Shown here in pieces: positions 1 to 64,000 of a stretch of DNA of 64,000 nt. The number at the start of each line of letters is the position of its first letter. The stretch's first letter is position 1. Source of the stretch: Burkholderia latens (GTDB lineage: Bacteria; Pseudomonadota; Gammaproteobacteria; Burkholderiales; Burkholderiaceae). The DNA lies in the NCBI RefSeq assembly GCF_001718795.1, contig NZ_CP013435.1, forward strand, positions 124,001 through 188,000, in the 5' to 3' direction. A program made the position numbers and the translations under genes. Under the pieces are notes generated by a model. That model had not been told where the DNA came from. It saw nothing but the letters and a program-made list of their open reading frames with translations, and did no database searches.

Positions 1-530
1 GTCAGCGGCATGATCAGGAAGTTCTGGAAGGCGGCGAGCTGATCGAACTTTTCGGCCCAGATCCCGGCGATCAGCCCGAGCGTGCCGAGGATCGCAGAGC
101 CCAGCAGCGCGAACGCGAGGATGAACAACGGCGCGGCGAAGTGCGTCGGAATGAACCAGATCGTCACGACGAACACGCCGGCGCCGACCGCGAGCCCGCG
201 CACGACCGACGCAAGCACGTACGCGCCGAAGATGTCCTTGTAGGATAGCGGCGGCAACAGCACGAACACGAGGTTGCCGGTGATCTTCGACTGGATCAGC
301 GACGACGAGCTGTTCGCGAACGCGTTTTGCAGCACGCTCATCATCACGAGGCCGGGCACGAGGAAACTCACGTACTCGACGCCCGGATACACTTCGACGC
401 GGCCCGACAGCGCGTGGCCGAAGATCGTCAGATACAGCAGCGCCGTGACGATCGGCGCGCACACCGTCTGGAACGACACCTTCCAGAAGCGCAGCAGTTC
501 CTTGTAGAACAGGGTTTGAAAACCGCTCAT
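1..530 (-). CDS. ABC-2 type transporter permease (partial, 3' end beyond window)
   Basis: This is the membrane subunit of an exporter of the YadH/NodJ (ABC-2) family. About 176 residues are visible, beginning MSGFQTLFYKELLRFWK; the remainder lies left of position 1. The visible part has the family pattern: a cytoplasmic N-terminus, a first hydrophobic segment, the Pro-Gly containing stretch EYVSFLVPGLVMM, and further membrane segments. The ATG at 528-530 overlaps the stop codon of the upstream ATPase gene as ATGA, so the two are translationally coupled and form one transporter. The substrate cannot be read from the sequence. Location directly after the mla genes suggests, but does not prove, an envelope-related role. 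Confidence 0.85.
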   Translation of the reverse strand, partial: MSGFQTLFYKELLRFWKVSFQTVCAPIVTALLYLTIFGHALSGRVEVYPGVEYVSFLVPGLVMMSVLQNAFANSSSSLIQSKITGNLVFVLLPPLSYKDIFGAYVLASVVRGLAVGAGVFVVTIWFIPTHFAAPLFILAFALLGSAILGTLGLIAGIWAEKFDQLAAFQNFLIMPL

Positions 531-1453
531 GCGAGTCCCTCGACGACTTCTGCTCCGTTCATCACCTGGACGAACACGTCCTCGAGGTCGGCCTTGCGGA
601 CCTCGATCTCGTCGAACGTGCAACCCGCCGCGCGACACTGCGCGAGGATGCGCTCGACATCGTCGTAGTTCGCAAGGCGCAGCAGGTGCTCGCCCGGCGC
701 GCGCGCGGCCGGATCCGTTTCCATCCCGCGCAGCTCGGCCGGCAGCGCGCCGGTCGCGAGCCGCAGGTACAGCTGCAGCCCCGCAAAGCGGCGCAGCAAC
801 GCATCGGTGCGGTCGAGCGCGACGACTTCACCGCGACGCAGCATCGCGATGCGGTCGCACAGCGACTCGGCTTCCTCGAGGTAATGGGTCGTCAGGACGA
901 TCGTGTGGCCCTCGCGGTTCAGCCGCGAGATGAATTTCCACAGCGTCTGGCGCAGCTCGACGTCGACTCCGGCTGTAGGCTCGTCGAGCACGATCACGGG
1001 CGGCCGGTGCACGAGCGCCTGTGCGACGAGCACGCGGCGCTTCATCCCGCCCGACAGCGCGCGCATGTTCGCGTCGGCCTTTTCCGTGAGGTCGAGATTG
1101 GCCATCACTTCGTCGATCCAGTCGTCGTTGCGACGCAGCCCGAAATAGCCGGACTGGATCCGCAGCGTCTCGCGGACGGTGAAGAACGGGTCGAACACGA
1201 GCTCCTGCGGCACGACGCCGAGCGCGCGGCGCGCGCCGCGGAAGTCCTTGACGACGTCGTGGCCGCGCACGGAGATACTGCCTTCATCGGCCCGGGCTAG
1301 CCCGGCGAGGATACTGATGAGCGTGGTCTTGCCTGCGCCGTTGGGGCCGAGCAGACCGAAAAACTCGCCTTCCTCGACCGACAGGCTGACGCCCTTGAGC
1401 GCCTGAAGCGATTTGTAGCGCTTCTTGACGTGACGGATTTCTATGGCTGACAT
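527..1453 (-). CDS. ABC transporter ATP-binding protein, YadG-like
   Basis: This 308-residue protein is the ATPase partner of the adjacent ABC-2 permease. It has a Walker A GPNGAGKTT (about residues 36-44), a signature ALSGGMKRR (about 134-142), a Walker B VIVLDEPTAGVD followed by a switch histidine in LTTHYLEEAE, and a C-terminal tail of about 90 residues typical of drug/lipid-type ABC-2 ATPases. The reading frame is open further upstream, but the ATG at 1453 (MSAIEIRHVKK) fits the family N-terminus. The gene lies about 190 bp downstream of mlaB on the same strand, so it may be read through from the mla operon. Its substrate is unknown. Confidence 0.9.
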   Translation of the reverse strand: MSAIEIRHVKKRYKSLQALKGVSLSVEEGEFFGLLGPNGAGKTTLISILAGLARADEGSISVRGHDVVKDFRGARRALGVVPQELVFDPFFTVRETLRIQSGYFGLRRNDDWIDEVMANLDLTEKADANMRALSGGMKRRVLVAQALVHRPPVIVLDEPTAGVDVELRQTLWKFISRLNREGHTIVLTTHYLEEAESLCDRIAMLRRGEVVALDRTDALLRRFAGLQLYLRLATGALPAELRGMETDPAARAPGEHLLRLANYDDVERILAQCRAAGCTFDEIEVRKADLEDVFVQVMNGAEVVEGLA

Positions 1454-1645
1454 GACTGTGCGCGACGCAACGGCCGCGACGCCTATTCTGTGCTTGCTGC
1501 GAATGAAAATGGGGGCCGGACGCCGATTGGCAGCCCCGCAAAACGCTTGATTATAGGGCAAACCGGCTGGTGGAGCCGACGCGGCAGGCGCGCGGCCGGA
1601 AGCGTGCGCGCGCCGGCTGGCGCGGCAGGCTTCGAGCGGACAGGG

Positions 1646-1921
1646 TCAATGTCGGCCGGTGGGTTCGACGAGGGTGTCGACGCCGTACGCGCGAGCGAGG
1701 CTCGCGAGCTTCGGAGGGAGATTGAGGATGTCGAGGGTGGCGCCGCGCGCGTGGGCGGCGCGTTGCCATGCGAGCAGCACGGCGAGCGCGGACGAGTCGA
1801 ACTGCGTGAGCGCGGCAAAATCGACGGCGGTGGCGCCCGCGTCGATGCGCGCGAGACCGTCCGCGAGCGCGGCCTTCGCGCTCGCGACGGTCAGCGACGA
1901 GCCGGCTGCGAAGCCGCTCAC
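1646..1921 (-). CDS. mlaB: MlaB, STAS-domain subunit of the phospholipid transporter
   Basis: This is a 91-residue single STAS-domain protein. MlaB binds the MlaF ATPase on the cytoplasmic face and is needed for assembly and activity of the MlaFEDB complex. The STAS signature is visible in DFAALTQFDSSALAVLLAW, where the Asp-Ser-Ser-Ala loop corresponds to the regulatory serine/threonine loop of the fold. The start is taken as GTG at 1919-1921 (VSGFAAG) because it overlaps the mlaC stop codon as GTGA and gives the usual MlaB length. A start about 40 codons further upstream in the same frame would read into the mlaC coding region and is unlikely. Confidence 0.85.
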   Translation of the reverse strand: MSGFAAGSSLTVASAKAALADGLARIDAGATAVDFAALTQFDSSALAVLLAWQRAAHARGATLDILNLPPKLASLARAYGVDTLVEPTGRH

Positions 1922-2550
1922 GACGCCTGCTTGCCGGCGGCAAGCTCCTGGTTGCGCTGCGTCAGGAACTTGATCAGGCCGTCGACGCCGCTTTGCTGGA
2001 TCTTCTCGTTGAACTGCTGCTGGTACGTCTGGATCAGCCATGCGCCCAGCACGTTCAGGTCATAAACCTTCCAGCCGTTGGCCGTCTTGTACAGGCGGTA
2101 GTCGATCTGGACCGGCTGGCCGTTGTTCATCGCGATCGTCTTCACGACGACGTCGGTGTCCGCGGGATCGGCGCGGAACGGCGGGTACTGGATCTGCTGG
2201 TCCGGCTTCAGCTGCGCGAGCGCGCCCGAGTACGTGCGGATCAGCAGCAGCTTGAACTGCTCCTGGACCTGCTGTTGCTGGTCGGCCGTCGCCGTGCGCC
2301 AGTTGCGGCCCATTGCGAGCTGCGTGGTGCGGCGGAAATCGGTGTACGGCAGGATGTCCTTGTTGACGATCGAGATGATGCGGTTGGTATCGCCCTGCTT
2401 GATCGTCTGTTGCTTGACCTCGTCGAGCACCTGCTGCGTTGCCGTCTTGATCAGCGCCTGCGGGTTCGACTGGTCGACTTGCGCGTGAGCTGCGCTGCCG
2501 AACGAGAACAGCGCCGCGAATACGGGAATCAGGAACAGTTTTTTCATCAT
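1918..2550 (-). CDS. mlaC: MlaC, periplasmic phospholipid-binding protein
   Basis: This is a roughly 210-residue periplasmic shuttle of the Mla pathway, carrying phospholipid between the MlaA complex in the outer membrane and MlaFEDB in the inner membrane. The N-terminus is a Sec signal peptide (MMKKLFLIPV, then a hydrophobic run ending AAHA before QVDQSNPQ). The body carries MlaC features such as ILPYTDFRRTTQLAMGRNWRTA and the C-terminal WKVYDLNVLGAWLIQTYQ. Two adjacent ATGs are possible starts (2550 and 2547); AGGT just upstream serves either. The gene follows mlaA and overlaps mlaB at its 3' end. Confidence 0.93.
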   Translation of the reverse strand: MMKKLFLIPVFAALFSFGSAAHAQVDQSNPQALIKTATQQVLDEVKQQTIKQGDTNRIISIVNKDILPYTDFRRTTQLAMGRNWRTATADQQQQVQEQFKLLLIRTYSGALAQLKPDQQIQYPPFRADPADTDVVVKTIAMNNGQPVQIDYRLYKTANGWKVYDLNVLGAWLIQTYQQQFNEKIQQSGVDGLIKFLTQRNQELAAGKQAS

Positions 2551-2657
2551 GGTGACCTGCATGAAAAGTCGATGCGAAGGTTGGAGCCGGTAGCTTACGC
2601 GCAAGTTCGCGCACGCTACCGACTGAATCGTTTCCGGCTGTAACGAATGTAAGTTCG

Positions 2658-3635
2658 TCAGTGCAGCTTGATGCTCGGGAAGCGGAAGCCGCCCGGCGCC
2701 GGCGGCGTCATCTGCATCGCCGGCACATTGGTCGCACTCGCCGGGTTCGGCGATTCGGCGCTCCCCGATGCCGGTGCAGCAACGGCCGCGCCCGATGCGC
2801 CCGCGGGCGCCGTCGCGCCGCCGACTGCGGCTGCACCCGCCGCGCCCGCCGCGCCGGTCGCCGCCGGTGCGGGCGCCGCGCCGTCGTCCGGCAGATCGTA
2901 CTTCGGCAGCGCATCGTTGCCCGACGTCGTCGACGCCTCGCCGCGCGCATTGTCGATCAGCATCTGGCGGCGCTGCAGGTACGCGTTGCGTACGAACGAG
3001 TACTTGTCGAGCGCCGCGGCATCGAGCACGTCGCCGGCGCCGAGCAGGTTCGCACGCGTGTTCACGAGGTTCACGCCGAACAGGCCCCAGCTGAGCCCGT
3101 CGGGCTTCACGTACGTGAGCGGATTGCCGACGTAGTCGACGCCGAGGCCGGCCGTGTCGCGCAGCGTGCTCGGTCCGAGCAGCGGCAGCACGAGATACGG
3201 GCCCGACGGCATGCCGTAGCGGCCCATCGTGATCCCGAAGTCGGCCGTGTGCTTCGGCAGCTTCGCGATCGTCGCGACGTCGAACAGGCCGCCGACGCCG
3301 AACACCGTGTTGATCACGACCCGCATGATGTCGCCGACACCGTCCGCGATTCGCAGCTGCACGATGTTGTTCGCCGCGATGTAGACGTCGCCGATGTTCG
3401 AGAAGAAGTTCGTCACACTGTCGCGCACCGGCTGCGGCACCACGTACTGGTAACCCTTCGCGACCGGCTTCAGCGCGTAGGTGTCGACCGTGTCGTTGAA
3501 CTTGTACATCGTGCGGTTGAAGCCTTCGAGCGGATCGCCCTTGGTCGGCGTCTGCACGGTCGCGCAACCGCTCAACGCGGCGACTGCCGCCACGGCGAGC
3601 GCGGCGTGCCTGATGCGGATCGTCTGCATGGTCAT
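2658..3635 (-). CDS. mlaA: MlaA (VacJ) outer-membrane lipoprotein
   Basis: This 325-residue lipoprotein of the VacJ/MlaA family removes mislocalised phospholipid from the outer leaflet of the outer membrane. The lipobox LSGC places the acylated cysteine near residue 24. The core shows the family signatures DPLEGFNRTMYKFND and GPYLVLPLLGPSTLRDTAGL. After the core, the last 100 or so residues are Ala/Pro/Gly-rich low complexity, a tail that enterobacterial MlaA lacks. The gene sits inside the mla operon between mlaD and mlaC; in E. coli mlaA is unlinked. Two in-frame ATGs (3635 and 3629) compete; the second has the better-spaced AGAGGG, so the protein may be two residues shorter. Confidence 0.93.
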   Translation of the reverse strand: MTMQTIRIRHAALAVAAVAALSGCATVQTPTKGDPLEGFNRTMYKFNDTVDTYALKPVAKGYQYVVPQPVRDSVTNFFSNIGDVYIAANNIVQLRIADGVGDIMRVVINTVFGVGGLFDVATIAKLPKHTADFGITMGRYGMPSGPYLVLPLLGPSTLRDTAGLGVDYVGNPLTYVKPDGLSWGLFGVNLVNTRANLLGAGDVLDAAALDKYSFVRNAYLQRRQMLIDNARGEASTTSGNDALPKYDLPDDGAAPAPAATGAAGAAGAAAVGGATAPAGASGAAVAAPASGSAESPNPASATNVPAMQMTPPAPGGFRFPSIKLH

Positions 3636-3661
3636 TACCCTCTTGTCGTTCTCTCGTGTGG

Positions 3662-4222
3662 TTATTGGCCGGCCGCCCCGGACACCGCGGACGCCGGCAC
3701 CGCAACCGGTGCGGGCGCGGCCGGCGTCGCCGGTGCGCCTGCCGCGGGCTTCGCGCCGCCCGCATCGGCTGCCTTGCTGTACAGGAACTGGCCGATCAGG
3801 TTCTCGAGCACGATGGCCGACTGCGTCATCGTGATCGTATCGCCGGCCTTCAGCATTTCGGTGTCGCCGCCCGGATCGAGGCCGATGTACTGCTCGCCGA
3901 GCAGGCCCGACGTCAGGATCTTCGCGGACGAGTCCTTCGGGAACTGGTACTGGCCGTCGACGTCGATCGTCACGACCGCCTGATAGGTGTTGGTGTCGAA
4001 ACCGATCGACTTCACGCGGCCGACGACGACGCCCGCGCTCTTCACGGCCGCACGCGGCTTCAGCCCGCCGATGTTGTCGAATTTCATTCTCACCGAGTAG
4101 GTCGGCTGAAACGACAGCGAGCTCATGTTGCCGACCTTCAGCGCAAGGAACAGCACCGCAAGGAAGCCCACCACCACGAACAGGCCGACCCAGAAGTCGA
4201 GAGCAGTCTTTTTCATCGTCAT
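3662..4222 (-). CDS. mlaD: MlaD, MCE-domain subunit of the phospholipid transporter
   Basis: This 186-residue protein is anchored by one N-terminal membrane helix (residues about 9-28) followed by a single MCE domain. MlaD forms a hexameric ring in the periplasm that conducts lipid between MlaC and MlaE. Visible hallmarks are the pattern KFDNIGGLKPRAAVKSAGV and the later TSGLLGEQYIGLDPGG. The last 30 residues are Ala/Pro-rich and probably disordered. The gene lies 24 bp downstream of mlaE and 26 bp upstream of mlaA, consistent with one transcript. Confidence 0.94.
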   Translation of the reverse strand: MTMKKTALDFWVGLFVVVGFLAVLFLALKVGNMSSLSFQPTYSVRMKFDNIGGLKPRAAVKSAGVVVGRVKSIGFDTNTYQAVVTIDVDGQYQFPKDSSAKILTSGLLGEQYIGLDPGGDTEMLKAGDTITMTQSAIVLENLIGQFLYSKAADAGGAKPAAGAPATPAAPAPVAVPASAVSGAAGQ

Positions 4223-4246
4223 CCCAAAATTTGGCTTGGCTGAGGC

Positions 4247-5014
4247 TTAGCTGAACATCAGCGCGGTCAGCAGGAAATCGAGGCCGAGTACGGCGAGCGA
4301 CGCGAACACGACCGTCTTGGTCGTCGCCCGCGACACGCCCTCGGGCGTGGGCTTCGCTTCATACCCTTGAAACAGTGCAATGAAGGTCACGGCGAATCCG
4401 AACACGATGCTCTTGATCACGCCGTTGCCGACGTCGGCCCATACCTGGACCCCGCCCTGCATTTGCGACCAGAACGCGCCAGGATCGACGCCGATCAGCA
4501 CGACGCCGACGAAATAGCCGCCGAGCACGCCAACCGCGTTGAAGATCGCCGCGAGCAAGGGCATCGCAATGATGCCGGCCCACAGGCGCGGCGCGATCAC
4601 GGTCTTGATCGGATCGACGGCCATCATCTCGAGCGCGGTGAGCTGCTCGCCGGCCTTCATCAGGCCGATCTCTGCGGTGAGCGACGTGCCCGCGCGGCCC
4701 GCGAACAGCAGCGCGGTGACGACAGGCCCGAGTTCGCGCACGAGCGACAGCGCGACCAGCAGGCCGAGCGCCTGCTCGGACCCGTAGCGATTCAGCGTGT
4801 AATAGCCCTGCAGGCCGAGCACGAAACCGACGAACAGACCCGACACGGCGATGATTACGAACGAATAGTTGCCGAGGAAGTGGATCTGCTTCGTGACCAG
4901 CCGCGGCCGGCGCAGCAGCGGGAAGAATTCCAGCACGAGGCGCACGAACAGCCGCGTGCCGTAGCCCGCGCGTTCGAGGCCGCCGATGACGTAACGTCCG
5001 ATCGCGCTGATCAT
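4247..5014 (-). CDS. mlaE: MlaE, permease of the phospholipid transporter
   Basis: This 255-residue inner-membrane protein of the MlaE/YrbE permease family has hydrophobic segments throughout and the conserved stretches [21 protein letters not shown] and [17 protein letters not shown]. It is the transmembrane path of the MlaFEDB lipid transporter. The ATG (5012-5014) overlaps the mlaF stop codon as ATGA, so ATPase and permease are translationally coupled. Length and motif order match the family. Confidence 0.95.
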
Positions 5015-5832
5015 GCGCGCCCTCCGCCGAGCCCGAAATCCGCTGCGAGCGGCGGGCTCGTGTAATGAAATTTGTACGGGCCGTCCGGCGCGCCGTCGAT
5101 GAACTGGCGCACGCTCGGATCGGTCGATGCGCGCAGCTCGTCGGGCGTACCCTGCGCGAGCACGCCGCCATTGGCCAGAAAATACACGTAATCGGCGATC
5201 GCGAACGACTCCGGCACGTCGTGCGTGACGAGGATCGACGTCGCCCCGAGCGCCTGGTTCAGCGTGCGGATCAGGTTCGCGGTGATGCCGAGCGAGATCG
5301 GATCGAGGCCCGCGAACGGCTCGTCGTACATGATGAGTTCCGGATCGAGCGCGATCGCGCGCGCGAGGGCGATGCGGCGCGCCATCCCGCCCGACACCTC
5401 GGACGGCATCAGATCGCGCGCGCCGCGCAGGCCGACCGCGTTCAGCTTCATCAGCACGAGATCGCGGATCAGGTCTTCGGGCAGGTCGGTGTGTTCGCGC
5501 AGCGCGAACGCGACGTTCTCGAACACCGACATGTCGGTGAAGAGCGCGCCGAACTGGAACAGCATGCCCATCTTGCGGCGCAGCGCGTACAAGCCGTCGC
5601 GCGTCTGCGCGCCGACGTCGGCGCCGTCGAACAGCACCTGGCCGCGGTTCGCGCGCACGAGGCCGCCGATCAGGCGCAGCACGGTCGTCTTGCCGCAGCC
5701 CGACCCGCCCATGACGGCGACGACCTGGCCGCGCCCGAAGCGCAGGTTCAGGTTCGACAGGACGAGGCGCTCGCCATAGCCGAAGTCGACGTCGCGAAGT
5801 TCCAGCAGTGTGTCGGTAGGAGTGGGGCTCAC
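5011..5832 (-). CDS. mlaF: MlaF, ATPase of the phospholipid transporter
   Basis: This 273-residue ABC ATPase powers MlaFEDB. It has Walker [10 protein letters not shown] (residues about 42-50), signature VSGGMARR, Walker [14 protein letters not shown] and the switch histidine in VTHDVPES. The frame begins with GTG at 5830-5832; an AAAGGA lies about 11 bases upstream, a rather long spacing. It is the first gene of the mla operon, and a promoter-like TATAAT lies upstream in the gap to thiE. Confidence 0.94.
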
Positions 5833-5864
5833 GGAGCTGACAGTCCTTTTACGCAGAACGCCGA

Positions 5865-5894
5865 ATTATAGGGCCTGCATCGGAATGATGTCGT
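5865..5894 (-). promoter_or_regulatory. Putative promoter of the mla operon
   Basis: On the minus strand a perfect -10 element TATAAT (5865-5870) is preceded at 18 bp by ACGACA, a four-of-six match to the -35 consensus. Transcription would start near 5858, about 25 bp before the mlaF GTG. It lies in the 84-bp gap after thiE, so mla can be expressed independently of the riboswitch-controlled thi operon. Confidence 0.5.
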
Positions 5895-5916
5895 GAAGCC
5901 GTTCCGCGCCCTGCGG

Positions 5917-7041
5917 TCAACGATTGTCAAATTGTGAGGCAAAACATTGCTGCAACGCAACAATCGCAGCCCGATAGTCGGCGGCGCCCGTCACCGCGCT
6001 GACGACCGCGACGCTGCCGACGCCCGTCGCCAGCACGTCCGGCAGCGCGTCGAGCCCCACGCCGCCGATCGCGACGAGCGGCGCTTGGGGGCCCGCGAAG
6101 CACGCATAGCGCGCAATCCTGGCGAGGCCCTGCGGCGGCGCGGCGACTGCCTTGGTCGCGGTCGCGTAGACGGGGCCGAGCGCCAGGTAGCTCGGACGCT
6201 CGTGCAACGCCCGCAACATCTCGTAATAGCCGTGGCTCGACAGCCCGAGCCGCAGTCCGGCCCGCGCGATCGCGGCCAGATCGGCGGTTTCCAGGTCTTC
6301 CTGACCCAGATGAACGCCGTACGCCCCCTCTTCTACCGCGATCTGCCAGTGATCGTTGATGAACACGCGTGCATCGGGATAGCGGCGTCCGGCCGCGACC
6401 GCGCGCGCGATTTCCCGGCGGAGTGCGTCGGGGCCAGCCTCTTTCACGCGCAATTGCACGGTGCGCACGCCGCACTCGAGCACACGCTCGACCCATTCAG
6501 CATCGGGGACCACCGGATAAAGGCCGAGCTGCGCGGGGCACGGCGGGAACGCGGGCTCCGGCGCGGCGGCCAGGCCGGCAACCCGCGGGAACCGTGCGGC
6601 ATCGACGGGCCAAGCGTCGGCATCGCGCGTGTCGTCGCCATCGCGCCATGCGAGCGCGAGCACCAGCGCGTCGATCGGCGCAAAACCGCAGTCGAGGAAC
6701 GCGGCGAGCGCCGCGATCCAGTCGTCCGCGAGCGGATGCGCAGCTTCCAGCGCATGGCGCACGCCCGCGGCGTGCAGGGTCGCGCCGCGCTCGTCGAATT
6801 CGATCGCGACGGCGTCCGCCGAGGCCGGCCGCGATGCCGCCGACACGCGCGCCTGCGCGGCACGGTCCCCGGCCGACACGATCAGCACGTCGCCGTCCGC
6901 CGGCGCCTCGGGCGCCGCGACGCAGAGCCGCCACGGCGTCGTGGCGGCCGGCCAGTCGCCGAGGCGCGCACGAATCCGTTCTGCCGCTTCGGCGAGCTCG
7001 TCGGCCGGCGGCCAGAACGCGTCGGCGAAGCGCGCGCTCAT
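5917..7041 (-). CDS. thiE: Thiamine phosphate synthase with long N-terminal extension
   Basis: This 374-residue protein joins hydroxymethylpyrimidine diphosphate and thiazole phosphate to give thiamine phosphate. The ThiE TIM-barrel occupies roughly the last 200 residues: TVQLRVKE, FINDHWQIA, GVHLGQEDL, ALGPVYATATKA and the phosphate-binding AIGGVGLD are all present. ThiE is normally about 210 residues, so about 165 residues are extra at the N-terminus; I recognise no domain there with confidence. The ATG (7039-7041) overlaps the thiG stop as ATGA, which supports the long form as the translated one. It is the last gene of the riboswitch-controlled thi operon. Confidence 0.88.
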   Translation of the reverse strand: MSARFADAFWPPADELAEAAERIRARLGDWPAATTPWRLCVAAPEAPADGDVLIVSAGDRAAQARVSAASRPASADAVAIEFDERGATLHAAGVRHALEAAHPLADDWIAALAAFLDCGFAPIDALVLALAWRDGDDTRDADAWPVDAARFPRVAGLAAAPEPAFPPCPAQLGLYPVVPDAEWVERVLECGVRTVQLRVKEAGPDALRREIARAVAAGRRYPDARVFINDHWQIAVEEGAYGVHLGQEDLETADLAAIARAGLRLGLSSHGYYEMLRALHERPSYLALGPVYATATKAVAAPPQGLARIARYACFAGPQAPLVAIGGVGLDALPDVLATGVGSVAVVSAVTGAADYRAAIVALQQCFASQFDNR

Positions 7042-7853
7042 GCGGCGCCCCCGTCCTGATGCCAGAACGGCATCCCGACGACCGGCGTGCTCGCGTGCGC
7101 GGTCTCGCGCGCGTCCATCGGCCCGGCGAGGTAGGCCGCGCGGCCGGCCTCGACGCCCTGCGCGAACGCCCGCGCCATGATTTCCGGATGCGTGGCCTGC
7201 GACACGGCCGTGTTCAGCAGCACGCCGTCGAAGCCCCACTCCATCACCTGGCATGCGTGAGACGGCACGCCGAGCCCCGCGTCGACGATCAGCGGCACGT
7301 CGGGCAGTCGCTCGCGCAGCACGCGCAGCCCGTACGGGTTCACGACGCCCTTGCCGGTGCCGATCGGCGCGCCCCACGGCATCAGCGCCTCGCAGCCGAC
7401 ATCGAGGAGGCGCCGGCCGATCACGAGGTCCTCCGTGCAGTACGGCAGCACCTTGAAGCCGTCCTTGACCAGTTGCGCGGCGGCCTCGATCAGGCCCACC
7501 GGATCGGGCTGCAGCGTGTAGTCGTCGCCGATCAGCTCGAGCTTGATCCAGTCGGTCTCGAACACCTCGCGCGCCATGTGTGCGGTCGTCACCGCTTCGG
7601 CAACGGTCTGGCAGCCGGCCGTGTTCGGCAGCAGCGGCACCGCGTGGCGCTTGAGCAGCTCGAAGAAACCGGCTTCGGCGGTGCCGCCGGTCATCTGGCG
7701 GCGCAACGCGACCGTCACCATCCCGGGACGCGACGCGACGATCGAATCGGACAGCGATTGCAGCGACGGATAGCGCGACGTGCCGAGCAGCACGCGGCTT
7801 GTGAAGGTTTCGCCGTACAGCGTGAGCGCGTCGGCGGAAGTGAGGGACGTCAT
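7038..7853 (-). CDS. thiG: Thiazole synthase
   Basis: ThiG (271 residues) makes the thiazole ring from deoxyxylulose phosphate, dehydroglycine (from ThiO) and the ThiS thiocarboxylate. The Schiff-base lysine is expected at about residue 104 in DWIKLELIG, and the phosphate-binding glycines are in VDAGLGVPSHA. Length matches the family. The gene is 38 bp downstream of thiS and overlaps thiE by 4 bp. Confidence 0.96.
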   Translation of the reverse strand: MTSLTSADALTLYGETFTSRVLLGTSRYPSLQSLSDSIVASRPGMVTVALRRQMTGGTAEAGFFELLKRHAVPLLPNTAGCQTVAEAVTTAHMAREVFETDWIKLELIGDDYTLQPDPVGLIEAAAQLVKDGFKVLPYCTEDLVIGRRLLDVGCEALMPWGAPIGTGKGVVNPYGLRVLRERLPDVPLIVDAGLGVPSHACQVMEWGFDGVLLNTAVSQATHPEIMARAFAQGVEAGRAAYLAGPMDARETAHASTPVVGMPFWHQDGGAA

Positions 7854-7891
7854 GTCGATTTCCTGGAGGAGCGTGGGCGAACCGGCGGCGC

Positions 7892-8089
7892 TCAGCCGCC
7901 CGCGACGGGGTGCACCACGTCGAGCTTGTCGCCCGCCGCGAGCGCGCGCGCCGCATGCTGCGTGCGCGCGACGAAATGGCCGTTCAGCGCGACCGCGTAC
8001 GGCGGCCGCGCGCCGTACGCTTCGAGCGCGTCGGCCACCGTCGCGCCGTCGGGCAGCGTCAGTGTCTGTTGATTGATCTGGATGTCCAT
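7892..8089 (-). CDS. thiS: Sulfur carrier protein ThiS
   Basis: This 65-residue ubiquitin-fold protein ends in the obligatory Gly-Gly (HPVAGG), whose terminal glycine is adenylated and thiocarboxylated to feed sulfur to ThiG. The start is the ATG giving MDIQINQQTLTL; the open frame extends 11 codons further upstream, but those residues do not fit the family. It lies between thiO and thiG. Confidence 0.95.
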   Translation of the reverse strand: MDIQINQQTLTLPDGATVADALEAYGARPPYAVALNGHFVARTQHAARALAAGDKLDVVHPVAGG

Positions 8090-8122
8090 GGAGCTTGGTC
8101 GGATTCGATCGGCGGCGCGCAA

Positions 8123-9259
8123 TCAGGCCGGCTGGCGTGCGTCGTCGCGATGGTGAAGGAGCGTCGGCCAGCGCGCGGCATCGCGCCATGCGTCGAACGC
8201 GTCGGTATCGGCGAACGCGCCGCCGAGCGCGGCCTGCGCGAATTCAACCGCCGCGTGCGCGACTTCCGGCGCGATCATGAAGCCATGCCGGTACAGGCCG
8301 TTGACGGCCAGCGTCGTCGCGCCGTCCCAGATCACCGCCGGGCGATGATCGGGCAGCGTCGGTCGGCACTGCGCGTTGAGTTCAAGGATGCGCGCCTCGC
8401 CGAAGGCCGGATGAACGGAGAACGCCGCGCTCAGCAGTTCGAGCGCGGAGCGCACGCTGACCGGCGACATGTCCTCGCCCTCGACCTCGGTCGCGCCGAT
8501 CACATACAGGTCGTCCTGCTTCGGCGCGATGTACAGCGGATAGCGCGGATGCAGCAGCCGCACCGGCCGCGTGAGACCGATGCCGGGCGCCCGCACGCGC
8601 GCAACCTCGCCGCGGATGCCGCGCAGCGCAGGCAGCGCGGATTTGGCGCCGAGGCCGCGGCAGTCGATCGTGAAATGCGCGTCGGGCCGATTCGCGTCGT
8701 CGATCGTCGCGTGCCAGTGCAGCGCGACGCCGCGTTGCGCGAGGCCTGCCGCGAGCGCGCGCAACGCCTGCCGGTTGTCGAGCTGCCCTTCGCGCGGCAG
8801 CATCAGCCCGCGCGCGAAGCGCCCGGCGAGTGCGGGCTCGGCCGCGTCGATCTGCGCGCCGGCCAACGCGATGAAGCCGCCGTCGAACAGCTCGGCCGGC
8901 GCGTTCGCGCGCACGCGCCGTTCGAACAGCGGCGCCTCCGCGCGATCCGCGTGATGCCAGACGACGAGCGTGCCGCGATGCTGAAAGAACACGGATTCAG
9001 GAAGCTCGGCGAGCCACTGCGGCCAGCGAGCGAGCGACGCCGCGCCAAGCTCGGCAATCAGGCGTTCGGCGCTCGCCGCCTCGGCGAGCGGTGCGAGCAT
9101 CGCGGCCGCGATCCACGCGGCCGACTGCTCGCCGTCCGGACCGCCGCGCTCGTACAGCGCGACGCGGTGCCCGTCGCCCGCGAGCCGCCACGCGATCAGG
9201 CGGCCGACGAGGCCGCCGCCGAGTACCGCGAAATCGGGCCGGGAAGCGTGGAGATTCAT
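8123..9259 (-). CDS. thiO: Glycine oxidase ThiO (FAD-dependent)
   Basis: This 378-residue FAD-dependent D-amino-acid-oxidase-family enzyme oxidises glycine to dehydroglycine for thiazole formation, the aerobic route instead of ThiH. The N-terminal Rossmann motif VLGGGLVGRLIAWRLAG and a following acidic residue (ALYERGG) bind FAD, and GLYRHGFMIAPEVA near the C-terminus is a family signature. The start is the ATG at 9257-9259 (MNLHASRPDF); upstream in-frame sequence overlaps the riboswitch leader and is Arg/Cys-rich junk. It is the first gene after the TPP riboswitch. Confidence 0.92.
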   Translation of the reverse strand: MNLHASRPDFAVLGGGLVGRLIAWRLAGDGHRVALYERGGPDGEQSAAWIAAAMLAPLAEAASAERLIAELGAASLARWPQWLAELPESVFFQHRGTLVVWHHADRAEAPLFERRVRANAPAELFDGGFIALAGAQIDAAEPALAGRFARGLMLPREGQLDNRQALRALAAGLAQRGVALHWHATIDDANRPDAHFTIDCRGLGAKSALPALRGIRGEVARVRAPGIGLTRPVRLLHPRYPLYIAPKQDDLYVIGATEVEGEDMSPVSVRSALELLSAAFSVHPAFGEARILELNAQCRPTLPDHRPAVIWDGATTLAVNGLYRHGFMIAPEVAHAAVEFAQAALGGAFADTDAFDAWRDAARWPTLLHHRDDARQPA

Positions 9260-9508
9260 TGCGCGCCCTCCCCGCGAGCCGCGCGCACATCTGCAGCGAA
9301 TGCCGGCGCACGCGCACCGCCGCGTGCAGACACACACGGCGGCGAACCGGAAACAGCGCAAAAGACTGAAGATTGAGCGGTCATCATTCCTTCCGTAACG
9401 CGCGACGCGCGTACCCAAAAGGACGAAACCGGCGGCAGCGGCCGGCCGGGCGGGACTCGGGCGCTGACCATGTGGGATGGCAGCCAGCGCGGCCCGGCGG
9501 GATCAGAA

Positions 9509-9580
9509 ACTTCCCTCGCCGGTATTACCCGGATCGGGTGCGAAGGGTCTTTCTCAGCCTCGCCGCGTTGCCCGGAACTA
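9509..9580 (-). promoter_or_regulatory. TPP (thi box) riboswitch
   Basis: On the minus strand the leader contains the thi-box core GGCTGAGAAAGACCCTTCG, then ACCCGATCCGGGTAATACC and GGCGAGGGAA, in the right order and spacing for the thiamine pyrophosphate aptamer. TTCC near the 5' side can pair with GGAA to close P1. It lies 250 bp upstream of the thiO start, so thiOSGE should be repressed when TPP is plentiful. The expression platform between the aptamer and thiO was not resolved. Confidence 0.93.
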
Positions 9581-9621
9581 CCCGCGGCCGCGCTCGAAGC
9601 ACCCCTGTTTCGTCGTCGGCC

Positions 9622-9651
9622 ATTAGACCATAAAAGCGGAAAACGCCGCAA
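9622..9651 (-). promoter_or_regulatory. Putative promoter of the thi operon
   Basis: On the minus strand TTGCGG (9646-9651) and TCTAAT (9622-9627) are separated by 18 bp, about 40 bp ahead of the TPP aptamer. Position and spacing suit a sigma-70 type promoter for the thiOSGE transcript. Confidence 0.4.
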
Positions 9652-9893
9652 ACTGTCCCCCATGCGGCAAATTCGCCGTCGTGCCGCGCACGCTCTGGCA
9701 CAATGCCCGCAGGCCGGCCGCGCGAGCGGTCGGTTGCCGCGTCACTGCCGGTCTTAAGTGCCGTTTAAGACGTGCAGGCCACCATCCGGACGCCCGCCGT
9801 CAGTCGGCCCCCGTGCCGGCATGCCGCACGCCGTATCGCGGCGCGCACCCGGCCTCGCCGGGCCCCGCGCGCCGGCCACACATCAGGAAGCAC

Positions 9894-11663
9894 ATGACCC
9901 AATCGATCGATCCCGTCCGCCCCGCCTCCGACGCGCCGCAGGACGAGCGCCCGGTATCCGCATGGAGCCTCATCAAGCCCTATTGGGTGTCGTCGGAATG
10001 GAAAGTCGCGTGGGGGCTGCTGATCACGATCATCGCGATCAATCTCTGCGTGGTCTGGATCAACGTGAAACTGAACAAGTGGAACGTGGGGTTCTACAAC
10101 GCGCTGCAGTCGAAGAACGTGCGCGATTTCCCCGGCCTGTTGATGCAGTTCTCGGGATTCGCGTTCGCATTCATCATCCTCGCCGTCTACGGCCGTTATC
10201 TGCGCCAGATGCTCGGGTTCCGCTGGCGCCAGTGGCTCACCGAGCGCTTTCTCGGCCAATGGCTCGGCGATCGCGCGTTCTACCGGATCGAGCGCGACCG
10301 CCTCGCCGACAACCCCGACCAGCGGATCACCGACGACCTCCAGTCGTTCGCCACGGCCACGCTCACGCTGTCGCTCGACCTGCTGTCGACGGTCGTCACC
10401 CTCGTGTCGTTCATCGCGATCCTGTGGTCGCTTGCGGGCGCGCTGACGATTACGCTCGGCGCGACGCCGATCGCGATTCCCGGGTACATGGTCTGGGCGG
10501 CCGCGCTGTATGCGGTGGTCGGCTCGCTGATCATCCAGAAGGTCGGCCACCCGCTCGTGTCGATCAACTATCAGCAACAGCGCGTCGAGGCCGACTTCCG
10601 CTTCGGTTTGATCCGCGTGCGCGAGAACGCTGAGCAGATCGCGTTCTACGACGGCGAAAAAACCGAGATCGGCACCGCGCAAACGCTGTTCATGCGCATT
10701 CGCGACAACTGGTGGCGCGTGATGAAGTACACGAAGCGCCTTACGTTCGTCACGGCGTTCTACAGTCAGATCGCGATCATCTTCCCGCTCGTCGTCGCGG
10801 CGCCGCGCTATTTCGCGGGCGCGTTCTCGTTCGGGGTGCTGATGCAGATCGCGTCCGCATTCGGAACCGTCAGCGATTCGTTCTCGTGGTTCATCAACAG
10901 TTACTCGACCCTGGTCGACTGGCGCGCCACCGTCAATCGTCTGCGCGAATTCAAGCGCGTGATGGGCACGTCGCACCTGAAGGAAAGCCTGTCGCCCGCG
11001 ACCGAGCACGGCGGCATCAACCTGCACTACGTCGATGCGGCGAAGCTGTCGACCTCGTCGCTGAAGCTCGCGCTGCCGAACGGCACCGCGCTCGCGAACA
11101 TCGGCAACGTGACGATCGAACCGGGCTCGCGCTGGCTCGTGATCGGCAAGTCGGGTTCGGGCAAGAGCACGTTCATGCGCGCGCTGGCCGGCTTGTGGCC
11201 GTTCGGCGACGGCGCGATCGACGCGCCGGTCGGCGCACGGATGATGTTCGTGCCGCAAACCAGCTACCTGCCGATCGGCACGCTGAAGGCCGCGCTCACC
11301 TATCCGGCCGCGCCCGATGCGTTCACCGACGATGCGTGCCGCGACGCGCTGCGCGCGTGCCGTCTCGAAGACTACGTCGAGCGCCTCGACGAAACCGGTC
11401 ACTGGACGCGCGTGCTGTCGCCGGGCGAACAGCAGCGTCTCGCCGGCGCGCGCGTGCTGCTGCACAAGCCGGATTTCCTGTTCCTCGACGAAGCGACGAG
11501 CGCGCTCGACGCCGACAACGAAGCGCGGCTCTACCACCTGTTCGCCGAGCGGCTGCCCACGGCCGCGATCGTCAGCATCGCACACCGCGAGTCGCTCGCC
11601 GCGTTCCACGTCGGCACGATCAACGTCGAACGCGTGAACGACGACGACAAGGTCGCCGCGTAA
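9894..11663 (+). CDS. SbmA/BacA-YddA type ABC transporter (fused permease and ATPase)
   Basis: This 589-residue protein fuses an N-terminal SbmA/BacA-like membrane domain (roughly residues 30-340, several transmembrane helices) to a C-terminal ABC ATPase. The ATPase has Walker A IGKSGSGKST (about residue 417), a signature variant LSPGEQQRLAGAR (about 508) and Walker B FLFLDEATSALD (about 530). This layout is that of E. coli YddA and Mycobacterium Rv1819c-like transporters, which have been tied to cobalamin, peptide or very-long-chain fatty acid import; the substrate cannot be told here. The start is fixed by AGGAAG six bases before ATG 9894. A strong terminator follows, so it is probably monocistronic. 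Confidence 0.9.
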   Translation: MTQSIDPVRPASDAPQDERPVSAWSLIKPYWVSSEWKVAWGLLITIIAINLCVVWINVKLNKWNVGFYNALQSKNVRDFPGLLMQFSGFAFAFIILAVYGRYLRQMLGFRWRQWLTERFLGQWLGDRAFYRIERDRLADNPDQRITDDLQSFATATLTLSLDLLSTVVTLVSFIAILWSLAGALTITLGATPIAIPGYMVWAAALYAVVGSLIIQKVGHPLVSINYQQQRVEADFRFGLIRVRENAEQIAFYDGEKTEIGTAQTLFMRIRDNWWRVMKYTKRLTFVTAFYSQIAIIFPLVVAAPRYFAGAFSFGVLMQIASAFGTVSDSFSWFINSYSTLVDWRATVNRLREFKRVMGTSHLKESLSPATEHGGINLHYVDAAKLSTSSLKLALPNGTALANIGNVTIEPGSRWLVIGKSGSGKSTFMRALAGLWPFGDGAIDAPVGARMMFVPQTSYLPIGTLKAALTYPAAPDAFTDDACRDALRACRLEDYVERLDETGHWTRVLSPGEQQRLAGARVLLHKPDFLFLDEATSALDADNEARLYHLFAERLPTAAIVSIAHRESLAAFHVGTINVERVNDDDKVAA

Positions 11664-11673
11664 CCTCGCCACG

Positions 11674-11702
11674 GAAGGCCGGCACATACCGCGCCGGCCT
11701 TC
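11674..11702 (+). terminator. Intrinsic terminator after the YddA-like gene
   Basis: A perfect 10-bp stem (GAAGGCCGGC paired with GCCGGCCTTC, 9-base loop) starts 11 bp after the stop codon and is followed by TTCTCC. The T-tract is short, but the stem is strong. It separates two convergent transcription units. Confidence 0.7.
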
Positions 11703-11730
11703 TTCTCCTGCTCGTCCTCCGGCCTTCGCG

Positions 11731-12279
11731 CTAGGCCCGCCCGACCGGCACCGACACGATCGGCACATGCGATACGCCGTCGCGCGACAACCGGCTTTCA
11801 AATAACGTCAGCGCGTCGAAGCGCAGCGCGACCGGCCGTCCGGTCGCGCCGCCGTGTGCGGGTTGCCCTTCCGCGTCGCGCGGCAGCCGCGCGAGCGTGA
11901 CATGCGGCCTGAACGGCCGGCGGTCGGCCGGCACGCCCAACTCGCGCAGCAGCGCGCACAACTCGGCATTCAGCGCCGCACAGGCAGCATCGGGCGCAAG
12001 TTCCGCGACGATCAGCCGCGCGCGCGGCAGGCTCGGCCACCAGGCAATCCGCTCGACCCGCTGCAACGGCAGCGCATGCGCGGCCGCAAGCGCCGGCAGG
12101 CGCGCGGCCAGCGCGTCGCAACGCGCGCGTTCGATCGCGCCGATGAACGAGAGTGTCACGTGCAGTTGCGCGGGCAGCGTCCGCCGCGCGCCACGGGTGA
12201 CCGGCAACGCATGCAGCGCGTCGCGCGATGCCGTATCGGGCATCAGCGCGACGAATGCACGCAGCCGGTCGGCGTTCAT
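11731..12279 (-). CDS. thpR: RNA 2',3'-cyclic phosphodiesterase (2'-5' RNA ligase family)
   Basis: This 182-residue member of the 2H phosphoesterase family carries the two catalytic HxT motifs, in LHVTLSFIG and FRPHVTLARL. ThpR/LigT hydrolyses 2',3'-cyclic phosphates on RNA and can ligate 2'-5' linked tRNA halves; its physiological role is unclear. The ATG (12277-12279) overlaps the stop codon of the upstream symporter gene as ATGA. The start gives MNADRLRAFVALMPD, the expected family N-terminus. Confidence 0.92.
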   Translation of the reverse strand: MNADRLRAFVALMPDTASRDALHALPVTRGARRTLPAQLHVTLSFIGAIERARCDALAARLPALAAAHALPLQRVERIAWWPSLPRARLIVAELAPDAACAALNAELCALLRELGVPADRRPFRPHVTLARLPRDAEGQPAHGGATGRPVALRFDALTLFESRLSRDGVSHVPIVSVPVGRA

Positions 12280-13766
12280 GACTCGCGCACCGCGGCACGC
12301 GGCGCGCTCGCTGCATCGGCCGAAACCGGGCGCGGCGGCAGCGGGCCATGCTCGCCCCACACGTCGGCCGGCAGCACGTTCGCAAGCGCCGGGATCGTGT
12401 TGCGCGTGAACACCGGATCGGCGATGCCGGCCGCGCGCTGGCGACAATAATCGGCCCACGCGGCGTGCGCGTATTTGCCGAGCGCGAGGATCGCGATCAG
12501 GTTGATGATCGCCATCAGTCCCATGCTCGTATCGGCCATCGCCCACACGAGCGGCAGTTGCCCGACGCTGCCGAACATCACCATCCCGAGCACCGCGATC
12601 CGGAACAGCGGCAGCACGCCGCGCCGCTTCGTAATGAATTCGACGTTGCCCTCCGCGTACGCGTAATTGCCGATTACCGACGAGTACGCAAAGAAGAAGA
12701 TCGCGAACGCCATATAGATGCCGCCCCAGTCGCCGACGTGGCTCGCGATCGAGCGCTGTGTGAGCGCCGCGCCTTCCATCCCGGTGCCCAACTCGTACTG
12801 GCCGGACAGCAGGATCACGAACGCGGTCGCGCTGCAGATGACGATCGTGTCGACGAACACGCCGAGCATCTGGATCAGCCCCTGCACGACCGGATGCCGC
12901 GTGCTGGCGGTCGCCGCCGCATTCGGCGCGCTACCCATGCCCGCCTCGTTCGAAAACAGCCCGCGCTTGACGCCCATTGCGACCGCCTGACTGACCGCAT
13001 AGCCCGTCAACCCGCCTGCGGCCTGCTCGAGACCGAAGGCGCTTTTCACGATCAGCGCGATCACGGCCGGCACCAGCGCGATATGCGTCGCGACCGCGTA
13101 GACTGCGAGCGCGAGATAACCGATCGCCATCACCGGCACGATCACCTGCGCGACGGCCGCGATGCGGCGAATGCCGCCGAAGATGATCGGCGCGCTCAGC
13201 AGCACGAGGCCGAGGCCGACCGTCTCGCGGCTCCAGCCGAACGACGTGTGGAATGCATCGGCGATCGCGTTGGCCTGCACCGCGTTGAACACGAAGCCGA
13301 ACGCGAGGATCAGAGACAGCGAGAACAGCACGCCGAAGCCGCGCGAGCGCAGGCCAGTCTGGATGTAGTACGCGGGGCCGCCGCGATAGCTGCCGTCCGG
13401 ATGCGACACCTTGAAGATCTGCGCCAGCGTCGCCTCGACGAACGCGGACGACATCCCGACGAGCGCCGTCATCCACATCCAGAAAATCGCGCCCGGACCG
13501 CCGACCGTCAGCGCGACCGCGACGCCCGCGATGTTGCCGGTGCCGACCCGGCTCGCGAGCCCGGTCGCGAATGCCTGGAACGACGAGATCCTGCCCGGTT
13601 CGCCCTTGCTGCCGACCAGCTTCATGCTGAGGAACAGCGCCTTCAGCTGGATCATCCGAAACCGCAGCGTGAACCACGCGCCGGCGCCGAGCAGCAGCGC
13701 AATCAGCACGTAGTTCCACAACACGCCGTTGACGGCGTCGATCAGCCCATGCACGAGTGCTTCCAT
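12276..13766 (-). CDS. Alanine/glycine:cation symporter (AGCS family)
   Basis: This 496-residue inner-membrane symporter of the AGCS family (AlsT/DagA type) couples uptake of alanine or glycine to sodium. About 10-11 hydrophobic segments are evident, with family signatures GTGNIAGVAVALTVGGPGAIFWMW, quoted here in parts as GTGNIAGVAVA and GGPGAIFWMW, plus GLFSNEAGMGSAPNAAA. The chosen ATG at 13766 (MEALVHGL) has AAGGA six bases upstream; a TTG five codons earlier is also in frame. It is the first gene of a two-gene unit with thpR. Confidence 0.93.
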   Translation of the reverse strand: MEALVHGLIDAVNGVLWNYVLIALLLGAGAWFTLRFRMIQLKALFLSMKLVGSKGEPGRISSFQAFATGLASRVGTGNIAGVAVALTVGGPGAIFWMWMTALVGMSSAFVEATLAQIFKVSHPDGSYRGGPAYYIQTGLRSRGFGVLFSLSLILAFGFVFNAVQANAIADAFHTSFGWSRETVGLGLVLLSAPIIFGGIRRIAAVAQVIVPVMAIGYLALAVYAVATHIALVPAVIALIVKSAFGLEQAAGGLTGYAVSQAVAMGVKRGLFSNEAGMGSAPNAAATASTRHPVVQGLIQMLGVFVDTIVICSATAFVILLSGQYELGTGMEGAALTQRSIASHVGDWGGIYMAFAIFFFAYSSVIGNYAYAEGNVEFITKRRGVLPLFRIAVLGMVMFGSVGQLPLVWAMADTSMGLMAIINLIAILALGKYAHAAWADYCRQRAAGIADPVFTRNTIPALANVLPADVWGEHGPLPPRPVSADAASAPRAAVRES

Positions 13767-14500
13767 CCAGTGTCCTTGCAAATAGGTCGATTACGTATAG
13801 CGGTCGCGCGAACACGGTCCGCGGGGCGACATGATAGGACAGTTTGCAAGGTTTATTACAAAACGAAAGATTTGAGCTAGCGGCAAACGGATAGCGGATG
13901 CCATCAGGTTAGGTGATGCTTCGGGAAAATCCGACGAGCCGGTGGGGTCGAGCAAACGAGTGGACGGCGACACGATGATCGTCAGATCCGATGCCACGCG
14001 TCGACGCGTGTGGCCTGCAACGCGTCGAACGAGATGCGACCGGCCGGAATCGACCACCAGATGCGTGCATGCCAGCCTGGCCGAGTGATCCGCTAAGGCG
14101 ACGACATTATTGCGAATGAATCCGCCTTCTTTGACATTCCGAAACGTTGTTGATGGCGACATTGGCCAGCTAGTGCTGTCTCCATGTTTGCCGCCTTGCG
14201 TGGCCCATTCGTTCTGCACGTACCGCGACCAATTGCAAGCCGCTTCACAGTGATCAGGCTTCCACGCCTTTCTGGAAAAGGCTCTCCGGCCAGCGAAGCA
14301 ATCCCCCCAGATGGGGTATGTCCGCCGCATTTTTCTCGAAAAATTCGAGAAAAATGCGGGTTGCAGGGTGCGTCGAAAACTGCTTCATGTTCACCACTAG
14401 AACGACGGATACACGCCGCGCGGAATCCGGTAAAGAATGATGGCATATGATTCGCATTACGAATTACTCTGGAAACTCAAGAATAGGACGGAGGCTTGAA
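13767..14500 (-). other. Gene-poor 734-bp stretch at the left edge of the bacteriocin island
   Basis: No open frame here looks like a recognisable protein on either strand. Base composition drops from the GC-rich pattern of the flanks towards AT-richer sequence as the bacteriocin gene is approached. Two symmetric sites stand out: a 16-bp palindrome CACGCGTCGACGCGTG at 13995-14010 and a perfect 16-bp inverted repeat at 14325-14359. The bacteriocin promoter should lie in the last part, but no convincing -35/-10 pair or LexA box was found. Confidence 0.6.
14325..14359. repeat. Perfect 16-bp inverted repeat with 3-base centre
   Basis: CCGCATTTTTCTCGAA (14325-14340) is followed by AAA and then its exact reverse complement (14344-14359). 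It lies about 140 bp upstream of the bacteriocin start codon. It could be a regulator site, a foldback element or a remnant of a mobile element; there is no adjacent T-tract, so it is not a typical terminator. Confidence 0.85.
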
Positions 14501-15627
14501 ATGAAAGATCGCGATTCGTCAACCATCGAAAGTATTGAGCTCATTGCACAAACGCGCCGCCATCGAGAAAGACGGCGGCTCCTGGCAAGCTCAACGGCCA
14601 TCCCTCTCTATGCGCTACTGAAGCACTCGATATGTTCCGCACAATCCGGCACGTTGCCGCCGATTTCAGTCACCGCTCCACGCCTACCGAGGCTCGATGG
14701 CTTCTCCGGTAAAGTTGGGGGTGGAGGGTCAATGTCCGAGGCGGCGCTCGGCTATCCGAAACTTTGTGCTTTGGCAGATATTGCTCCGCCACGGAAATTT
14801 TCAATAATGCAGATTATGGTGACATGATTGCCACGACAGAGGATTTTTTCAAATTCCTTTTTGAGCATCGCAACGAAATGTTCTGGCGAAATCAATTGAC
14901 TTTGGTAGGCGAATTTACTGGATGGCTGGCGAGAGGCGGCTACAGGAATTTCCCTGGCGCAAATTCATACAACCTCAATGTCGCCCTGGGTCGACATGCC
15001 GACGTATCGACCCTATTCGGCATCTACGCGAATCAGCTCAATGGCATCCGCCCAATTTCAGAGTTTCAGTTTTACGGCAGCCCTTTCATGTTCATTGGGG
15101 CCGTCTATTATTGGATCTTCGGAAATGGGGAGCGAAAATCGATCAACCTCGAATCCATGAATCTGAGAATGAGCATTTCGGATTTCGAATTAATCCGGGC
15201 CAGCGTAGATAATCCCGGATACGGTCCGGGTACTTATCCGATCGACGGGCCGTTCAGCACTAACGTCTTCAGCCACGGCGCACAAGACTTCTGGTCCGCG
15301 ACCACTGTGGGCCGCGTGTCGGGTCACGTTCGAGGAACATTGACGATGCAGGAAGACAACACCTACCGCTTCGTTGGCTCCTATACATTGAATCCGGACA
15401 GATTCGATGCTGACCGCTCCAATCGACCGTTCCCGCAAGAATGGATGACTACCATTCTGCGAGAAATCGGCTCAATACTTGGCCACACCGACTATCAAAT
15501 CTACTTCGATGGCGAAAAGGAAATTTCGTTCTCTGGCCAAAGGCCCGTGCGGAACGCCGAAACGCGTCCACCCCAAGCAGTTCACCGGCCATCGTTCGGC
15601 GGACTCATGCGCCCGAGGCTCCGGTAA
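14501..15627 (+). pseudogene. Colicin-M-like bacteriocin (lipid II phosphodiesterase), apparently frameshifted
   Basis: The gene is read in two frames. Frame one (14501-14827, 108 codons) starts with ATG behind a strong GGACGGAGG and encodes a TonB-box-like, Pro-rich segment TLPPISVTAPRLPRL and a GKVGGGGS linker, as expected of an M-type bacteriocin import region. The rest (open from 14713 to 15627) carries the colicin M toxin domain: WIFGNGERKSINLESMNLRM, GTYPIDGPF, GHVRGTLTM, HTDYQIYFDGEKEIS and FSGQRP match colicin M block by block from memory. Joining needs a one-base shift; loss of one T in the run at 14798-14801 would do it. The catalytic stretch reads DRFDADRSNR (15397-15426), where colicin M has DKYDFNASTHR, so the conserved histidine appears missing. 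The toxin is probably inactive, unless the shift is a sequencing error or is programmed. A candidate immunity gene follows 63 bp downstream. Composition is AT-richer than the flanks, suggesting transfer. Confidence 0.78.
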
Positions 15628-15690
15628 ATGTAACGACAGGGTTTTCATCCGTCATCGCAACCTCATGTCCGGAGAGCTACCGAAACGATC

Positions 15691-16065
15691 ATGACCGCAA
15701 CAGTCACTCGCTGTATCGTTCGCCTCGCGCTTGTTCTTGTCGCGACAGCCTTCGCTCTGGTGTTGTTGTTTCTTATCATCGTTGGAATTGCCAGATACGA
15801 GCGGGACGAAGGCAGTTGTCCTGATGCGCCGGCCGAAGAGCTGGAGGCCAAAATTCTCGCATTCGCCAAAGAACGAGGCGTAGAGATGAACGAAGTCGAA
15901 TTCATCGGCAAGCCCCGCTACTATGCCGACAAGCTCGGCTGGTGGGCATTCGATCTAAAGTCGCGCGACGGAAACTACGCGGCAACGATCGATTGCGACC
16001 GCCGCATCACGGGTTTCGGGAAAATCCAGAAGCTTCCGCTCGAATCGGCGAAACCCGCACAATGA
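15691..16065 (+). CDS. Candidate immunity protein for the colicin-M-like bacteriocin (Cmi-like)
   Basis: This is a 124-residue protein with one N-terminal membrane helix (about residues 8-34) and a periplasmic domain of about 85 residues. The layout parallels the colicin M immunity protein Cmi: membrane anchor, a cysteine soon after it (DEGSC), a central helical part, a WAFDLKSRDGNYAATIDC strand pair, and a second cysteine near the end that could form the Cmi-like disulfide. Sequence identity to Cmi is low and the match is by architecture. Immunity genes lie next to their toxin genes, and this one is 63 bp downstream on the same strand. No good Shine-Dalgarno lies close to the ATG (GGAG is 16-17 bases away). 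It could instead be an unrelated small anchored protein. Confidence 0.6.
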   Translation: MTATVTRCIVRLALVLVATAFALVLLFLIIVGIARYERDEGSCPDAPAEELEAKILAFAKERGVEMNEVEFIGKPRYYADKLGWWAFDLKSRDGNYAATIDCDRRITGFGKIQKLPLESAKPAQ

Positions 16066-16128
16066 CGTCGCTAAACGGCACTCCCTGGACGTGTGCCGCC
16101 AGCAGAGGCCCTCGCCGCCGGCTCCCGC

Positions 16129-16157
16129 AAAAAAACGGGCGCCCTTTCGGACGCCCG
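16129..16157 (-). terminator. Intrinsic terminator of gltBD
   Basis: On the minus strand CGGGCGTCC and GGGCGCCCG form a stem with one mismatch and a GAAA-type loop, followed by seven T residues. It lies about 35 bp after the gltD stop codon. Confidence 0.85.
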
Positions 16158-16188
16158 GCCTTCATCGAGACGAAACCGCCCGCAATAC

Positions 16189-17655
16189 TCAGCGCGGCAG
16201 CTCCGAATGCCCCATCAGGTACGCATCGACCGAGCGCGCGCACTGGCGGCCTTCGCGGATCGCCCACACGACGAGCGACTGGCCGCGACGCATGTCGCCT
16301 GCCGCGAACACCTTGTCGACCGACGTGTAGTACGAACGATCGCCTTCGGTCGCGGCGCGCGCATTGCCTCGCGCATCCTTCGCGACGCCGAACGCGTCGA
16401 GCACCGGCGCGGCCGGCTGCGTGAAGCCCATCGCGAGCAGCACGAGGTCGGCCTTCATCTCGAACTCCGAGCCCGGCACTTCCTGCATCTTGCCGTCCTT
16501 CCACTCGACGCGCACCGCGATCAGCTTCTCGACCTTGCCGTTCTTGCCTTCGAGGCGCTTCGTCGCGACTGCCCAGTCGCGCTCGCAGCCTTCCTCGTGC
16601 GACGACGACGTGCGCAGCTTGATCGGCCAGTACGGCCATACGAGCGGCTTGTTCTCCTCTTCCGGCGGCTGCGGCAGCAGTTCGAACTGCGTGACCTGCT
16701 TCGCGCCGTGACGATTCGACGTGCCGACGCAGTCCGAACCCGTGTCACCACCGCCGATCACGATCACGTGCTTGCCCTTCGCAAGCAGCTGGTCGGTGAG
16801 CTTGTCGCCTGCGTTCACGCGGTTTTGCTGCGGCAGGAAGTCCATCGCGAAATGGACGCCGGCGAGCTCGCGACCCGGCACCGGCAGGTCGCGCGGCGTT
16901 TCCGAACCGCCTGCGATCACGACCGCGTCGAATTCTTCCTTCAGCGTCTCCGGCGAAATGGTTTCTTTCGCGAGGTTGCCGATCGATTCGGGCAGCGGAT
17001 CCTTGCCGATGAACACGCTCGTGCGGAACGTCACGCCTTCCGCTTCCATCTGGCGCATGCGGCGATCGATCAGCCACTTCTCGAGCTTGAAGTCGGGGAT
17101 CCCGTAACGCAGCAGACCGCCGATGCGATCGTTCTTCTCGAACACCGTCACGTCGTGGCCGGCGCGCGCGAGCTGCTGCGCGGCGGCGAGGCCGGCGGGG
17201 CCCGAGCCGACGATCGCGACTTTCTTGCCCGTCTTGTGTGCGGCCGGCTGCGGCTTCACCCAGCCTTCTGCCCACGCCTTGTCGATGATCGCGTGCTCGA
17301 TCGACTTGATGCCGACCGGATCGTTGTTGATTCCGAGCGTGCACGCTGCCTCGCACGGCGCCGGGCAAATGCGGCCCGTGAACTCCGGGAAGTTGTTGGT
17401 CGAGTGCAGGACTTCGATCGCCTGCTGCCAGTCCTGGCGATAAACGAGATCGTTGAAGTCCGGGATGATGTTGTTGACCGGGCAGCCGTTGTTGCAAAAC
17501 GGGATGCCGCAATCCATGCAGCGCGCGCCCTGAACCTTCGCGTCCGCGTCGGTCAGCGCCGCGACGAATTCCTTGTAGTGCTTCACGCGCGTGAGCGGTG
17601 CTTCGTACGCCTCGTGGCGGCGTTCGAACTCCAGAAAACCGGTTGCCTTGCCCAT
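16189..17655 (-). CDS. gltD: Glutamate synthase (NADPH) small subunit
   Basis: GltD (488 residues) passes electrons from NADPH through FAD and two 4Fe-4S clusters to GltB for glutamate synthesis. The N-terminal cysteine clusters [15 protein letters not shown] and [14 protein letters not shown] are intact, followed by the FAD motif [14 protein letters not shown] and the NADPH motif [13 protein letters not shown]. The start is the ATG giving [13 protein letters not shown]; the frame is open 16 codons further upstream. It lies 84 bp downstream of gltB in one operon and ends before a strong terminator. Confidence 0.97.
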
Positions 17656-17739
17656 AAGGTGCTCTTCTGTTCGGTGTATCGGGTGGGGAGCCGCGCGCGG
17701 CAATCATGCGCGCGCGGCAGTCGCTATGTCGTTCGTCGT

Positions 17740-22443
<4,704 letters not shown>

Positions 22444-22572
22444 GGGGACACCGTCGTAAAGGGGCCTCGAGGGCCGTTGAACCATTTTTTGTTGCCGTCA
22501 CTCCCGCTCCCGACGGGAGACGGCACGGCCGACAGTGGTTGGGCGAACTTCGCCGGGGCCACCGGAATTCGG

Positions 22573-22602
22573 AATATACGCGACGAATCAAAGGAATAGC
22601 AA
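22573..22602 (-). promoter_or_regulatory. Putative promoter of gltBD
   Basis: Minus-strand TTGCTA (22597-22602) and TATATT (22573-22578) are 18 bp apart, giving a start about 120 bp before gltB. Upstream, two TGGTGC half-sites (plus strand, about 22644 and 22678) resemble halves of NtrC-type sites but do not form the full palindrome. Confidence 0.45.
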
Positions 22603-22682
22603 CAAAAACCGCATGATCGATCCCCAATTAAACGAACGCTTCGATGTGGTGCCATTTTATTGGGGACGTATCATTTTGGTGC

Positions 22683-22712
22683 AAAAAGAAGCGGCGCCCG
22701 CCGCGCCGCTTC
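22683..22712 (-). terminator. Intrinsic terminator after the RAYT-like gene
   Basis: On the minus strand GAAGCGGCGC and GCGCCGCTTC form a perfect 10-bp stem around a 5-base loop, followed by five T residues. It lies about 20 bp after the stop codon of the gene to the right. Confidence 0.85.
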
Positions 22713-22731
22713 GTGGCCCGCCTCTCCGGCG

Positions 22732-23445
22732 TTACTGCTGGATCGGCGGCGTATTTTCACGCACCTTTCTGGGGCGTCCGCGCGGCAGCGGCGACACGCG
22801 GCGGTTCGCGGTGCGCGCCGCCCACTCGCGGTAATTTTCGCCGCCGAGCACCCATCCCTTGAGCGTCGCCTGCTGGAGTTGATCGGCCTGCCGCTCGTCG
22901 AGCGGCTGCTCGCAGAGCTCCTTGTACGCGCGCTGACGGTCGAACGGCGTGTTGCCGAGCGCCCAGTAGAGCGGGTGATCGGTAATCAGGCTATCGACGG
23001 TGAGGCCCACGTGGTGGCGGTAGCTCGACCAGCGGTAGGCATCGGGCGTCGCAACAAGCTGCGAGCGCACCGGGCTCATCTCGACCACGCGGCTCGCGAG
23101 CAGGAAATAGCGCTCGCCTTCGATGACGGTCGCCCGATAGCGGCCTTCCCACAAGGTGCCGCGGCGCGAATAACGCCGGTTGAAATGCGCGACGTAACGG
23201 CGGCCGACCGCCTGCATCGCCTTCGGCAGGCTCGCTTCGTCGCTCGGCGTAACGAGGAGTTGCACCTGTCGCGGGAGCAGCACATAGGCATGCACCGACA
23301 GGTGATGATCGCGTGCCGCGGCCTTCAGACAATCGATGAAAAGCTCGTAGTCCTGGTCGTCGACGAACGCGGGTTGCTGATCCAGGCCGCGCAGTATCAC
23401 GTGCTGCGGCTGGTCGGGAACGTAAAGTCGTGCTAACCGTGCCAT
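22732..23445 (-). CDS. RAYT/REP-associated transposase-like protein lacking catalytic residues
   Basis: This 237-residue protein has the overall fold signature of IS200-related REP-associated tyrosine transposases: HVILRGLDQQPAF at the N-terminus, then HAYVLLPRQVQLLVTP, RRYSRRGTLWEGRY and EMSPVRSQLV, RWSSYRHH. In active relatives the second block reads like PNHVHLL (HUH metal site) and the later block carries the catalytic tyrosine in RYIELNPVR. Here the two histidines are glutamines (RQVQ) and the tyrosine position is valine (RVVEMSPVR), so strand cleavage is not expected. The C-terminus adds about 60 residues with a basic RGRPRK tail. The frame is intact, suggesting a domesticated DNA- or RNA-binding protein. 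No flanking REP pair was identified. Confidence 0.8.
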   Translation of the reverse strand: MARLARLYVPDQPQHVILRGLDQQPAFVDDQDYELFIDCLKAAARDHHLSVHAYVLLPRQVQLLVTPSDEASLPKAMQAVGRRYVAHFNRRYSRRGTLWEGRYRATVIEGERYFLLASRVVEMSPVRSQLVATPDAYRWSSYRHHVGLTVDSLITDHPLYWALGNTPFDRQRAYKELCEQPLDERQADQLQQATLKGWVLGGENYREWAARTANRRVSPLPRGRPRKVRENTPPIQQ

Positions 23446-23580
23446 GCTGAATGTCCGTTTGAACGCGTTAGGAAATACCCGGAGGTCCGAAATTGCGCAC
23501 TTGCGTAGAATGCCTGTCCCTGCGGGGCGCGGAAGCGTACGGTCGTGCGAATCCTAGGGAGAAAGCTCTAACTTGCGAGC

Positions 23581-23610
23581 TTGTTTGGTTTTAAACGCAG
23601 TCGTCATAAT
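23581..23610 (+). promoter_or_regulatory. Putative promoter of ompW
   Basis: TTGTTT (23581-23586) and CATAAT (23605-23610) are 18 bp apart, giving a transcript start about 22 bp before the ATG, with GGAGGAG as ribosome binding site between. Confidence 0.4.
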
Positions 23611-23638
23611 GAGCACGCCTTTGATCGGAGGAGACACA

Positions 23639-24370
23639 ATGAAACGAAATCTGGCCATTACGGGGGCCGCAGCGCTCGCATTCGCATTTGCGGGCGGTAC
23701 GGCACACGCACAATCTGCAGGTGATTTCTACGTCAGCACCGGCTGGTTCCACCTGTCCCCTCAGGACAGCAGCGACCCGCTCTTCGTGTACGGCGTAGGC
23801 GGCACGCCCATCAATCAGTCGATTCCCAACACCGGCGCCGGCATCAGCGACGCCGATACCCTCGGCCTCGCGACCGGCTACTTCGTTACCGACCATATCT
23901 CCACCGAGCTCGTCATGGGGATCCCGCCGAAGTTCGACATCACCGGCAAGGGTCAGTTCGAAAAGTTCGGCGTCCTCGGCCGTGCGTACCAGTGGAGCCC
24001 TGCGCTGTTGCTCCGCTACCACTTCAACGATGCCAACGCGAAGTTCCGTCCGTATGTGGGCATCGGCGCGACGTATGTCTGGTTCACCGGCGCGAAGATC
24101 ACGAACGGCAGCTTCGAGAACGGCGTGCTCGGCGGTCCGACCAGCGCGACGACCAGCAACCAGTGGGCGCCCGTGTTCAACGCAGGCTTCACGTACAACT
24201 TCACCAAGCACTGGTTCGGCGGCCTGTCGATTTCGTACATCCCGGTCAGTGTGACCGCGACGTTCACGACGGCACGCCGCACGCCGGTCGGCACGCTGAC
24301 CGAGACGTCGAAGGCCCATATCTCGCTCAACCCGATCGTCACGTACCTGAACGTCGGCTACCGCTTCTAA
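23639..24370 (+). CDS. ompW: OmpW family outer-membrane protein
   Basis: This 243-residue beta-barrel precursor has a signal peptide (MKRNLAITGAAALAFAFAGG, cleaved after AHA) and alternating barrel strands, ending in the aromatic terminal signature YLNVGYRF that is recognised by the BAM complex. OmpW forms a small eight-stranded barrel with a hydrophobic channel for small hydrophobic molecules. The motif HFNDANAKFRPYVGIGATY is typical. The start is set by GGAGGAGACACA before ATG. The gene is monocistronic, ending at a bidirectional terminator. Confidence 0.93.
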   Translation: MKRNLAITGAAALAFAFAGGTAHAQSAGDFYVSTGWFHLSPQDSSDPLFVYGVGGTPINQSIPNTGAGISDADTLGLATGYFVTDHISTELVMGIPPKFDITGKGQFEKFGVLGRAYQWSPALLLRYHFNDANAKFRPYVGIGATYVWFTGAKITNGSFENGVLGGPTSATTSNQWAPVFNAGFTYNFTKHWFGGLSISYIPVSVTATFTTARRTPVGTLTETSKAHISLNPIVTYLNVGYRF

Positions 24371-24452
24371 GCGTAGTCGAATATTTGGGGAATGGTTAAT
24401 CCTGCTGCAATTTGTAGCGGATTTTTCGTCGAGTAACGCGGCCGCGATGCAA

Positions 24453-24490
24453 AACGCCCCGGTGGAGAACCCGCCGGGGCGTCGTTTTTT
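24453..24490. terminator. Bidirectional terminator between ompW and ugpQ
   Basis: ACGCCCCGG (24454-24462) pairs with CCGGGGCGT (24474-24482). The stem has a T-tract on the plus side and A residues on the left, so it can serve ompW and the convergent ugp operon. Confidence 0.85.
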
Positions 24491-24535
24491 CGCGTCGGGC
24501 ACGTTTCCGTGCAGGGTTTTACCTGCCGCGCGGCA

Positions 24536-25300
24536 CTACACGAGGCCGTCCAGCGACGACGGGCCGATCAGGTCGATGCGGTCGGTGCAGACCGCATCGA
24601 CGCCCCATCGCACGAGTTCGCGCGCCCGCGCGAGGTCGTTCACCGTGTAAACCAGGATGCGCAGCCCCGCCGACTTGATGGCGCGCACGAGCGCTTCGTC
24701 GAGTTCCGCGTGGTTGGCGTGCAACGATACGCAGTCGAGCGCGCCGACCACCTGCGCGTGCCAGTCGTCCGGAACCGCGTCGTACAGCATCCCGCGCGCC
24801 AACCCGGGCGCCGTCGCGCGCGCCTGCTGAAGCGCGTCGAACGAGAACGACGACAGCAGCGGCGGCACGGCCGCGCCGTGCCAGTACGCGGCCGCGTCGC
24901 CGGCCACGCGGCGCCCGGTGTCGCGTTCGCGGCCCGGGCACGGCTTGATCTCGACGTTCGCGGCGAGCCCGTGCGCGATACAGCGCGCCGCCGCCGCCTC
25001 GAACGTCGGCATCTGCTCTCCCGTGAAGCGCGCATCGAACCACGCGCCCGCGTCCAGCGCGGCCAGTTCCGCATAACGCATGCCCGCGGCCGGCCCGCTG
25101 CCGTTCGACGTGCGGTCGACCGTGTCGTCGTGCAGCAGGAAGGTCACATCGTCGGCAGACAGCTTCGCGTCGAATTCGACCATCCGGTGACCGCGGCGCG
25201 CGCCCTCGTCGAGCGCCGCGAGCGTGTTTTCGGGCGCGAGCGTGCCGCCGCCGCGATGGGCGACGACGCGCGGATAGGGCCAGTCGGGGCAGGTTGTCAT
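24536..25300 (-). CDS. ugpQ: Glycerophosphodiester phosphodiesterase
   Basis: UgpQ (254 residues from the ATG at 25300) hydrolyses glycerophosphodiesters to glycerol-3-phosphate and an alcohol in the cytoplasm. GDPD hallmarks are VVAHRGGGTLAPENTLAAL, MVEFDAKLSADDV and LLHDDTVDRTSNG, carrying the catalytic histidines and metal-binding acids. GAGG sits six bases before this ATG; a GTG five codons upstream is an alternative. It is the last gene of the ugp operon, 36 bp after ugpC, matching its role in processing diesters imported by UgpBAEC. Confidence 0.93.
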   Translation of the reverse strand: MTTCPDWPYPRVVAHRGGGTLAPENTLAALDEGARRGHRMVEFDAKLSADDVTFLLHDDTVDRTSNGSGPAAGMRYAELAALDAGAWFDARFTGEQMPTFEAAAARCIAHGLAANVEIKPCPGRERDTGRRVAGDAAAYWHGAAVPPLLSSFSFDALQQARATAPGLARGMLYDAVPDDWHAQVVGALDCVSLHANHAELDEALVRAIKSAGLRILVYTVNDLARARELVRWGVDAVCTDRIDLIGPSSLDGLV

Positions 25301-25336
25301 CGTCGGCCTCGTCACACGTTCAGCAGGTCGTCAGGG

Positions 25337-26422
25337 TCAGCCGGCACGCTTGCCGGTCTCGGGATCGAAGAAATGCAGCCGGTGCGCGGGCAACGCCGCG
25401 CCGAAGGCCGTCCCGCGCGCAGGACGGTCCGCGTGCGGCAGACGCACCGCAACGTCGTGGTTGCCCCAGCGGCCGTGCGCGAGATTGTCCGCGCCGAGCA
25501 GTTCGCACGAGTCGACCGGCAGCGTGGCCTGCGCGACGCCCGGCTGCGGCGTCATGTGCTCCGGCCGCACACCCAGCACCCAGTCGCGGCCCGTGGCGAT
25601 CGCGGCGCCGATGCCCGGCGCGCCGGCCACCGGCAGCGCCGGGCCGCCGCCTGCGACCGTAAACGTCGCGCCGTCGTCGGACAGCCGCCCGTGCAGCAGG
25701 TTCATCGCCGGCGAGCCGATGAAGCCGGCGACGAACACCGTCGCCGGCTTTTCGTACACGTCGACCGGCGCGCCGATCTGTTCCGCGTAGCCGCGGTTCA
25801 TCACGATCACGCGCTGCGCGAGGGTCATCGCCTCGATCTGGTCGTGTGTCACGTAGACGCTCGTCGTCGCGAGCCGCGCATGCAGCCGCTGGATCTCGAG
25901 CCGCATCTGCACGCGCAGCTTCGCATCGAGGTTCGACAGCGGCTCGTCGAACAGGAACACCGCCGGCTCGCGCACGATCGCGCGGCCCATCGCGACGCGC
26001 TGGCGCTGGCCGCCCGACAGTTCGCGCGGCCGCCGCGCGAGCAGCGGCTCGAGTTCGAGGATCTTTGCGGCCGCGGCCACCCGCGCGTCGATCGCCGCAC
26101 GGTCGATACCGCGGATCTTCAGCCCGTAACCCATGTTTTGCGCGACCGTCATGTGCGGATACAGCGCATAGTTCTGGAACACCATCGCGATGTCCCGATC
26201 CTTAGGCTCCAGCGCGTTCACCACACGCCCGCCGATCGCGATCTCGCCGTCCGTCACCGTCTCGAGCCCCGCGATCATCCGCAGCAGCGTCGACTTGCCG
26301 CAGCCCGACGGGCCGACCAGCACGATGAATTCGCCGTCGGCGATCTCCACGTCGATGCCGTGCAGCACGTGCTGCTTGCCGTCGTAGGATTTCCTGACGC
26401 CCTTCAAGCTCAGCGCAGCCAT
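25337..26422 (-). CDS. ugpC: UgpC, ATPase of the glycerol-3-phosphate ABC importer
   Basis: This 361-residue MalK/UgpC-type ATPase has Walker [10 protein letters not shown], signature LSGGQRQR, Walker [15 protein letters not shown], switch histidine YVTHDQIEA, and a C-terminal regulatory TOBE/OB domain (VLGVRPEHM). The start is the ATG giving [15 protein letters not shown]; the open frame extends 16 codons upstream. It energises UgpAE-mediated uptake of glycerol-3-phosphate and glycerophosphodiesters. Confidence 0.95.
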
Positions 26423-26453
26423 ACTTGATCCTTCTCCCGGTTGCCGTCTTTGG

Positions 26454-27299
26454 TTATTTCTCGGAATCAACGAGGCCGCGCACGAACCAGCGCTGCATCG
26501 CCAGCACGACGACGAGCGGCGGAATCATCGCCAGCAGCGTCGCCGCCATCACGTATTGCCATTCGGTCGCGGCATCGCCGCTCGCGATCATCGTCTTGAT
26601 GCCGACCACCGCCGTCGACAGCGACGCCTCCGTCGTGATCAGGATCGGCCACAAATACTGGTTCCAGCCGTAGATGAACGTGATCACGAACAGCGCCGCG
26701 ATGCTCGTCTTCGACAACGGCAGCACGACGTCCCAGAAAAAGCGCAGCGGCCCCGCGCCGTCGATGCGCGCGGCGTCCATCAACTCGTCTGGCAACGTCA
26801 TGAAGAACTGGCGGAACAGGAATGTCGCGGTCGCCGACGCGATCAGCGGCAGCGTGAGCCCCGCGTAGGCGTTCGTCATGTGCAGCGTCGACACGACCTG
26901 CACGGTCGGGAAGATCCGCACTTCGACCGGCAGCATCAGCGTGACGAAGATCAGCCAGAACGCCGTATTGCGGAACGGGAAGCGGAAATAGACGATCGCG
27001 TACGCGGACAGGATCGACACTGCGATCTTGCCGAGCGCGATCCCGAGCGCCATCACGAAGCTGTTGACGAGCAGCCGGCCGAACGGCGCCGTCGTGCCGC
27101 CGCTGCCGTGCCCCCAGATGTACGCGACGTTCTCGAGCAAATGCGTGCTCGGCACCAGCGACAGCGGAATCGTGAACACTTCCTGCGCGTTCATCGTCGC
27201 CGCGCAGAATGCGACGTACACCGGAAACACGATCAGCACGATGCCCGCGATCAGCACCGCATGGCAGAACAGGTCGAAGCCCTTGCGATTTTCGATCAT
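26454..27299 (-). CDS. ugpE: UgpE, permease of the glycerol-3-phosphate ABC importer
   Basis: This 281-residue inner-membrane permease (six predicted helices) has the EAA coupling loop [21 protein letters not shown] that contacts UgpC (quoted here at its core as [13 protein letters not shown]). The ATG at 27297-27299 overlaps the ugpA stop codon as ATGA. It pairs with UgpA to form the translocation path. Confidence 0.95.
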
Positions 27300-28180
27300 G
27301 CGTATTGCACCCTGCGTTCGACGAAGCGGAACTGGATCACCGTGAGTCCGACGACGATGATCATCAGCACGACCGACTGCGCGCCCGAGCTGCCGATGTC
27401 GAGGCCCTGGAAGCCTTCCGTGAAGATCTTGTAGATCAGCGTCTTCGTGCTTTGGGCCGGGCCGCCCGCCGTGGCCGCGTCAATGACCGGGAACGTGTCG
27501 AAGAACGCGTACACGAGATTCACGACAAGCAGGAAGAAGCTCGTCGGCGACAGCAGCGGCAGCACGATGTTGAAGAAGCGCCGCACCGGGCCGGCGCCGT
27601 CAATCGCCGCCGCCTCGATCAGCGAGCGCGGAATCGCCTGCAGCCCCGCGTAGAAGAACAGGAAGTTGTAGCTCACCTGCTTCCACACCGACGCGAGCAC
27701 GACGAGAAACATTGCCTGGCTGCCGTTCAGCGCGTGATTCCATACGATGCCGCCCTTCGCGAGCGCGTACGTGACGAGGCCGATGCTAGGGTTAAACAGG
27801 AACGCCCACAGCACGGCCGCGATCGTCGGCGCGACCGCGTAAGGCCAGATCAGCAGTGTGCGGTACACGCGTGCGCCGCGGATCACGCGGTCCGCGCATG
27901 CGGCGAGCAGCAGCGACACGACGAGCCCGCTCGCCGTCACGAGCGAGCTGAACACGAGCGTCGTCCGGAATGAGTCGAGGTAGAGCGGATCGGCGAACAG
28001 GCGCGCGAAGTTCGCGAAGCCGACGAATTCGCTCGACGTGCCGAACGCGTCCTGCATCTGCGTCGACTGCCACAGCGCGACGCCGGCCGGCCACAGGAAG
28101 AACACGGCGGTGATCGCGAGCTGCGGCGCGATCAGCAGGTACGGCAGCAGGCTCGTGCCGAAACGGGAACGGGATTGCAT
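27296..28180 (-). CDS. ugpA: UgpA, permease of the glycerol-3-phosphate ABC importer
   Basis: This 294-residue permease with six predicted membrane helices carries the EAA loop [20 protein letters not shown]. The start ATG at 28180 gives [20 protein letters not shown], the usual UgpA N-terminus; the reading frame stays open far upstream over non-homologous sequence. No strong Shine-Dalgarno is seen. It lies 95 bp after ugpB and overlaps ugpE by 4 bp. Confidence 0.94.
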
Positions 28181-28275
28181 CGCGGGTGTCCGAAGGCGAA
28201 ACGGAAAGGGAACCGCGCCGCCGGCCCGTGCGCGCATGCGCGACGCGGCAGCCGGCGGCACGAACGCGATGCGGG

Positions 28276-29610
28276 TCAGCCGCCCGACTTCTCGAAGCGG
28301 CGCAGCAGCTCGTCGCCGCGCGACGCCGCCGAATCGAGCGCGTCCTTCGGCGACTTCTTCTGCGCCCAGACCTGCTCCAGCTCCTCGTCGACGACCGTGC
28401 GGATCTGCGGCATGTTGCCGAGACGCAGCCCCTTCGTGTAAGGCAGCGGCGGCTTGTTCAGCATCTGCTTGATCGCGGTTTCCGCGCTCGGGTTCTTCGC
28501 ATAGAAGCCTTGCTGGCGCGTGAGGTCGTATGCAGCCGTCGTCACCGGCAGATAGCCCGTTTCCTGATGCCACTTCGCAGCGATCGGCGGCGAAGACAGG
28601 AACGCGAGGAATTTCGCGACGCCCTTGTAGGTCGCGGCATCCTTGCCGGCCAGCACCCACAGGCTCGCGCCGCCGATGATTGCGTTCTGCGGCGCGCCCT
28701 TCACGTTCGCGTCGTACGGCATCATCCCGGTGCCGTAGCTGAACTTCGCGAACTTCTGCACGTTCGCGAGCGCGCCCGACGACGTCGTCAGGATCCCGCA
28801 GTCGCCGCTATAGAACTTCGCCGACGCTTCGTCCTTGCGGCCCGCGTACGTGAACGTGCCGTCCTTCTGCATCTGCTGCAGGAACGCGATATGGGCGATC
28901 TGCTGCGGCTTGTTGAACTCGAGCACCGCGTCGGTGCCGTCGAAGCCGTTGTTGCGGCTCGCGAACGGCAGCGCGTGCCACGCACTGTAGTTCTCGAGCT
29001 GGATCCAGCCCTGCCAGCCGGTCGTGAAGCCGCACGCCATCCCGGACTTGCGCAGCTTTTCCGCGTCGGCCTGCACGTCGGCCCACGTCTTCGGCGGCTG
29101 GTTCGGGTCGAGCCCGGCCTTCTTGAACGCGTCCTTGTTGTAGTACAGCACCGGCGTCGAGCTATTGAACGGCATCGACACGAGGTGGCCCGTCTTCGCG
29201 TCGCTGTAGTAGCTCGCGATGGTCGGCACGAACGCCTTTTCGTCGAGCGGCACGCCGGCCTGCTTGAACACGTCGTAGACCGGCACGACGGCCTTCTTCG
29301 CCTGCATCATCGTCGCGGTGCCAACTTCATACACCTGGAGGATCGCCGGCGCGTTGCCGCTGCGATAGGCGGCGATGCCCGCGGCGAGCGCCTGGTCGTA
29401 AGTGCCCTTGAAGACCGGCACGATCTTGTAGTCGCTCTGCGACGCGTTGAACTGCGCGGCGAGCTCGTTCACGCGCTCGCCGAGTGCCGACTCCATCGCA
29501 TGCCAGAACTGGATCTCCGTCGCGGCGAACGCCGCATGCTGCACACCGAACATCAACGCGCCGCCCAGCGCGATCGAGCGAATCATGGTCCCCGCGGGCT
29601 TCTTCTTCAT
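28276..29610 (-). CDS. ugpB: UgpB, periplasmic glycerol-3-phosphate-binding protein
   Basis: This 444-residue solute-binding protein of the extracellular family 1 type has an N-terminal signal peptide ([20 protein letters not shown], cleavage near AFA before [10 protein letters not shown]). Features such as [27 protein letters not shown] and [19 protein letters not shown] match UgpB. It captures glycerol-3-phosphate and glycerophosphodiesters for UgpAEC. It is the first gene of the ugp operon; a phosphate (PhoB) box was not clearly found upstream. Confidence 0.95.
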
Positions 29611-29700
29611 CGACCTCTCTCCTGTGAAAACGTTACCAACAGCGTGTGCAACATTCCCGTCGCCATCGAACCGGCGAAGTCTAGTGATCGTTTGTGACAG

Positions 29701-30909
29701 TCAGTTGTCGTTGACGACGAACAGCCGCTGATACTCCTTCAGCGCGAAGCGGTCCGTCATGCCGGCAATGTAGTGCGCGACGAGGCGCGGCTGCTGCGCT
29801 TCGTCGTCCGACTGATATGGAGGCGGCAGCAGGCGCGGATCGTCGATGAACGCGTCGAACAGCCCCGTCACGACGCGTTGCGCCTTGTTCGCCATGCGCA
29901 TCACCTTGTAGTGACGATACAGGTTCTTGAACAGAAAACGCTTGAGCGCGGCCGCCTGCGCGGCGACCGGTTCGCTGTGCGCGACGAGCGGCGGCGCGGC
30001 GCGCACGTCGTCGAGCGATGCCGGAGCGACACGCGCGAGATTGCGCGTGGTCTCGTCGATCAGGTCGACGATCAGCGTGTTGATGATGCGGCGCACGGTT
30101 TCGTGCACGAGGCGGCGGCCCTCGAGAAGCGGAAATTCGGCGAGCGCCGCCTCGTAATGGCGTTGCCACAGCTCGACTTCGGCGAGTTGCTCGATCGTGA
30201 TCAGGCCGGAGCGCAGGCCGTCGTCGACGTCATGGTTGTTGTACGCGATTTCGTCGGCGATGTTCGCAAGCTGCGCCTCCAGCGACGGCTGCCGCCCTTG
30301 CAGGAAACGCTCGCCGAGCGCGCCGAGCTTGCGCGCGTTCTCGCGCGAGCAGTGCTTGAGGATGCCTTCGCGCGTCTCGAAGCACAGGTTCAGGCCGTTG
30401 AACGCGCCGTAGTGCTCTTCGAGCTCGTCGACCACAGCCAGGCTCTGCAGATTGTGCTCGAAGCCGCCATGCTCGCGCATGCATGCATTCAGCGCGTCCT
30501 GCCCGGCATGGCCGAACGGTGTATGGCCGAGATCGTGCGCGAGCGAGATCGCCTCGACCAGATCCTCGTTCAGGCGCAGGTTGCGCGCGATCGAACGCGC
30601 GATCTGCGCGACTTCGAGGCTGTGCGTGAGTCGCGTCCGGAACAGGTCGCCTTCGTGATTGACGAACACCTGCGTCTTGTATTCGAGCCGGCGGAACGCG
30701 GTCGAGTGAACGATGCGGTCGCGATCGCGCTGGAATTCGGTGCGCGCGGCCGGCGGTGTTTCCGGATGGCGGCGGCCGCGCGACTGCGACGCGTGCGCCG
30801 CATACGGAGCGAGATGGGCTTCCAGCGCCGCCAGCGTCGGCGGCTCGACCGGTGCCACGACGGAAGCGCGGCCGGCCTCGGGCAGTTTGCTGCTGGATGT
30901 CTCGCTCAC
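29701..30909 (-). CDS. dgt: dGTPase-like HD-domain deoxynucleoside triphosphohydrolase
   Basis: This 402-residue protein of the dGTPase family has the HD metal site: His in [18 protein letters not shown], the HD pair in [13 protein letters not shown], and a later Asp in [16 protein letters not shown]. It hydrolyses dNTPs to nucleoside and triphosphate and helps balance dNTP pools. The length and the [19 protein letters not shown] segment fit the type 2 dGTPase-like subgroup. It lies 41 bp downstream of aroB in the aroK-aroB-dgt order common in this group. Confidence 0.93.
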
Positions 30910-30950
30910 GTCTCCTCCATGTCAGGGGCGCCGGGGCATCCGGAACGCCG

Positions 30951-32030
30951 TTACCGGGTTGTCTGCGCCAGGGTGGCGAATACGGCTTCGTCGGGGGCCT
31001 GCGTGATCACCGTATCGCCGAATCGCTTCAGCAGGATGAACTTGATCGCGCCGGCCTCCGCCTTCTTGTCGACGCGCATCAGATCCATGTAGCGCGCATC
31101 GCCGAGTGCGGGGCCGCGGACCGGCAGGTGCGCGGCGGCAATCACGGTGTCCAGCCGCTGCCGCGACGCGTCGTCGAGCAGGCCGAGCCGCACCGACAGG
31201 TCGCCGGCCATCACCATCCCGCAGCCGACCGCTTCGCCGTGCAGCCATTCGCCGTAGCCGAGCCCGGCTTCGATCGCATGACCGAACGTATGGCCGAAAT
31301 TCAGGATCGCGCGCAGGCCGCCTTCACGCTCGTCGGCCGCGACTACGCTTGCCTTGATTTCGCACGAGCGCTTCACCGCATGCGCGAGCGCATCAGGCTC
31401 GCGGCGATTGAGCGCGTCGACGTTCGCCTCGATCCAGTCGAAGAATTCCGCATCGGCGATCGCGCCGGTCTTGATGACTTCCGCGACGCCCGCTGCCAGT
31501 TCGCGATCGGGCAGCGTCGTCAGCGCGCCGATATCGGCGATCACCGCTTGCGGCTGGTAGAACGCGCCGATCATGTTCTTGCCGAGCGGATGATTGATGC
31601 CCGTCTTGCCGCCGACCGACGAATCGACCTGCGACAGCAGCGTCGTCGGCACCTGGATGAAAGGTACGCCGCGCATGTAGCACGCGGCGGCAAATCCCGT
31701 CATGTCGCCGACCACGCCGCCGCCGAGCGCGACGAGCGTGGTCTTGCGGTCGGCGCGCTCGGTCAGGAGACCGTCGAAAATCAGGTTCAGCGTTTCCCAG
31801 TTCTTGTAGGCCTCGCCGTCCGGCAACACGACCGTCGACACGCGTTTGCCGAGCGGCGCGAGCGCCGCGCGCAGCGTATCGCCGTAGAGCGGATCGACCG
31901 TCGTGTTCGTGACGATCGTGACCGACGAACCGGTGATGTGAGGGGCGTACAGGTCGGTGCGGCCGATCAGGCCGGCACCAATGTGAATCGGATAGGCGCG
32001 GTCGCCCAGATCGACGTTGACGGTAATCAT
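30951..32030 (-). CDS. aroB: 3-dehydroquinate synthase
   Basis: AroB (359 residues) converts DAHP to 3-dehydroquinate, step two of the shikimate pathway, using NAD and a divalent metal. The NAD/glycine motif [21 protein letters not shown] (core [10 protein letters not shown]), [16 protein letters not shown] and the metal-binding [11 protein letters not shown] are intact. The ATG at 32028-32030 overlaps the aroK stop as ATGA, so successive shikimate enzymes are coupled. Confidence 0.96.
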
Positions 32031-32581
32031 GCTTGTAGCGGCTTGGCGATGACGCCTGCGAGTTCGAGTTGCATCAGCACCATGTTGACGAGCCCGTTGA
32101 CCGACGGGCGGCCGGTTTCGATGATGAAGTCCGCGCATTCGCGGTAAAGCGGGTCGCGCACGTCGTAGAGCGCTTCGAGACGCGCCTTCGGATCGTCCGT
32201 TTGCAGCAGCGGGCGGTTCTTGTCCTTGCGGGTGCGCAGCCAGAGATCGTGCGGATTGGCGCGCAGATAGACGACGATTCCGTTGGTTTTCAGGCAATCG
32301 CGGTTTTCGGCACGCAGCACCGCACCGCCGCCCGTCGCCAGAACGATGCTCTCGCGCTGCGTGAGCTCGGCGATCACCTGCGATTCGCGATCGCGAAAGC
32401 CGGCCTCGCCCTCCATTTCGAAAATCACCGGAATGCGCGCACCCGTGCGAGCCTCGATTTCGTGATCGGAGTCGAAGAACGTCCTGTCGAGCCGGCGCGC
32501 GACCGCACGGCCCACGGTGGTCTTACCCGCTCCCATAAGGCCGACGAAAAATACGTTTGCATGTGGGTCCCGCGCTTGCAA
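32027..32581 (-). CDS. aroK: Shikimate kinase
   Basis: AroK (184 residues) phosphorylates shikimate. It has the P-loop [11 protein letters not shown], the shikimate-binding [14 protein letters not shown], the GGG of [13 protein letters not shown] and the lid region RNRPLL-like [11 protein letters not shown]. No ATG lies at the proper N-terminus. The best start is TTG at 32579-32581, with AGAGGAAG just upstream, giving a first residue before [11 protein letters not shown]; the in-frame ATGs further upstream would lie inside the aroK-pilQ gap and pilQ. It overlaps aroB by 4 bp. Confidence 0.93.
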
Positions 32582-32621
32582 CGGCTTCCTCTGCTTGAAT
32601 CTTGCTGGTGTGTGGCGCAGC

Positions 32622-34283
32622 TTACTGGCAAAGCGGCTGCCTTGTCGAGCGGGCGCCATCGGCGTCCGGCCCCGTTTTTCCCGCATCCGGGCCGCTTGCG
32701 CCGGCCGTCTCGCAGCGCGCGCCGACGACCGTCGGCGTAATGAAGACAACCAGTTCGCTGCGCTGGTCGCGGCGCGCGCGATGCCGAAAAAGCGCGCCGA
32801 GTACGGGTATTTTGCCCAAGAGCGGCACGCGCGTCACATCGTCCCGGTTCAGTTGCTCGTAGATCCCGCCGATCGCGACCGTCCCGCCGTCTTCGACTTC
32901 CACCCGCGTCTGCACGTGCTTGGTATGAATCGCCGGGCCGGCCGCAGTCGGCTCGCCGATGCTGTCCTTCGTCACGTCGAGGTCGAGCACGACGCGTCCG
33001 TCGGGCGTGATCTGCGGCTCGACCTCGAGCTTCAACGTCGCGCGGCGAAACTGCACGCCGCTGACGCCGTTGCCTACCTTGGCCTGATACGGCAGCTCCG
33101 AGCCCTGCTCGACGATCGCCTTCACGCGGTCGGCCGTTACCACGCGTGGGCGCGAAACGATCTGGCCCCGTCCTTGCGCCTCGAGCGCGCTCAGCTCGAC
33201 GTCGAGCACACGGCTGAGCGGCGCGGCAAACAACGTGAAGCCGGCCGTCGCAGCGTCGAAACCGCCGAGGGGGCGCGCGGCCAGGTCGAGCGCGTTGCGC
33301 GCGTCGGCCGCCAGGGCCGTACCGTCGGCCGGCGCTGCCCGCCCTTGCGCGCGGAGCGCGATGCGCGCGCCGAGGTTGCGGGAGAAGCCCTGTTCGCCCT
33401 CGACGATGCGCGCCTCGATACGCACCTGCCGCGAAGGCCGGTCGATCGCGTCGATCAACTCCGCGATCTGCGCGACACGCGGCCCCAGATCCGTGACGAA
33501 CAGCAGATTCGTGCGCGGATCGGCCGCCGCGGCGCCGCGTTTCGACAGCAGGCGTTGACCCGTCGCGCCGGCCAGCAGCCGCTGCACGTCCTGCGCGCGC
33601 GGGTAATGCAGCGCGAAGGTACGACTTGACAGCGGTTCGAGCTCGGCCGCGCGCGCGTGCGTTTCGAATCGCTCGCGCTCCCGAGCGGCGAGTTCGGCCG
33701 CCGGCGTGACCCAGATCACGTTGCCTCGCCGGGACATCGCGAGGCCGTGCGTGTCGAGCAGCGTATCGAACGCATCGCGCCATCGGACATTGTTCAGACG
33801 CAACGTCACGGTTCCGCGCACCTGCTCGGCGACGATGATGTTGAGCCCGGTGAATCGCGCTAACGCGTCGAATGCGGCCGCGAGCGCGGCCCCTTGCAGG
33901 TTCAGCGAGATCCGCTGCGCGTCGTCCGCATCGCCGGGACGGCGCGATGCGGCGTCGCTCATGCGGGTCGGTGGCGGCAACGGAATCGGCGGCCCTTCCA
34001 GCAGCGGTGCGGACGCCGTTGCACCGGGGCCTGCCTGCAGCGCTGGCCGCATCGCGTCTGCGAAAGGCGTCGAATCGGCCTGCCCCTGCCCCGGCAGCTG
34101 GGCGGGATCGGACGCACCGTCGAGGAGGTCTTGCGGCAATGGAACGCCTTCAGCGCGTACCTGCATCGGCGCGACGGGCCATCCGGCCGCCGGCAAAGGC
34201 GGCAGCGGCGGCAGTGCGGCGTGGGAGGCTGCGACGTGCAACACGATCCAGACCACGGTCGCCCAGCCTCGGTAACGGATCAT
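32622..34283 (-). CDS. pilQ: PilQ-type secretin of type IV pili (compact form)
   Basis: This 553-residue outer-membrane secretin forms the exit channel for type IV pili. After a signal peptide and a Pro-rich linker comes an STN/N0 domain ([20 protein letters not shown]), then N1 ([17 protein letters not shown]) and the C-terminal secretin core ([45 protein letters not shown]). Canonical PilQ is over 700 residues and has peptidoglycan-binding AMIN domains ahead of N0; none is visible. The ATG at 34281-34283 overlaps the upstream gene stop as ATGA. Confidence 0.92.
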
Positions 34284-35152
34284 CGGCCTCCTCCATCGTC
34301 CATAACGACCCGGTGCGCGCCGTCGGCCGTCGCGAGCATCACGGCACCGGCATCGACGCGCGTCAAACGGGCCGCCCCGAGCGCTTCGCCCGGCGCGATT
34401 GCCGTGAACGTTCCGTCGCCGGAATCGAACAACGCGAGCGCGGCCCGCGCGCCGTTGATCGTGCCAGCCAGCCGCAGCGCGGGACCATCGGACACCACGG
34501 GCGCACCCGCACCGTCGAACGGATCGCCTGCCGGCGCGCTCGCGAATGCCGGAGCTGCGGCGCCTTCCGCGTCCGAAAGCGCGGGCAGCGTCGGAAATAC
34601 GTCGAGCGTCATGTCGATTCGCGCCTCCAAGGCTTTCCGCTCTATGTGCAATGCCACCGGCACAGCCAGTACCCGGAAACTCGCGAGCCGGTCCATCAAC
34701 CGCCGTGCGGCAGGAAAACCGCCGTCCGCGACGATTCGCATCGTGCGCCGCCCATCGGCCCCCGCGCCATCCACGCTTCGCGGTTCGATCGATGCAATAC
34801 GCAAACCGCTCGCACCGGTCAACGCGGCCACCTCCAGTACCAGGGCCGGCCACGTCGGCACGGACCGCGCATCGGCATCGGACACGGAGGCGTCGCCGGT
34901 GTCGCGCACGTGCACAGCATCCGCGAGCATCCGCTGCGCCGCGGCCGCCCGCGCCTGCGCGGTTGCCAGCAGCACGCGACTGCGCGCGAGCCCGCTCCAG
35001 TCGGCGGCATCCATCAGATGAATGCCGCCCGCCACCGCTGCCGTGAATGCCAGCGCGCAGCCCGCGGCGTGCACGGTAGCCGGCGACACGCGCATCACGC
35101 TGCCACGCGGCCCGGCACCGCCAGACATCAACCGATCGGCGAGCGTCGTCAT
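34280..35152 (-). CDS. PilO-PilP fusion-like type IV pilus alignment protein
   Basis: This is a 290-residue protein. The first half resembles PilO: a single membrane helix near residues 25-45, a helical segment rich in Ala/Arg, then a ferredoxin-like part with ALTGASGLRIASIEPRSV. The second half (from about residue 215) resembles the PilP beta domain, with LRLAGTINGARAALALFDSG, TAIAPGEALG and ATADGAHRVV. Between pilN and pilQ one expects separate pilO and pilP genes; only this frame is present, with 4-bp overlaps on both sides. It would link PilMN to PilQ. The fusion is inferred from pattern and position, not from alignment. Confidence 0.72.
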   Translation of the reverse strand: MTTLADRLMSGGAGPRGSVMRVSPATVHAAGCALAFTAAVAGGIHLMDAADWSGLARSRVLLATAQARAAAAQRMLADAVHVRDTGDASVSDADARSVPTWPALVLEVAALTGASGLRIASIEPRSVDGAGADGRRTMRIVADGGFPAARRLMDRLASFRVLAVPVALHIERKALEARIDMTLDVFPTLPALSDAEGAAAPAFASAPAGDPFDGAGAPVVSDGPALRLAGTINGARAALALFDSGDGTFTAIAPGEALGAARLTRVDAGAVMLATADGAHRVVMDDGGGR

Positions 35153-35784
35153 GCGCTGTCCCCTGCCGCATTCTGCCGAGTCGCCCCGTCATGCCAGCGT
35201 ACCCGCACGGAGAACCGGAATGGCGAGGCCGAACCGGTGACCGGCGCGGTCGAAGCCGGTGCAAGCTCGCCGATATCGAAGCGCCAGCCGTGCCGCTCGG
35301 CAGCGATCCGCGCGAGCCACCGCGCGGCGGCCCGGTAACTCGTGGCGCGCACATCGAGCACGGCGCCGGACGACGTCGCACGCAACGCGTCGAGCCGAAC
35401 AGTGTCGTCGCGCGCGTGCGCCAGCGTTGCCAGCAGCCCGGCGATGCGCCGGTAAGGCGCGGCAAGCGCGGCCGCCTGCGCGTCGCGCTTCGCGACGCCT
35501 GCGGCCGCGCCGGCAGCGCGCCGAGCCACATCGAGCCGCGGCTGCCATTGCCGCAGTTGCGCGTCCACCCGTGTCCGTTCGGCGTCCACGCGCCAACGCC
35601 ACAGGGTCGCCGCGCTCGTCCACAGACCAGCGCAGAGCACGCCCAATACGAACGCTGCGCCGCATTGCATCGCTCGGCGACGCCGTAACGCATGCGCGAG
35701 CCGCTCTCGATAAGGCAGCAGATTGAATCCGCCAAGCACCGGCCCCGCCGTGGCAGTCCGCGCGAATCCCGCGTCGGCCCTCAT
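35149..35784 (-). CDS. pilN: PilN-like type IV pilus assembly protein
   Basis: This 211-residue inner-membrane protein has the PilM-binding N-terminal motif GGFNLLPYRERL, a membrane helix (about residues 43-65), a coiled-coil-prone segment and a small C-terminal periplasmic domain. It joins PilM in the cytoplasm to PilO/PilP. The ATG at 35782-35784 overlaps the pilM stop as ATGA. Confidence 0.87.
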   Translation of the reverse strand: MRADAGFARTATAGPVLGGFNLLPYRERLAHALRRRRAMQCGAAFVLGVLCAGLWTSAATLWRWRVDAERTRVDAQLRQWQPRLDVARRAAGAAAGVAKRDAQAAALAAPYRRIAGLLATLAHARDDTVRLDALRATSSGAVLDVRATSYRAAARWLARIAAERHGWRFDIGELAPASTAPVTGSASPFRFSVRVRWHDGATRQNAAGDSA

Positions 35785-36704
35785 TCCCAGACCCCGCGAA
35801 GCGCCAACCCGATTGCGAGCGCAAATGCCGGACCGCCTGAAGCTTCGGCCGGACCGCCGGGCAACCCGTCCCAACCGTTGCAGTCGAATGGCGCCGCGGC
35901 CACGCCAAGCGCATCGCCGATGTCGGCAACCGACGTGCCGCAGCGCGCGATGCAGCGCTCGTCGCCGGCCACGAGCACGCAGCGCACCGTTCCGAACCCG
36001 GACTGCCGCAACGCATCCGAAAACGCCGCGCGCGCGTCGCCGGACACCGCGAGCACCGGCGCGGCAACCGCGCCGTCGACCCGCCAGCCGTGTACGCCCG
36101 CATCGCCGAACCAGAATGCGGCGTACGGACCGTTTGCGTCATGCTCGAACCGCGCGGCATAGCGCAGCGCGCGCAGCGCGGCGGCCGATTCGCCGTCGAC
36201 GGCCGTCAGGTCGATGCCCGCCTGCGCAGCCACGTCGATCCGACGCTCGAGCAAAGCCTGCGGCGCGACAGCGACCTCAATCTCGGCGGCACCCGGGCCG
36301 TCGTCCTGACGCCAGTCGTACGCGAGACTGTCGGGCGCCAGGCCCGAGATCCGCTCGGCCGCCTGCCGGGCTGCGTCCGCGACGTCATCCCGCCCTGCGA
36401 GATCGAGCGCAGCGGTGCGCATCTCGTCGTCGCGCAGCGCCATCACGCCGCGCGCGTCGCAGCGCACGCCCGCTGCCGACAGCCGCGAGACAGCCGCCGC
36501 CAGTGCGCGCGCAACAGCAGCCCAGCGCGCGTCGTCCGGCCCTCCCGCCAGCCCCACCGGCTCCCGCTCCAGGCCCTCGACACGCACGTCCGCCGCCCGT
36601 CCTCGGCGGCTCAACACGGCCACTCTCACCTCGTGCGCCGCGACGTCGATCCCCGTCGAACGGTGCCTGCCCGGCGCAAATCGCGCCGCCCATCGTCCAG
36701 TCAT
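35781..36704 (-). CDS. pilM: PilM-like actin-fold type IV pilus assembly protein
   Basis: This 307-residue cytoplasmic protein of the PilM (FtsA/actin-like) family has the phosphate-1-like STGIDVAAHEVRVAVL, CVLVAGDERCIA-type strands and the C-terminal FALAIGLALRGVWE that is strongly diagnostic of PilM. It binds the N-terminal NLLPYR motif of PilN. The start ATG at 36704 (MTGRWAARFAPG) has GGGAGG five bases upstream. It is the first gene of the pilM-N-O/P-Q run that continues into aroK-aroB-dgt, and is divergent from mrcA. Confidence 0.88.
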   Translation of the reverse strand: MTGRWAARFAPGRHRSTGIDVAAHEVRVAVLSRRGRAADVRVEGLEREPVGLAGGPDDARWAAVARALAAAVSRLSAAGVRCDARGVMALRDDEMRTAALDLAGRDDVADAARQAAERISGLAPDSLAYDWRQDDGPGAAEIEVAVAPQALLERRIDVAAQAGIDLTAVDGESAAALRALRYAARFEHDANGPYAAFWFGDAGVHGWRVDGAVAAPVLAVSGDARAAFSDALRQSGFGTVRCVLVAGDERCIARCGTSVADIGDALGVAAAPFDCNGWDGLPGGPAEASGGPAFALAIGLALRGVWE

Positions 36705-36899
36705 CCCAGCCTCCCGCGATCGTTGCGGCCCACGCCGCGTTTCCGAGGCCTGATTCTGCAAAGCGAAGCGAGCGCGCGACAGTCGGCCGAACGGCCAGTT
36801 GTCGCGCCGGCCGCCGACGTGGACACTGTGCCGGCGACACCGCGATCCGCTGCGCGCCCGCGCCCGCCCGCGGCGTCAGGACCGGTCATACCGGGCGGC

Positions 36900-36905
36900 T
36901 ATAAT
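36900..36905 (+). promoter_or_regulatory. Possible -10 element for mrcA
   Basis: A perfect TATAAT lies 19 bp before the proposed mrcA ATG. No good -35 hexamer is found at 16-18 bp, so the promoter call is tentative; the leader would be only about 13 bases. Confidence 0.35.
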
Positions 36906-36924
36906 CGCGGGACTGTTTTCCGGT

Positions 36925-39318
36925 ATGCCTATGCAATCCACGTCTCCTACGTCCCCGCCTCCCGCGCCCGAGCCGAAGAAGCGGCCCTGGTGGCTGAAGG
37001 CCCTGATCGGCCTCGCCGCGATGTGCGTGGCCCTCGTCGTGGCCGGCGGCCTCGTGCTCGGCTACGCGCTCGTCGTTGCGTGGCCGAATATGCCGTCGCT
37101 CGACGCGCTGACCGACTATCGTCCGAAGGTGCCGCTGCGCATCTACACGTCCGATCATGTGCTGATCGGCGAATTCGGCGAGGAACGCCGCGACATCGTC
37201 CATTTCAAGGACGTGCCCGACTCGCTGAAGAAGGCGATCCTCGCGATCGAGGATGCGCGCTTCTACGACCACGGCGGCGTCGACCTCACCGGCATCGCCC
37301 GCGCCGGTTTCGTCGCGCTGACGAACGGCCATGCGTCGCAGGGCGCGAGCACGATCACGATGCAGGTCGCGCGCAACTTCTTCCTGTCGAGCGAGAAGAC
37401 CTACACGCGCAAGATCTACGAGATGCTGCTCGCGTACCGGATCGAGCGCGCGCTGACGAAAGATCAGATTCTCGAGGTCTACATGAATCAGATCTATCTC
37501 GGCCAGCGCGCGTACGGTTTCGCGAGCGCCGCGCGGGTCTACTTCGGCAAGGACCTGAAGGACATCACGCTCGCCGAAGCGGCGATGCTCGCGGGGCTGC
37601 CGAAGGCGCCGTCCGCGTATAACCCGGTGGTGAACCCGAAGCGCGCGAAGGTGCGCCAGGAATACATCCTGCAGCGGATGCTCGAGCTGAACTTCATCAC
37701 GCGCGAGCAATACGACGAAGCCGTCGCGCAGCCGCTCGTCGTCAAGGGTGCGGGCCGCGAATTCAGCGTACACGCCGAGTACGTCGCTGAAATGGTCCGA
37801 CAAATGATGTACGCGCAGTACCGCGAGGAAACCTACACACGCGGCTTCAACGTCGTCACGACGATCGACTCCGCCGATCAGCAGGTCGCGTACACCGCGC
37901 TGCGCAAGGGCATCATGGATTACGAGCGCCGCCATGGCTATCGCGGGCCGGAGGGCTTCATCGAGCTGCCGGCCGGCGCCGACGATCGCGAGCAGGCGAT
38001 CGACGACGCCCTGCTCGAGCATCCCGACAACGGCGAGCTGATCGCGGCGGTCGTCACCGCGGCCACGCCGCGCCAGATCACGGTCGCGTTCATCGACGGC
38101 ACCAGCGCGACGATCGAAGGCGACAATCTGCGCTTCGCGTCGAGCGCGCTGTCGGCCAACGCGCAGCCGAACCGTCGGATCCGCCCGGGCGCGATCGTCC
38201 GCGTCGTGAAAAACGACGCGGGCAAATGGTCGATCACGCAATTGCCGCAGGTCGAAGGCGCGTTCATCTCGATCGTCCCGCAGGACGGTGCGATCCGCTC
38301 GCTCGTCGGCGGCTTCGATTACAACAAGAACAAGTTCAACCACGTCACGCAGGCGTGGCGGCAGCCGGGTTCGTCGTTCAAGCCGTTCATCTACTCGGCG
38401 TCGCTCGACAAGGGCCTCGGGCCGGCCACGGTGATCAACGACGGCCCGCTGTATTTCAGCGCCGCGGAAACCGGCGGCCAGCCGTGGGAACCGAAGAACT
38501 ACGGCGGCGGCTTCGAAGGCCCGATGTCGATGCGCACTGCGCTGCAGCGCTCGCGCAACCTCGTGTCGATCCGGATCCTCAACCACATCGGCACGAAGTA
38601 CGCGCAGCAGTACATCACGCGCTTCGGCTTCGACGCCGAGCGCCATCCGGCCTACCTGCCGATGGCGCTCGGCGCCGGCCAGGTCACGCCGCTGCAGATG
38701 GCCGGCGCGTACTCCGTGTTCGCGAACGGCGGTTTCCGCGTGAACCCGTACCTGATCGCCGAAGTGACCGATCCGAACGGCGCGATCGTCGCGCGTGCGC
38801 AGCCGCTCATCGCCGAGCAGAATGCGCCGCGCGCAATCGACGCGCGCAACGCGTACGTGATGAACAGCTTGCTGCAGAGCGTCGCGCAGCGCGGCACGGG
38901 CGCGCGCACCAACGTGCTGAAGCGCACCGACCTCGCGGGCAAGACCGGTACGACGAACGACTCGCACGACGCGTGGTTCGCCGGTTACCAGCACACGCTC
39001 GCGGCGATCGCGTGGATCGGCTACGACAACCCGCGCAGCCTCGGCGATCGCGAAACCGGCGGCGGCCTGTCGCTGCCGGTCTGGATCGACTACATGGGTG
39101 CGGCGTTGAAGGGCGTGCCGGAATTCAAGCCGACGATGCCGGACGACGTCCAGTCGCTCGGCGGCGAACTGTACTTCACCGAGTTCACGCCGGGGCACGG
39201 CTTCGTGTCGACGGTCGGCGTGCCGCAGGCGCCTGCAACCGAGAACGTCGACGAAGCGGTGCCGCATGTCGACGAGCAGGAAAAGCAGGACATCATGAAC
39301 CTGTTCCGCGGCCACTGA
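36925..39318 (+). CDS. mrcA: Penicillin-binding protein 1A (bifunctional glycosyltransferase/transpeptidase)
   Basis: This 797-residue class A PBP polymerises and crosslinks peptidoglycan. After a Pro-rich cytoplasmic tail and one membrane helix (about residues 25-50) comes the glycosyltransferase domain with AIEDARFYDHGGVD, QGASTITMQVARNFFL and the RKIYEMLLAYRIE stretch. The transpeptidase domain has the active-site serine in QPGSSFKPF, then SRN (LQRSRNLVS), and KTGTT (AGKTGTTNDSHDAWF). The PBP1A OB-fold insert lies between the domains. ATG 36925 and ATG 36931 are both possible starts; no clear Shine-Dalgarno precedes either. Confidence 0.95.
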   Translation: MPMQSTSPTSPPPAPEPKKRPWWLKALIGLAAMCVALVVAGGLVLGYALVVAWPNMPSLDALTDYRPKVPLRIYTSDHVLIGEFGEERRDIVHFKDVPDSLKKAILAIEDARFYDHGGVDLTGIARAGFVALTNGHASQGASTITMQVARNFFLSSEKTYTRKIYEMLLAYRIERALTKDQILEVYMNQIYLGQRAYGFASAARVYFGKDLKDITLAEAAMLAGLPKAPSAYNPVVNPKRAKVRQEYILQRMLELNFITREQYDEAVAQPLVVKGAGREFSVHAEYVAEMVRQMMYAQYREETYTRGFNVVTTIDSADQQVAYTALRKGIMDYERRHGYRGPEGFIELPAGADDREQAIDDALLEHPDNGELIAAVVTAATPRQITVAFIDGTSATIEGDNLRFASSALSANAQPNRRIRPGAIVRVVKNDAGKWSITQLPQVEGAFISIVPQDGAIRSLVGGFDYNKNKFNHVTQAWRQPGSSFKPFIYSASLDKGLGPATVINDGPLYFSAAETGGQPWEPKNYGGGFEGPMSMRTALQRSRNLVSIRILNHIGTKYAQQYITRFGFDAERHPAYLPMALGAGQVTPLQMAGAYSVFANGGFRVNPYLIAEVTDPNGAIVARAQPLIAEQNAPRAIDARNAYVMNSLLQSVAQRGTGARTNVLKRTDLAGKTGTTNDSHDAWFAGYQHTLAAIAWIGYDNPRSLGDRETGGGLSLPVWIDYMGAALKGVPEFKPTMPDDVQSLGGELYFTEFTPGHGFVSTVGVPQAPATENVDEAVPHVDEQEKQDIMNLFRGH

Positions 39319-39336
39319 AACAAGCGGCGCGTGCAT

Positions 39337-39366
39337 GAAAAAAGCGCCCCGCGGGGCGCTTTTTCT
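39337..39366. terminator. Bidirectional terminator between mrcA and cyaY
   Basis: AGCGCCCC pairs with GGGGCGCT, flanked by A residues on the left and a T-tract on the right. The stem can stop both mrcA and the convergent cyaY. Confidence 0.88.
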
Positions 39367-39435
39367 TCGTGTTTCGATTCGGCGTATCTGTCGCAGGCGA
39401 CGTATCGGCGCCCGGCGAACCGAGTGTGCGCGCCG

Positions 39436-39777
<342 letters not shown>

Positions 39778-39798
39778 TTAAATTGTTCAGGGACGATC

Positions 39799-40080
39799 AT
39801 GCGAGTCGTTTTCCGGATGAGCGCGATTGTAGCGGCTTTGGCGATTCTTGCCGGTTGCGGTCAACGCGGTCCGCTCTATCTGCCCACCGTGCCTCCGCTG
39901 CCGGCGAAGCCCATTCAGCAGCAGGACACGCCGCCGTCCGACGTTACGCCGACCGGCGAAAATGCGTCGTCCGAGAGCACTCCAGATACTTCCGGCATGC
40001 CGCTCACGCTTTCGCCCGAACTGTCGAGCGATACGACGAAGGCGGCCACGCCCGCATCCTCCCCGGCTGCCGCGCAGTAA
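39799..40080 (+). CDS. lptM: LptM-like lipoprotein (LPS translocon maturation chaperone family)
   Basis: This is a 93-residue lipoprotein. A short signal peptide ends in the lipobox LAGC, and the mature N-terminus CGQRGPLYLP matches the CGxxGPLYxP signature of LptM/YifL, which mimics LPS binding and helps oxidative maturation of LptD in the BAM complex. The remaining 60 residues are Pro/Ser/Thr-rich and probably disordered. In many proteobacteria this gene sits between cyaY and lysA; here the cyaY neighbour is kept and lysA is not. ATG 39817 is an alternative start. Confidence 0.85.
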   Translation: MRVVFRMSAIVAALAILAGCGQRGPLYLPTVPPLPAKPIQQQDTPPSDVTPTGENASSESTPDTSGMPLTLSPELSSDTTKAATPASSPAAAQ

Positions 40081-40118
40081 GCAATCGCGCGCCGCCGCTC
40101 GCGCGGCGCCCATCATGC

Positions 40119-40156
40119 AAAAAGGCGATGACTCCCGGGCATCGCCTTTCATTTTT
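40119..40156. terminator. Bidirectional terminator between lptM and msrQ
   Basis: AAAGGCGATG (40121-40130) pairs perfectly with CATCGCCTTT (40140-40149) around a 9-base loop, with A residues to the left and ATTTTTTC on the right. Confidence 0.85.
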
Positions 40157-40170
40157 TCGTGTCGGCGCAA

Positions 40171-40866
40171 TCATGCGCGGACCCTCCGCCAAGCCAAGCC
40201 AACCAGTCGCCAGCCGAGCAGCACCGCGACGATCACCGCATAAAGCTTCGGCTGCGCGAGATCGTGCTTGCCGGAGCGCATCCACCAGAAATGGAGCACG
40301 CCGAACAGCGCGATCGCATAGATCGCGCGATGCAGCGTCGCCCAGTGACGGCCGAGCCGGCGCACCATCGCACGCGGCGACGTCGCCGCCAGAGGGATCA
40401 GCAACACGAACGCGGCGAAACCGACCGTGATGAACGGGCGCTTGCCGACGTCCTTCAGGATCGCGAGCACGTCAAACCACTTGTCAAACCACAAATACGT
40501 CGTGAAGTGCAGCGTCGCGTAAAAGAACGCGAACAGTCCGATCATCCGGCGAAACCGCAGCAACGCGGACACGCCCGTCGCACGCCGAAGCGGCGTGACG
40601 GCCAGCGTCACGCACAGCATCACCAGCGTCCAGAGACCAGTCGAGCGAGTGATGAATTCGATCGGGTTCGCGCCGAGCCGGTCGGTCAGCGCGAACAGCA
40701 CGAGACGTGCGAGCGGATAAAGGCCGGCCGCGAAGGCGAGCACCTTGGCCGGCCCGAGCCAGCGCGGCGCGGCAGCTCGCTGCGCGCCGCCGGTCCGGGA
40801 TGAGGCGCCGGCGGCGGCCGAGCGCGGACGGCGCGCTCGCTCCGGCGTCAGCGTCGAAGGAGGCAT
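40171..40866 (-). CDS. msrQ: MsrQ, heme-binding membrane subunit of the MsrPQ system
   Basis: MsrQ (231 residues) is a ferric-reductase-like heme b membrane protein that passes quinone electrons to MsrP for repair of oxidised periplasmic proteins. About six membrane helices are visible. Heme-ligand histidines are likely in FFYATLHFTTYLWFD and in RHWATLHRAIYAIALFGVLHFWW. The N-terminal 35 residues are Arg/Ala-rich and cytoplasmic. It lies 20 bp downstream of msrP. Confidence 0.93.
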   Translation of the reverse strand: MPPSTLTPERARRPRSAAAGASSRTGGAQRAAAPRWLGPAKVLAFAAGLYPLARLVLFALTDRLGANPIEFITRSTGLWTLVMLCVTLAVTPLRRATGVSALLRFRRMIGLFAFFYATLHFTTYLWFDKWFDVLAILKDVGKRPFITVGFAAFVLLIPLAATSPRAMVRRLGRHWATLHRAIYAIALFGVLHFWWMRSGKHDLAQPKLYAVIVAVLLGWRLVGLAWRRVRA

Positions 40867-40886
40867 GTCGTTTCTCACCGCGCCTC

Positions 40887-41882
40887 TCAAAAGTTCTTCT
40901 TCAGGTCCATGCCCTGATACATCGATGCGACGAGATCGCCGTAGCCGTTGAACATCAGGGTCTTGCGCTTCGGCGTGAAAAAGCCGTCCTCGCCGATCCG
41001 GCGTTCGGTGGCCTGGCTCCAGCGCGGGTGATCGACGTTCGGGTTCACGTTCGAATAGAAGCCGTATTCGTTCGACGCGTACGTGTTCCAGCTGGTCTTC
41101 GGCTGCTTGTCGACGAAGCGAATCTTCACCAGCGACTTCGCACTTTTGAAACCGTACTTCCACGGCACCACGATTCGCACCGGTGCGCCGTTCTGGTTCG
41201 GCAGCACCTGTCCGTAGACGCCCATCGTCAACAGCGTCAGCGGGTTCATCGCCTCGTCCATCCGCAGGCCTTCCGAATACGGCCAATCGAGCACCGGCGT
41301 CGACAGCCCCGGCATCTGCGACGGATCAGCGAGCGTGATGAACTGTACGTATTTCGCGTTGCCGGTCGGCTGCACGCGCTTGACCAGTTCGGCGAACGGC
41401 ACGCCGATCCACGGAATCACCATCGACCAGCCCTCCACGCAGCGCAGCCGGTACACGCGCTCCTCGAGCGGCGCGAGCTTCAGCAGTTCGTCGAGATCGA
41501 ACACCTTCGGGTGCAGCACCTCGCCCTCGACGCTCACGCGCCACGGTCGCGGCCGCAGCGTGCCGGCGTTCTGCGCCGGGTCGCCCTTGTCGGTGCCGAA
41601 TTCGTAGAAGTTGTTGTACGACGTGATGTCCTTGAACGGCGTCACCTTGTCGACCGCGACGAATTTCGCGTTGGTTTTGGCCGCGAGCTTGACAGCCCGC
41701 GCGTCGGGCGACGCATACGCGGCGAATGCCGCGCCGCTGCCGCCGAGCAATCCGCCCGCCGCAGCAAGGCCCGCGGCCTGCAATAGGCGCCGCCGGTTCT
41801 CGAACACCGCGCGCGGCGTAATCTCGCTCTGTGCGATATCACCGCCCGTCAGGGCGGTGCGCAAAGGGGTTTTGATCCACAT
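40887..41882 (-). CDS. msrP: MsrP, periplasmic methionine sulfoxide reductase catalytic subunit
   Basis: MsrP (331 residues) is a molybdopterin enzyme that reduces methionine sulfoxide in periplasmic proteins. A Tat signal is present: the twin-arginine region [16 protein letters not shown] at residues 29-44. The molybdenum-ligating cysteine is Cys148 in [14 protein letters not shown]. The start is the ATG at 41882 ([15 protein letters not shown]). It is followed by its membrane partner msrQ. Confidence 0.95.
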
Positions 41883-42042
41883 CGTGCTGCTCCTCGTGCA
41901 TGCGCGGCCCGCACGCTTCATCAGCGTTCGACCCGGCCGATCGGGCGCCGTTCGACACCCCGGCCTCGCTCGCGCGTTACAAAAGAAAACCGCCGGGCAC
42001 GCAGTGCGCCGGCGGTCGTTTGTCGGACCCGCGTCGGAAATC

Positions 42043-43233
42043 TTACAGCTTGCCGTAGCTATGCAGCCCGGACAGGAACATGTTGACGCCCAGGAACGCA
42101 AACGTCGTCACGAGCAGGCCCGTCAGCGCCCACCATGCGGCGACCGCGCCGCGCAGCCCCTTCATCAGGCGCATGTGCAGCCACGCCGCATAGTTGAGCC
42201 ACACGATCAGCGCCCAGGTTTCCTTCGGGTCCCAGCTCCAGTAGCCGCCCCATGCTTCCGCAGCCCAAAGTGCGCCGAGGATCGTCGCGATCGTGAAAAA
42301 CGCGAAACCGACCGCGATCGACTTGTACATCACGTCGTCGAGCACTTCGAGTGCCGGCAGGCGATCCGCGAGCACGCCACGCTCCTTCATCAGGTACGCG
42401 ACCGACACCATCGCCGATAGCGCGAAGCTGCCGTAGCCGATGAAGTTCGCGGGCACGTGGATCTTCATCCACCAGCTTTGCAGCGCCGGCACGAGCGGCT
42501 GGATCTGCTGCGCGTCGCGCGCGACCGAGTACCACATCAGGAAGCCGACGGCCGCGCTGATGACGAGCAGCACGAACGCGCCGAGCGCACGCGTGCCGTA
42601 GTGGCCTTCGTAATACAGATACAGCAGCGCGGTGATGAGGCTGAACAGCACGAACACTTCATACAGGTTCGACACGGGAATATGCCCGACGTCGGCACCG
42701 ATCAGGTACGACTCGTACCAGCGCACCATCAGGCCCGTGAAGCCCATCAGCACGGCGACCCACGTGAGCTTCTGGCCGATTGCGGAGCCCGACTCCGAGC
42801 GCGCGAGCAAGCCGATCCAGTAAAAGATCGTCGCGAGCACGAACAGCGCGCTCATCCACAGGATCGCCGACTGGCTCGACAGGAAGTACTTGAGGAAGAA
42901 CGCCGAATCGGCGCGCGCGAGATCCCCCTGGTAGATCTGGATCGACAGCAGCGACAGCGCCGCGATCGCCGCCATCATCAGCCGCGCGGGCTTCCAGCGC
43001 CAGCCGAGCGCGACGAGCGCCGGCACCGTGCCAATCATCACCGCCTTGTCGTAGTAATTCATGTGCTCGTTGTAGTGCACGAGCGCATAGCCCGCGCCTA
43101 CCACGAGCGCGAGCGCAAACAGCCAGTCGATGACGGACAGGCGGGCGAGGAACGGACGGTCGTCGAATAACGGCGCCGGATTCGGGGCCTTGGCCGGCCC
43201 CGGTCGGGAAGAGGAAACTTGAGTGAGATCCAT
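42043..43233 (-). CDS. ccsB: Cytochrome c maturation protein, ResC/CcsA type (system II heme handling)
   Basis: This 396-residue polytopic membrane protein has the tryptophan-rich heme-binding motif [15 protein letters not shown] and conserved histidines in [20 protein letters not shown] and LHMRLMKG. With ResB it forms the system II synthase that exports heme and attaches it to CxxCH motifs. Naming is inconsistent: this WWD protein is called CcsB in NCBI-style names, and CcsA or ResC elsewhere. The start ATG 43233 gives MDLTQVSSS, 4 bp after resB ends. Confidence 0.94.
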
Positions 43234-43237
43234 GATG

Positions 43238-45454
43238 TTACCGGGTGGAATTCTCGGAATCGGAACCGCCGCCGGCAGGCGGGCGGGCAGCCGCGGCCGC
43301 ACCGGCAGGCGCTGCATCGCGAGGTGCGGCGCCCAACGCTGCGCCGGCCGCGTCGCGCGTCTGCACGAATTCTTTCTCGAAATCGAAGGTCTTGCGGGCC
43401 GTGGACATCGCCATCACCACATCGACGCCCGAGCCGGCATCCTTGAGCCAGAACCACAGGCGCCGCTCGCGCACGTAGAACATCGAGAAGATGCCGGCGA
43501 CCAACAGCAGGCTGCCAAGATACACCAGATTCTTGCCGGGCGCGCGCGTCAGCTGAAATACCGAAGCTTGCACCTGCTTGAACGAATCAAGCTGCAGATA
43601 GACCGGCGATCCATACAGAAAGCTATCGGATAGCGCATTGATCGCATTCTGCACAAAGCGGATCGTGTCGGCGCCTTGCTGCGCGGCCGGCTCGCCGGCG
43701 CGCTCGCGCGCGATCTGCCAGACCTCCCACATCGAGCCTTCGAGCATACGCAGCAGCAGGCTCGCGGCCTTTTCCTGCTCGGCCTTGGGCACCGAGCGGT
43801 CGATGAACGTCGCCACAGCCTGGAAGCCGCCGATCGGTTGCCCGTCGACGCCACGCCCCACGCTGTCGTCGCTCGCCGCAAACAGGGTCAGCACCTTGAA
43901 CGCGCTGTCCTGAAGGCGGCTGCGCAGCGCCGCTTCGGTGTTCGGCAACGAACGCTGCGCGAAGCGCGCTGCGGCATCGGCGCGCACCGCCGGATCCTCG
44001 AGCGCGGCGCGCAAGCGCATCCATTCGCCGATCGAATCCTGGCTGTCCGCCGGAATCCGCATGTAGCGGAACGGATCGTTCGGGCTCGCACGCACGCCGG
44101 CGAGGAACACGCGCGCGCCGCCCATGTCGACCGGCAGCATGTAGTTGTTGAATTCGCGCGCCTGGCCGTCCTTGCCGCGAATCTTGTACTGCACGGACGA
44201 GCCGATATTGTGAAGCTGCATCGGCTTCGACGTCTTCGCGCCCGAACCGAGCCGCTCGTCGAACGCTTCCTTCAGCGACTCCGTCTTCGCGACGCCCCGC
44301 ACGTCGGGCTTGCCGTTCGCGTCGGCCATGTTTTCGACGTTGATCGCGCGGAAATCCGAGAACTCGATCGTGTCGCCGTCCGCGCCTGGCATCTGCAGCG
44401 GCGCGGAGCTGCCGATCGTGCCCTTCACCGCGAACGTCTTCGCGTTGCCGCCCGTCATCGGGTAGGCCGTCATCTCCATTTGCGAGCCGCCGTCCTGGAA
44501 GCTCGACTGGTAGATCGACACGCCCTTGTACGTGAACGGCTTGTTGACTTCGACGCGCGCCGGAATCTTCTGCCCCGTTTCGCGATCGATCACGACGATG
44601 TCGCTCGCAAACAGCTTCGGCATCCCGGTCGTGTAGTAGTCGACGATGAACTTGTTCAGCTGGATCGAGAACGGCAGATCCTGGATCAGCGAACCGCTCG
44701 GCTGGTTCAGGATCGCGGTCGACACGAACTGGCCCTCCGGCACCCACGCATAGCCGCGGAACGTCGGATTCGACGCGGAAAGGCGATGGTCGGGCGAGAT
44801 CTCGCTGATCGTCGCGCTCGTGTTGACCGGGCTCTTGCCGAACATCCACATCTGGAATTTGATCGGCAGGTTGCTGTCGAGCAGGCCGCCGACGCAGATC
44901 ACCACGATCGCAAGGTGCGCGGAAATGTAGCCCCACTTCGTCAGCGCGCCGCGCTTCGCGGAAATCAGCGTCGCGCCGTCGGTTTCGCGCACGACGTGCT
45001 TGTAGCCGGCCTTGCCGACGAACGCGGCAAGCGTGGCCGCGACACTCGCACGCGTGCCCGGCGCCGTGTATTCCGCCTTGTGGTGGAACGCGCGCAGGCT
45101 GCCTTCGCGAACCTTGTCCTTCCAGCTTTTCGCGTCCGCGAGCATCTTCGGCGCATTGCGGACCACGCACAGCGAGATCGACACGACGAGGAAGATCAGG
45201 ATCAGCATGAACCACCACGCGCTGTACACGTTGTACAGGCCCAGCGACCGGAAGATGTCCGCCCAGAACGGGCCGAACTGGTTCACGTAGTTCGGATACG
45301 GGTCGTCCTGCGTCAGGACCGTACCGACGATGCTCGCGATCGACAGCACCACCAGCAGCGCGATCGCGAAGCGCATCGAACTCACCAGCTCGATCGCGCG
45401 CTTGGACACACTCTGACCCGACTTCGACTGCAACCCCGACGTGGTAACGCTCAT
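43238..45454 (-). CDS. resB: Cytochrome c maturation protein, ResB type (system II)
   Basis: ResB (738 residues) is the second half of the system II cytochrome c synthase. It has three N-terminal membrane helices (for example MRFAIALLVVLSIASIVGTV), a large periplasmic domain and a final helix (LVYLGSLLLVAGIFSMFYV) before a cytoplasmic tail that is Ala-rich. Signatures include PNYVNQFGPFWADIFRSLGL. It probably handles apocytochromes while the WWD partner presents heme. It is followed 4 bp later by the ResC-type gene, with cytochrome c4 upstream on the same strand. Confidence 0.94.
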   Translation of the reverse strand: MSVTTSGLQSKSGQSVSKRAIELVSSMRFAIALLVVLSIASIVGTVLTQDDPYPNYVNQFGPFWADIFRSLGLYNVYSAWWFMLILIFLVVSISLCVVRNAPKMLADAKSWKDKVREGSLRAFHHKAEYTAPGTRASVAATLAAFVGKAGYKHVVRETDGATLISAKRGALTKWGYISAHLAIVVICVGGLLDSNLPIKFQMWMFGKSPVNTSATISEISPDHRLSASNPTFRGYAWVPEGQFVSTAILNQPSGSLIQDLPFSIQLNKFIVDYYTTGMPKLFASDIVVIDRETGQKIPARVEVNKPFTYKGVSIYQSSFQDGGSQMEMTAYPMTGGNAKTFAVKGTIGSSAPLQMPGADGDTIEFSDFRAINVENMADANGKPDVRGVAKTESLKEAFDERLGSGAKTSKPMQLHNIGSSVQYKIRGKDGQAREFNNYMLPVDMGGARVFLAGVRASPNDPFRYMRIPADSQDSIGEWMRLRAALEDPAVRADAAARFAQRSLPNTEAALRSRLQDSAFKVLTLFAASDDSVGRGVDGQPIGGFQAVATFIDRSVPKAEQEKAASLLLRMLEGSMWEVWQIARERAGEPAAQQGADTIRFVQNAINALSDSFLYGSPVYLQLDSFKQVQASVFQLTRAPGKNLVYLGSLLLVAGIFSMFYVRERRLWFWLKDAGSGVDVVMAMSTARKTFDFEKEFVQTRDAAGAALGAAPRDAAPAGAAAAARPPAGGGSDSENSTR

Positions 45455-45576
45455 TCAAACTCCAACTGACAACAAAAAAGGGCAAGGCGGCCGCAATCAC
45501 GCGGCGCCCCACCCTTTTCTTGTTCTGACTCCGGCCGCGTTACGCGCGGCCGGTCATTTCATTCGCGACGATCCAT

Positions 45577-46233
45577 TCAACGCAGCCCGGCGATGTAATC
45601 CGCGACGGCCTTGATCTCGGTGTCCGACAGGCGCGAAGCGATCTGATGCATCGCCTCGTTGTTGTTACGCGCACCGGCCCCTTGCTGAAACGCGTTCAAT
45701 TGCGCGACCGTGTAATCCGCCCATTGCCCCGACAGGCGCGGATACTGCACCGGCATTCCCTGCCCCGTCGGCCCGTGGCAGCTCGCGCAGGCCGGTACGC
45801 CCTTCTCCGCGATGCCGCCGCGATAGATCTTCTGGCCGATCGGCACGGTCGCCGCATCGCGTGCGGTGCCGAGCTTCGTCGTCTGCGATCCGTAGTACGC
45901 GGCGACGTTGCGCATGTCGTCCGCGCTCAATGCGCTCGCGAACCCCACCATCACCGGATTGGTCCGCGCCGGCCCCTTCGCACCCGGCTGGGCCTTGAAG
46001 TCGTTCAACTGCTTGACCAAGTATTCGGGATGCTGGCCGGCGAGCTTCGGAAAACTGCCCGACGCACTGTTGCCGTCGGCGCCGTGACACGACGCGCACA
46101 CCTGCGCGGCAATCGCCTTGCCGCGGTCCAGATCCGGCTTCTTTGCCGCCTCCGCCGCGTTTGCCTCCGCTACGAAACCTACGAACCCTGCTGCAACCTG
46201 AAGCACCATCAGAGACTTGCACAGTCGATTCAT
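45577..46233 (-). CDS. Cytochrome c4 (diheme)
   Basis: This 218-residue periplasmic diheme cytochrome has a signal peptide (cleaved after AEANA) and two similar domains, each with one heme site: VCASCHGADG and ACASCHGPTG. Candidate distal methionines lie in NPVMVGFA and NNEAMHQI. It transfers electrons to terminal oxidases in the bc1 branch. The ATG at 46233 has AGGGTG upstream and is preferred over a GTG two codons before. It lies about 120 bp upstream of resB, whose product matures it. Confidence 0.93.
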   Translation of the reverse strand: MNRLCKSLMVLQVAAGFVGFVAEANAAEAAKKPDLDRGKAIAAQVCASCHGADGNSASGSFPKLAGQHPEYLVKQLNDFKAQPGAKGPARTNPVMVGFASALSADDMRNVAAYYGSQTTKLGTARDAATVPIGQKIYRGGIAEKGVPACASCHGPTGQGMPVQYPRLSGQWADYTVAQLNAFQQGAGARNNNEAMHQIASRLSDTEIKAVADYIAGLR

Positions 46234-46356
46234 TCGCACACCCTGTTTCGTCTTGTGGGAATTTGAGGTTCTGCAAAAAACGACGTCGACCAGTCTACCG
46301 CAGAAGCTGCATAAAAGCGTGAGGCACGCGCCCGCAGCCCGTCGGCAAAACCGGCG

Positions 46357-46368
46357 TATTGTACAATA
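46357..46368. promoter_or_regulatory. Palindromic TATTGTACAATA in the cytochrome c4-engB divergent region
   Basis: The 12-bp palindrome contains a TACAAT -10-like hexamer on both strands, about 90 bp from engB and 125 bp from the cytochrome gene. No matching -35 element was found on either side, so it could also be a regulator site. Confidence 0.3.
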
Positions 46369-46448
46369 TCGTGCTGAAAGCTCCCGCGCCTATCGGGGCT
46401 ACCCCGCCTCCACCAAGCGGCTCGCGCCGCCCGTCCCACCGGTTTCCC

Positions 46449-47108
46449 ATGGCCTTTTTGCTCCATCAAGCCCGCTTCTACACGACCGTCAATCATTTGC
46501 GCGACCTGCCGCCGACGGTCCAGCCGGAAATCGCGTTCGCGGGCCGCTCGAATGCCGGCAAATCGACGGCGATCAACGTGCTGTGCAATCAGAAGCGGCT
46601 CGCGTTCGCGTCGAAAACGCCCGGCCGCACGCAGCATATCAACTACTTTTCGATCGGCCCGGCCGCCGAGCCGGTCGCGAACCTCGTCGACCTGCCCGGC
46701 TACGGTTATGCGGAAGTGCCGGGGGCCGCGAAGGCCCACTGGGAAATGCTGCTGTCGTCCTACCTCGCGACGCGCTCACAACTGTGCGGCCTGATCCTGA
46801 TGATGGACTCGCGCCGTCCGCTGACCGATCTCGATCGCCGGATGATCGAGTGGTTCGCGCCGACCGGCAAGCCCATTCACACGCTGCTGACGAAGTGCGA
46901 CAAATTGACGCGGCAAGAGAGCATCAACGCGCTTCGGAACACGCAAAAGGGGCTCGACGCGTACCGCGATCAGGGCGTGAAGGGCAAGCTGACGGTCCAG
47001 CTGTTCTCGGCGCTGAAGCGCACGGGGCTCGACGAGGCGCACGCGCTGATCGAGAGCTGGGTGCGGCCGTCCGTCGCCGACGAAAAAAGCGAGCCTGTAG
47101 CAAAATGA
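46449..47108 (+). CDS. engB: Ribosome biogenesis GTPase EngB (YsxC/YihA)
   Basis: This 219-residue GTPase aids late assembly of the 50S subunit. It has G1 GRSNAGKST (residues 32-40), G2 region [11 protein letters not shown]3 [10 protein letters not shown] and G4 TKCDK. The start is the ATG at 46449 ([13 protein letters not shown]); in-frame upstream sequence to 46359 is not conserved in character. It is divergent from the cytochrome c4 gene. Confidence 0.96.
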
Positions 47109-47174
47109 GGGGGCAACGCGCGACCCGGATCGGCCGTGCGCACCTGACGGCACCTGCGGATTCCCCCGGCTCAT

Positions 47175-47279
47175 AAAAAAACCCGCCGTTGAACGGCGGG
47201 TCAAACAGCCTAATCGAATAACGACAGGCACCCGCTCAGGGAGGAGAAGCGGGGAGCTGCACGCGACGCGCGCCGCTCG
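47175..47279 (-). ncRNA. Candidate small RNA with anti-Shine-Dalgarno loop, between engB and hemB
   Basis: The minus strand of the engB-hemB gap holds a self-contained transcript pattern. It has a -10-like TATGAT (47286-47291), then a hairpin with stem CCCGCT/AGCGGG whose loop is TCTCCTCCCTG (minus strand; plus coordinates 47231-47253), then a weak second hairpin GCCT/AGGC, and a strong terminator stem CCCGCCG/CGGCGGG followed by seven T residues (47175-47200). No minus-strand protein gene lies upstream that would need this terminator. The CU-rich loop complements ribosome binding sites, as in several Hfq-dependent sRNAs. The 5' end is inferred and no -35 is clear. Confidence 0.5.
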
Positions 47280-47328
47280 ATCGCTATCATATACCAACGA
47301 TCTCGAAAATGACCTAAGGGTTCCGTAA

Positions 47329-48360
<1,032 letters not shown>

Positions 48361-48383
48361 GCCGCGCAACTGCCGGCATCAAG

Positions 48384-48420
48384 AAAAACGGCGGGACACT
48401 TCGGTGTCCCGCCGTTTTTT
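48384..48420. terminator. Bidirectional terminator between hemB and dsbD
   Basis: AACGGCGGGACAC pairs with GTGTCCCGCCGTT around a short TTCG-like loop, with A residues on the left and six T residues on the right. It serves convergent hemB and dsbD. Confidence 0.92.
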
Positions 48421-48465
48421 ACATGAAGTCGATGCAGCCGCGGCTGACGCGCACGCGAATGGTCG

Positions 48466-50319
48466 TCAAACCGTCGGCACCGCCGCCCGATCGAGGCTGC
48501 GCAGGAACGTCTCGGCGGCCTGATAGCCGACCACGCGGCCGATCTCGTTGCCGTTGCGATCGAAGAAGATGATCCCCGGCGGTCCAAAAAGATTGAAGCG
48601 TTTGAGCAGCGCCTGATCGTCCGCGTTGTTCGCGGTGACGTCCGCACGCACGAGGTGAAGCTGCGCGAGCCGAGCCTGCACGCGCGAGTCGGTAAACGTC
48701 AGATGCTCCATCTCCTTGCAACTTACGCACCAGTCCGCATAGAAATCGAGCATCACGGGCCGCGCGGACGTCTTCAGCAACGTGTCCAGTTCGCCGCTGG
48801 AACGCACCGGCGCAAACGCGGGGCCGCCCTGCGCGGACGGCGCGCCGTCGACTGATGCAGCGCCCGACGCAACCGTGCGTGCCGCGAGGACGGCCAGCGG
48901 CTTGACCGGGTCGTCGGACCCCGCGGCGAGCCCGACGAGCAGCGTCGCCGCCCAGATCGCGAGCGCGGCGCCGAGGCCGCGGCCGAGGCGGCGCCAGATC
49001 GACGCGACGCCCGCATGCGGGGTGAACAGGCCGAGCGCCGCGGCCGCGACGAGCAGCCACAACGCGGCGAGCACCATCTTCAGACCGCCCGCGAGCACCG
49101 GCCACACAATCCACAGTGCGGCGGCAAGCAGCACGATCCCGAAGAACACCTTCACACCGTCCATCCATGCGCCGGCGCGCGGCAGGACCGTGCCCGCGCC
49201 GACGCCGACGACGAGCAGCGGCACGCCGAGCCCGAGGCCCATCGCAAACAGCGCGGCACCGCCGAGCAGCGCATTGCCGGTGTGCGCGATGAACGCGAGC
49301 ACCGCAAATAGCGGCGCCGTCATGCATGCGCCGACGACGAGCGCCGACAACGCACCCATCGCGGCGACCGCGGCGAAGTGGCCACCCTGACGCGCTCGCG
49401 ACGCTTCGGCCGCGCCGTTCTGCCAGCGCTCGGGCAGCGCGATGTCCTTCCCCGAGATCAGCGCTATCGCGAACGCGGTGAGCAGCACGCCGAACGCGCC
49501 GAGCACCCACGGGTTCTGCAGCCATGCGCCGAGGCTCTGGCCGACCAGCGCCGCCGCGATGCCGAGTACCGTATAGACGAGCGCCATGCCGACCACATAC
49601 GTGAGCGACAGCGCAAAGCCGCGCGCATGCGTCGCGCGCGTGCCCTGGCCGATGATGATCGCCGACACGATCGGAATCATCGGATACGAACACGGCAGCA
49701 GACTCAGCACGACGCCGGCGACGAAATACAGCGCGACGATCGTGAAGAAGCCGTGCCCCTCGAGCAGCGACTGCGCGAAATCCGCGCTCGTCACCTTGTC
49801 GAACCAGTTGCCCGAAGCGGCTGCGCCGGCGGCCGCCGTGGGCGCGCCCAGCGCCGCACCGTCGACCTTCACGACGTGTTCGGCAGGCGGATAGCAGATG
49901 CCTTCGTCCGCGCAGCCCTGCGACGTGACCGCGAGCTCGAACGGCCCCGCTGCCTGCTTGACCGGCACGCGGATCACGACCTCGTCGCGATAGGTTTCGA
50001 CTTCCTTCTGGAACGTCTGGTCGAACTTCACGTGACCGGCAGGAAATTGGGGATCGCCGAGCGTGGCCTGACCACTCTTCACCGCGAACGCAAACCGCTC
50101 GCGGTAAAGGTAATAGCCGTTCGCGACCTTGAAACGGACGTCCACCTGCCCCGGCGATTCGGTCGCGCTGAACTTGAACGCGACCGACGGATCGAGAAAA
50201 TCGTCGGCCGCGCGCGCGACCGACAGTCCGCCCACGCCCAGCACGAACATGAACGACAACAGGACTGCGAGGACCCGCAGCGCGTGCACACGCACGGAAA
50301 GCGCCATACCGTTAAACAT
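48466..50319 (-). CDS. dsbD: Thiol:disulfide interchange protein DsbD
   Basis: DsbD (617 residues) moves reducing power from cytoplasmic thioredoxin to the periplasm. Domain order: signal peptide, the N-terminal immunoglobulin-like domain with its cysteine pair in SQGCADEGICYPPAE, an eight-helix membrane domain with redox cysteines in LLPCSYPMIP and VGACMTAPL, and the C-terminal thioredoxin domain with WCVSCKEME. It supplies DsbC and cytochrome c maturation, consistent with the ccs genes nearby. The frame starts 8 bp inside cutA; ATG 50307 (MALSVRVHAL) is an alternative. Confidence 0.95.
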   Translation of the reverse strand: MFNGMALSVRVHALRVLAVLLSFMFVLGVGGLSVARAADDFLDPSVAFKFSATESPGQVDVRFKVANGYYLYRERFAFAVKSGQATLGDPQFPAGHVKFDQTFQKEVETYRDEVVIRVPVKQAAGPFELAVTSQGCADEGICYPPAEHVVKVDGAALGAPTAAAGAAASGNWFDKVTSADFAQSLLEGHGFFTIVALYFVAGVVLSLLPCSYPMIPIVSAIIIGQGTRATHARGFALSLTYVVGMALVYTVLGIAAALVGQSLGAWLQNPWVLGAFGVLLTAFAIALISGKDIALPERWQNGAAEASRARQGGHFAAVAAMGALSALVVGACMTAPLFAVLAFIAHTGNALLGGAALFAMGLGLGVPLLVVGVGAGTVLPRAGAWMDGVKVFFGIVLLAAALWIVWPVLAGGLKMVLAALWLLVAAAALGLFTPHAGVASIWRRLGRGLGAALAIWAATLLVGLAAGSDDPVKPLAVLAARTVASGAASVDGAPSAQGGPAFAPVRSSGELDTLLKTSARPVMLDFYADWCVSCKEMEHLTFTDSRVQARLAQLHLVRADVTANNADDQALLKRFNLFGPPGIIFFDRNGNEIGRVVGYQAAETFLRSLDRAAVPTV

Positions 50320-50638
50320 GAAATAGACGTTGAGTTTCGCTGGTCACCCACTGGCCGTACGCGGCCGACGCAGTCGTCTGCCACGAGAGGATTTCCGGTG
50401 TCTCGTAAGGATGATGCGCGAGAATAAATCGCTCCAGTTCGAGCGCGCGCACGGGGCTCGTCTTGAACAGCAACTGGATCTCGTCGGCCGTTTCGACCTT
50501 GCCCTGCCAGTGATAGCGCGACTTGATCGCCCCGAGTTCCGACACGCATGCGGCAAGACGCGCATCAAGCGCGCCGTTGACCAGTGCCTGGGCCGTCGCC
50601 GCATCGGGCACCGTCGTCAGCATCAGCACCACAACCAT
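50312..50638 (-). CDS. cutA: CutA1 divalent ion tolerance protein
   Basis: This 108-residue protein of the CutA1 family forms a stable ferredoxin-like trimer. Diagnostic residues include LAACVSELGAIKSRYHWQGK and AHHPYETPEILSW. It was linked to copper tolerance in E. coli, but its true role is uncertain. It lies directly upstream of dsbD, overlapping by up to 8 bp, the cutA-dsbD order also known in enterobacteria. Confidence 0.95.
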   Translation of the reverse strand: MVVVLMLTTVPDAATAQALVNGALDARLAACVSELGAIKSRYHWQGKVETADEIQLLFKTSPVRALELERFILAHHPYETPEILSWQTTASAAYGQWVTSETQRLFHV

Positions 50639-50820
50639 ACGCGTTCCCCGACTGATTTACCGGCTTCCGGCCGACGCGGAACATCCACGCCGGTCGCCCC
50701 GTATCGTAGCGCAGCCTGTGCGACTCTGCCGGCTTCGCAGACACCGCAGCGCGTTGAGCCGGGATGCCGCGACGGGATTCGCTTCGTCTGCGGCAATCGG
50801 CCGCATCGAATCTCAAAAAC

Positions 50821-50850
50821 AAAAAGGGCCAAGCATTCGCTCAGCCCTTT
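50821..50850 (-). terminator. Terminator at the end of the ribosomal protein cluster
   Basis: On the minus strand AAAGGGC and GCCCTTT form a stem, followed by TTGTTTTTG, about 25 bp after the rplQ stop codon. Confidence 0.75.
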
Positions 50851-50875
50851 CCGGTTACTGCCACGCACCTGAAAC

Positions 50876-51271
50876 TTATTCAGCTTCTTGCACGTTTTCC
50901 GTTTCGTCGACTTCCGGACGATCCAGCAGCTCGACGAGTGCCATCGGTGCGTTGTCGCCGACGCGGAAGCCGAACTTCAGCACGCGCAGGTAGCCGCCCG
51001 GACGGTTCGCGAAACGCGGACCGAGCACGTCGAACAGCTTCGCGACCGAGTCGCGATCGCGCAGGCGGTTGAATGCCAGGCGACGGTTTGCCAGCGACGG
51101 CTTCTTGCCGAGCGTGATCAGCGGCTCGACGACTTTACGGAGTTCCTTCGCCTTCGGCAGCGTCGTCTTGATGACTTCGTGCTCGATCAGCGAGTTGGAC
51201 ATGTTACGGAGCATAGCCAGACGGTGGCTGCTCGTGCGGTTCAGTTTCCGCAGACCATGACGATGGCGCAT
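50876..51271 (-). CDS. rplQ: 50S ribosomal protein L17
   Basis: L17 (131 residues) lies at the peptide exit side of the 50S subunit. The N-terminus [17 protein letters not shown] and the segment [10 protein letters not shown] are diagnostic; the last 15 residues are acidic. The frame is open 20 codons upstream, but the ATG at 51271, preceded by AAGGAAACTGAA, is the family start. It is separated from rpoA by 149 bp containing a terminator-like hairpin. Confidence 0.97.
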
Positions 51272-51343
51272 TTCAGTTTCCTTGATTCGAAGTTTTGATC
51301 CAGCTCTTCTATCGCACCCTCGAGGGCGCACGGGCCGGTAACG

Positions 51344-51385
51344 AAAAAAAGCAAGATGCGGATTTTAAAGGAAAATCCGCATCTT
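51344..51385 (-). terminator. Intrinsic terminator-like hairpin between rpoA and rplQ
   Basis: On the minus strand AAGATGCGGATTTT pairs perfectly (14 bp) with AAAATCCGCATCTT, followed by GC and seven T residues. It should stop at least part of the alpha-operon transcripts before rplQ. Confidence 0.8.
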
Positions 51386-51420
51386 TGCCAACTACCGCTA
51401 TAGCGACGCTACAGACGGGC

Positions 51421-52398
51421 TTACTTGTCGAGACCAGCCGGCGGCCAGTTTTCGAGCTTCATGCCCAGCGTGAGACCGCGCGAAGCGAGCACTTCCTTGA
51501 TCTCGTTGAGCGACTTGCGACCGAGGTTCGGCGTCTTCAGCAGCTCGTTTTCCGTGCGCTGGATCAGGTCGCCGATGTAGTAGATGTTCTCGGCCTTCAG
51601 GCAGTTCGCCGAACGAACCGTCAGCTCGAGATCGTCCACCGGACGCAGCAGGATCGGATCGATCTGCGGTGCACGCGACGGTGCCTCGGCAGCCGTTTCC
51701 GTGCCTTCCAGCGCCGCGAATACGGACAGCTGGTCGACCAGGATGCGGGCCGACTGACGGATCGCCTCTTCCGGGGTGATCACGCCGCTCGTCTCGATGT
51801 TCATCACGAGCTTGTCGAGGTCGGTACGCTGCTCGACACGTGCGCTTTCGACTGCGTAGCTCACGCGGCGAACCGGCGAGAACGATGCGTCGAGGACGAT
51901 GCGGCCGATGATCTTGGCCGTGTCTTCGCCGTAGCGACGGACGTTGCCCGGCACGTAGCCGCGACCCTTCTCGATCTTGATCTGAACGTCGAGCTTGCCG
52001 CCCTTCGACAGGTGTGCGATCACGTGATTCGGGTTGATGACTTCGCAATCGTGCGCCAGCTCGATATCGCCGGCCGTGACGACGCCTTCGCCTTCCTTGC
52101 GCAGGGTCACCGTCACTTCGTCACGGTTGTGCAGCTTGAACACCACACCCTTCAGGTTCAGCAGCAGGTTGACGACGTCCTCTTGCACGCCATCAAGCGT
52201 CGAGTACTCGTGCACCACGCCCGCGATCGTCACTTCGGTCGGCGCGTAGCCAACCATCGACGACAGCAGCACGCGGCGAAGCGCATTGCCCAAGGTGTGG
52301 CCGTAACCGCGTTCGAACGGTTCCATGACCACCCTCGCGTGGTTCTCGCCAAGCGATTCCACGGCGATGATCTTGGGTTTCAGCAAACTGGTTTGCAT
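51421..52398 (-). CDS. rpoA: RNA polymerase alpha subunit
   Basis: RpoA (325 residues) has the N-terminal assembly domain with [20 protein letters not shown], an acidic/Pro linker around residues 235-245, and the C-terminal UP-element and activator-binding domain with [20 protein letters not shown] and [13 protein letters not shown]. The ATG at 52396-52398 gives [14 protein letters not shown]. It lies between rpsD and rplQ, as in other proteobacteria. Confidence 0.98.
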
Positions 52399-52462
52399 GG
52401 GCTTTCCTTTTCAATACCCTCGGCTCGTTACACCGATAAGGCTGACCGGTAACAACCAGAAA

Positions 52463-52511
52463 ATAAACAGCCGAGGCCCCTCCTTGCATGACGCAATCGG
52501 GATACCTCGGC
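52463..52511 (-). terminator. Hairpin with T-rich tail in the rpsD-rpoA gap
   Basis: On the minus strand GCCGAGG (52505-52511) pairs with CCTCGGC (52470-52476) over a long loop, followed by TGTTTATTTT. The long loop makes a classical terminator uncertain; it may be an attenuator. Confidence 0.4.
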
Positions 52512-52522
52512 CGTCAATCGGA

Positions 52523-53146
52523 TTAACGCGAATACAATTCGACGATCAGGCTTTCGTTGATGTCGCCTGCGATGTCAGCGCGTTCCGGCATTTGCTTGAA
52601 CGTGCCTTCGAACTTCTTCGCATCGACTGCAACCCAGCTCGGCATGCCGCCTTGCTCGGCCAGCGACAGCGCTTCGATGATACGCGCCTGCTTCTTCGCC
52701 TTTTCGCGGATCGCGATGACGTCGCCAGCCTTCACTTGCTGCGACGGCACGTTCGCGACGACGCCGTTCACGGTGATCGACTTGTGGCTCACCAGCTGAC
52801 GCGCTTCAGCGCGGGTCGAGCCGAAGCCCATGCGATACACGACGTTGTCGAGGCGCGACTCGAGCAGTTGCAGCAGGTTTTCACCCGTGTTGCCCTTGCG
52901 ACGGTCGGCTTCAGCGAAGTAGCGGCGGAACTGACGCTCCAGCACGCCGTAAATACGCTTGACCTTCTGCTTTTCGCGCAGCTGCGTACCATAGTCGGAC
53001 GTACGTGCGCCCGAGGTACGGCCGTGCTGGCCCGGCTTGCTGTCGAGCTTGCACTTGTCGGCGAGCGAGCGGCGCGCGCTCTTCAGGAACAGGTCGGTGC
53101 CTTCACGGCGGGACAGCTTGGCCTTAGGGCCGATATAACGTGCCAC
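52523..53146 (-). CDS. rpsD: 30S ribosomal protein S4
   Basis: S4 (207 residues) nucleates 30S assembly on 16S rRNA and represses its own operon in enterobacteria. The S4 RNA-binding domain is visible in [20 protein letters not shown] and SHKSITVNG. The start is GTG at 53144-53146 ([15 protein letters not shown] after the first residue), with AAGGA upstream; an ATG six codons further up is not conserved. Confidence 0.97.
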
Positions 53147-53231
53147 TTTGCATTCCTTTATCAATCGGTCACGCGGATCGGAATCCGCGCTAGTTCGCGC
53201 CCTTTGGGGCGAACGGTGGGCTTAGTCAATC

Positions 53232-53269
53232 AAAAAAGCAACGCCCGTCGACGCGGCGCGGCGACAGGC
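53232..53269 (-). terminator. Terminator-like hairpin between rpsK and rpsD
   Basis: On the minus strand GCCTGTCG and CGACGGGC form an 8-bp stem (one G-T pair), followed after five bases by six T residues. It lies just downstream of rpsK and could attenuate transcription into rpsD and rpoA. Confidence 0.5.
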
Positions 53270-53301
53270 AATGCGCCAGCACGAACGTGCCAGCAACATC
53301 C

Positions 53302-53703
53302 TTAGATACGACGGCGCTTCGGCGGACGGCAGCCGTTGTGCGGAATCGGGGTGACGTCCGAAATCGCGGTGATCTTGATGCCGAGGCCATGCAGTGCACG
53401 CACTGCCGACTCACGGCCCGGGCCCGGGCCCTTGATCCGCACTTCCAGATTCTTCACGCCGTATTCCATCGCGACGCGACCGGCCGACTCAGCAGCAACC
53501 TGAGCAGCGAACGGCGTCGACTTGCGCGAGCCCTTGAAGCCCTGGCCGCCGGACGTCGCCCATGCCAGCGCATTGCCCTGGCGATCGGTGATCGTGATGA
53601 TCGTGTTGTTGAACGACGCGTGAACGTGAACCACGCCTTCAGCGACGTTCTTCTTAACCTTCTTGCGAACGCGTTGCGCCGCGGTGTTCGAAGCCTTAGC
53701 CAT
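53302..53703 (-). CDS. rpsK: 30S ribosomal protein S11
   Basis: S11 (133 residues) lines the 30S platform near the mRNA exit. Diagnostic segments are [21 protein letters not shown] (core [15 protein letters not shown]), [14 protein letters not shown] and the C-terminal [13 protein letters not shown]. It is 28 bp after rpsM. Confidence 0.98.
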
Positions 53704-53731
53704 TACGTTTTCCTGTAACTGTCAGTTCCGC

Positions 53732-54097
53732 TTACTTCTTCAGCGCTTGCGCTGCACGACGCGGACCCTTGCGGGTACGTGCGTTCGTACGCGTACGCTG
53801 ACCGCGCATCGGCAGGCCCTTGCGATGACGAACACCACGGTAGCAACCGAGGTCCATCAGGCGCTTGATGTTCATCGTCACTTCACGGCGCAGGTCGCCT
53901 TCGACGATGAACTTGCCCACTTCTTCACGCAGCTTTTCGAGGTCTGCGTCGGTCAGGTCCTTGACCTTCTTCGAGAATTCCACGCCAGCTGCCGTGCAGA
54001 TGCTGCGCGAGCGCGTGCGGCCGATACCGAAGATTGCCGTCAGGCCGATCTCGGTATGCTGGTGATTCGGGATGTTAACCCCTGCGATACGAGCCAT
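53732..54097 (-). CDS. rpsM: 30S ribosomal protein S13
   Basis: S13 (121 residues) sits in the 30S head and contacts tRNA and the 50S bridge. It starts [19 protein letters not shown] and ends in the basic tail [35 protein letters not shown] is conserved. It is 38 bp downstream of rpmJ. Confidence 0.98.
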
Positions 54098-54135
54098 TGT
54101 TTTTCCTCAAACAAAAAGCGCAAACAAACGCGCGG

Positions 54136-54252
54136 TCAGCCTTGGCGCTGCTTGTGGCGCGGATCCGAGCTGCAGATCACGCGAACGACGCCTTTGCGCT
54201 TGATGATCTTGCAATTGCGGCAAATGCGCTTAACCGATGCCATCACTTTCAT
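54136..54252 (-). CDS. rpmJ: 50S ribosomal protein L36 (zinc-binding type)
   Basis: This is a 38-residue protein beginning [15 protein letters not shown] and ending [11 protein letters not shown]. Three cysteines and a histidine ([14 protein letters not shown]) form the zinc site, so it is the C+ form. It is too short for most gene finders but lies exactly between infA and rpsM, as in related genomes. Confidence 0.97.
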
Positions 54253-54273
54253 GATAATACCCTTTTTTCCAAA

Positions 54274-54492
54274 TCACTTCGCCCGGAACACGATCCGCGC
54301 ACGAGACAGATCGTAAGGCGTCAATTCAACCGTCACCTTGTCGCCCGGCAGGATGCGGATGTAGTGCATCCGCATCTTCCCGGAGATATGCCCCAACACG
54401 ACATGGCCGTTTTCCAGCTTCACACGGAAGGTCGCATTCGGGAGGTTTTCGATCACCTCACCCTGCATCTGGATTACATCGTCTTTGGCCAT
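54274..54492 (-). CDS. infA: Translation initiation factor IF-1
   Basis: IF-1 (72 residues) has an OB fold, begins [20 protein letters not shown] and contains [20 protein letters not shown]. It binds the 30S A site during initiation. The gene lies 9 bp after secY and 21 bp before rpmJ, its usual place in betaproteobacteria. Confidence 0.98.
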
Positions 54493-54501
54493 AGTCCTTA
54501 A

Positions 54502-55851
54502 TTAACGCATTGGGATGTTGCCGCCCTTGAAGTTTGCCTTCTTGAGCAGCGACTCATACTGTTGCGACATAACGTACGACTGCACCTGCGCCATGAAGTC
54601 CATCGTGACGACGACAATGATCAGCAGCGACGTTCCACCAAAATAAAACGGCACGTTCCAGCGCAGCACCAGGAATTCCGGCAGCAGACACACGAAGACG
54701 ATGTAGATCGCACCAGCCAGCGTCAGACGCGTGAGGATGCGGTCGATATATCGCGCGGTCTGATCGCCCGGACGGATGCCCGGAACAAACGCGCCGCTCT
54801 TCTTCAGGTTGTCCGCGGTTTCCCTGCTGTTGAACACCAGTGCGGTGTAGAAGAAGCAGAAAAACACGATCGCCAGCGTGTACAGCAGCACATAGACCGG
54901 CTGGCCCGGCTTCAGCGCCTCCGCGACGTTATGCAACGTGTTGGAGATCCAGCCTCCCGACGGCTGACCCGTGCTGAACCAGCCGAGGATCGTGGCCGGG
55001 AACAGGATGATCGACGACGCGAAGATCGGCGGAATCACACCCGACATGTTCAGCTTCAGCGGCAAGTGCGACGACTGTCCACCGTAGATCTTGTTGCCGA
55101 CCTGGCGCTTCGCGTAGTTCACGAGGATCTTGCGCTGACCGCGTTCGATGAACACGACCAGGTAAGTCACCGCGGCGATCAGAACGACGATGATGATCGC
55201 CGAAATGATGCTCATCGAACCCGTACGCACCAGCTCGAACAGCCCACCGACGGCATTCGGGAACCCTGCTGCGATCCCGCCGAAGATGATGATCGAGATG
55301 CCGTTGCCCAGACCGCGCTCGGTGATCTGCTCACCCAGCCACATCAGGAACATCGTGCCGGTAACCAGCGTCACGACCGTCGTCAGCCGGAACAGCATGC
55401 CGGGGTCGATCACGAGCCCCGGCTGGTTTTCCAGCGCGGCCGCGATACCGAACGCCTGGAAGGTCGCGAGCACCACGGTGAAATACCGCGTGTACTGCGT
55501 GATCTTCCGTTGCCCTGCCTGCCCTTCCTTCTTCAGCGCCTCGAGTTGCGGCGATACGATCGCCAGCAGCTGCATGATGATCGACGCCGAGATGTACGGC
55601 ATGATCCCCAGCGCAAAGATCGTGAAGCGGGAAAGCGCGCCGCCCGAGAACATGTTGAACATGCCCAGGATGCCGCCCGCCTGGCTCTGGAACAGCTTCG
55701 CCAGTTGATCCGGATCGATGCCCGGCACGGGGATGTGCGCGCCGATGCGATAGACGATCAGCGCCAGGAGCAGGAACATCGCTCGCCGGCGCAGATCGCC
55801 GAATTTCGCCGTGCTTCGACCGGGTTTTGCAAGACTCGGGCTGTTAGCCAA
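54502..55851 (-). CDS. secY: Preprotein translocase subunit SecY
   Basis: SecY (449 residues) is the channel of the SecYEG translocon with ten membrane helices. Visible hallmarks are [10 protein letters not shown] after helix 1, the plug/helix 2 region [17 protein letters not shown], the cytoplasmic loop [19 protein letters not shown] and [16 protein letters not shown]. It lies 42 bp after rplO at the end of the spc group. Confidence 0.98.
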
Positions 55852-55893
55852 GTACCTTCTCCGATGAATGCAAGTAACGACGCGCTACGCGTG

Positions 55894-56328
55894 TCACTCG
55901 GCGAACGAACCGCCAGCCGCTTCGATCGCAGCGCGCGCACCCTTGGTGGCACCGAGACCCTTCACGACGATCTTGCGCTTCAGTTCGCCCGTCGCGATGA
56001 TCTTTGCGCTCTTCGTCAGCTCGCCGACCAGGCCGGCTTGCTTCAGTGCGAGCAGATCGATCTCGTCGACCGGCAGCTTCTCGAGGTCGCCCAGGCGCAC
56101 TTCACCGACGAATTCCTTCGTCAGCGACGTGAAGCCGCGCTTCGGCAGACGACGTTGCAGCGGCATCTGACCGCCTTCGAAACCGACTTTGTGGAAGCCG
56201 CCCGAACGCGATTTCTGACCCTTGTGACCACGGCCAGCCGTCTTGCCGAGGCCCGAACCGATGCCACGGCCGACGCGACGCTTGGCGTGCTTTGCACCAG
56301 CGGCCGGCTTCAGGTTATTCAATTCCAT
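55894..56328 (-). CDS. rplO: 50S ribosomal protein L15
   Basis: L15 (144 residues) begins [20 protein letters not shown] with the Gly-rich basic segment [20 protein letters not shown], both typical. It joins late in 50S assembly. It lies between rpmD and secY. Confidence 0.98.
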
Positions 56329-56354
56329 ATCAACTCCTTGATCCGTAGGGCCGC

Positions 56355-56537
56355 TTACGCGATGACCTTAACGAGGTACGAGACCTTGTTGATCATGCCG
56401 CGGACCGCCGGCGTATCCTGCAGCTCGCTCACCGAGTTGAGTCGGCGCAGGCCCAGGCCACGCACGGTCGCACGGTGCGATTCGCGGGTCCCGATCAGGC
56501 TCTTGACGAGCTGAACCTTGACAGTTTTTTCAGACAT
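56355..56537 (-). CDS. rpmD: 50S ribosomal protein L30
   Basis: L30 (60 residues) begins [20 protein letters not shown] and contains [18 protein letters not shown]. An ATG three codons upstream is possible, but the family start is MSEKTVKV. It is 15 bp after rpsE. Confidence 0.97.
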
Positions 56538-56552
56538 GGTGACCACCCGGGC

Positions 56553-57071
56553 TTAGCCCAAAATATCTTCGACGGACTTGCCGCGCTTCGCCGCGATGTC
56601 TGCCGGGGTCGACTGCTTGCGCAGACCGTCCAGCGTGGCGCGAACGAGGTTGTACGGGTTCGTCGAACCGTGGCTCTTCGCCACGACGTTCTGAACGCCC
56701 ATCACGTCGAACACTGCGCGCATTGGGCCGCCGGCGATCACGCCCGTACCTGCCTTCGCCGGAGCGAGGAGGACAGCGGATGCGCCATGCTTGCCGTGCA
56801 CTTCGTGCTGCAGCGTGCCGTTCTTGAGCGGCACCTTGAACATGTTGCGGCGAGCTTGTTCCATTGCCTTCTGGACAGCGACCGGCACTTCCTTCGCCTT
56901 GCCCTTGCCCATACCGATGCGGCCATCGCCGTCGCCAACCACGGTCAGTGCGGCGAAGCCGAGAATACGGCCACCCTTCACGACCTTGGTCACGCGGTTG
57001 ACCGAAATCATCTTTTCGCGAAGGCCGTCGTCGCGCTCGTCAGCCTGAACTTTCGCTTGCATCTTTGCCAT
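56553..57071 (-). CDS. rpsE: 30S ribosomal protein S5
   Basis: S5 (172 residues) has the double-stranded RNA-binding-like N-terminal domain ([20 protein letters not shown]) and the C-terminal domain with [20 protein letters not shown]. It contributes to decoding accuracy and helicase activity at the mRNA entry. Confidence 0.98.
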
Positions 57072-57085
57072 GACGAATTCCTTCC

Positions 57086-57451
57086 TTAGAACTTGAGCCC
57101 AGCTTCGCGAGCTGCCTCAGCCAGCGCCTTGACGCGGCCATGGTAGCGGAAGCCCGAGCGGTCGAAGGCGACGGATTCGATGCCGGCAGCCTTTGCCTTC
57201 TCGGCAATACGCTTGCCGATCAGCGTCGCGGCATTAACGTTGCCGCCCTTGCCCGACTTGTCGGCCAGTTCGGCGCGCACTTCTGCTTCGAGCGTCGACG
57301 CGCTGGCGAGCACCTTGGTGCCGCAGGGCGAGAACACTTGAGCGTAGATGTGCGTGTTCGTGCGATGCACGGCGAGACGCGCGACCTGCAGCTCAGCGAT
57401 CTTGATACGCGTCTGGCGAGCGCGGCGCAGGCGAGATTGAGTCTTATCCAT
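57086..57451 (-). CDS. rplR: 50S ribosomal protein L18
   Basis: L18 (121 residues) binds 5S rRNA. It begins [18 protein letters not shown] and ends [20 protein letters not shown] plus EAGLKF, the universal C-terminal signature. It is 12 bp after rplF. Confidence 0.98.
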
Positions 57452-57463
57452 GATTGCGCACCC

Positions 57464-57994
57464 TTACTTCTTCTTCGTTTCTTTGAGGATCACAACCTCG
57501 TCGGAATAGCGCACGCCCTTGCCCTTGTACGGCTCCGGCGGACGGTAACCGCGGACTTCCGCAGCCACTTGACCGACTTGTTGCTTGTTGATCCCCTTGA
57601 TCACGATTTCGGTTTGCGTCGGGGTTTCAGCCTTGACGCCTTCCGGCATCTGGTGCACCACCGGGTGCGAGAAACCCAGCGACAGGTTCAGCTTGTCGCC
57701 TTGCGCTTGCGCACGATAACCGACGCCAACCAGCGTCAGCTTGCGCTCGAAACCCTTGGTCACGCCGTGCACGGCATTCGCGATGATCGCGCGCATCGTG
57801 CCCGACAGTGCGTTTGCTTCGCGGCTTTCGTCGACCGGCGACAGATTCAGCGTGCCGTCGTTGTTCGCCACGTTCACGAGCGGATTGATCGCTTGCGTGA
57901 TGGTGCCCAGCGGGCCCTTGACGGTGATCGCACCGTCGGCCAGCTTGACTTCCGCGCCTTGCAGCGCGATCGGGCTCTTACCTACTCGAGACAT
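57464..57994 (-). CDS. rplF: 50S ribosomal protein L6
   Basis: L6 (176 residues) has two repeated domains and the C-terminal [20 protein letters not shown] signature. The start [11 protein letters not shown] is conserved. It lies near the sarcin-ricin loop in the 50S subunit. Confidence 0.98.
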
Positions 57995-58012
57995 GTTTCT
58001 CTCTCCTCGGCT

Positions 58013-58408
58013 TTAAGCGACGTAGCAGATGACTTCGCCGCCGACGCCGGTAGCACGCGCCTTGCGGTCGGTCATCACGCCCTTCGGCGTCGACACGATT
58101 GCCACGCCCAGGCCATTCATGACCTGCGGAATGTCGTTACGGCCGCGGTACACGCGCAGACCAGGCTTCGACACGCGCTCGAGGCGTTCGATGACCGGGC
58201 GGCCTGCGTAGTACTTCAGCGCGATATTCAGTTCGGACTTCGCACCTTCCGCCTTGACGGCGAAATCGTCGATATAACCTTCGTCCTTCAGGACTTGCGC
58301 GATTGCAACCTTGACCTTCGACGAGGGCATCGCGACCGATACCTTCTCGACCATCTGCGCGTTGCGGATGCGAGTCAGCATATCGGCGATAGGATCACTC
58401 ATGCTCAT
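58013..58408 (-). CDS. rpsH: 30S ribosomal protein S8
   Basis: S8 (131 residues) begins [18 protein letters not shown] and has the C-terminal [20 protein letters not shown]. It binds the central domain of 16S rRNA and represses the spc operon in E. coli; whether that control exists here is not seen. Confidence 0.98.
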
Positions 58409-58422
58409 TTACGTTTCTCCTA

Positions 58423-58728
58423 TTACCAGCTCGCCTTGGTCAGGCCAGGAATCTCGCCACGGAATGCGATTTCACGAATCTTGTTACGCGCGAGGCCGAA
58501 TTTACGGAACGTGCCACGCGGACGGCCCGTGATCGCGCAGCGGTTACGCTGGCGGGTCGGGTTTGCGTTGCGGGGCAGTTGCTGCAGCTCAAGGCGTGCT
58601 TCGTAGCGCTCTTCTTCCGACTTGCTTTGGTCTTCGACGATCGCCTTCAGCGCTTCGCGCTTCGCTGCGAACTTCGCGACCAGGCGGGCGCGCTTCTTTT
58701 CACGTTCGATCAGTGCCAGTTTAGCCAC
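58423..58728 (-). CDS. rpsN: 30S ribosomal protein S14 (zinc-free type)
   Basis: S14 (101 residues) is the long, zinc-free form: it lacks paired CxxC motifs and carries [20 protein letters not shown] near the C-terminus. It starts [16 protein letters not shown]. It lies between rplE and rpsH. Confidence 0.98.
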
Positions 58729-58735
58729 GGTAACC

Positions 58736-59275
58736 TCAGTTTCTGAACGGGAACTTGAAGCTGGCGAGCAGAGCCTTTGCTTCGTCGTCGGTCTTCGCAG
58801 TCGTCGTGATGCTGATGTTCAGCCCACGCAGTGCGTCGATCTTGTCGTAGTCGATTTCGGGGAAAATGATCTGCTCTTTCACACCGATGTTGTAGTTGCC
58901 GCGGCCATCGAAAGCACGGCCCGACACACCGCGGAAGTCACGCACGCGGGGCAGGGCAACGGTCACGAAACGGTCGAGGAATTCGTACATCGCACGGCCG
59001 CGCAGCGTCACCATCGCGCCGATCGGGTAGCCCTGGCGGATCTTGAAGCCTGCGATTGCCTTGCGTGCCTTCGTGACGACCGGCTTCTGACCAGCGATCT
59101 TCGTGAGGTCGCCAACGGCGTTCTCGATGATCTTCTTGTCAGCGATCGCTTCGCCAAGACCCATGTTCAGCGTGATCTTGGTGATGCGCGGCACTTCCAT
59201 GACCGACTTGTAACCGAACTTCTCGATCAGGCCGGGCACAACCTTTTCTTTGTAAAACTCTTGAAAACGAGCCAT
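58736..59275 (-). CDS. rplE: 50S ribosomal protein L5
   Basis: L5 (179 residues) binds 5S rRNA and contacts P-site tRNA. Signatures are [34 protein letters not shown] and the C-terminal [17 protein letters not shown]. It lies 16 bp after rplX. Confidence 0.98.
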
Positions 59276-59291
59276 TTTTTACTCCGCTGCG

Positions 59292-59600
59292 TCAGGCGCT
59301 CAGTACGGCACCGGTCGTCTTCAGGAAGCGAACCTTCTTGCCTTCCTCGACCTTGATGCCAACACGCGACGCCTTGCCATTCGCGTCGACCAGTGCGACG
59401 TTCGAAATATGCAGGGGCATCGTCTTCGCTTCCACGCCGCCCGTCGTACCCTTCATCGGGTTCGGCTTCACATGCTTCTTGACGAGGTTGATACCTTCAA
59501 CCGTCACATGTTCTGCACCGACAGCCAGCACGACGCCGCGCTTGCCCTTGTCCTTGCCAGTGACGACGATAACTTCGTCACCTTTGCGAATCTTGTTCAT
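59292..59600 (-). CDS. rplX: 50S ribosomal protein L24
   Basis: L24 (102 residues) initiates 50S assembly. It begins [20 protein letters not shown] (KOW motif) and has [20 protein letters not shown]. It lies 9 bp after rplN. Confidence 0.98.
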
Positions 59601-59609
59601 CGCGACTCC

Positions 59610-59978
59610 TTACAGCACTTCCGGCGCCAGCGAAACGATCTTCATGAATCGTTCGCTACGCAGCTCACGCGTCACCGGCCCGAAGATACGGGTGCCGATC
59701 GGCTCAAGCTTGTTGTTCAAAAGCACAGCGGCGTTGCCGTCGAACTTGATCAGCGAGCCGTCTTGACGGCGAACGCCCTTGGCGGTGCGGACCACCACGG
59801 CGTTGTAGATTTCGCCTTTCTTCACGCGCCCGCGCGGCGTTGCTTCTTTGACGGTCACCTTGATGATGTCGCCAATGCCGGCATAACGACGCTTCGAGCC
59901 GCCGAGCACCTTGATGCACATGACTTCACGCGCACCCGTGTTGTCGGCTACTTCGAGCCGAGATTCGGTCTGGATCAT
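59610..59978 (-). CDS. rplN: 50S ribosomal protein L14
   Basis: L14 (122 residues) starts [20 protein letters not shown] and ends with [19 protein letters not shown]. The upstream frame is open, but the family start is clear. It is the first gene of the spc group and follows a 309-bp gap that holds a promoter. Confidence 0.98.
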
Positions 59979-60287
59979 GGTTTGTCTTTCCCAACTTAAT
60001 CCGGATGCACCACCATGATGCATTCGGTCAGTCTTGGTCCCGTCAGCCAATCGGCTGCTTGGGTTGGAACAGCAGCGACGGCAAACGAAACCCGCCATCG
60101 CAATTCGGTGAATCTTTCGGACAGGCTGGCGCCAGTCCGCTTCCCCCACCAACTTCGCCCGCGACGGGGCTCCCATAAAGAGGGAAGACCGGGATTATAA
60201 CAAATAATCCCGGTCACGCAAGCAAAAACTTTGCGATTTCAAGCACTTCGTGGAGAAGTGCCTGTTACTGCCTACTGCTCTGCCCGC
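59979..60287 (-). promoter_or_regulatory. Leader and promoter region of the spc operon (rpsQ-rplN gap)
   Basis: This 309-bp gap is the largest in the ribosomal cluster. It holds a promoter on the minus strand: TTGCGT (60216-60221), 16 bp, TATAAT (60194-60199), giving a start near 60187 and a leader of about 209 bases. The -10 lies inside a perfect 10-bp inverted repeat CCGGGATTAT/ATAATCCCGG (60189-60213). No protein-coding signal was recognised in the leader. Confidence 0.65.
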
Positions 60288-60560
60288 TTAGATGACGCGA
60301 GCTGCTTCGACGAGGCGCGACACCGTCCAGGCCTTCGTCTTCGAAACAGGACGGGTTTCCTGGATTTCGACGAGATCGCCTTCGTTGCAGGTGTTCGCTT
60401 CATCGTGCGCGTGGTACTTCTTCGAGCGCACGACGTACTTGCCGTAGATCGGGTGCTTGACGCGGTGCTCGATCAGCACGGTGACGGTCTTGTCCATCTT
60501 GTTGCTGACGACCCGACCGACCAGCGTCCGCTTCAGCGAGGTTTTCACGCTATCGTTCAT
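60288..60560 (-). CDS. rpsQ: 30S ribosomal protein S17
   Basis: S17 (90 residues) has [20 protein letters not shown] and [20 protein letters not shown], both typical of this OB-fold primary binder of 16S rRNA. Its ATG overlaps the rpmC stop codon as ATGA. It is the last gene of the S10 group here. Confidence 0.98.
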
Positions 60561-60751
60561 TTCTGGTTCGCCTTCTGAGTCATGACGGTCCGCACACGTG
60601 CGATGTCGCGACGAACCTTCTTCAGCTGGCTCGTGTTCGTGAGCTGCTGGGTCGCGAGTTGCATGCGCAGGCCGAATTGCGCCTTCAGCAGGTCCGCCAG
60701 CTCCTTGTTGAGCGCGGCCTGGTCTTTCTGGAGAAGTTCGGAAGCCTTCAT
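60557..60751 (-). CDS. rpmC: 50S ribosomal protein L29
   Basis: L29 (64 residues) is a helical hairpin protein near the tunnel exit that helps dock SRP and trigger factor. It begins [20 protein letters not shown] and has the signature [15 protein letters not shown]. It overlaps rpsQ by 4 bp. Confidence 0.98.
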
Positions 60752-60760
60752 GTTTTCTCC

Positions 60761-61177
60761 TTAGGCGCCGAGCTGGCGCACGATGAACGTCGTCTTCAGC
60801 GGCAGCTTCGCTGCGGCCAGACGGAACGCTTCGCGTGCCAGTTCTTCGGATACGCCGTCCATTTCATAGAGCATCTTGCCCGGCTGGATTTCGGCGACGT
60901 AGTACTCCGGGTTACCCTTACCGTTACCCATACGCACTTCTGCCGGCTTTTGCGAAATCGGCTTGTCCGGGAAGATACGGATCCAGATACGGCCGCCACG
61001 CTTGATGTGACGCGTCATTGCACGACGCGCCGCTTCGATTTGACGTGCGGTCAAACGACCGCGACCGATCGCCTTCAGGCCGAATTCACCGAACGACACG
61101 GCGTTGCCGCGCGTCGCCTTGCCGGTGTTACGACCCTTCTGCTCTTTGCGATACTTCCTGCGTTTCGGTTGCAGCAT
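60761..61177 (-). CDS. rplP: 50S ribosomal protein L16
   Basis: L16 (138 residues) lies near the A-site tRNA elbow. It begins [20 protein letters not shown] and contains [20 protein letters not shown] and [20 protein letters not shown]. It is 2 bp after rpsC. Confidence 0.98.
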
Positions 61178-61179
61178 CG

Positions 61180-61980
61180 TTATTCTCCAGTCTTGCCGTC
61201 TTCCGGCTTGCCGGCGCCACGGCGCGGTGCGCCACGACGAGCACCCGGAGCGCCGCCTTCGCCATCACGGCGCGGACGACGGTCGCCCGGACGCGCATTG
61301 CGACGCGGACGCTTGTCTTCGGCTACTTCTTCGACCACCGGCGCGTCGTTACGGCCGAGCGTGTCGCCCTTGTACACCCACACCTTGACACCGATGATCC
61401 CGTAGGTCGTCTTCGCTTCCGAAGTCGCGTAGTCGATGTCGGCACGCAGCGTATGAAGCGGCACGCGACCTTCGCGATACCACTCCGTACGCGCGATTTC
61501 GATACCGTTCAGACGGCCTGCGCTCATGATCTTGATGCCTTGGGCACCCAGACGCATCGCGTTCTGCATCGCACGCTTCATCGCGCGACGGAACATGATC
61601 CGGCGCTCGAGCTGTTGCGTGATCGAATCAGCGATCAGCTGAGCATCGGTTTCCGGCTTGCGGATCTCTTCGATGTTGACGTGAACCGGCACGCCCATGC
61701 GGCGTTGCAGTTCCGTCTTCAGCTGTTCGATATCCTCGCCCTTCTTGCCGATGACGACGCCCGGACGCGAGCTGTAAATCGTGATGCGCGCGTTCTTTGC
61801 CGGACGCTCGATGACGACCCGACCGACCGAAGCGTTCTTCAGCTTCTTCTTCAGGTATTCACGAACACCGATGTCTTCCTGCAGCATCGCCGCGAAATTG
61901 TTGTTGTTCGCGTACCAACGCGAAGCCCAATTGCGGCTGACAGCCAGGCGGAAGCCAGTCGGATGAATTTTCTGTCCCAT
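61180..61980 (-). CDS. rpsC: 30S ribosomal protein S3 with extended basic tail
   Basis: S3 (266 residues) has [20 protein letters not shown] at the start, the KH domain with [17 protein letters not shown], and the C-terminal domain [20 protein letters not shown]. After KVWVYKGD the protein continues for about 50 Arg/Gly/Pro-rich residues, longer than the 233-residue E. coli S3; such tails occur in other Burkholderia-like sequences. Confidence 0.98.
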
Positions 61981-61991
61981 CGTATGGCTCC

Positions 61992-62321
61992 TTAATTCCC
62001 GACCGTCACAGTGATGTGACAGGATTGCTTCTCGATGCGGTTACCGCGGCCCTTGGCGCGCGCGGTGAAACGCTTGAGCGATGCAGCCTTGTCGACGTAG
62101 ATGCTCTTGATCTTGAGCTCGTCGATATCAGCGCCTTCGTTGTGCTCCGCATTCGCGATTGCCGACAGCACAACCTTCTTCACGATGCCAGCCGCCTTCT
62201 TCGGCGAGAACGTCAGAACGTTCAGCGCCTTGTCGACCGGCAAACCGCGGATCTGGTCAGCCACAAGGCGCGTTTTTTGCGCCGAGATGCGGGCACCGCG
62301 ATGAATTGCTTTCACTTCCAT
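61992..62321 (-). CDS. rplV: 50S ribosomal protein L22
   Basis: L22 (109 residues) begins [20 protein letters not shown] and contains the tunnel-lining loop near [20 protein letters not shown]. The loop is the usual site of macrolide resistance changes. It is 11 bp upstream of rpsC. Confidence 0.98.
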
Positions 62322-62333
62322 CTTGATTGCCCC

Positions 62334-62609
62334 TTATTTCTTGGCCTTCTTGTCGGCCGCGTGACCCTTGAACGTACGGGTCAGTGCGAACTCGCCAAGC
62401 TTGTGGCCGACCATGTTTTCCGAGATGTACACCGGAACGTGTTGACGGCCGTTGTGAACAGCGATCGTCAGGCCGATGAAATCCGGCAGAATCGTCGAGC
62501 GACGCGACCAGGTCTTGATCGGCTTTTTGTCGCGCGAAGCTGCAGCCGCCTCAACTTTCTTCAGCAAATGGGCGTCGCAGAACGGACCTTTTTTTACAGA
62601 ACGTGCCAT
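62334..62609 (-). CDS. rpsS: 30S ribosomal protein S19
   Basis: S19 (91 residues) begins [20 protein letters not shown] and contains [24 protein letters not shown] sequence and [16 protein letters not shown]. It binds S13 in the 30S head. Confidence 0.98.
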
Positions 62610-62619
62610 TGCCTACTCC

Positions 62620-63447
62620 TTAACGCTTGTGACGGCGCTGGACGATCATCGTCGTCGTGCGCTTGTTGCTGCGGGTGCGGTAACCCTTAGCCGGCGTACC
62701 CCACGGGCTCACCGGGTCGCGACCTGCAGCCGTCTTGCCCTCACCACCACCGTGCGGGTGATCAACCGGGTTCATCGCAACGCCACGCACCGTCGGGCGG
62801 ATACCGCGCCAGCGGTTCGCGCCGGCCTTGCCGATTTGGCGCAGGCTATGCTCTTCGTTGCCGACTTCACCGATCGTTGCACGGCACTCGATGTGCACGC
62901 GGCGGATTTCGCCCGAACGCAGACGAACCTGCGCGTAGACGCCTTCACGCGCCAGCAGCATGGCCGACGTGCCAGCCGAACGCGCCATTTGCGCGCCCTT
63001 GCCCGGCAGCATCTCGATGCAGTGGATCGTCGTACCGACCGGAATGTTGCGGATCGGCAGCGTGTTGCCTGCACGGATCGGCGCTTCCGAACCCGACATC
63101 AGCTGTTGGCCGACGGTCAGGCCCTTCGGGGCGATGATGTAGCGACGCTCGCCGTCTGCGTAGAGCACCAGCGCGATGTTCGCGCTGCGGTTCGGGTCGT
63201 ACTCGAGACGCTCGACCTTTGCCGGGATGCCGTCCTTCGTGCGACGGAAATCGACGATACGGTAGTGATGCTTGTGACCACCGCCCTTGTGACGGGTGGT
63301 GATGCGACCGTTGTTGTTACGGCCGGCGGTCGAGCTCTGCGAATCGAGCAGTGCCGCGTACGGCTTGCCCTGGTGCAGGCTCTTGTTGACCACCTTGACC
63401 ATCGCGCGGCGACCCGGCGAAGTCGGTTTAACTTTCACGATTGCCAT
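62620..63447 (-). CDS. rplB: 50S ribosomal protein L2
   Basis: L2 (275 residues) is a primary binder of 23S rRNA near the peptidyl transferase centre. Signatures: [40 protein letters not shown], and [20 protein letters not shown], which includes the functionally important histidine. Confidence 0.98.
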
Positions 63448-63449
63448 GA

Positions 63450-63764
63450 TTACTTGGCCTCCGCTTCAAAGTTGATTTCCTGGCCGGGCTTCAGGCAAAC
63501 GTACGCCTTCTTCACGTCCTTGCGGCGGCCCATCGAACGGCCGAAGCGCTTTTGCTTGCCCTTCTGAACCAGCACGTTGACCGAATCAACTTCAACCTTG
63601 AACAGCAGCTCGACAGCCGCCTTCACTTCCTGCTTCGTGGCATCCGGTGCGACTTCGAACACGACTTGCTCGTTCTTGTCGGCAACCAGCGTCGCCTTTT
63701 CCGAGATCACCGGTGCGAGCAGGACCTGCATCAAACGATGATCGTTCTTGCGAATCTCGCTCAT
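63450..63764 (-). CDS. rplW: 50S ribosomal protein L23
   Basis: L23 (104 residues) surrounds the tunnel exit and docks trigger factor and SRP. It has [20 protein letters not shown] and the Lys-rich [20 protein letters not shown]. It lies 2 bp before rplB and overlaps the rplD stop codon by 4 bp. Confidence 0.98.
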
Positions 63765-64000
63765 GACAGCAACTCCTCGATCTGGGCGACCGCAGCCTTC
63801 GTGACCAGCACTTTCTTGAAGTAGATCAGCGACAGCGGGTCAGCGTAGCGCGGCTCGACAATCGCCACGTGCGGCAGGTTGCGCGAAGCCAGGTACAGGT
63901 TCTCGTCGACCGTGTCCGTGATGATCAGAACGGAGTCGAGACCCATGGTCTTGAATTTGTCAGCCAGCAGCTTGGTCTTCGGCGCTTCGAGGACGATGTC
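63761..64000 (-). CDS. rplD: 50S ribosomal protein L4 (partial, 5' part beyond window)
   Basis: The last 79 codons of L4 are present, from [20 protein letters not shown] through [20 protein letters not shown] to the C-terminus AQIEELLS. The start codon lies right of position 64000. L4 lines the exit tunnel; in E. coli it represses the S10 operon. Confidence 0.97.

What the first reader, a model, noticed from the sequence alone, without database searches (positions are those of the whole stretch)
13800..16070. AT-richer island carrying a colicin-M-like bacteriocin and a candidate immunity gene
Seen: a 2.3-kb stretch with lower GC than both flanks, bounded by housekeeping genes (AGCS symporter and gltBD). 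It encodes a toxin domain matching colicin M in block order (WIFGNGERKSIN, GTYPIDGPF, GHVRGTLTM, DYQIYFDGEKEIS, SGQRP) and a small anchored protein right behind it. Known: colicin M-type toxins cleave lipid II in the periplasm, and their producers carry an adjacent periplasmic immunity protein; M-type bacteriocins have, as I recall, been described in Burkholderia, so the family itself is not new. Inference: this is a horizontally acquired competition module.
Basis: partly seen in the sequence, partly recalled or inferred. Interest (0 to 1): 0.72.

Follow-up and report, generated by a model that had tools for sequence, protein, structure and literature searches.

The report
Broken burkhocin M gene, intact immunity
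A Burkholderia chromosome carries, at an already published spot, the immunity gene of a known bacteriocin next to a copy of the bacteriocin gene whose reading frame is broken, so the strain probably resists this weapon without making it.

Summary
A 2.2-kb AT-richer insert (about 13,935-16,128) between an AGCS symporter gene and gltD encodes a colicin-M domain (PF14859, E 1.3e-14) and, behind it, a 124-residue membrane-anchored protein. Both fit a published family: burkhocin M (ColM-beta) and its immunity protein BmiB. PMC4661593 (2015) already describes this site, the ~2.2-kb low-GC stretch and both genes. The 'joined translation' hides that the toxin gene is not one reading frame here: signal peptide and killing domain lie in different frames. 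At this site 7 of 9 other species' alleles are intact and 2 are split elsewhere; bmiB is open in 9 of these 10 alleles. Of 65 Burkholderia genomes, 54 show gltD next to the symporter gene: 9 with both genes, 12 with bmiB only, 33 with neither. Presence of burM and bmiB is patchy on the flank tree, and some cassettes are much closer or much more distant than their flanks, which points to exchange. Most likely a recently disarmed burkhocin cassette that still gives immunity; a sequencing error is not excluded. Known kind, low interest.

The parts
13935..16128 (.). Inserted cassette between AGCS symporter and gltD; borders known to about 10 bases
   Evidence: DNA similarity to other loci's spacers mostly stops at 16129 on the gltD side and at about 13,920-13,940 on the symporter side; low GC
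14447..14827 (+). N-terminal piece of the burM gene (ATG at 14447 or 14501): twin-arginine-like signal peptide (by eye) and the LPPISVTAPRLP box published as TonB-like; goes out of frame after about codon 105 counted from 14447
   Evidence: ORF; aligns to the first part of intact relatives
14764..15627 (+). C-terminal piece of the burM gene in another frame: ColM-beta domain with motif DRFDADRSNR and a 27-residue tail as in published burkhocins
   Evidence: PF14859 E 1.3e-14; relatives up to 91% identical; D212, F214, D215, A216, D217 and R221 invariant in 24 rows; Foldseek to colicin-M-type structures
15691..16065 (+). bmiB, putative burkhocin immunity gene: 124 residues, helix 2-36 taken as membrane anchor, periplasmic domain with Cys43 and Cys102; open frame
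   Evidence: same position and strand as published bmiB
12276..13781 (-). AGCS sodium:alanine symporter (flank)
   Evidence: PF01235 E 4.6e-154
16189..17703 (-). gltD, glutamate synthase small subunit (flank)
   Evidence: a match of 90-99% identity in 65 of 65 Burkholderia genomes
17740..22485 (-). gltB, glutamate synthase large subunit (flank)
   Evidence: ORF; 2.5 kb of it are 90-97% identical across 65 genomes; name from recalled family knowledge and position

Best explanation
This is a burkhocin M2-type bacteriocin/immunity cassette (burM-bmiB, ColM-beta branch) at its known chromosomal site between gltD and an AGCS symporter gene. In intact relatives burM makes a secreted protein: an N-terminal signal peptide exports it, a short box probably engages the target's TonB import, and the C-terminal ColM domain attacks a peptidoglycan precursor, presumably lipid II (inferred from colicin M, not shown for burkhocins). 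BmiB, anchored in the inner membrane and facing the periplasm, protects the cell (shown in print for BurM2/BmiB of strain AMMD, inferred here). In this window the burM gene is split between two frames, so no single protein carries both export signal and killing domain, and the locus most likely gives immunity without killing. Cassettes seem to be exchanged at this fixed site, probably by recombination through the conserved flanks (inferred). The toxin gene is broken or missing more often than the immunity gene.
For: PF14859 match and structural relatives. Relatives named lipid II-degrading bacteriocin in Burkholderia; 10 of the 23 hits are 372-412 residues long. D, F, D and R of the motif and the C-terminal tail agree with published burkhocin features. 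BmiB rows 49-100% identical, Cys43 in 16 of 16 and Cys102 in 15 of 16. Published site, low-GC length, gene order and strand match. Frame split: an intact relative aligns to the window in two segments in two frames, and in one segment to 7 of 9 other loci. The break looks recent: the C-terminal piece has no stop over 287 codons and pN/pS 0.09 to L015, like the intact pair L015-L008 (0.09). bmiB keeps pN/pS 0.20-0.28 to its two nearest relatives. Exchange: burM+bmiB needs 9 changes on the symporter tree against 9.3 shuffled, bmiB only 10 against 10.2; sister flanks L054/L065 (symporter pS 0.096) carry burMs of different subgroups; L029/L040 have burM pS 0.08 against symporter pS 0.16. All 25 bmiB-profile hits, in 21 of 65 genomes, lie on gltD's contig within about 1.7 kb of it.
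Against: The window's own assembly is not held, so the frame change could not be checked against other reads or strains and may be a sequencing error. Export, killing, immunity and lipid II cleavage were not tested. The tree uses one flanking gene and 15 of its 50 inner branches are weakly supported; the state 'neither gene' is somewhat clustered (13 changes against 16.8 shuffled, 22 of 500 shuffles as low), which fits loss or inheritance by descent in part. Higher pS in burM than in the symporter gene may partly reflect different codon constraint, not only history. The bmiB profile was built from close relatives and may miss distant bmiB genes elsewhere, such as those published beside a LysR regulator.
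Confidence: 0.8

Rival explanations
1. The frame change is a sequencing or assembly error and burM is an ordinary intact gene, so the cassette is a working burkhocin producer locus.
For: The C-terminal piece is fully open and shows the same constraint as intact genes (pN/pS 0.09); the window's own assembly is not held.
Against: Two of nine other loci at this site also have split burM genes, at other places, and 12 of 54 linked loci keep bmiB without burM, so loss of burM is common. Errors in those genomes cannot be excluded either.
Confidence: 0.2
2. The two frames are both expressed, by programmed frameshifting or re-initiation, and give a functional or two-part toxin.
For: The two ORFs overlap (14764-14827) and the second has start codons of its own.
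Against: 7 of 9 relatives at the same site encode one uninterrupted protein, so no conserved recoding is expected. By eye there is no obvious slippery run at the overlap (not scored). A product started in the second frame would lack signal peptide and entry box.
Confidence: 0.05
3. The cassette is ancestral to a large part of the genus and its patchiness is all vertical inheritance with loss, not horizontal exchange.
For: Same orientation in all 9 burM+bmiB and 12 bmiB-only loci; loss of burM alone is plainly frequent; 'neither gene' is somewhat clustered on the tree.
Against: Cassette divergence does not track the flanks: L029/L040 cassettes are closer than their flanks, L054/L065 cassettes far more distant; GC differs from the flanks; burM+bmiB and bmiB-only are unclustered.
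Confidence: 0.12

Closest known systems
Burkhocin M2 / BmiB of Burkholderia ambifaria AMMD (Ghequire and De Mot 2015, PMC4661593)
   Same: Same chromosomal site, gene order and strand, ~2.2-kb low-GC stretch, same ColM motif variant (DKFDADSSNR there, DRFDADRSNR here), 124-residue BmiB with two conserved cysteines
   Different: The toxin gene of the window is split between two frames; AMMD's is intact and its product kills (published)
Colicin M / Cmi of Escherichia coli
   Same: ColM domain by sequence and predicted fold, with D, D and R of the DxYDx5HR motif; membrane-anchored periplasmic immunity protein (published topology)
   Different: Tyr replaced by Phe, His absent, C-terminal tail, cleavable signal peptide; the BmiB profile finds no Cmi in the PDB sequences
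Burkholderia bmiB genes without burM (orphan immunity)
   Same: Open bmiB at the same site without a working toxin (12 of 54 loci, one of them only a remnant); orphans described in PMC4661593
   Different: The window still holds nearly all the toxin DNA, so it would be an early stage

Membership tests
Burkhocin M (ColM-beta bacteriocins) | ColM domain PF14859 | tested here: met
   E 1.3e-14, 54.4 bits against a cut-off of 27
Burkhocin M (ColM-beta bacteriocins) | Equivalents of ColM D226 and R236 conserved, Y228 mainly F, His absent | tested here: met
   D212, F214, D215, R221 invariant in 24 aligned rows; N before R in the window; feature list
Burkhocin M (ColM-beta bacteriocins) | C-terminal extension of 26-36 residues after the ColM domain | tested here: met
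   Pfam match ends at residue 260 of 287
Burkhocin M (ColM-beta bacteriocins) | One protein with signal peptide, TonB-like box and ColM domain | tested here: not met
   Signal peptide and box in one frame, ColM domain in another; therefore filed as a disrupted burM allele, not as a working burkhocin
Burkhocin M (ColM-beta bacteriocins) | Kills Burkholderia; degrades lipid II | not testable with these tools
   Needs bench work
BmiB immunity proteins | About 126 residues, one hydrophobic helix near the N-terminus, next to burM | tested here: met
   124 residues, helix 2-36 in the model, 63 bases behind burM on the same strand
BmiB immunity proteins | Two conserved cysteines | tested here: met
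   Cys43 in 16 of 16, Cys102 in 15 of 16 rows
BmiB immunity proteins | Protects against the cognate burkhocin | not testable with these tools
   Shown for the AMMD protein in PMC4661593, not for this one
Cmi/YebF fold | YebF-type sequence signature or fold | tested here: inconclusive

The most novel reading that the evidence does not exclude
The gltD-symporter spacer is a fixed allelic bacteriocin/immunity locus of Burkholderia, in which producer, disarmed-but-immune (window, L065), immune-only and empty alleles are swapped between species through the conserved flanks. Toxin decay with retained immunity would be a recurrent, selected outcome, a resistant state written into one chromosomal site. 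BmiB's periplasmic part would be a PepSY/cystatin-like domain, a different answer to ColM from Cmi.
Probability: 0.4. Interest if true: 0.42.

Novelty: new member of a known kind. Interest (0 to 1): 0.2.

Why it matters
As a find it is modest: the family, its immunity partner and this chromosomal site have been in print since 2015. It adds a count over 65 Burkholderia genomes, one per species, in which immunity without toxin (12 of 54 linked loci) is about as common at this site as the pair (9 of 54), and in which split toxin genes are split at different places. That makes the locus a convenient natural series (producer, disarmed, immune only, empty) for asking whether immunity is kept by selection after the weapon is lost.

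Tried and rejected
Mobile carrier: no megablast match of 13782-16190 in 72,556 plasmid records. One distant match of the killing-domain piece in 50,697 phage records, to an annotated Cma of Pseudomonas phage DVM-2008 at 26.7% identity. No integrase or transposase match among the four insert ORFs given to Pfam; other, overlapping ORFs of the insert were not scanned. A transposase-type ORF pair lies in the spacer of one other locus (L014).

Palindrome 14325-14359 (16-base arms): a possible regulatory element, but no such repeat in the 9 other burM loci, none in 65 genomes at up to 2 mismatches, and not listed as terminator-like. Its one Rfam match is far below the gathering score (20.8 against 81 bits). 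The 13-base direct repeat 13920/16015 as an attachment or excision scar: of 26 other loci checked one (L068) has one copy, L065 has an 11-base part once, the rest none; taken as chance.

Cmi-like fold of BmiB: neither the 50 Foldseek rows shown nor the 50 rows of the second look list Cmi or YebF; this does not exclude the fold.

Rows left out: in 11 of 65 genomes no symporter match lies in the stretch fetched beside gltD (two of these stretches, L056 and L057, are short because the contig ends); they are not in the 54. Their stretches show no burM or bmiB match either. L009 and L028, with partial symporter matches, were left out of the tree (53 rows). One search printed the 30 least diverged bmiB pairs and all pairs with the window.

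Literature: searches. PMC4661593: parts 1 and 2 of 5, section 20 and passages. PMC5821083 and PMC8469651: passages. Other papers only as search listings. PMC8469651 says that all burkhocins carry DxYD(x5)HR; PMC4661593 and my alignment disagree (His absent). The three-term search for PepSY, immunity protein and bacteriocin found no paper, which is no proof that the idea is new.

Full report
What is there. The window holds an AGCS symporter gene (12276-13781, minus) and gltD (16189-17703, minus; Pfam matches), followed by a large ORF that I take as gltB (17740-22485, minus). Between symporter and gltD, GC falls from 0.61-0.73 to as low as 0.476. The insert begins near 13,935 and ends near 16,128. 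Just outside these points the DNA is shared with most other Burkholderia loci, whether or not they carry an insert; inside, similarity is found with few loci (9-10 over most of the two genes, about one over the 600 bases before burM).

The toxin gene. The frame at 14764-15627 encodes 287 residues with a Colicin_M domain (PF14859, E 1.3e-14). It is related to pectocin M1, colicin M and PaeM in the PDB by sequence. The predicted model of this piece (mean pLDDT 67.8) finds 14 PDB chains at E <= 0.001, all of the colicin M type. Of 23 protein hits the best are Burkholderia 'lipid II-degrading bacteriocins', up to 91% identical; 10 of the 23 are 372-412 residues long and the others shorter. In the window the first part of such a protein (RRR-type signal peptide, LPPISVTAPRLP box) lies in the frame of 14447-14827 and the rest in the other frame; the change falls between about 14,720 and 14,780. 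An intact relative's protein aligns to the window in two segments in two frames, but to 7 of 9 other loci at this site in one. The two exceptions, L054 (its contig has the length of Burkholderia sp. SRS-46, L001) and L065 (the length of B. stagnalis LMG 28156, L003), are split at other places. I kept all pieces apart and mended nothing. Intact copies exist in other species.

Already in print. Ghequire and De Mot 2015 (PMC4661593; [quoted passage not shown] BurM2 and BmiB of strain AMMD were shown there to kill and to protect. P0003 (372 residues, B. ambifaria, motif DKFDADSSNR) fits BurM2 by length and motif.

Survey. The 65 genomes held for the genus, one per species, are unnamed; that the genus is Burkholderia follows from contigs of the same length as named records (L001-L004). 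All 65 have gltD. In 54 a symporter match lies in the stretch fetched beside it: 9 spacers hold burM and bmiB, 12 hold bmiB without burM (one, L047, only a C-terminal remnant; three, L016, L028 and L053, with two bmiB matches in tandem), and 33 hold neither. Of those 33, 28 have gaps under 400 bases and 5 have gaps of 1.3-1.4 kb with other cargo. The burM and bmiB matches at this site all have one orientation. All 25 matches of the bmiB profile, in 21 of 65 genomes, are on gltD's contig within about 1.7 kb of it. ColM domains occur at 18 places in 17 of 65 genomes, 9 of the 18 at this site. The profile came from close relatives and may miss other Bmi types.

Exchange and decay. On a tree of the symporter gene (53 rows) burM+bmiB needs 9 changes against 9.3 shuffled and bmiB only 10 against 10.2, so neither is clustered. 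'Neither gene' is somewhat clustered (13 against 16.8; 22 of 500 shuffles as low), and all three states together need 17 against 19.0 (27 of 200). L054 and L065 have sister flanks (symporter pS 0.096) but burMs of different subgroups. L029 and L040 have symporter pS 0.16 but burM pS 0.08. The window's burM piece differs from L015's at pS 0.55 while the symporters differ at 0.25; unequal codon constraint could explain part of that. Together this argues for cassette swapping at one site; the means (recombination through conserved flanks) is inferred. The window's killing-domain piece still shows pN/pS 0.09 to L015, as the intact pair L015-L008 does, so the break is recent or an error. bmiB of the window keeps pN/pS 0.20 to L065 and 0.28 to L015; it is open in the window and in 8 of the 9 other alleles with burM, all but L054. 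Among the 30 least diverged bmiB pairs printed, pairs in which both loci lack burM show dN/dS 0.41-0.74 (8 pairs), pairs in which both have it 0.03-0.35 (12 pairs), and the other 10 are mixed. The pairs are not independent and the orphans are mostly one subgroup, so this is only a hint of relaxed or diversifying change in orphans.

Verdict. Most likely the strain resists BurM2-type burkhocins without making one. The main doubt is a sequencing error, because the window's own assembly is not held.

Noticed in passing
window 14325-14359: Perfect inverted repeat with 16-base arms and a 3-base loop upstream of burM; no such repeat in the 9 other burM loci and no match in 65 Burkholderia genomes at up to 2 mismatches. 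Function unknown.
   Followed up: yes
L016, L028, L053 (spacer beside gltD): Two bmiB matches in tandem without burM (in L053 the second covers only profile positions 37-115), perhaps immunity to two toxin types.
   Followed up: partly
L050:295-819, L051:326-829: Other cargo at the same site: a small protein with weak ricin-type lectin matches just under Pfam's cut-off.
   Followed up: partly
L025, L049, L067, and L011 and L055 beside bmiB: GC-rich cargo at the same site; the L025 ORF matches PhyH dioxygenase (PF05721, E 3.5e-08), and the others look alike by their first residues (by eye).
   Followed up: partly
L014:2110-3347: Transposase-type ORF pair (HTH_Tnp_1, rve) next to an intact burM-bmiB cassette.
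   Followed up: partly
bmiB genes of loci without burM: In the least diverged pairs, orphan bmiB genes show about twice the dN/dS of bmiB genes paired with burM; not corrected for relatedness.
   Followed up: partly
P0014 (Burkholderia ubonensis, 246 residues): A burM relative that lacks a large internal stretch of the ColM domain, apparently another decayed allele.
   Followed up: no
window 12276-13781: The window's symporter gene has a long end branch (0.072 against a median of 0.024) while its gltB is 96-97% identical to many species; possibly recombinant.
   Followed up: no
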